A DNA stretch of 21,123 bases from a virus. Below are positions 1 through 21,123 of this stretch, in pieces. The translations under genes were made by a program, and so were the position numbers. Numbering within the stretch: the stretch's first letter is position 1; each line of letters opens with the position of its first letter. The DNA lies in the IMG/VR virus record IMGVR_UViG_3300031688_000168, positions 1-21,123 of that record. One strand, 5' to 3'. The notes below the pieces were generated by a model. That model saw only the letters and a list, made by a program, of their open reading frames with translations, was not told the origin of the DNA and searched no databases.

Positions 1-2
1 AT

Positions 3-611
3 TTCTATCAATACAATCAATTAATAAATAAAGAAAATGCTCGCCTTTCGGGCACGGGGTATGCCAATATTACTAAAGGATACGAAGAGGTTATCGATAT
101 GTTTTCAGAAACAAAAACGCTAACTCAGAACTTATTAAATGAATATTTCTTACCATCTCTATCAACGACATCTGATGACTATTATTTAATAAATAAAGTT
201 CTTTGTTTTAGTAACGGTGTATTACAAGGTGAAGCTGAAAAAGTAACTAATAGTAAAATAACTATGCTAAGAGGTTCGAATCTAACTTCACCAACATTAG
301 TATTTCCCGCCTATTCTTTACAAGGAAACTTTATAACAATTTTCCCTACACAATTCAATGGATCTACCGATATACAGGCTCAATATATACGCTATCCTAA
401 AGATCCAAACTGGACTTATATAGCAGTGGCTAATGGAGACCCTGCTTTTAATCAAAGTCAAGCTGACTTTCAGGATTTTGAATTATCACCAGATGATGAA
501 ACATCACTTGTATTTAAAATACTACAGTACGCTGGCATGTCAATTAGAGACATACAAGAGGCTCAGTTTGGAGCAGAGCAGGAGCAAATGGAAGAACAAA
601 AAGAAAACTAA
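3..611 (+). CDS. Neck/ring-type structural protein, 5'-partial
   Basis: The reading frame is open from the first complete codon of the window, with no stop before the first in-frame ATG at position 99. The codons before that ATG look like ordinary protein (for example NKENARLSGTGY), so the gene almost certainly starts upstream of the window and position 99 is an internal Met. The visible 202 residues include a motif IRYPKDPNWTY at about visible residues 129-139, then an acidic DFQDFELSPDDET stretch, a helix ILQYAGMSIRDIQEAQF and a Glu/Gln-rich tail. From memory this C-terminal arrangement belongs to a small virion protein of crAss-like and marine podoviruses encoded just before the next gene's family, probably a ring or adaptor component of the neck. 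The stop codon overlaps the next start in TAATG, so the two are probably translationally coupled. Exact function is inferred. Confidence 0.8.
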   Translation, partial: FYQYNQLINKENARLSGTGYANITKGYEEVIDMFSETKTLTQNLLNEYFLPSLSTTSDDYYLINKVLCFSNGVLQGEAEKVTNSKITMLRGSNLTSPTLVFPAYSLQGNFITIFPTQFNGSTDIQAQYIRYPKDPNWTYIAVANGDPAFNQSQADFQDFELSPDDETSLVFKILQYAGMSIRDIQEAQFGAEQEQMEEQKEN

Positions 612-1531
612 TGGCATACTTATCTGAATATCAATACTACGAGAACGGAGGAATCTTACCTACTAATGCAAATTTGGGATCATATCAATATTTATCTTTA
701 AGTAATATTGTAAATAACTTTATGTTAATGTATGCTGGAAATCATGCATTAATAAATAACGAAGAAAGATATAAGATTTTATTTCATACTAAAAGAGGTA
801 TACAAGAACTTAACTATGATGCCTTTAAAGAAATAAAAGCGTTAGAGTTAAAGGTATTTGATACTCTTACTTTTACTTTACCCTCTGACTACGTCAACTG
901 GGTTAGAATATCTCTTTATAAAAATGGATATTTAAGACCTCTTACTGAAAATATACAAGTTAATTCTGCGACTTCATATTTACAAAGCGCCACAGGATCT
1001 TTAAGTTTTAATGTCAACGGAAGTTTAGTTACTACTACATCAAGCTTAGACAGTGAAAGAATTTCTGGAGCTCAAAATAGTATTTATTTAAATAAAAATA
1101 ACGCTAGTAGTAGTGAGCCTATAAATGCAGATAATCCTGAAGGTTGGAGAGATTATAACATTGGAGCTAGATTTGGTTTAAATACTGAAACCGCTAATGC
1201 TAATCCTACTTTTAGAATTGACAAAAAAGCTGGAGTAATAAATTTTGATTCTACAATGGCTAATGAGCAGTGTGTTTTAGAATATATTTCAGACGGCATG
1301 GAAAATGGAAATGATTCTTTGGTGAGTGTAAATAAAATGTTTGAAGAATATCTTTACGCATATGTAAAATATGAAATATTAAACAATAAATTTGGAGTAC
1401 AAGAGTACATAATAAATAGAGCAAGAAAAGATAAAAGTTCTTTATTAAAAAATGCAAAGATTAGAATAAGTGATATTCATCCTGGAAGACTTTTAATGAG
1501 CATGAGAGGACAAAACAAGTGGCTTAAATAG
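611..1531 (+). CDS. Ring/adaptor-like virion protein (306 aa)
   Basis: The 306-residue protein starts at the ATG that shares one base with the preceding stop (TAATG). Conserved-looking blocks are GSYQYLSLSNIVNNFM (residues 23-38), ERYKILFHTKRGIQELNYD (52-70), LPSDYVNWVRIS (90-101) and RPLTENIQ (109-116), and the C-terminus is basic. I recall this set of motifs in uncultured marine phages and crAss-like phages, where the protein sits between the portal/capsid genes and a very large tail protein, the place taken in T7 by the tail adaptor gp11. It is therefore probably a neck or tail ring subunit. No catalytic motif, signal peptide or membrane segment is visible. Position 1531 is followed by a single base before the next ATG. 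Identity as a conserved virion protein is fairly secure; the ring/adaptor role is inferred from position and recall. Confidence 0.8.
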   Translation: MAYLSEYQYYENGGILPTNANLGSYQYLSLSNIVNNFMLMYAGNHALINNEERYKILFHTKRGIQELNYDAFKEIKALELKVFDTLTFTLPSDYVNWVRISLYKNGYLRPLTENIQVNSATSYLQSATGSLSFNVNGSLVTTTSSLDSERISGAQNSIYLNKNNASSSEPINADNPEGWRDYNIGARFGLNTETANANPTFRIDKKAGVINFDSTMANEQCVLEYISDGMENGNDSLVSVNKMFEEYLYAYVKYEILNNKFGVQEYIINRARKDKSSLLKNAKIRISDIHPGRLLMSMRGQNKWLK

Positions 1532-1532
1532 A

Positions 1533-4500
1533 ATGGCAAATATTCAAAGAAATTTTATCGCAGGGAGAATGAATAAGTCTCTTGACGAAAGGCTTATACC
1601 GAATGGTGAATATGAGGATGCATTAAATGTAAGGCTAGGATCAACTGAAGGGTCTGAAATTGGTTCTGTAGAAAACTCAAAAGGTAATACAAAACTTACT
1701 TCTCTTCAATATGAAGAAACAGGATCTACTGAGGGATCTACTTTATTAAGTGCTCAAGCAAGATGCATTGGTTCGTTTGAAGATGGTAAAAATAATCGTA
1801 TTTATTGGTTTGTTCATGATCCAGAGTTTACTGTAGGACCTACTGGTAAAATAGATCTTATTGTTTCTTTTAATCCAACTACACAAAATTTAATTTATCA
1901 CGTTGTAAGTATTAATGATGGATTTTCTTCTAATACAACTTTAAATTTTAATCCTAAATTTTTAATAAATGGGATTGACCTAGTGGATAATTTATTGTTT
2001 TTTACAGATAATGTAAATCCACCTAGAGTTATAAACGTTACAACAAATTATTCAAATCCTGTTTTTAATAATGATGTTATTACAGCAGAGCAATTGATGG
2101 TAATAAAAAAACCACCTGTAGAATCTCCTGTACTTAATTTATTGTCTCAATCTAATTCTTTACAAGATGATTTTTTAGAAACAAGATTTATTTGTTTTGC
2201 TTATAGATATAGATATTCTGATGGTGAGTTTTCAGCAACATCTCAATGGAGTCGTCCTGCTTTTGCCCCAGGGTTTTTTAATTATAATTTTACTGATAAT
2301 TTAAATCAAGGAATGCTAAACACGATTACTTCGATAGGTATTCAGTTTGATTCCGGAAGTTCCTTAGTAACTGGCATACAACTTCTTTATAAAGAAAGTA
2401 CTGATAGTACTATAAAAATAATAGATACTTTTAATAAGTCTATTCAAGGATATGCAGATAACACTAAATATTCTTTTTCTTTTAATAGCAGTAAAATATT
2501 TACAATTCTTCCACCTACAGAACTATTAAGGCTTTACGATAATGTTCCATTACTTGCTCAAGCTCAAACAGTTATGAGCAATAGGTTGGTTTATGGTAAC
2601 TATATTGAGGGTTATGATTTAAAAGATGTTTTTAACGTGCCTATTCAACTTAATTATGTTACAGGGTTAATTCAAGGGGAAATAAAACAAACCGCTTTAA
2701 CTTCTACAACTGAATCTGGAAATTATACTTTTGGAAGTACTCAAACAATTCCTAACTCAGTAGCAGTTATTGATTTTAGCTTAATAGATCCCCTTACAGA
2801 ATTAATAGCAGGATCTTCTATAAATATTAATTTTACATTTGAGCATTATAGTTTTGATCCAACTGCAGGAGAACCTACTACTATTACAAATAACATAAAT
2901 ATTAATTTTGTTTTTGATTTACCAGGAAATTACAATTCTGTTTATGACATGGTTTTTTCTAATGATTTTAAACAAGCAATAGGAACAGTAGCAAATATAA
3001 AACCTGTTTACGCTGCTTCTGGAGAAACATCCTGTGATGGATTTACTTTAACTGATAATATAAATTGTTTAATTTCAACAACTCTTGATTTACCATCAAC
3101 GGGCACGGTAACAAAGTTTCAAAGCGGAATAACAGCTGCTAATCAGCCCATAAAAATTATTGATAATGATCCAGGAGTAAATAAATTAAAGCTTCAAATG
3201 CCCGCAATGAGGTTTGTTGCTGATCCTACCGCACCTGTTTCTGGATATTATGAGTATTATAAAGTAATATCAGTAGAATCAGTGTATACTAGCAATGGCA
3301 ATCCATCAAGCTTGCACAGTAACAGGGGCTATGAAATAGGAATAGTTTATATGGATGAATTTTTAAGATCATCCACTGCTTTAGTTAGTCCTACAAACAC
3401 AATTCAAATTCCATGTTCTGCTTCTGTTAATCAAAATAAAATAGAGGTTACTATACCCGCTGTTCAAAGAGCTCCTTACTGGGCTAATCGTTATAAGTTT
3501 GTTATAAAACCAACTAAGTCAACTTATGAAACTATATATTCAGAACAATATTTTAAAGATCCAAGATCTAATAGTTATTTCTTTTTATTAGAAGGAGAAA
3601 ATGCAGCAAAAATTGAATCTGGTCAAAGGCTTATCGTTAAAAGAGACACATCTGGTCCACTTACTCAATGTGTTGAAGTAGTTGTTATTGATAAAAAAGT
3701 TCAAACTAAAGATTTTTTAGAAATAATAAATCCTCTTGGTCCACCTTTGTCAAATCCAATACCCGTAGGATATTATATTAATGTGCCAGCTGGACCTTAT
3801 ATGGAAATAATACCTAACGGAATTAACATTAATAAGAACGATGGATTAGGAGGAGATTCAATATCCTATCCATCAAATACAATTTCTTATCCGGGCAATA
3901 AACATCCCGAAGGTTTTGCTATAGGTCAATTTAGAGTTAATATTGAAAACCCTGACACAACTGCCGCTGCTAATGCAGCATATTTAGACTACTCTATTCC
4001 TCAAGGAAGCGTTATAACCATATCCATAAATCAAACTATGCTGGGGGCTAAAGGCCTTATTTCCTCACAGGAAAGAAACAATTTGTATGAGTCTCCACCG
4101 TTAATTGCATCGACAAATTACTCTAATTTTAAATCTTGGTTTGATGGTGATAACATTGGTGAATTAATCACACGAGACAGTACGTCTGATCAAACAGGTT
4201 CAGCACCTACTAATACATATCTTTCAACTGAATTACTTGTTGGTGGTACTAGTGGAGTAGTTCCTTTGTCTAGAATCACAAAAGGTAATGCTAGTAATTC
4301 TATAATTCCTCTTTCTGATAAGGTACTTACTTATCAATTTTACAGAAGTGATCCCGCAAATAATGGAGATAATTCTTTGTGGTTTTTAGCAACAGGTTTT
4401 CAAAGTCAAAACGCTTTTACAAGCAGCAGCTCTGTAGTGTCTATTAATATTACTGTTCAAAGAGCTAATGAAGGTGGTTTAGTGGTTTTTGAAACTATTC

Positions 4501-7271
4501 CATCAGATGCTTTGTCTGATGTTTGGTATGAAAATGAAGAGTCATTTGAAGTTAATGACATTGGGGAGCATGAGGGTTCATTAGGATGGCAAAATATTAG
4601 TACCAACACTTCGGCGATAGTTAAAACAAGTTTTTTTGATTGCTTTTCTTTTTCAAATGGAGTAGAAAGCTATACTATAAGAGATTCAATAAAAGGGGAA
4701 GCATTTGCTTTAGGTAATAGAGTAACAACAACTTCAGAGCAAGAATATAAAGAATCACATAGATTTGCAGACCTTACTTACAGTGGCATATTTAATGATG
4801 AATCTAATGTAAATAGATTGAATGAGTTTAACTTAGGACTTTTAAACTTTAAACCACTTGAAGATTCTTTTGGATCAATACAAAAGTTATACGCTAGACA
4901 AACAGACATACTCACGCTTCAAGAAGATAAGATTTCTTATGTACTAGCGGGAAAAGATTTACTATCAGATGCAGGAGGAACAGGAGCATTAACATCTGTG
5001 CCTACTGTACTGGGTCAGCAAATAGCTAGACTAGAAGAGTTTGGTATAAGCAGAAACCCTGAAAGCTTTGCAGTTTTTGGAGCAGATAAATTTTTTACAG
5101 ATGAGCAGCGAGGAGTTGTTATTCAATTAAAGGGTGGTGCTTACAACAATGAATCTCTTGCTGTTATATCTGAAACAGGAATGCGCGGATGGTTTAGAGA
5201 TTTGTTCCATGATAATTTTGATTCACAAAAATTAGGCGGTTTTGATCCTTACATGAATGAATATGTTTTATCTGCTAATAGCATTAAACTTCCATTTGCT
5301 GGGAATTGTGATGTTTGCGGAAGTACAAGAAACGTAAGTATAGAACAAGGAAAAGTATTTTCTTATTGTGTAGATGTTACTCAAGAAGTGGGAACTGTAG
5401 AAATAGAGTATGTTATTCCTTCTGGAGGAAACGACAATATTATAACTCAAGACAACACTCCTAATGTGGGTGGAGGTCTAGTCAAGATGATCACAGAAAC
5501 TGGATCAAATGATCCATTAGGAAATGACATTGTTATTGAAGATTCTACTAATAATAACACATATACTATTTCTGCGTTTTATAATGGAATTAAAACTACA
5601 GTAACAACAAATGTAAATGGAATTTTAATAGTAGATAAAAATTCTGTATATGCAGATAATTTAACTGTAATTGTTTCTTCAAATAGTATTACGTCAGACA
5701 CTTTAGAAATCACAGTAGGGTGTCCAGTAGCAGATAATATAACTATATTTAATGTTACCATTACAAGTAACTCTGATAGAGATAAATTAATTCATAATCA
5801 ATATAGATGGGACGATTTACCTTTTAGATCTGCACCTCAAGGTAATCAAGTTAGGTTTAAGTCAGGACTTCAAAATCCATTACAATCTCAATTTATTGAA
5901 TTAGAAGCTCCACAAGGAGCAAACCTCATTCCTGGGAATGGATCAACAGTTTCTATTATTAGTCATAAAATTCCTGGAGAAGATAATTACGATTTTCAGC
6001 CTAATACAAATAATTTTAGATATTTAAGAACATCTACTTTTTATGGAAAATCAACAACGGAACTTAATGCTCTCCTAGCCGCTTCTACTATAGCTAGACC
6101 AATGAGTATAACTCAAGCTCCTGCAATATATTCGGCAGATTTCGTAATGCCAACAGGAGGCGCTAATGATTATCTTTATTTAATATGGGATTATAGAAAT
6201 TCTACTCGGATACAATTGTGTTTTTCTAATGTAAGCGCAAATAACGCGTGTTGTGTTGGCTGTAATGTTGATATAAACCCTGACACGACCACTGTTATAC
6301 CTGGTAAGATATTATGTAAAACACACACATTGACTTCGCCTTCAGAGTGTATTACTTATTCTTTAAGAAATGACGATAGTGGAGGTGCGAGTACTAATGT
6401 AGACTATACTAAATGTATTCAAGGAACACCTGGAGTTGTAAGAAATTTATTTCCAGATTTACTCCCGTCACAAGAGCCTGAAGTATGTTCCTCTACAGTT
6501 CCAGTTTTTGATAATGGAAACGGAACTCCTCAAGCAGGAGCAGCATGCGGAGGTTCTTCTAATACTTTTAATTGGTTGTCTTGCGATGGTGTAACTGAAA
6601 ATACCGAAACAGTTCAAGCAGGAAAAAATAGTGTAGTTTGCAGTCAAAGTATACCTATAAGAACATTAGGAACTAGCGGAACAATAGTTGGAGGAGCGGT
6701 ATGCTCAGAATATTACTATAAAGCAAATAATTGTAATGAATCATCAGATATAGCTACAGTATTTTTGTCTGCAAATAAAATCTTAGGACTTTATAATATA
6801 GGAAACGTGGTTTATTATGATGAAATAAATTTAAGCGGTTCTAATATTAGTACAAGAAAATGCGCAACAATAACAGAAAGAAATATTGGAAATGGAGCCA
6901 ATGGAGAAATATTAGGAATATCTATAGGATGTCAAGACACAACTTACTGTCCATCTCTTTTAGACAATACTCCGGTTTGGATGTTTGATTTAAATGAAAA
7001 TCAAGGATCATCTACAGCTCCTACTCCTAACAGTGCACGTTGTGTCATTCCAGTGTTTACTAGCATAAGAATAATAGCTGATTTATTTGATGTTAATACT
7101 TTATTTTATGTTAATAGGGCATTAAATACGCCTTTTAATGGAAATAATAAGTTTTTCGCTTTTCGACAACCCCCTCCTGCTCCTGCACCGCCGTTTGCAG
7201 AACAAGGTTTTCCGCAAGGATGGATTCAGATAGATAACAATGGAAGAGTATTGGCATATCAAAATTTTTAA
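1533..7271 (+). CDS. Giant tail protein, crAss-like muzzle/stabilization type with Cys-rich C-terminus
   Basis: This 1912-residue protein begins with a signature (residues 1-53, including QRNFIAGRMNKSLDERL and VENSKGNT) that I recall from marine flavobacterial phages. The central part, around residues 1115-1240, has the blocks KLYARQTD, LQEDKISYVL, GISRNPESFA (1171-1180), FFTDEQRGVV and FDPYMNEYVLS, which match my memory of the crAss-like tail muzzle/stabilization protein, a likely counterpart of T7 gp12 at the end of the short tail. Much of the rest is Ser/Thr/Asn-rich and beta-prone. Residues 1573-1837 form a Cys-rich region with repeated Cys-aromatic patterns like those of the next gene. 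The last 75 residues hold a YVNRALNTPF module and a short proline-rich stretch near residue 1880. No enzyme motif is seen. Role: tail nozzle with attached surface or adhesin modules (inference). Confidence 0.85.
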   Translation: MANIQRNFIAGRMNKSLDERLIPNGEYEDALNVRLGSTEGSEIGSVENSKGNTKLTSLQYEETGSTEGSTLLSAQARCIGSFEDGKNNRIYWFVHDPEFTVGPTGKIDLIVSFNPTTQNLIYHVVSINDGFSSNTTLNFNPKFLINGIDLVDNLLFFTDNVNPPRVINVTTNYSNPVFNNDVITAEQLMVIKKPPVESPVLNLLSQSNSLQDDFLETRFICFAYRYRYSDGEFSATSQWSRPAFAPGFFNYNFTDNLNQGMLNTITSIGIQFDSGSSLVTGIQLLYKESTDSTIKIIDTFNKSIQGYADNTKYSFSFNSSKIFTILPPTELLRLYDNVPLLAQAQTVMSNRLVYGNYIEGYDLKDVFNVPIQLNYVTGLIQGEIKQTALTSTTESGNYTFGSTQTIPNSVAVIDFSLIDPLTELIAGSSININFTFEHYSFDPTAGEPTTITNNININFVFDLPGNYNSVYDMVFSNDFKQAIGTVANIKPVYAASGETSCDGFTLTDNINCLISTTLDLPSTGTVTKFQSGITAANQPIKIIDNDPGVNKLKLQMPAMRFVADPTAPVSGYYEYYKVISVESVYTSNGNPSSLHSNRGYEIGIVYMDEFLRSSTALVSPTNTIQIPCSASVNQNKIEVTIPAVQRAPYWANRYKFVIKPTKSTYETIYSEQYFKDPRSNSYFFLLEGENAAKIESGQRLIVKRDTSGPLTQCVEVVVIDKKVQTKDFLEIINPLGPPLSNPIPVGYYINVPAGPYMEIIPNGININKNDGLGGDSISYPSNTISYPGNKHPEGFAIGQFRVNIENPDTTAAANAAYLDYSIPQGSVITISINQTMLGAKGLISSQERNNLYESPPLIASTNYSNFKSWFDGDNIGELITRDSTSDQTGSAPTNTYLSTELLVGGTSGVVPLSRITKGNASNSIIPLSDKVLTYQFYRSDPANNGDNSLWFLATGFQSQNAFTSSSSVVSINITVQRANEGGLVVFETIPSDALSDVWYENEESFEVNDIGEHEGSLGWQNISTNTSAIVKTSFFDCFSFSNGVESYTIRDSIKGEAFALGNRVTTTSEQEYKESHRFADLTYSGIFNDESNVNRLNEFNLGLLNFKPLEDSFGSIQKLYARQTDILTLQEDKISYVLAGKDLLSDAGGTGALTSVPTVLGQQIARLEEFGISRNPESFAVFGADKFFTDEQRGVVIQLKGGAYNNESLAVISETGMRGWFRDLFHDNFDSQKLGGFDPYMNEYVLSANSIKLPFAGNCDVCGSTRNVSIEQGKVFSYCVDVTQEVGTVEIEYVIPSGGNDNIITQDNTPNVGGGLVKMITETGSNDPLGNDIVIEDSTNNNTYTISAFYNGIKTTVTTNVNGILIVDKNSVYADNLTVIVSSNSITSDTLEITVGCPVADNITIFNVTITSNSDRDKLIHNQYRWDDLPFRSAPQGNQVRFKSGLQNPLQSQFIELEAPQGANLIPGNGSTVSIISHKIPGEDNYDFQPNTNNFRYLRTSTFYGKSTTELNALLAASTIARPMSITQAPAIYSADFVMPTGGANDYLYLIWDYRNSTRIQLCFSNVSANNACCVGCNVDINPDTTTVIPGKILCKTHTLTSPSECITYSLRNDDSGGASTNVDYTKCIQGTPGVVRNLFPDLLPSQEPEVCSSTVPVFDNGNGTPQAGAACGGSSNTFNWLSCDGVTENTETVQAGKNSVVCSQSIPIRTLGTSGTIVGGAVCSEYYYKANNCNESSDIATVFLSANKILGLYNIGNVVYYDEINLSGSNISTRKCATITERNIGNGANGEILGISIGCQDTTYCPSLLDNTPVWMFDLNENQGSSTAPTPNSARCVIPVFTSIRIIADLFDVNTLFYVNRALNTPFNGNNKFFAFRQPPPAPAPPFAEQGFPQGWIQIDNNGRVLAYQNF

Positions 7272-7291
7272 AATATAAGTAACTTTACATT

Positions 7292-9715
7292 ATGGCTACA
7301 GCTAATGAGTATTATATTGACACTTTAGATTTTTCAACTGCAACAGCAGTTTATACTGATGAAGCACTTACTACGTGCGCTGATAATGGGTTTTATCAAA
7401 TGGGTGGTGTAAATTCAAGAAAGCAAGTTGATTGTGTTAATGGTGTTGGCGGAAGACTTTTAGATGCTCAGGCTTGCGACTCATGTACACCTCCTACTCC
7501 AAGCGATAAACCTTTGCCTATTATTTCTTATAACGTGGTGGATACCATAACTCAAGTTAATGATAGGGTTATTTTTGATAATCGTTATGTTGAAAACACA
7601 TTAGTAACAACAAGTATAAATAATAATTGTTGGAATATAATATCACCAAGCACAGTTACAACTACTAATAATATTGTCACAACATGTATTATTCCTTCGC
7701 CGCAAGCCACTTCTTACTATGCGGTATACTCATGTCCTGACGGAACAAATAGATCTAGAGCATATACTTATATTGATCCTTCTTCTGATTCTCAATATTT
7801 TGATACGAACACAAATATTTATTATGTTTACACTGGAGAGAGTTCTGTTTTTAATCCTCCTCAAAATGAGGTAAATAATAATTTACAAAGAATAGGAACT
7901 GAAACTGGTTGTCCCACTCCAGAAATTGTATATACATATTGGACAATATCTGAATGCGACAATCCTTTGAGCTCTTTTATAATGAGAGCTAGTGCCACAC
8001 AAAATTTTGCAAATCTAGGGTCAGTTTCGGTAAAAACTATAGGCTCGGATATTTGTTATAGTCTGCAAAACCAAAGACAAGGAAGTTCTATAACTTATGA
8101 AAAATCATATGATAGTACATCTGGTGAATATACGGGATGTACTGAAGGCGCAACTCCTTGTGTACCACCTCTTGTAGTAAAAAACACTTTTCCTGTCAGT
8201 AGACCTGGGGTAGCTGATAATTTTGTTCAACAGAGCACTAGTAATCCTAGATCTCCTGGAGATAAAGTTATAACTAGCATAGATTCAGAGTGTTGGACTT
8301 TAGGAACAATTACCACTGGAAGCACATCAAATACAATAACTGATAATTGTCCTATACCTCCTGAATGTACTTTATATTCACTAGTTCCAGGCTCTGGAAG
8401 TACAGCAACAATATCGGGTAAATTATGTTCAAATGGAAATAATGCTAGTTTTACCTCATTAGTTGATCAAACATTAGTACAATGTTTTAAAACTGACAGT
8501 GCAACAGGATCTGGAGCCGGTAGTACTTTTACAACACTAGAACAATGCGTTGTAAACTCTGAACCTCAGCAATCGTATTGTCATTATGAAGCTATAGCTT
8601 GCGGACCTCCGTATGATTATACTATAATAATTGTTAGATCTTATGATTGTCTTCTTGATCAAACCATGACCTCAACAGGTAAAGCTGCGATTAAATTTAA
8701 TAACGGAAGTACATGTTATGAAATTATAGGTCGATCAAATCAACAGACTGAAACTAATACCGTAACATCAATTTTTAATAATGGTTGTTCAGAGTGTAAA
8801 CCTACACCATCAAATTGTTTTGAAATAACCGGAATTTATTCTAATCAATTTTTGGATTGCCTACCGCCAACAACTGGAAATACTTGGTATTCAAACAATG
8901 CTAATTTTGCTCTTGCTACTGAAATTTATTTAAACCCAGAAGATTGTGCAAATAAATCTTTAGCTCCTTCTGGAACATATACTGCAACAGTGGATGGTTC
9001 TGGTCTAGCTCCGCCATCTGCCGGACAAGTTTTAATATCCAGACTATACAACGGCGCTTTTAGAAGTAGTAATCCAACAAAAAGATGCTTTTCGGAAGGA
9101 GGAGTTGCTCCAGAACCTGATATTACAATTACTTTAACAAGCTATGATTTTTCAGATGTGGTTGGCGGATCTGTAGGAGAAAAAGATGAACCAGGGGCGG
9201 CTTTTTATGTTGATCCAGAGTTTACTGTAATAGGAGATTCAATAACTGAATCTCCAGGTAACCCCCCCGGAGGTCCATCTTCTTTTTTCAATGCATTGCC
9301 TTCTCCAGGGCGAGAGCAAGGAAAAGGACTCACAAGGCTTAGATTTAATCAAGGATGGCAAGGTATAGGGCAACAAAATAATGAATATGTTCCCAATAAT
9401 TGTTATTCTAACTGTAATGTTGCATGGAAAGTTAGTTTTTTTGTTACTCGAATAAACCAACCAACATTATATGTACAAGAATGTGATACTCTAAAAATGC
9501 ATACAGTTGCTATAGATCAGCTAGATAAAGATGAATTTAATGTAGTGGTAGGTACTGTTATTATTTTTACTGCCAGGGTGATCGCGCAATATGGAATGGC
9601 AAGTAATATAATCTTATGTGGGACAGTAATAACACTAGGTTCTGCTTACGGACCTGAAACTTTATTTATAGGATTACCTTCTTCTGGTTGTCAAAGTTCT
9701 GAATGTTTTCAATAA
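7292..9715 (+). CDS. Cys-rich modular tail surface/receptor-binding protein
   Basis: The 807-residue product contains about 34 cysteines, very high for a phage protein. The N-terminus (residues 7-65) has a module YYIDTLDF...AVYTDEALTT...GFYQ...CDSC, which I recall from flavobacterial surface proteins. Next come about five related segments with a Cys-(Trp/Tyr/Phe) pair followed 15-30 residues later by one or more Cys: around 113-132, 255-290, 334-359, 398-419 and 475-502. Two further Tyr-(Val/Leu)-(Asp/Asn)-Pro segments lie near residues 546 and 639. Ser, Thr, Asn and Gly are abundant, as expected for an extended beta-rich fibre or adhesin. It lacks a signal peptide, consistent with a virion component. 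It shares module types with the C-terminus of the preceding gene, which suggests the two act together at the tail tip. Receptor binding is inferred. A C7 tract lies at 9262-9268. Confidence 0.8.
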   Translation: MATANEYYIDTLDFSTATAVYTDEALTTCADNGFYQMGGVNSRKQVDCVNGVGGRLLDAQACDSCTPPTPSDKPLPIISYNVVDTITQVNDRVIFDNRYVENTLVTTSINNNCWNIISPSTVTTTNNIVTTCIIPSPQATSYYAVYSCPDGTNRSRAYTYIDPSSDSQYFDTNTNIYYVYTGESSVFNPPQNEVNNNLQRIGTETGCPTPEIVYTYWTISECDNPLSSFIMRASATQNFANLGSVSVKTIGSDICYSLQNQRQGSSITYEKSYDSTSGEYTGCTEGATPCVPPLVVKNTFPVSRPGVADNFVQQSTSNPRSPGDKVITSIDSECWTLGTITTGSTSNTITDNCPIPPECTLYSLVPGSGSTATISGKLCSNGNNASFTSLVDQTLVQCFKTDSATGSGAGSTFTTLEQCVVNSEPQQSYCHYEAIACGPPYDYTIIIVRSYDCLLDQTMTSTGKAAIKFNNGSTCYEIIGRSNQQTETNTVTSIFNNGCSECKPTPSNCFEITGIYSNQFLDCLPPTTGNTWYSNNANFALATEIYLNPEDCANKSLAPSGTYTATVDGSGLAPPSAGQVLISRLYNGAFRSSNPTKRCFSEGGVAPEPDITITLTSYDFSDVVGGSVGEKDEPGAAFYVDPEFTVIGDSITESPGNPPGGPSSFFNALPSPGREQGKGLTRLRFNQGWQGIGQQNNEYVPNNCYSNCNVAWKVSFFVTRINQPTLYVQECDTLKMHTVAIDQLDKDEFNVVVGTVIIFTARVIAQYGMASNIILCGTVITLGSAYGPETLFIGLPSSGCQSSECFQ

Positions 9716-9724
9716 TAAAATTAT

Positions 9725-9732
9725 TATATTTG
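9725..9732 (+). promoter_or_regulatory. Candidate Bacteroidota -7 box upstream of the glycosyltransferase
   Basis: TATATTTG followed by T matches the Bacteroidota sigma-ABfr -7 consensus TAnnTTTG. It lies in the 35-base gap between two genes, 18 bases before the glycosyltransferase ATG, so a transcript would have a very short leader. A clear -33 TTG at the usual spacing is not visible. The same motif occurs in the next two intergenic gaps, which raises confidence. Confidence 0.5.
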
Positions 9733-9750
9733 TATATAAAATCAAATTAA

Positions 9751-10977
9751 ATGAAATCTATTTTTGTGCAAATTGCGAGTTATCGTGATTCAGAACTTAT
9801 TCCAACAATTGATAATTTACTACAGAAAGCAAAAAATCCAGAACGTTTAAAAATTTGTATTGCTCATCAGTACTCAGAAGATGATGAGTGGGATAGGCTT
9901 GATAAGTATGCAGATGACTCAAGATTTATTGTTATACAAATACCTCATGATCAATCTGGAGGAGTTTGTTGGGCTCGTAATCAAATACAACAACATTATA
10001 ACGGAGAAGATTATACTTTACATTTAGATTCTCATCATAGGTTTATTAAGGACTGGGATGAAAAATGTATTAATATGCTTAGTGAATTGATAAAAAGCGG
10101 GATAGAGAAGCCTATGCTTACTACTTACTCTCCTTCTTATAATTCAAATACATATCCGGATTATATGGACGTAAACACTTATGGTATGCGTATTCATGAA
10201 TGGATAGATGGTGTTCCAATGTTTCATCCTAATAATCTTATAGATCTTACAAAGCCAATGCCTTCTAGATTTTATTCAGGACACTTTTCATTTACATTAG
10301 GAAAGTTTTGTAAAGAAGTTCCTCACGATCCTTTAATGTATTTTCATGGAGAAGAAATTTCAATATCTGTAAGAGCTTATACTCACGGGTATGATATGTT
10401 TATTCCTAACATTCAATTAATTTGGCATGAGTATAGAGCAACGGGAAGAAAAAGACATTGGGATGATCACCAAAACTGGGATAATAAAAATAAAATATCT
10501 AAATCTAGAGTTAGACAACTATTAGGTGTTGATGGTGAAGTGTGTTCGCCATGTAACGAAAACACATTTAAACTTTATGGTTTAGGAAAAGAAAGAACTT
10601 TAGAAGACTACGAGCTTTACGCTGGTATAAATTTTAGAAATCAGAGCGTTACTGTTAATTGTAAACAGAATCATTTTCCTCCGGGGCACAAGGACGATTT
10701 AATATATACAGAAAAAAAAACACATGCTGTAAAGTTAAATAAAAATGATTTCCCATACAACGATTATGCTTTTGCTATATTAGTATTAGAAGATATCAAA
10801 GGCGCTGTTGTTCACAATGAAACAATAGGTATAGACACTATTAAAGCTCTTCAGGAGAGCTCTAATGCATTTATTAATTTTAATAGTATAAGTACCGCAA
10901 AAAAACCTTTAAGGTATTTTGTGTGGGGTTATAGTGAAGACCATGGATGGGGTGATAAACTCATCAGTTATTTTTAG
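9751..10977 (+). CDS. GlcNAc-transferase-like glycosyltransferase (PF11397/GT60-type)
   Basis: The 408-residue protein resembles the GlcNAc-transferase family typified by Dictyostelium Skp1 GnT1 (PF11397, CAZy GT60). Visible family motifs are FVQIASYRDSEL (residues 5-16), GVCWARNQ (71-78), the metal/nucleotide-binding DxD equivalent LDSHHRF (92-98), YSGHFSF (175-181), YFHGEEIS (197-204), WHEY (225-228) and HWDDH (236-240). Family members transfer GlcNAc from UDP-GlcNAc to a hydroxylated protein acceptor in the cytoplasm; the donor and acceptor here are unknown. Residues about 290-408 form an additional C-terminal part that I do not recognise, ending in FVWGYSEDHGWGD. No signal peptide or membrane segment is seen. 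The gene follows a Ser/Thr-rich tail protein, so glycosylation of virion surface proteins is possible; modification of host glycans is an alternative. The start at 9751 fits the motif that begins at residue 5 and the upstream promoter-like site. Confidence 0.85.
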   Translation: MKSIFVQIASYRDSELIPTIDNLLQKAKNPERLKICIAHQYSEDDEWDRLDKYADDSRFIVIQIPHDQSGGVCWARNQIQQHYNGEDYTLHLDSHHRFIKDWDEKCINMLSELIKSGIEKPMLTTYSPSYNSNTYPDYMDVNTYGMRIHEWIDGVPMFHPNNLIDLTKPMPSRFYSGHFSFTLGKFCKEVPHDPLMYFHGEEISISVRAYTHGYDMFIPNIQLIWHEYRATGRKRHWDDHQNWDNKNKISKSRVRQLLGVDGEVCSPCNENTFKLYGLGKERTLEDYELYAGINFRNQSVTVNCKQNHFPPGHKDDLIYTEKKTHAVKLNKNDFPYNDYAFAILVLEDIKGAVVHNETIGIDTIKALQESSNAFINFNSISTAKKPLRYFVWGYSEDHGWGDKLISYF

Positions 10978-10985
10978 TAAATTTG
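10978..10985 (+). promoter_or_regulatory. Candidate Bacteroidota -7 box upstream of the 264-aa gene
   Basis: TAAATTTG followed by T matches TAnnTTTG and begins immediately after the TAG of the glycosyltransferase gene. The next ATG is 19 bases downstream. No convincing -33 element is seen because the upstream bases are coding. Support comes mainly from the same motif recurring in the two neighbouring gaps. Confidence 0.5.
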
Positions 10986-11004
10986 TATAACTAAAATATA
11001 TACT

Positions 11005-11799
11005 ATGCCTAATTATACACTTACATATAGCGAGACATCTAAAGGCTGGCCTTCATTTTATTCATTTGAACCTGAGATGATGAGCGGTATGAATAATTAT
11101 TTATATTCTTTTTCTGGAGGAAATATTTATCAGCATAACACTAATGCTGTAAGGAATAATTATTATGGTGTGCAGAGTTATTCTGAAATAACCAGTGTTT
11201 TTAACGAAGATCCTTTAGTAAACAAGATATTTAAAACAATAAATTTAGAATCAAACGCCGCATGGGCATCTGCACTAGAGACAGACTTACCTAACACAGG
11301 TTTAATTGGTTTAGAATGGTTTGTTCAAAAAGAAGGCGACTGGTTTGCCTACATAAGAAGTGTTGGGGGTGATCCAGCAGCGCTTACAGAGTACGCCTTA
11401 CGATCAATGAATGGTATAGCACAGAGTTTGTCTGTAACAGGAACTGCTAATACTCCAATTATAAATTTTGCTACTACTATAAATATAGGGAATATAATAA
11501 GTATAGGAGATAGCCTGTATTCTGTTAACCCTCCTTACACGGGTCCTACCTTAGTGGGAACGGTAACGGATATAGAGGCTGACCTAGTTAATAATATAAA
11601 CAGGATTACGGTAGATGCAACAGTGGCTGGTGGTGCAGCACCCACACTTCAAGACTCTTTTATTTTATATATTAAAAATCAAGAGGCTGAGTCACATGGA
11701 CTCTTAGGACACTACTTGAGGTTTATTCTTCAAAATAATGCAACGATAGCAACTGAGCTGTTTGCTGTAGAGTCTCAAGTTATAAAAAGCAATCCTTAA
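11005..11799 (+). CDS. Conserved phage protein of unknown role (264 aa)
   Basis: I recognise this as a family recurring in the structural regions of marine Bacteroidota phages, recalled from memory and not searched. The N-terminal half carries characteristic blocks: KGWPSFYSFEPEMM (residues 13-26), MNNYLYSFSGGNIYQHN (29-45), RNNYYG (50-55), KIFKTINLESN (74-84) and a WFVQKEGDWFAYIRS stretch (105-119). The C-terminus has SHGLLGHYLRFILQNN (230-245) and ELFAVESQVIKS (251-262). Between them, about residues 150-222 are beta-prone and Gly/Thr-rich, like an inserted domain. There is no signal peptide, membrane helix or catalytic motif. It lies between a glycosyltransferase and a GNAT-like gene and has its own candidate promoter. 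A virion or tail accessory role is likely from location and family, but the specific function is unknown. Confidence 0.75.
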   Translation: MPNYTLTYSETSKGWPSFYSFEPEMMSGMNNYLYSFSGGNIYQHNTNAVRNNYYGVQSYSEITSVFNEDPLVNKIFKTINLESNAAWASALETDLPNTGLIGLEWFVQKEGDWFAYIRSVGGDPAALTEYALRSMNGIAQSLSVTGTANTPIINFATTINIGNIISIGDSLYSVNPPYTGPTLVGTVTDIEADLVNNINRITVDATVAGGAAPTLQDSFILYIKNQEAESHGLLGHYLRFILQNNATIATELFAVESQVIKSNP

Positions 11800-11806
11800 A
11801 AATTAG

Positions 11807-11814
11807 TATCTTTG
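11807..11814 (+). promoter_or_regulatory. Candidate Bacteroidota -7 box upstream of the GNAT-like gene
   Basis: TATCTTTG followed by T matches TAnnTTTG and lies in the 22-base gap, ending only 7 bases before the ATG at 11822. Transcription starting the usual few bases downstream would give an almost leaderless message. No clear -33 TTG is visible at standard spacing. It is the third copy of the motif in three consecutive gaps. Confidence 0.5.
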
Positions 11815-11821
11815 TTTAGAA

Positions 11822-12232
11822 ATGAGTTTTAACATAAGACCATTAGTAGAAACAGACTACGACGCAATACTCGTGGGCTGGTGGAAGGACTGGAAATGGA
11901 CTCCACCTCTGCAAGACTTCCTACCTGATAATGGTAAGGGAGGTATAATGGTTTTAGATAATGATATACCTGTATGTGCAGGTTTTGTATATATGACAAA
12001 TTCAAAAGTTGCCTGGGTGGATTGGATTATTTCTAGTAGAGATTATAGTAAGAAACCACAGCGTCAACAAGCTTTAAGTTTGCTCATTAAAACATTAACT
12101 AATATCTGTAAGGATACAGGCAACAAATATTGTTATGCACTGCTAAAAAGCAAAAGTCTAATTAAAACATATGAGGATCTTGGGTATACGGCAGCAGATA
12201 ATTACTCACAAGAAATGATAAAAAAATTATAA
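11822..12232 (+). CDS. GNAT-like acetyltransferase homologue, degenerate acetyl-CoA loop
   Basis: The 136-residue protein has the size and secondary-structure order of a GNAT N-acetyltransferase: an N-terminal NIRPLVETDYDAI strand-helix (residues 4-16), paired central strands GGIMVLDNDIPVCAGFVYM (40-58) and VAWVDWIISS (63-72), a long helix (80-97), and a final strand-helix-strand with YCYALLKSKSLIKTYEDLGYTA (103-124). The central strand pair and the terminal Y-E-x-L-G-Y/F are typical. The acetyl-CoA pyrophosphate loop, normally Q/R-x-x-G-x-G/A, appears here as KKPQRQQA (77-84) without the glycines, so catalytic activity is uncertain. A Trp-rich segment GWWKDWKW (19-26) is distinctive, and I recall it in marine phage homologues located in the same region. 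The acceptor is unknown. The stop lies one base before the next ATG. Alternative: a non-catalytic structural protein that has kept a GNAT fold. Confidence 0.7.
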   Translation: MSFNIRPLVETDYDAILVGWWKDWKWTPPLQDFLPDNGKGGIMVLDNDIPVCAGFVYMTNSKVAWVDWIISSRDYSKKPQRQQALSLLIKTLTNICKDTGNKYCYALLKSKSLIKTYEDLGYTAADNYSQEMIKKL

Positions 12233-12233
12233 T

Positions 12234-12935
12234 ATGGCATTAGCAACATCAACAATTATATCAACAGGATTAGCAGTGGGAGGAGCTCTTAAGTCTTTTA
12301 AAGATGCATCTAAACAGCAAACAGCAATAGACGAAGCAAATGCAGCGGCAGAAAAATCAGCTGCAGCGGCAAGTAAAAAATTAGAAAAAAATGTTTACGA
12401 AGGTCTAGATCTTAATATTAAAGCTTTTCAGAGAGAAAGAGATTCTTTAGCTGGAGTTGCTTCAAACTTAATTACAGCTGGGCAAGAAGGAGAAAGAGGC
12501 GCAGGTGTTATGGCAGGTAAAGTTCTACAAGGAGTTCAGAGAGCCGAACAAAATATTACCGACAGGCAGATTTCAAGTATGGAAAATATTGAGAAAATAG
12601 TTGCAGACGAAGAATCAAGACTTCAAAAAGCAAGAGTAAATTTTGATCTGGCAGAAGCTCAAGGCGCTCAGTTAGCGGCTCGTGATGCGGCGGCGGCAAA
12701 GAATGCAGCTATTACTCAAGGAGTTACACAGTTAGGTCAAGCGGGCATGGGTCTTTATAAAAGCAGTGAGCTTTATGGTAAGGGTAAAGATGATCCCATT
12801 ACTGGTAACCCTAATAGTTTAAGCGAAGAGGCAGTATTAAATCAGATAAAACCTGCAATTGATATTTTTGGAACAAATGATATATCTGCTTTTAGTGTAG
12901 GTGGTGGTGATTATACAGAAACAGGAGTTGCTTAA
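12234..12935 (+). CDS. Internal virion protein, T7 gp14-like by position and composition
   Basis: The 233-residue product begins with a hydrophobic, small-residue-rich segment (residues 2-19, STIISTGLAVGGA) followed by Ala/Gln/Glu-rich sequence predicted to be long helices, about residues 25-170 (for example AAAEKSAAAASKKLEK and ARDAAAAKNAAI). This resembles the layout of T7 internal virion protein gp14 (about 196 residues), which also has an Ala-rich helical body and enters the host outer membrane during DNA ejection. It is the first of three consecutive genes of increasing size (233, 654 and 1973 residues), matching the gp14-gp15-gp16 order. It starts one base after the GNAT-like gene, and an in-frame TAA precedes the ATG closely. 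No enzyme motif is seen. The assignment rests on order, size and composition, not on recognised sequence identity. Confidence 0.7.
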   Translation: MALATSTIISTGLAVGGALKSFKDASKQQTAIDEANAAAEKSAAAASKKLEKNVYEGLDLNIKAFQRERDSLAGVASNLITAGQEGERGAGVMAGKVLQGVQRAEQNITDRQISSMENIEKIVADEESRLQKARVNFDLAEAQGAQLAARDAAAAKNAAITQGVTQLGQAGMGLYKSSELYGKGKDDPITGNPNSLSEEAVLNQIKPAIDIFGTNDISAFSVGGGDYTETGVA

Positions 12936-12945
12936 ATAAAAAACT

Positions 12946-14910
12946 ATGGCATCATATTATAAGTACGCAGAAAAGAAAGTTGAGAATGAAGTTAACTGGG
13001 GATCTATATCAAAAGGTATAACGGATTCTCTTACAGCAGAAGCTGACTCTAGGGTTAAGCGTAAAGCTGTTATAGATAAAGCATCTAATGATGACCTAAT
13101 AAAATTAATGGACAAGCCTCAGAGCGAGTATGTTAATGAGAGTAGACGTATTGCTGATTACTCTGAGCAAGCTCAGAAGGCGCAACTTGCTAGCTTAAGA
13201 TTACTAAAGTCGGGAGCCATTACAGAACAAGACTATAACTTTAGAACCAACAATTTGCGAACTGGAACGGATATGGCATTTAATTTGTCAGGTCAGTATC
13301 AAGAACAGTACGGCAAGCATATGGACGACATAAGATCGGGTAAAGCTAGTGCAGCACAAGCTCAGTTATTAGCTAAGATGGAGCAATTTGGAAATCCTAA
13401 AGACTCTAAGTATTATGTAAATCCTTTGACTGGAGAAGTTAGTTTAGCTTTAACTAGCAGTGGTAAAGGAAAACAAGTAAGAATAGGTGATAGCAGTTTT
13501 GATTTAGTTGGACTAAACACTGCTAAAAATATTATATATCAAACAATAAATAAATACGATTCAGACGCTAATACCACTGGTATTGCTGATGGTTTAGGTA
13601 AAAGAATTCAAACTCTTATTGGCGAAGAAGCTGAAAGAGGATATTTTATTACAGAACAAGATGCCTATGAAGCCTTAAAAAAAGATGGGGGAAGTAAAGC
13701 GTTAGACGATTCGATTAATGCATCTTTTGCTGGAGACCCTAACGGTAAAATGAGTTTTCTTATAGACACCTTAAAGACAGACGGAGGTAAAGCTTATACT
13801 TTAGTATATGATGAAAAAGATAAAGGAGGACCTAATATTTTAATGGTTCCAAACAGTCAAGGAGTTATGGTTCCCGAACTTACAACTGAACAAGAAGGTT
13901 TAGTTTTGGAGGGCATGAGAGGTCTTATTAAAAACAAACTAGACAATACAAGAAAAATAACTGTTGACAGTAGAGTACAGACTGAAGATCAAGCGGAACG
14001 AATACGAATTCAAAGAGCTAATCTTGCTGAAAAACAGAAAAAGGGAAAGGAAGGACTTGAAAAAGAAGTAGGATATTTAAGAAGTATTGATAATGTTATT
14101 TCTGGAGATACTACTACAGCTCAAGCTTCTATTGATGCAATGATACAAGGAGCAAATGTTATATATGGAAAATCACCAGGTATTCCAAATATAAAAGATG
14201 CTCAAAGATCAGAAGACGGAAAAACCTTAACAGTAACTAGAGTAAGTAATAGCGGTAATGAGGAGTCTGTTCCTTATGATATTTCTGATCCGAATAAAGC
14301 AGGAGAGGTAATGGTTGAACTGTTCTTTCCAAATGTAAAAGGCTCTTATGAAGAGTTACTAAATAACTTTAATAGAGAAGGAGGTTTTACTTCTCAAACT
14401 ATAGTTAATCCTAATTATGAGGAAGATGAGAATGGTGTGCCTGTTGGAGATGAAAATAAAACAATCCCAAACCCCAAATATCAAGGTGATTCTGCTTCTG
14501 GTAAAACAAAATCAGAAACTAAGATTAATCTGAATTATAATACAGATACTATATTAGGAGAAAATGAAGACGAAACAATAACGCCAAAAGAAGTTATAGA
14601 AAATGTAGATATGGATTTTGTTTTTTCAAGGGAGGGTGATTTAAAAAGAGCAAAAAAAATGTTGGATGGTGCTGATAAAGTATTTAGTTTATTACAAAAT
14701 AATAATCCTAATTTAATCTTAAATACTGAAGCTGGTAAGAATGGATTAACCATTACTGCTCCTAGTGTATTTGAGGGTGATCTATTGATTTCGAGTGTAA
14801 AAGGAAGTCTCAGTAAAAATAACTATTCTAACGCTATAAAGGCATTATTTAATTCTATTGTAAATGGACAAAAATTTGACAAATCTAAGTATTCTAAAAA
14901 GACTAAGTAA
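12946..14910 (+). CDS. Internal virion protein, T7 gp15-like by position and size
   Basis: The 654-residue soluble protein is mostly helical and charged. Its first 30 residues (MASYYKYAEKKVENEVNWGSI) are of a kind I recall at the start of internal virion proteins in marine flavobacterial phages. Residues about 30-150 are Gln/Ala/Arg-rich helices, residues about 340-375 form a likely coiled coil (EDQAERIRIQRANLAEKQKK), and residues about 485-515 are low-complexity with two similar NPNY and NPKY segments separated by an acidic stretch. There are almost no hydrophobic segments, unlike its two neighbours. Its size and middle position suggest a counterpart of T7 gp15 (747 residues), which forms part of the periplasmic ejection channel. 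The stop overlaps the next start (TAATG), suggesting coupled translation. Function is inferred from context. Confidence 0.7.
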   Translation: MASYYKYAEKKVENEVNWGSISKGITDSLTAEADSRVKRKAVIDKASNDDLIKLMDKPQSEYVNESRRIADYSEQAQKAQLASLRLLKSGAITEQDYNFRTNNLRTGTDMAFNLSGQYQEQYGKHMDDIRSGKASAAQAQLLAKMEQFGNPKDSKYYVNPLTGEVSLALTSSGKGKQVRIGDSSFDLVGLNTAKNIIYQTINKYDSDANTTGIADGLGKRIQTLIGEEAERGYFITEQDAYEALKKDGGSKALDDSINASFAGDPNGKMSFLIDTLKTDGGKAYTLVYDEKDKGGPNILMVPNSQGVMVPELTTEQEGLVLEGMRGLIKNKLDNTRKITVDSRVQTEDQAERIRIQRANLAEKQKKGKEGLEKEVGYLRSIDNVISGDTTTAQASIDAMIQGANVIYGKSPGIPNIKDAQRSEDGKTLTVTRVSNSGNEESVPYDISDPNKAGEVMVELFFPNVKGSYEELLNNFNREGGFTSQTIVNPNYEEDENGVPVGDENKTIPNPKYQGDSASGKTKSETKINLNYNTDTILGENEDETITPKEVIENVDMDFVFSREGDLKRAKKMLDGADKVFSLLQNNNPNLILNTEAGKNGLTITAPSVFEGDLLISSVKGSLSKNNYSNAIKALFNSIVNGQKFDKSKYSKKTK

Positions 14911-17900
14911 TGGAAGAAATAATATACATCACACCTAATGGAGGCGAATTTTCTGAAATTATTTTAAGAGAAAAATACGGTGAGAGATTCGACAAACTTT
15001 TAGCCGATGGTATATTTAAAAAAAAAAGCGATATGGATTCCATATCGGAAGATGGTTCTTCGGAGCAAGTACAAGTTGAAGAGACTGTTGCTCAAGGTGA
15101 CCCAAATAATTTAGAAGTATTACAAAAAGATTTAGTTTTTCCTGCTGAATCAGAAGAGCCTCAACAAATCAATGTTGTTAATGAAATCCCAGAAGTTGTT
15201 GAAGAGAAGGAAGTAGAAGTAACTCCAGAAGAAACTGCAGCGCAAAGGTTATTTCTTGAAGATAAAGGAGTTGACGTTGATGCTATACTTAGAGAACGAA
15301 AATTTGGCAATAAAGAAACGTTAGGAACTGAAGCCAAGGACATTGCATTAGAATACGATACCTACTTAACTAATAATGCATCTAAAACAATAAAGACAGA
15401 CTTATCCTCTCCTAAACTAAAGCCTATAGAAAGAGAGCTAGAAGAAGATAAAGAGGTTAAGACTACTTTAATAAACAAAAATATACTTGACGAACTAAAA
15501 ATTGACGTTGAAGATTATTCAAAATGGGAACAAAATACTCAACGTGAAGAGTCTGCATCTTTTAAATTTATAAAAGAAGCTTTTGCAACTGATGAGGGCG
15601 AGGTGTTTAATAAAGAAAAAAAAGATACTGAGAAAATACTTTCATATAAGATGGAAGTAATGAATGGTCTAAAAGAAGACATTGCAACGATAGACTCAAG
15701 ACTACAATTAGCTCAAGATCCTAAGGACCAACTTCAGCTTCTTAACGTAAAAAAACAATTAGAAGCAAAGCTTATAGAAGAATCAAATACTTTAAATAAG
15801 ATGGGCTCTATGTTTCCAAAATACAAAGAGCTTACTTATGATTTGGACTTACAAAGAAGAAAAAATATTTATGCAGCTGGTCAGACTGATGTTACATTTA
15901 ATTTGCCAGGAAGTACAGTGCCTGTTCCAATTAATATCAAGCTATTTACAGAACTCGGAGAAACAGCTAAAACAATACCTTCTACAATAACTAATTTTGC
16001 TTTAGGTTCTGGAGCAGCAATATTCTCTTTAGTAGATCAAGTATTGACGGGAGTAGGAGCAGACAAAAAAGGTGTTCTCGCAGGAGTTACTGAAGCCCTA
16101 TTAGATACTAGCGAGGCATTAGATATAGAGATAGGTCCTGTTAAAAGATCAGGCGTAACAGAAGGCAAGAATGTTACTGTTTCGGGAAAAGAATATGTTG
16201 TTACAGATGAAGGTGATGTGTTAGATGCCATTACTAATGTTAGCATGGTAGGTATTATATCCGAGGATAAGTTTGAAGAAATAAAAAAGCGAGCAAAAAA
16301 TGTAAAGTTTTCAGAAACAAATTATAGTGGAGGAAGCATAGTTCAAGGAGGCATACAAACAATGGCAAATCTTTTTGCACTTATAAAAGGAGGGCAAAGA
16401 CTATCAAAAGCTTTAGGTGTATCAGGTGGAACAGGAATGGGATTAGCATCATACGCTAGTACCTCTGCACAGTCTGTAGAGGATATGAGATCAGATTTAA
16501 TTAAAGCAGGACTAACAGAAGACGAGGCTTTAACCAAAGCTGCAATAGCTGGTAATACTATAGCTACATTAGATGGATTTTTCTCTGGATTGGCTGGTTC
16601 TAATACAAAAGTATTAAGCAGCTTACAAGGGATAAAAAAATCTATTATTGATTTAGTAAAAAAAGATGGAAAGAAATTTACTGCTGATAAATTAAAAACA
16701 AAAACCATAGACTTAGCTGTAGAAAACTTTAGTGAACTTACCATTGAAGAGTTACCCGTATTGTTCTCAGAGAAAGCTATCAACGAAGTAGTGAATAAAA
16801 TTACAGGACTATCGGTAAGGAGCAGTAAGGTTAAGGTAAGTGAAATAATGGAAACTGTTATTATGACTTTAGGTGCAACAACCACTTTGGGTTCAAAAAA
16901 TTTACTCTCGGGAAATAAAAGATCAGATGCTTTAAGGTATGTAGCTCGCAATGTAAACGATTTAGATAACTCAGTAAAAATATTAGTAGCACAGAGTCAC
17001 TTAACCCCTGTTGAAGGGAAAACTGTGTACGATGAAGTGTATGCGATGCAAGTTGCTGAGAACAGAACCAAAGGGACTATCGTAGACTCAGACAACATGC
17101 TAGAAATGTCTGACTTAATAAATCAAAGGAAAAGATTAGTTGAGCAAAGAGATGGTCTAGAAGGTCCTTTAAAGGAGGAACAAGATCAAAGGATTGCAGA
17201 TGTTGATGAACAGATTAGAACAGTAAAAGATAGAGATAACAAGGAGGCTAAGAAAGAAGTGTCTCCTACGGAGAAAGAAGTAAAAGATTCTTTAGCTGCA
17301 AAAGGTGTAGATAATCCAACCTCAGAACAAATTACTGAAGAATCTAATTTAATAATAAATGGAAAAAATAAGGTTGTTGAAAGTGAAACAATAGAAGAAA
17401 CAGAAGATAAAAAAACTAATCTTGTTAAAAAAGAGGAAGAAGTTTCTAATGAATTAGATCAACAAGATGATCTTGAAGTTTCAGAGAGTACAGAAGTTAT
17501 TATAGAGGAAGGAAAGCCTCTTACGGTTAATGAAAACAAACAAATGTTTGTTTCTGTTAGAGATCCAAAAACACCAAAACAAAAAAGAAGAAAAGCTTTT
17601 CTAAATATAATTAGCAATATCAAAACTAAAGGGAAGGTTGCTACTCGTACGGCTAAGGCTTTAATGAAAGAAATAGAAAATCTTAATTTTAATAACCCTG
17701 TAACTGTTGAGCGTGCTATTCAGAAAATTACTAAGACTTTTGATAAAGCTAACAAAACAAAAGAATTAGAAGTGGCTAACGAGACTAAATCTAAGATTAC
17801 AAGGGCAGCTGGTGTCGATAAATTAGATCCTAATGTATCAGCAGCGGCTAAAGAATTCTTAAAAATAGATCCATTAATGGTAGATGATTTAGCTAAGTAC

Positions 17901-20831
17901 CAGCAAGAGGCAACTAAATTATTAAAAGGTCTAAATCCTACAAGGAGAACTAAAACGGGAATAAATGTAGCGCCAGCTGTGGACATTAAATCTACCGAAG
18001 AGTATTCAGTAAAAGAGAATGTGGCTCAAGAGAAACGAGAAGCTCAAATACAAGCAGATGCGTTTGAATCTTTAACAGGTGTTCCTCCAGGGGATTTATC
18101 ATTGAGCGAGGTTCGTGAAATTATAGAGGCTTTAGATACCAAGGATGAAAATAAAAAAAAGGAGGCAGCTCCTTCTGAGAAGAAAAGTAAAGTAATATTT
18201 GATGCACTTAAAAATGCGTTTAGTATTTACACTGCTGTTGTTGACTCACAATTAAAAAATCAAAAAGATCCTTTTACGGGAGAAAAAATTGAAATTTCTG
18301 ACAAAGATAAACAACTAGTGCGTGCATTTATGAACATGGATTTAAATGTTCTGACCGATCAAGAGGCGCTACAAGCCCTAGACTCTCTAATCAATTTTGC
18401 CACTAACTCATCGACGGGAGGAATGGGTAAAGTTGTAAACCTTTACGTAGGTAAAACTAATTTAGTCAAAGCAATAAAAGATGGTCTTAAAGGTATTTCT
18501 TTATATGATGCAGGTAATTTTTTCTCACAAAAAATTTCTTCAGTTCCTTTGATGCTTGAAATGATTTTTAAAGGACAGTCACGAGCTGCAAAGTTTCTAG
18601 CTTTATCAGGCTTTCAAGATGTTATTAATGGCAGCGCTAAAGCTGAAACACAAACTAATAAGATAGAAGAAAACTTTGTAAAGAAATTTGAAAATTCAAA
18701 ACCTAACGGGGAAGCTTTTAATACTTCATTAAACATGACTGAACGAGGTATGTTTGCTTTTATGAGAAGAACATTAATAGGAACAGAGGCAGAACAACAG
18801 CAAGAATTTGACAGAAAAAAAGGTCTTATTTTAGAGTCTATACAGAAATTAAAATCAACTAAAAATAAGACAGATAATGAGAAGGCAGAGTTTTACCAAG
18901 AAGTGTTCGATAAAATATTAAAAGACTCTAATGATATTACAGACGTAGAATCTAAAGTAGCCAAAACAAATTTTGAAGCGGTTGAATGGATGACCGATGA
19001 ATGGAAAAAACATTACAAAGATTTAAGCGATACTAATTTAAATATATATAATAAAAAATTAGACCAAGACATTAACTATACCCCCGATGTTTTTAGTTTG
19101 CTAGAGCCAGATACTTCTCAACAAAGAATAGACGAACCTATGTTTGATACATCAGGAAGAAGAATCTATAATAAAGAAACTGGAGTGTTGAAAAAATCTA
19201 AACGACCTAAATCTTTGGACGACACAAGATATGTCAATCTTAGTTTTGATACTTCAAATATAAGTAGTTTAAGAAAAGCTTTGACTGATATTAATACAGC
19301 CGCTGCCATACAACAAGTGAAAGGTTTTACAGAGTCGGGAGATTTTGATAAATTAATACCCAAAAAAGCTGATAGAGATATAGTTTATAATCGAATGAAA
19401 GATTATATAGCTAAAAAAAGAGGCTTAGACTATACTCCTCAATCAGCAAAAAAAGTTTTAAAATATTTAAATACACTAACATCTTTAGGGGTTTCTAGAA
19501 CTTTAGGAAGTATTGGACAATTTCCAAAACAGCTCACCCCTCTGTTTAATACAATGGTTAATGCAGGAGGTGTAAATACTATAGGAGGAATTAGATTATT
19601 TACGAAGCCTTCAGTTATAAATTGGCTTAAAGACAGTGGTTACGATATAGCTAATAGAGGAATCTCAGCGTCAGCTAATTTAGAAAGTCTAAGTAGAAAA
19701 GTAGACGAGGCTGCTAATAGTAAACCAGAGAAAATTAGACGCTTATTCCAAAATACACAAAATTGGTGGATTGATAAGCTATTAGTAGCTCCAGATAAAA
19801 TAGCAGCTAATGCATCTTGGATGGCTTATTATGTAAGGGAAATGAAAAAGCAAGGCATAGATGTCACAGACCCAGGTTTTGATTGGGAAAATCATAAAGT
19901 AAATAAAAAGGCAGGGGACTATGCTCAACAACAAGTTGATAGACAACAAAATATATCAGATCGGGATTTACAAGGACAACTATTTAGCTCTAATAATCCT
20001 TATGCTACGCTTACAAGACAAGTTTTATTGCCCTTTTCTAATTTTTTATTAAATCAAAAAGCAAGAATGTATTCTGATGGAAGAACCTTAGTTAGCAAAA
20101 CTGCAACTAAAGAAGACAAGACTGCTGCCTTAAGATCAATAGGGGGTCTCGTGGTTGAAACAGCTGCATTTAATGGTTTAGGATTATTACTTACTCAACT
20201 TACGGCTGCGGCTTCAAACTATCTTATGGGAGAAGATGATGAAGAGCAAGCAGCAAAAGATTTTGATAACAGAATAAAGGGAAGGATGCAAAATGTACTT
20301 TTAGATGTAATTAATCCAGCTCCTCCTGCCGATGATTTAGTAATCAGGGCGATAAATGGGGTTATAAAAATGATAGACGATGGTGAAGATCCATTTCAGT
20401 TTTTTGAAAGTAATAAAAAACTAATTGAGGATTTAGGATTGATTAGTATATCTGCAGATAAGGTATATGAATTATATGATTTTGCTAATGTAATGGCCTC
20501 AGGAGAGTATAAAAAAGAAAATGCTTTTGGCGGAAGCAAAACACACAAGCTATCAAAAGACGAAAAGAAAGCTGCTCAATACAGTACATTACTACTAACA
20601 TTTTATACTTTAGGTGCATTACCAGCTGAAGCAGGTAGTATAGCTCGATATAATATGAGGACTATTAAAAGAAATGCATCTAAGTCTACTAAATATTTAT
20701 CAGTTAAAAATCAAAAAAGATTAAGGATTGAAAACCCAGTAAAATGGAATAAAACATATGGTCCAAAGAGTTTTTATTATAGAGATAAAAAAAGAAAAGC
20801 TGAAACAAGAAAAAGAAAAACAAATAAATAA
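14910..20831 (+). CDS. Giant internal virion/ejection protein, T7 gp16-like by position (1973 aa)
   Basis: This 1973-residue protein opens with a short module (ITPNGGEFSEIILREKYG, residues 7-24) followed by acidic linkers. Hydrophobic, Gly/Ala-rich segments lie at about 355-385 and 474-560, and again near the C-terminus at 1745-1776 and 1890-1913. Long Lys/Glu-rich coiled-coil stretches fill about 160-320 and 700-920. The second half has blocks I associate with very large phage internal proteins: LNMTERGMFAFMRR (from 1274), NYTPDVF (1389-1395), GQFPKQ (1536-1541), DKIAANASWMAYY (1629-1641) and LPFSNFLLNQKARMYSDG (1707-1724). The last 30 residues are strongly basic. It is longer than T7 gp16 (1318 residues), and no transglycosylase motif or virion RNA polymerase DxDGD motif was found. 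The likely role is ejection into the host envelope with the genome. An A10 tract and a palindrome sit in codons 37-46. Confidence 0.8.
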   Translation: MEEIIYITPNGGEFSEIILREKYGERFDKLLADGIFKKKSDMDSISEDGSSEQVQVEETVAQGDPNNLEVLQKDLVFPAESEEPQQINVVNEIPEVVEEKEVEVTPEETAAQRLFLEDKGVDVDAILRERKFGNKETLGTEAKDIALEYDTYLTNNASKTIKTDLSSPKLKPIERELEEDKEVKTTLINKNILDELKIDVEDYSKWEQNTQREESASFKFIKEAFATDEGEVFNKEKKDTEKILSYKMEVMNGLKEDIATIDSRLQLAQDPKDQLQLLNVKKQLEAKLIEESNTLNKMGSMFPKYKELTYDLDLQRRKNIYAAGQTDVTFNLPGSTVPVPINIKLFTELGETAKTIPSTITNFALGSGAAIFSLVDQVLTGVGADKKGVLAGVTEALLDTSEALDIEIGPVKRSGVTEGKNVTVSGKEYVVTDEGDVLDAITNVSMVGIISEDKFEEIKKRAKNVKFSETNYSGGSIVQGGIQTMANLFALIKGGQRLSKALGVSGGTGMGLASYASTSAQSVEDMRSDLIKAGLTEDEALTKAAIAGNTIATLDGFFSGLAGSNTKVLSSLQGIKKSIIDLVKKDGKKFTADKLKTKTIDLAVENFSELTIEELPVLFSEKAINEVVNKITGLSVRSSKVKVSEIMETVIMTLGATTTLGSKNLLSGNKRSDALRYVARNVNDLDNSVKILVAQSHLTPVEGKTVYDEVYAMQVAENRTKGTIVDSDNMLEMSDLINQRKRLVEQRDGLEGPLKEEQDQRIADVDEQIRTVKDRDNKEAKKEVSPTEKEVKDSLAAKGVDNPTSEQITEESNLIINGKNKVVESETIEETEDKKTNLVKKEEEVSNELDQQDDLEVSESTEVIIEEGKPLTVNENKQMFVSVRDPKTPKQKRRKAFLNIISNIKTKGKVATRTAKALMKEIENLNFNNPVTVERAIQKITKTFDKANKTKELEVANETKSKITRAAGVDKLDPNVSAAAKEFLKIDPLMVDDLAKYQQEATKLLKGLNPTRRTKTGINVAPAVDIKSTEEYSVKENVAQEKREAQIQADAFESLTGVPPGDLSLSEVREIIEALDTKDENKKKEAAPSEKKSKVIFDALKNAFSIYTAVVDSQLKNQKDPFTGEKIEISDKDKQLVRAFMNMDLNVLTDQEALQALDSLINFATNSSTGGMGKVVNLYVGKTNLVKAIKDGLKGISLYDAGNFFSQKISSVPLMLEMIFKGQSRAAKFLALSGFQDVINGSAKAETQTNKIEENFVKKFENSKPNGEAFNTSLNMTERGMFAFMRRTLIGTEAEQQQEFDRKKGLILESIQKLKSTKNKTDNEKAEFYQEVFDKILKDSNDITDVESKVAKTNFEAVEWMTDEWKKHYKDLSDTNLNIYNKKLDQDINYTPDVFSLLEPDTSQQRIDEPMFDTSGRRIYNKETGVLKKSKRPKSLDDTRYVNLSFDTSNISSLRKALTDINTAAAIQQVKGFTESGDFDKLIPKKADRDIVYNRMKDYIAKKRGLDYTPQSAKKVLKYLNTLTSLGVSRTLGSIGQFPKQLTPLFNTMVNAGGVNTIGGIRLFTKPSVINWLKDSGYDIANRGISASANLESLSRKVDEAANSKPEKIRRLFQNTQNWWIDKLLVAPDKIAANASWMAYYVREMKKQGIDVTDPGFDWENHKVNKKAGDYAQQQVDRQQNISDRDLQGQLFSSNNPYATLTRQVLLPFSNFLLNQKARMYSDGRTLVSKTATKEDKTAALRSIGGLVVETAAFNGLGLLLTQLTAAASNYLMGEDDEEQAAKDFDNRIKGRMQNVLLDVINPAPPADDLVIRAINGVIKMIDDGEDPFQFFESNKKLIEDLGLISISADKVYELYDFANVMASGEYKKENAFGGSKTHKLSKDEKKAAQYSTLLLTFYTLGALPAEAGSIARYNMRTIKRNASKSTKYLSVKNQKRLRIENPVKWNKTYGPKSFYYRDKKRKAETRKRKTNK
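15029..15047. repeat. 19-bp palindrome next to an A10 tract, inside the giant ejection gene
   Basis: CGATATGGA, then one T, then TCCATATCG is a perfect 9+1+9 inverted repeat. As RNA it could form an 8-bp stem with a three-base loop. It lies one base after ten consecutive A residues (15018-15027), near the 5' end of the giant gene. It could be chance, a protein-binding palindrome or a structured RNA next to a slippery run; its function is unknown. Confidence 0.6.
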
Positions 20832-20833
20832 TT

Positions 20834-21007
20834 ATGCCTTTCAGAAGTAAAGCACAGCGAGCGTACATGTACAAGAACCTACCTGAGATAGCTCAGAAGT
20901 GGGAGAATGAAACTAATTCAATTAATCTTCCTGAAAGAATTAAACCTAAACAAGCTAAGAAAAGTTTACTGACGCAGCGGAGAAGACGTAGAAAGGTTAG
21001 GGCATAA
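20834..21007 (+). CDS. Small basic phage protein, SKAQR...WE(x)ET...LPERI type (57 aa)
   Basis: A 57-residue reading frame begins two bases after the stop of the giant gene. It starts MPFRSKAQRAYMYKNLPEIA, continues QKWENET and LPERI, and ends in a basic tail with five consecutive Arg. The pattern F-x-S-K-A-Q-R-x-Y/F, about 12 residues, W-E-x-x-T, then L-P-E-R-I/V is a widespread small phage domain that I recall from many tailed-phage genomes, often near structural genes, with no known function. The high Arg/Lys content suggests binding to nucleic acid or to a capsid surface. It is the last forward gene visible and its end overlaps, by 11 bases, a minus-strand peptide. The coding call is well supported by the motif and tight spacing; the role is unknown. 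Confidence 0.75.
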   Translation: MPFRSKAQRAYMYKNLPEIAQKWENETNSINLPERIKPKQAKKSLLTQRRRRRKVRA

Positions 21008-21083
21008 CAAGGTATATAAGGTACATGATAGTGAACGCAAACATTACTGCTACAATATATTCCCAGTCTGGATTAAATTTCAT
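20997..21083 (-). CDS. Candidate tiny single-pass membrane peptide (28 aa)
   Basis: On the minus strand an ATG at 21083-21081 opens a 28-residue frame, MKFNPDWEYIVAVMFAFTIM and then eight more residues, ending at TAA 20997. After a charged N-terminal NPDWE segment, about 17 residues form a nearly uninterrupted hydrophobic helix long enough to cross a membrane. An in-frame stop sits two codons upstream, so it cannot be longer. The start overlaps the end of another minus-strand frame, an arrangement typical of coupled phage genes. Tiny single-helix proteins in phages are often lysis-associated or of unknown role. It converges with the forward gene ending at 21007. Coding is plausible but not proven at this length. 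Confidence 0.4.
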   Translation of the reverse strand: MKFNPDWEYIVAVMFAFTIMYLIYLVMP

Positions 21084-21123
21084 CTGTTACTGATTCACTT
21101 ACGCTCTTAAGTTTTTTGGACAA
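21073..21123 (-). CDS. C-terminal end of a minus-strand gene, partial at the right edge
   Basis: A minus-strand frame runs from the right window edge without interruption for 16 codons, reading LSKKLKSVSESVTDEI, and stops at TAA 21075-21073, just inside the start of the small membrane-peptide frame. The charged helical composition and the stop/start overlap suggest the end of a real gene beginning to the right of the window. Sixteen codons are too few for certainty. Confidence 0.35.
   Translation of the reverse strand: MSKKLKSVSESVTDEI

Follow-up and report, generated by a model that had tools for sequence, protein, structure and literature searches.

Background

Mucin-type O-glycosylation is initiated by polypeptide GalNAc-transferases. 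Among GT60 enzymes, Skp1 Gnt1 of Dictyostelium and Toxoplasma is cytoplasmic, while the mucin enzyme of Trypanosoma cruzi acts in the secretory pathway. GT60 is an established family whose members include Skp1 Gnt1, with hydroxyproline as its target, as well as a polypeptide GlcNAc-transferase of T. cruzi (PMC6939170). Glycosylation of phage virions is also already known, from few cases. In mycobacteriophages it is found on the C-termini of capsid and tail-tube proteins (Freeman et al. 2023, as cited in PMC12619734).

The locus presented here resembles the mycobacteriophage case in that glycans on phage structural proteins are predicted, here from genes. It differs from that case by an adhesin cassette with a GT60-like enzyme and, in sister phages, by a prolyl-4-hydroxylase-like enzyme. 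No description of a phage tail cassette combining prolyl hydroxylase, GT60 and an adhesin with Thr/Pro (TP) repeats was found in the openly accessible papers searched, and this cassette of the sister phages appears to be undescribed.

The phage and its tail-gene slot

The window, i.e., the whole stretch of DNA analysed, is a 21-kb virus fragment from IMG/VR (IMGVR_UViG_3300031688_000168, positions 1-21,123). It has the crAss muzzle C-terminal domain (PF25729), and its structural genes are arranged as they are in phi13:2 and elemo, which by sequence places its source among marine crAss-like, Pachyviridae-related phages. The closest named relatives are Caudoviricetes sp. ctfjg026, the Flavobacterium elemo phages, and Cellulophaga phi13:2. 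The genes concerned are the following.

1533..7271, + strand: muzzle-like virion ORF of 1912 aa, left border of the slot (phrog_14478, virion structural protein, E 9e-209)
7292..9715, + strand: Ser/Thr/Asn/Cys-rich adhesin-like protein of 807 aa, the proposed acceptor, with homologues in the same slot
9751..10977, + strand: GT60-like (PF11397) glycosyltransferase of 408 aa, ATG start, intact ORF, identified by profile, motifs, and fold
11005..11799, + strand: separate ORF of 264 aa with the muzzle C-terminal domain (muzC), right border of the slot (PF25729, E 4.3e-18; 80 homologous loci)

The slot between the two muzzle ORFs is filled by the adhesin and then the glycosyltransferase. An earlier note on this DNA had placed the enzyme in the tail module, directly after a Ser/Thr/Asn-rich protein. 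Both statements are borne out: the muzC domain follows, the left neighbours of the 1912-aa ORF also match virion-structural PHROGs, and the 807-aa adhesin consists of 21% Ser+Thr, 7.8% Asn, and 4.2% Cys.

While elemo and phi13:2 (Pachyviridae and kin) share the structural gene order around the muzzle with the window, their slot is empty and has no glycosyltransferase. In the elemo phages one muzzle ORF spans both flanks (the 1912-aa ORF and muzC of the window), and in phi13:2 the muzzle exists as two ORFs with 3 bases between them. The slot of ctfjg026 holds a 183-aa ORF annotated as 'putative glycosidase'.

A GT60-like glycosyltransferase

By Pfam PF11397 ('GlcNAc'), which serves here as a proxy for CAZy GT60, the enzyme is GT60-like (E 5.8e-72, 243.5 bits, with a curated cut-off of 21). 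It also matches PHROG 24687 ('glycosyltransferase') over its whole length (E 4.9e-144). PF11397 matched 0 of 14 control genomes. Three motifs are found.

10027..10044, + strand: DSHHRF, residues 93-98, containing the predicted DxH metal/nucleotide-sugar motif (D93, H95)
10345..10356, + strand: HGEE, residues 199-202 (G200-E201-E202 at least 90% conserved in 40 homologues, invariant in 29)
10423..10434, + strand: WHEY, residues 225-228 (E and Y vary)

In the alignment of 40 homologues, D93, H95, R97, F98, and H226 are invariant. The earlier note had called the enzyme GT60-like from these motifs, and had named their loss (DSHHRF or HGEE) in intact relatives as evidence that would speak against its reading; such loss was looked for in the 40 homologues and did not occur. 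The DSH motif is, we assume, common to GT60 enzymes and the window enzyme.

Searching the PDB by sequence, with the single protein as well as with a profile, gave no meaningful match, and therefore a fold search was needed. The AlphaFold model (40 sequences; mean pLDDT 91.6) has a predicted GT-A fold with the DxH motif, similar to protein glycosyltransferases. Among its PDB fold matches, every one of the first 45 is a polypeptide GalNAc-transferase (best E 5e-12). This family, GT27, is thus the nearest solved fold and has a DxH-type motif, but its solved chains show no sequence match, its C-terminal region is different, and the TM-score is ~0.5. Profile and predicted fold together support membership of a protein-glycosylating family.

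With Skp1 Gnt1 and the T. cruzi UDP-GlcNAc:polypeptide alpha-GlcNAc-transferase, the window enzyme shares a profile match far over the cut-off. In contrast to these relatives, its donor, linkage, and acceptor are predictions, and it lies in a phage tail cassette without Skp1 and has an extra C-terminal region (residues ~300-408). Its peak 19-residue hydropathy is 0.94, indicating that it is without a membrane anchor, and no signal or membrane segment was found in its sequence. Presumably it resembles the cytoplasmic Gnt1 in this respect. The earlier note had said that characterised relatives work in the cytoplasm, which is right for Skp1 Gnt1 but not for the secretory-pathway enzyme of T. cruzi.

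Slot contents in related phages

A scan with muzC yielded 80 loci. The order of the window (muzzle, adhesin of 730-807 aa, glycosyltransferase of 407-408 aa, muzC) exists in 16 of them (L178-L193; window clade), of which L178 is essentially the window itself. Co-occurrence of the enzyme with the 807-aa gene, proposed earlier as a check, is therefore seen in 16/16 window-clade loci. Of the other 64 loci, 28 have neither TP repeats nor enzymes, and their adhesin is short or missing. The remainder carry enzymes, which by Pfam are 2OG-Fe(II) oxygenase (PF13640), PF11397, O-FucT (PF10250), and Gly_transf_sug, as well as carbamoyltransferase, epimerase/dehydratase, FkbM methyltransferase, and radical SAM/SPASM proteins.

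A stretch of 20 residues counted as a TP run when it contained 15 or more S/T/P, among them 6 or more P and 5 or more S/T. With ORFs called mechanically and only complete loci counted, all 27 loci with a TP run have modification enzymes, while the 42 loci without one comprise 28 enzyme-free loci and 14 of the window clade. Repeats thus go with modification enzymes as a rule. The window clade, with a GT60-like gene but no repeats, is the sole exception; two members (L185 and L187) barely attain the TP-run threshold. When lineages were clustered at 80% muzC identity, which leaves them partly non-independent, Fisher tests against TP runs gave p 4e-5 for enzymes (8,0;2,15) and 1.7e-5 for the oxygenase (7,1;0,17), and the GT60-like gene alone was not significant (3,5;2,15; p 0.28). 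This last result, the exception formed by the window clade, and the absence of TP repeats from the window adhesin count against adhesin glycosylation.

The L222 oxygenase has prolyl 4-hydroxylases as its best PDB relatives (E 2.4e-27), and human and Chlamydomonas enzymes match too. In seven phage copies HxD and the distal H and K positions are invariant, a pattern which we take to be the 2OG oxygenase motif. This prolyl-hydroxylase-like oxygenase (PF13640 match) is encoded together with a GT60-like gene in L215, L222, L198, and kin. Sister phages would thus combine the transferase with a prolyl hydroxylase, presumably as for Skp1, or with Thr/Pro-rich repeats, presumably as in mucins. The window lineage differs from the Skp1 hydroxylase-Gnt1 pathway in that no prolyl hydroxylase was detected. 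Since neither the window slot nor any of five window-clade contigs, one of them 60 kb long, yielded a PF13640 match, Thr/Ser is the likelier acceptor in the window rather than hydroxyproline, as far as fragmentary contigs and divergent hydroxylases allow.

Three side observations concern these relatives. A radical SAM/SPASM gene lies between the prolyl-hydroxylase-like and GT60-like genes of a TP-repeat cassette (L222:7135-8043) and may add a further peptide modification. A 147-aa ORF precedes the long GT60-like gene in a TP-repeat sister lineage (L202:4248-4691 and kin). Two contigs assigned to MAGs of Planctomycetaceae (TMED10) and Gammaproteobacteria (L258, L268) carry TP repeats, a GT60-like gene, and muzC, and are really phages of the window's family.

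A candidate site in the adhesin

Pfam and PHROG gave no match for the 807-aa adhesin, and no TP run, i.e., no mucin-like tandem repeat, was found in any ORF of the window. Slot adhesins have a common N-terminal domain ending in Cys, immediately followed by a linker or repeats. After this Cys, L222 has TVPTPTPTPTPTPT, L233 has SAPIPTPPPVPTPPTP, and the window has a short linker.

7487..7519, + strand: Pro-rich mini-linker TPPTPSDKPLP, residues 66-76, candidate glycosylation site at the position of the relatives' long TP repeats

Other window-clade adhesins have [VSA]KPSPDPTP at this site, while enzyme-free loci are nearly Pro-free there (e.g., SIPCGGT). The Pro-rich linker has been kept although the rest of the window-clade adhesins is hypervariable (median identity 40%). 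Its conservation at the TP-repeat site is suggestive of a glycosylation site, in a pattern that follows phylogeny and may reflect shared ancestry.

GT60-like genes in other phages and in bacteria

In a tree of 94 glycosyltransferases, the window clade is sister to those of L004 and L202-L208 (support 0.98), where the structural ORF preceding the transferase contains ~30-56 TPT motifs. Short GT60-like enzymes (~275 aa) co-occurring with the oxygenase form a separate clade (support 0.99). When GT60-like loci from viral contigs were dereplicated, 4 of the 20 clusters had an ORF with a TP run directly upstream of the GT60-like gene (permutation p 0.004): L004 and three from other kinds of phage (L010, L046, and L052). 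A reverse scan with a TP-repeat DNA pattern found a GT60-like gene on 6 of 120 contig pieces; having no background rate, it is not counted as evidence. TP-rich ORFs near bacterial homologues were set aside likewise, these genomes being GC-rich and no background rate being at hand.

In L202-L208 the TP repeats sit within the muzzle ORFs on both sides of the transferase. The window's 1912-aa muzzle ORF is Ser/Thr/Asn-rich too, and its variable C-terminal part tracks the transferase as well as the adhesin does. It could be, then, that the enzyme acts on a different virion protein (muzzle or capsid) and not on the 807-aa adhesin. We consider this improbable since it is the adhesin that adjoins the transferase and that bears TP repeats in several relatives.

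Another possibility is that the enzyme alters host surface glycans or glycoproteins, e.g., for superinfection block, with its place among tail genes incidental. Homologues occur in many bacterial genomes (222 candidate stretches were confirmed), family members in other phages adjoin carbamoyltransferases, HtrL/YibB, and further sugar genes, and the window gene apparently has its own promoter-like element. The earlier note had offered host-glycan alteration beside decoration of the phage's own tail. The former found no support and is unlikely: the enzyme is without signal or membrane segment, it stays between two tail ORFs in all loci of the window clade, and the loci of this phage family that lack both TP repeats and window-clade membership are free of such enzymes. 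The latter is favoured by the structural slot, the missing anchor-strength hydrophobic stretch, the enzyme family, and the way enzymes track Thr/Pro-repeat adhesins. As a whole, the earlier reading is thus supported in part: the GT60-like call and own-tail decoration are supported, the host-glycan alternative is not, and a cytoplasmic setting does not hold for all relatives.

Bacterial carriers of GT60-like genes include Burkholderia, Chitinophaga, and Verrucomicrobium (genome contig loci L259-L337). In L007 and L014-L044, tandem or paired GT60-like genes have DNA polymerase B, UvsX, and sugar genes of the HtrL/YibB type as neighbours. That many GT60-like genes of other phages adjoin DNA polymerase, UvsX, and further sugar genes rather than tail genes is another point against adhesin glycosylation.

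DNA-modifying phage glycosyltransferases are known (cited in PMC12619734), and with some GT60-like pairs next to DNA polymerase and UvsX genes, glycosylation of DNA or nucleotides has to be considered. It is very improbable here. The fold is nearest to protein transferases, the slot is structural, and no thymidylate-synthase-like gene was found in the 60-kb window-clade contig and three other contigs, where controls were positive. A weaker point is that no Tet/JBP gene was found in the same contigs by a search without positive control.

Selection and co-variation

Between window-clade pairs dN/dS is 0.04-0.17 for the glycosyltransferase and 0.16-0.61 for the adhesin, which implies strong purifying selection on the former. 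The clade lacks TP repeats and the oxygenase while its sister transferases have TP neighbours, as would be expected if the enzyme had outlived a TP-repeat substrate and now did little. Given this selection and motifs intact across the clade, such a relic or bystander role is highly unlikely.

Between L180 and L181, muzC hardly differs (dS 0.01) and the adhesins are divergent (dS 0.66, dN 0.40). The transferases of the two phages are nearly identical as well, so that the adhesin alleles look as after recombination or allele swap. A transferase kept while adhesins change fits an enzyme working on a common linker. Pairwise identities of the transferase correlate with those of the adhesin (0.86) and of muzC (0.89); since muzC is tracked equally, these correlations do not single out the adhesin.

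Promoter-like elements

Elements of the type TAnnTTTG, which resemble the Bacteroidetes -7 element, precede three genes.

9725..9732, + strand: TATATTTG, promoter-like element of this type preceding the glycosyltransferase; the related TAnnTTnGTAnATA precedes 12 of 16 window-clade glycosyltransferase genes
10978..10985, + strand: TAAATTTG, promoter-like element preceding muzC (TAnnTTTG match)
11807-11814: element preceding a 136-aa ORF (TAnnTTTG match)

Ahead of muzC, TAnnTTTG occurs in 49/52 loci with enzymes and in 0/28 without, against a background of 60/499 at other ORF starts. As the element tracks the enzyme cassette, a promoter that restarts transcription at muzC may have arrived together with the cassette. 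Matches in a sigma-70 promoter scan were no commoner than chance.

Proposed mechanism and implications

The explanation that we favour, and think probable, is cytoplasmic O-glycosylation of the window's tail adhesin prior to assembly. The GT60-like protein glycosyltransferase would be made in the cytoplasm alongside the tail proteins and would transfer a sugar, by family alpha-GlcNAc from UDP-GlcNAc, to Thr/Ser of the Pro-containing linkers in the 807-aa adhesin, which would then be built into the virion. Enzyme identity, catalytic motifs, purifying selection, slot, adhesin linkage, and the repeat-enzyme association are read from sequence, and the fold is predicted. The benefit might be protection from proteases, a stiffer linker, or adjusted receptor binding.

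Related phages would have an extended version: their adhesins, of the same family, bear long TP repeats, which would be modified by a prolyl-4-hydroxylase-like oxygenase together with several transferases and tailoring enzymes. A broader view, held tentatively and short of probable, is that a family of marine crAss-like phages has a swappable tail cassette whose prolyl-4-hydroxylase-like oxygenase, together with transferases of GT60-like, O-fucosyltransferase-like, and other kinds, attaches glycans to hydroxyproline or threonine in the TP repeats of the adhesin. Such a cassette would be the viral counterpart to the Skp1 and mucin/extensin pathways, with the window as a reduced, GT60-only form.

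The analysis suggests that these crAss-like phages sugar-coat the host-contacting part of their tail. This marine phage group has many metagenomic members, and in it the arrangement of the genes allows enzyme, acceptor, and even sites to be predicted, and lineages with both repeats and enzymes to be told from those without enzymes. Why a phage should glycosylate its host-contacting part becomes a testable question, with protease shielding, linker stiffness, and receptor choice as candidate answers. A further suggestion is that the coupling of proline hydroxylation to glycosylation, which has been studied in eukaryotes, may operate in phages too.
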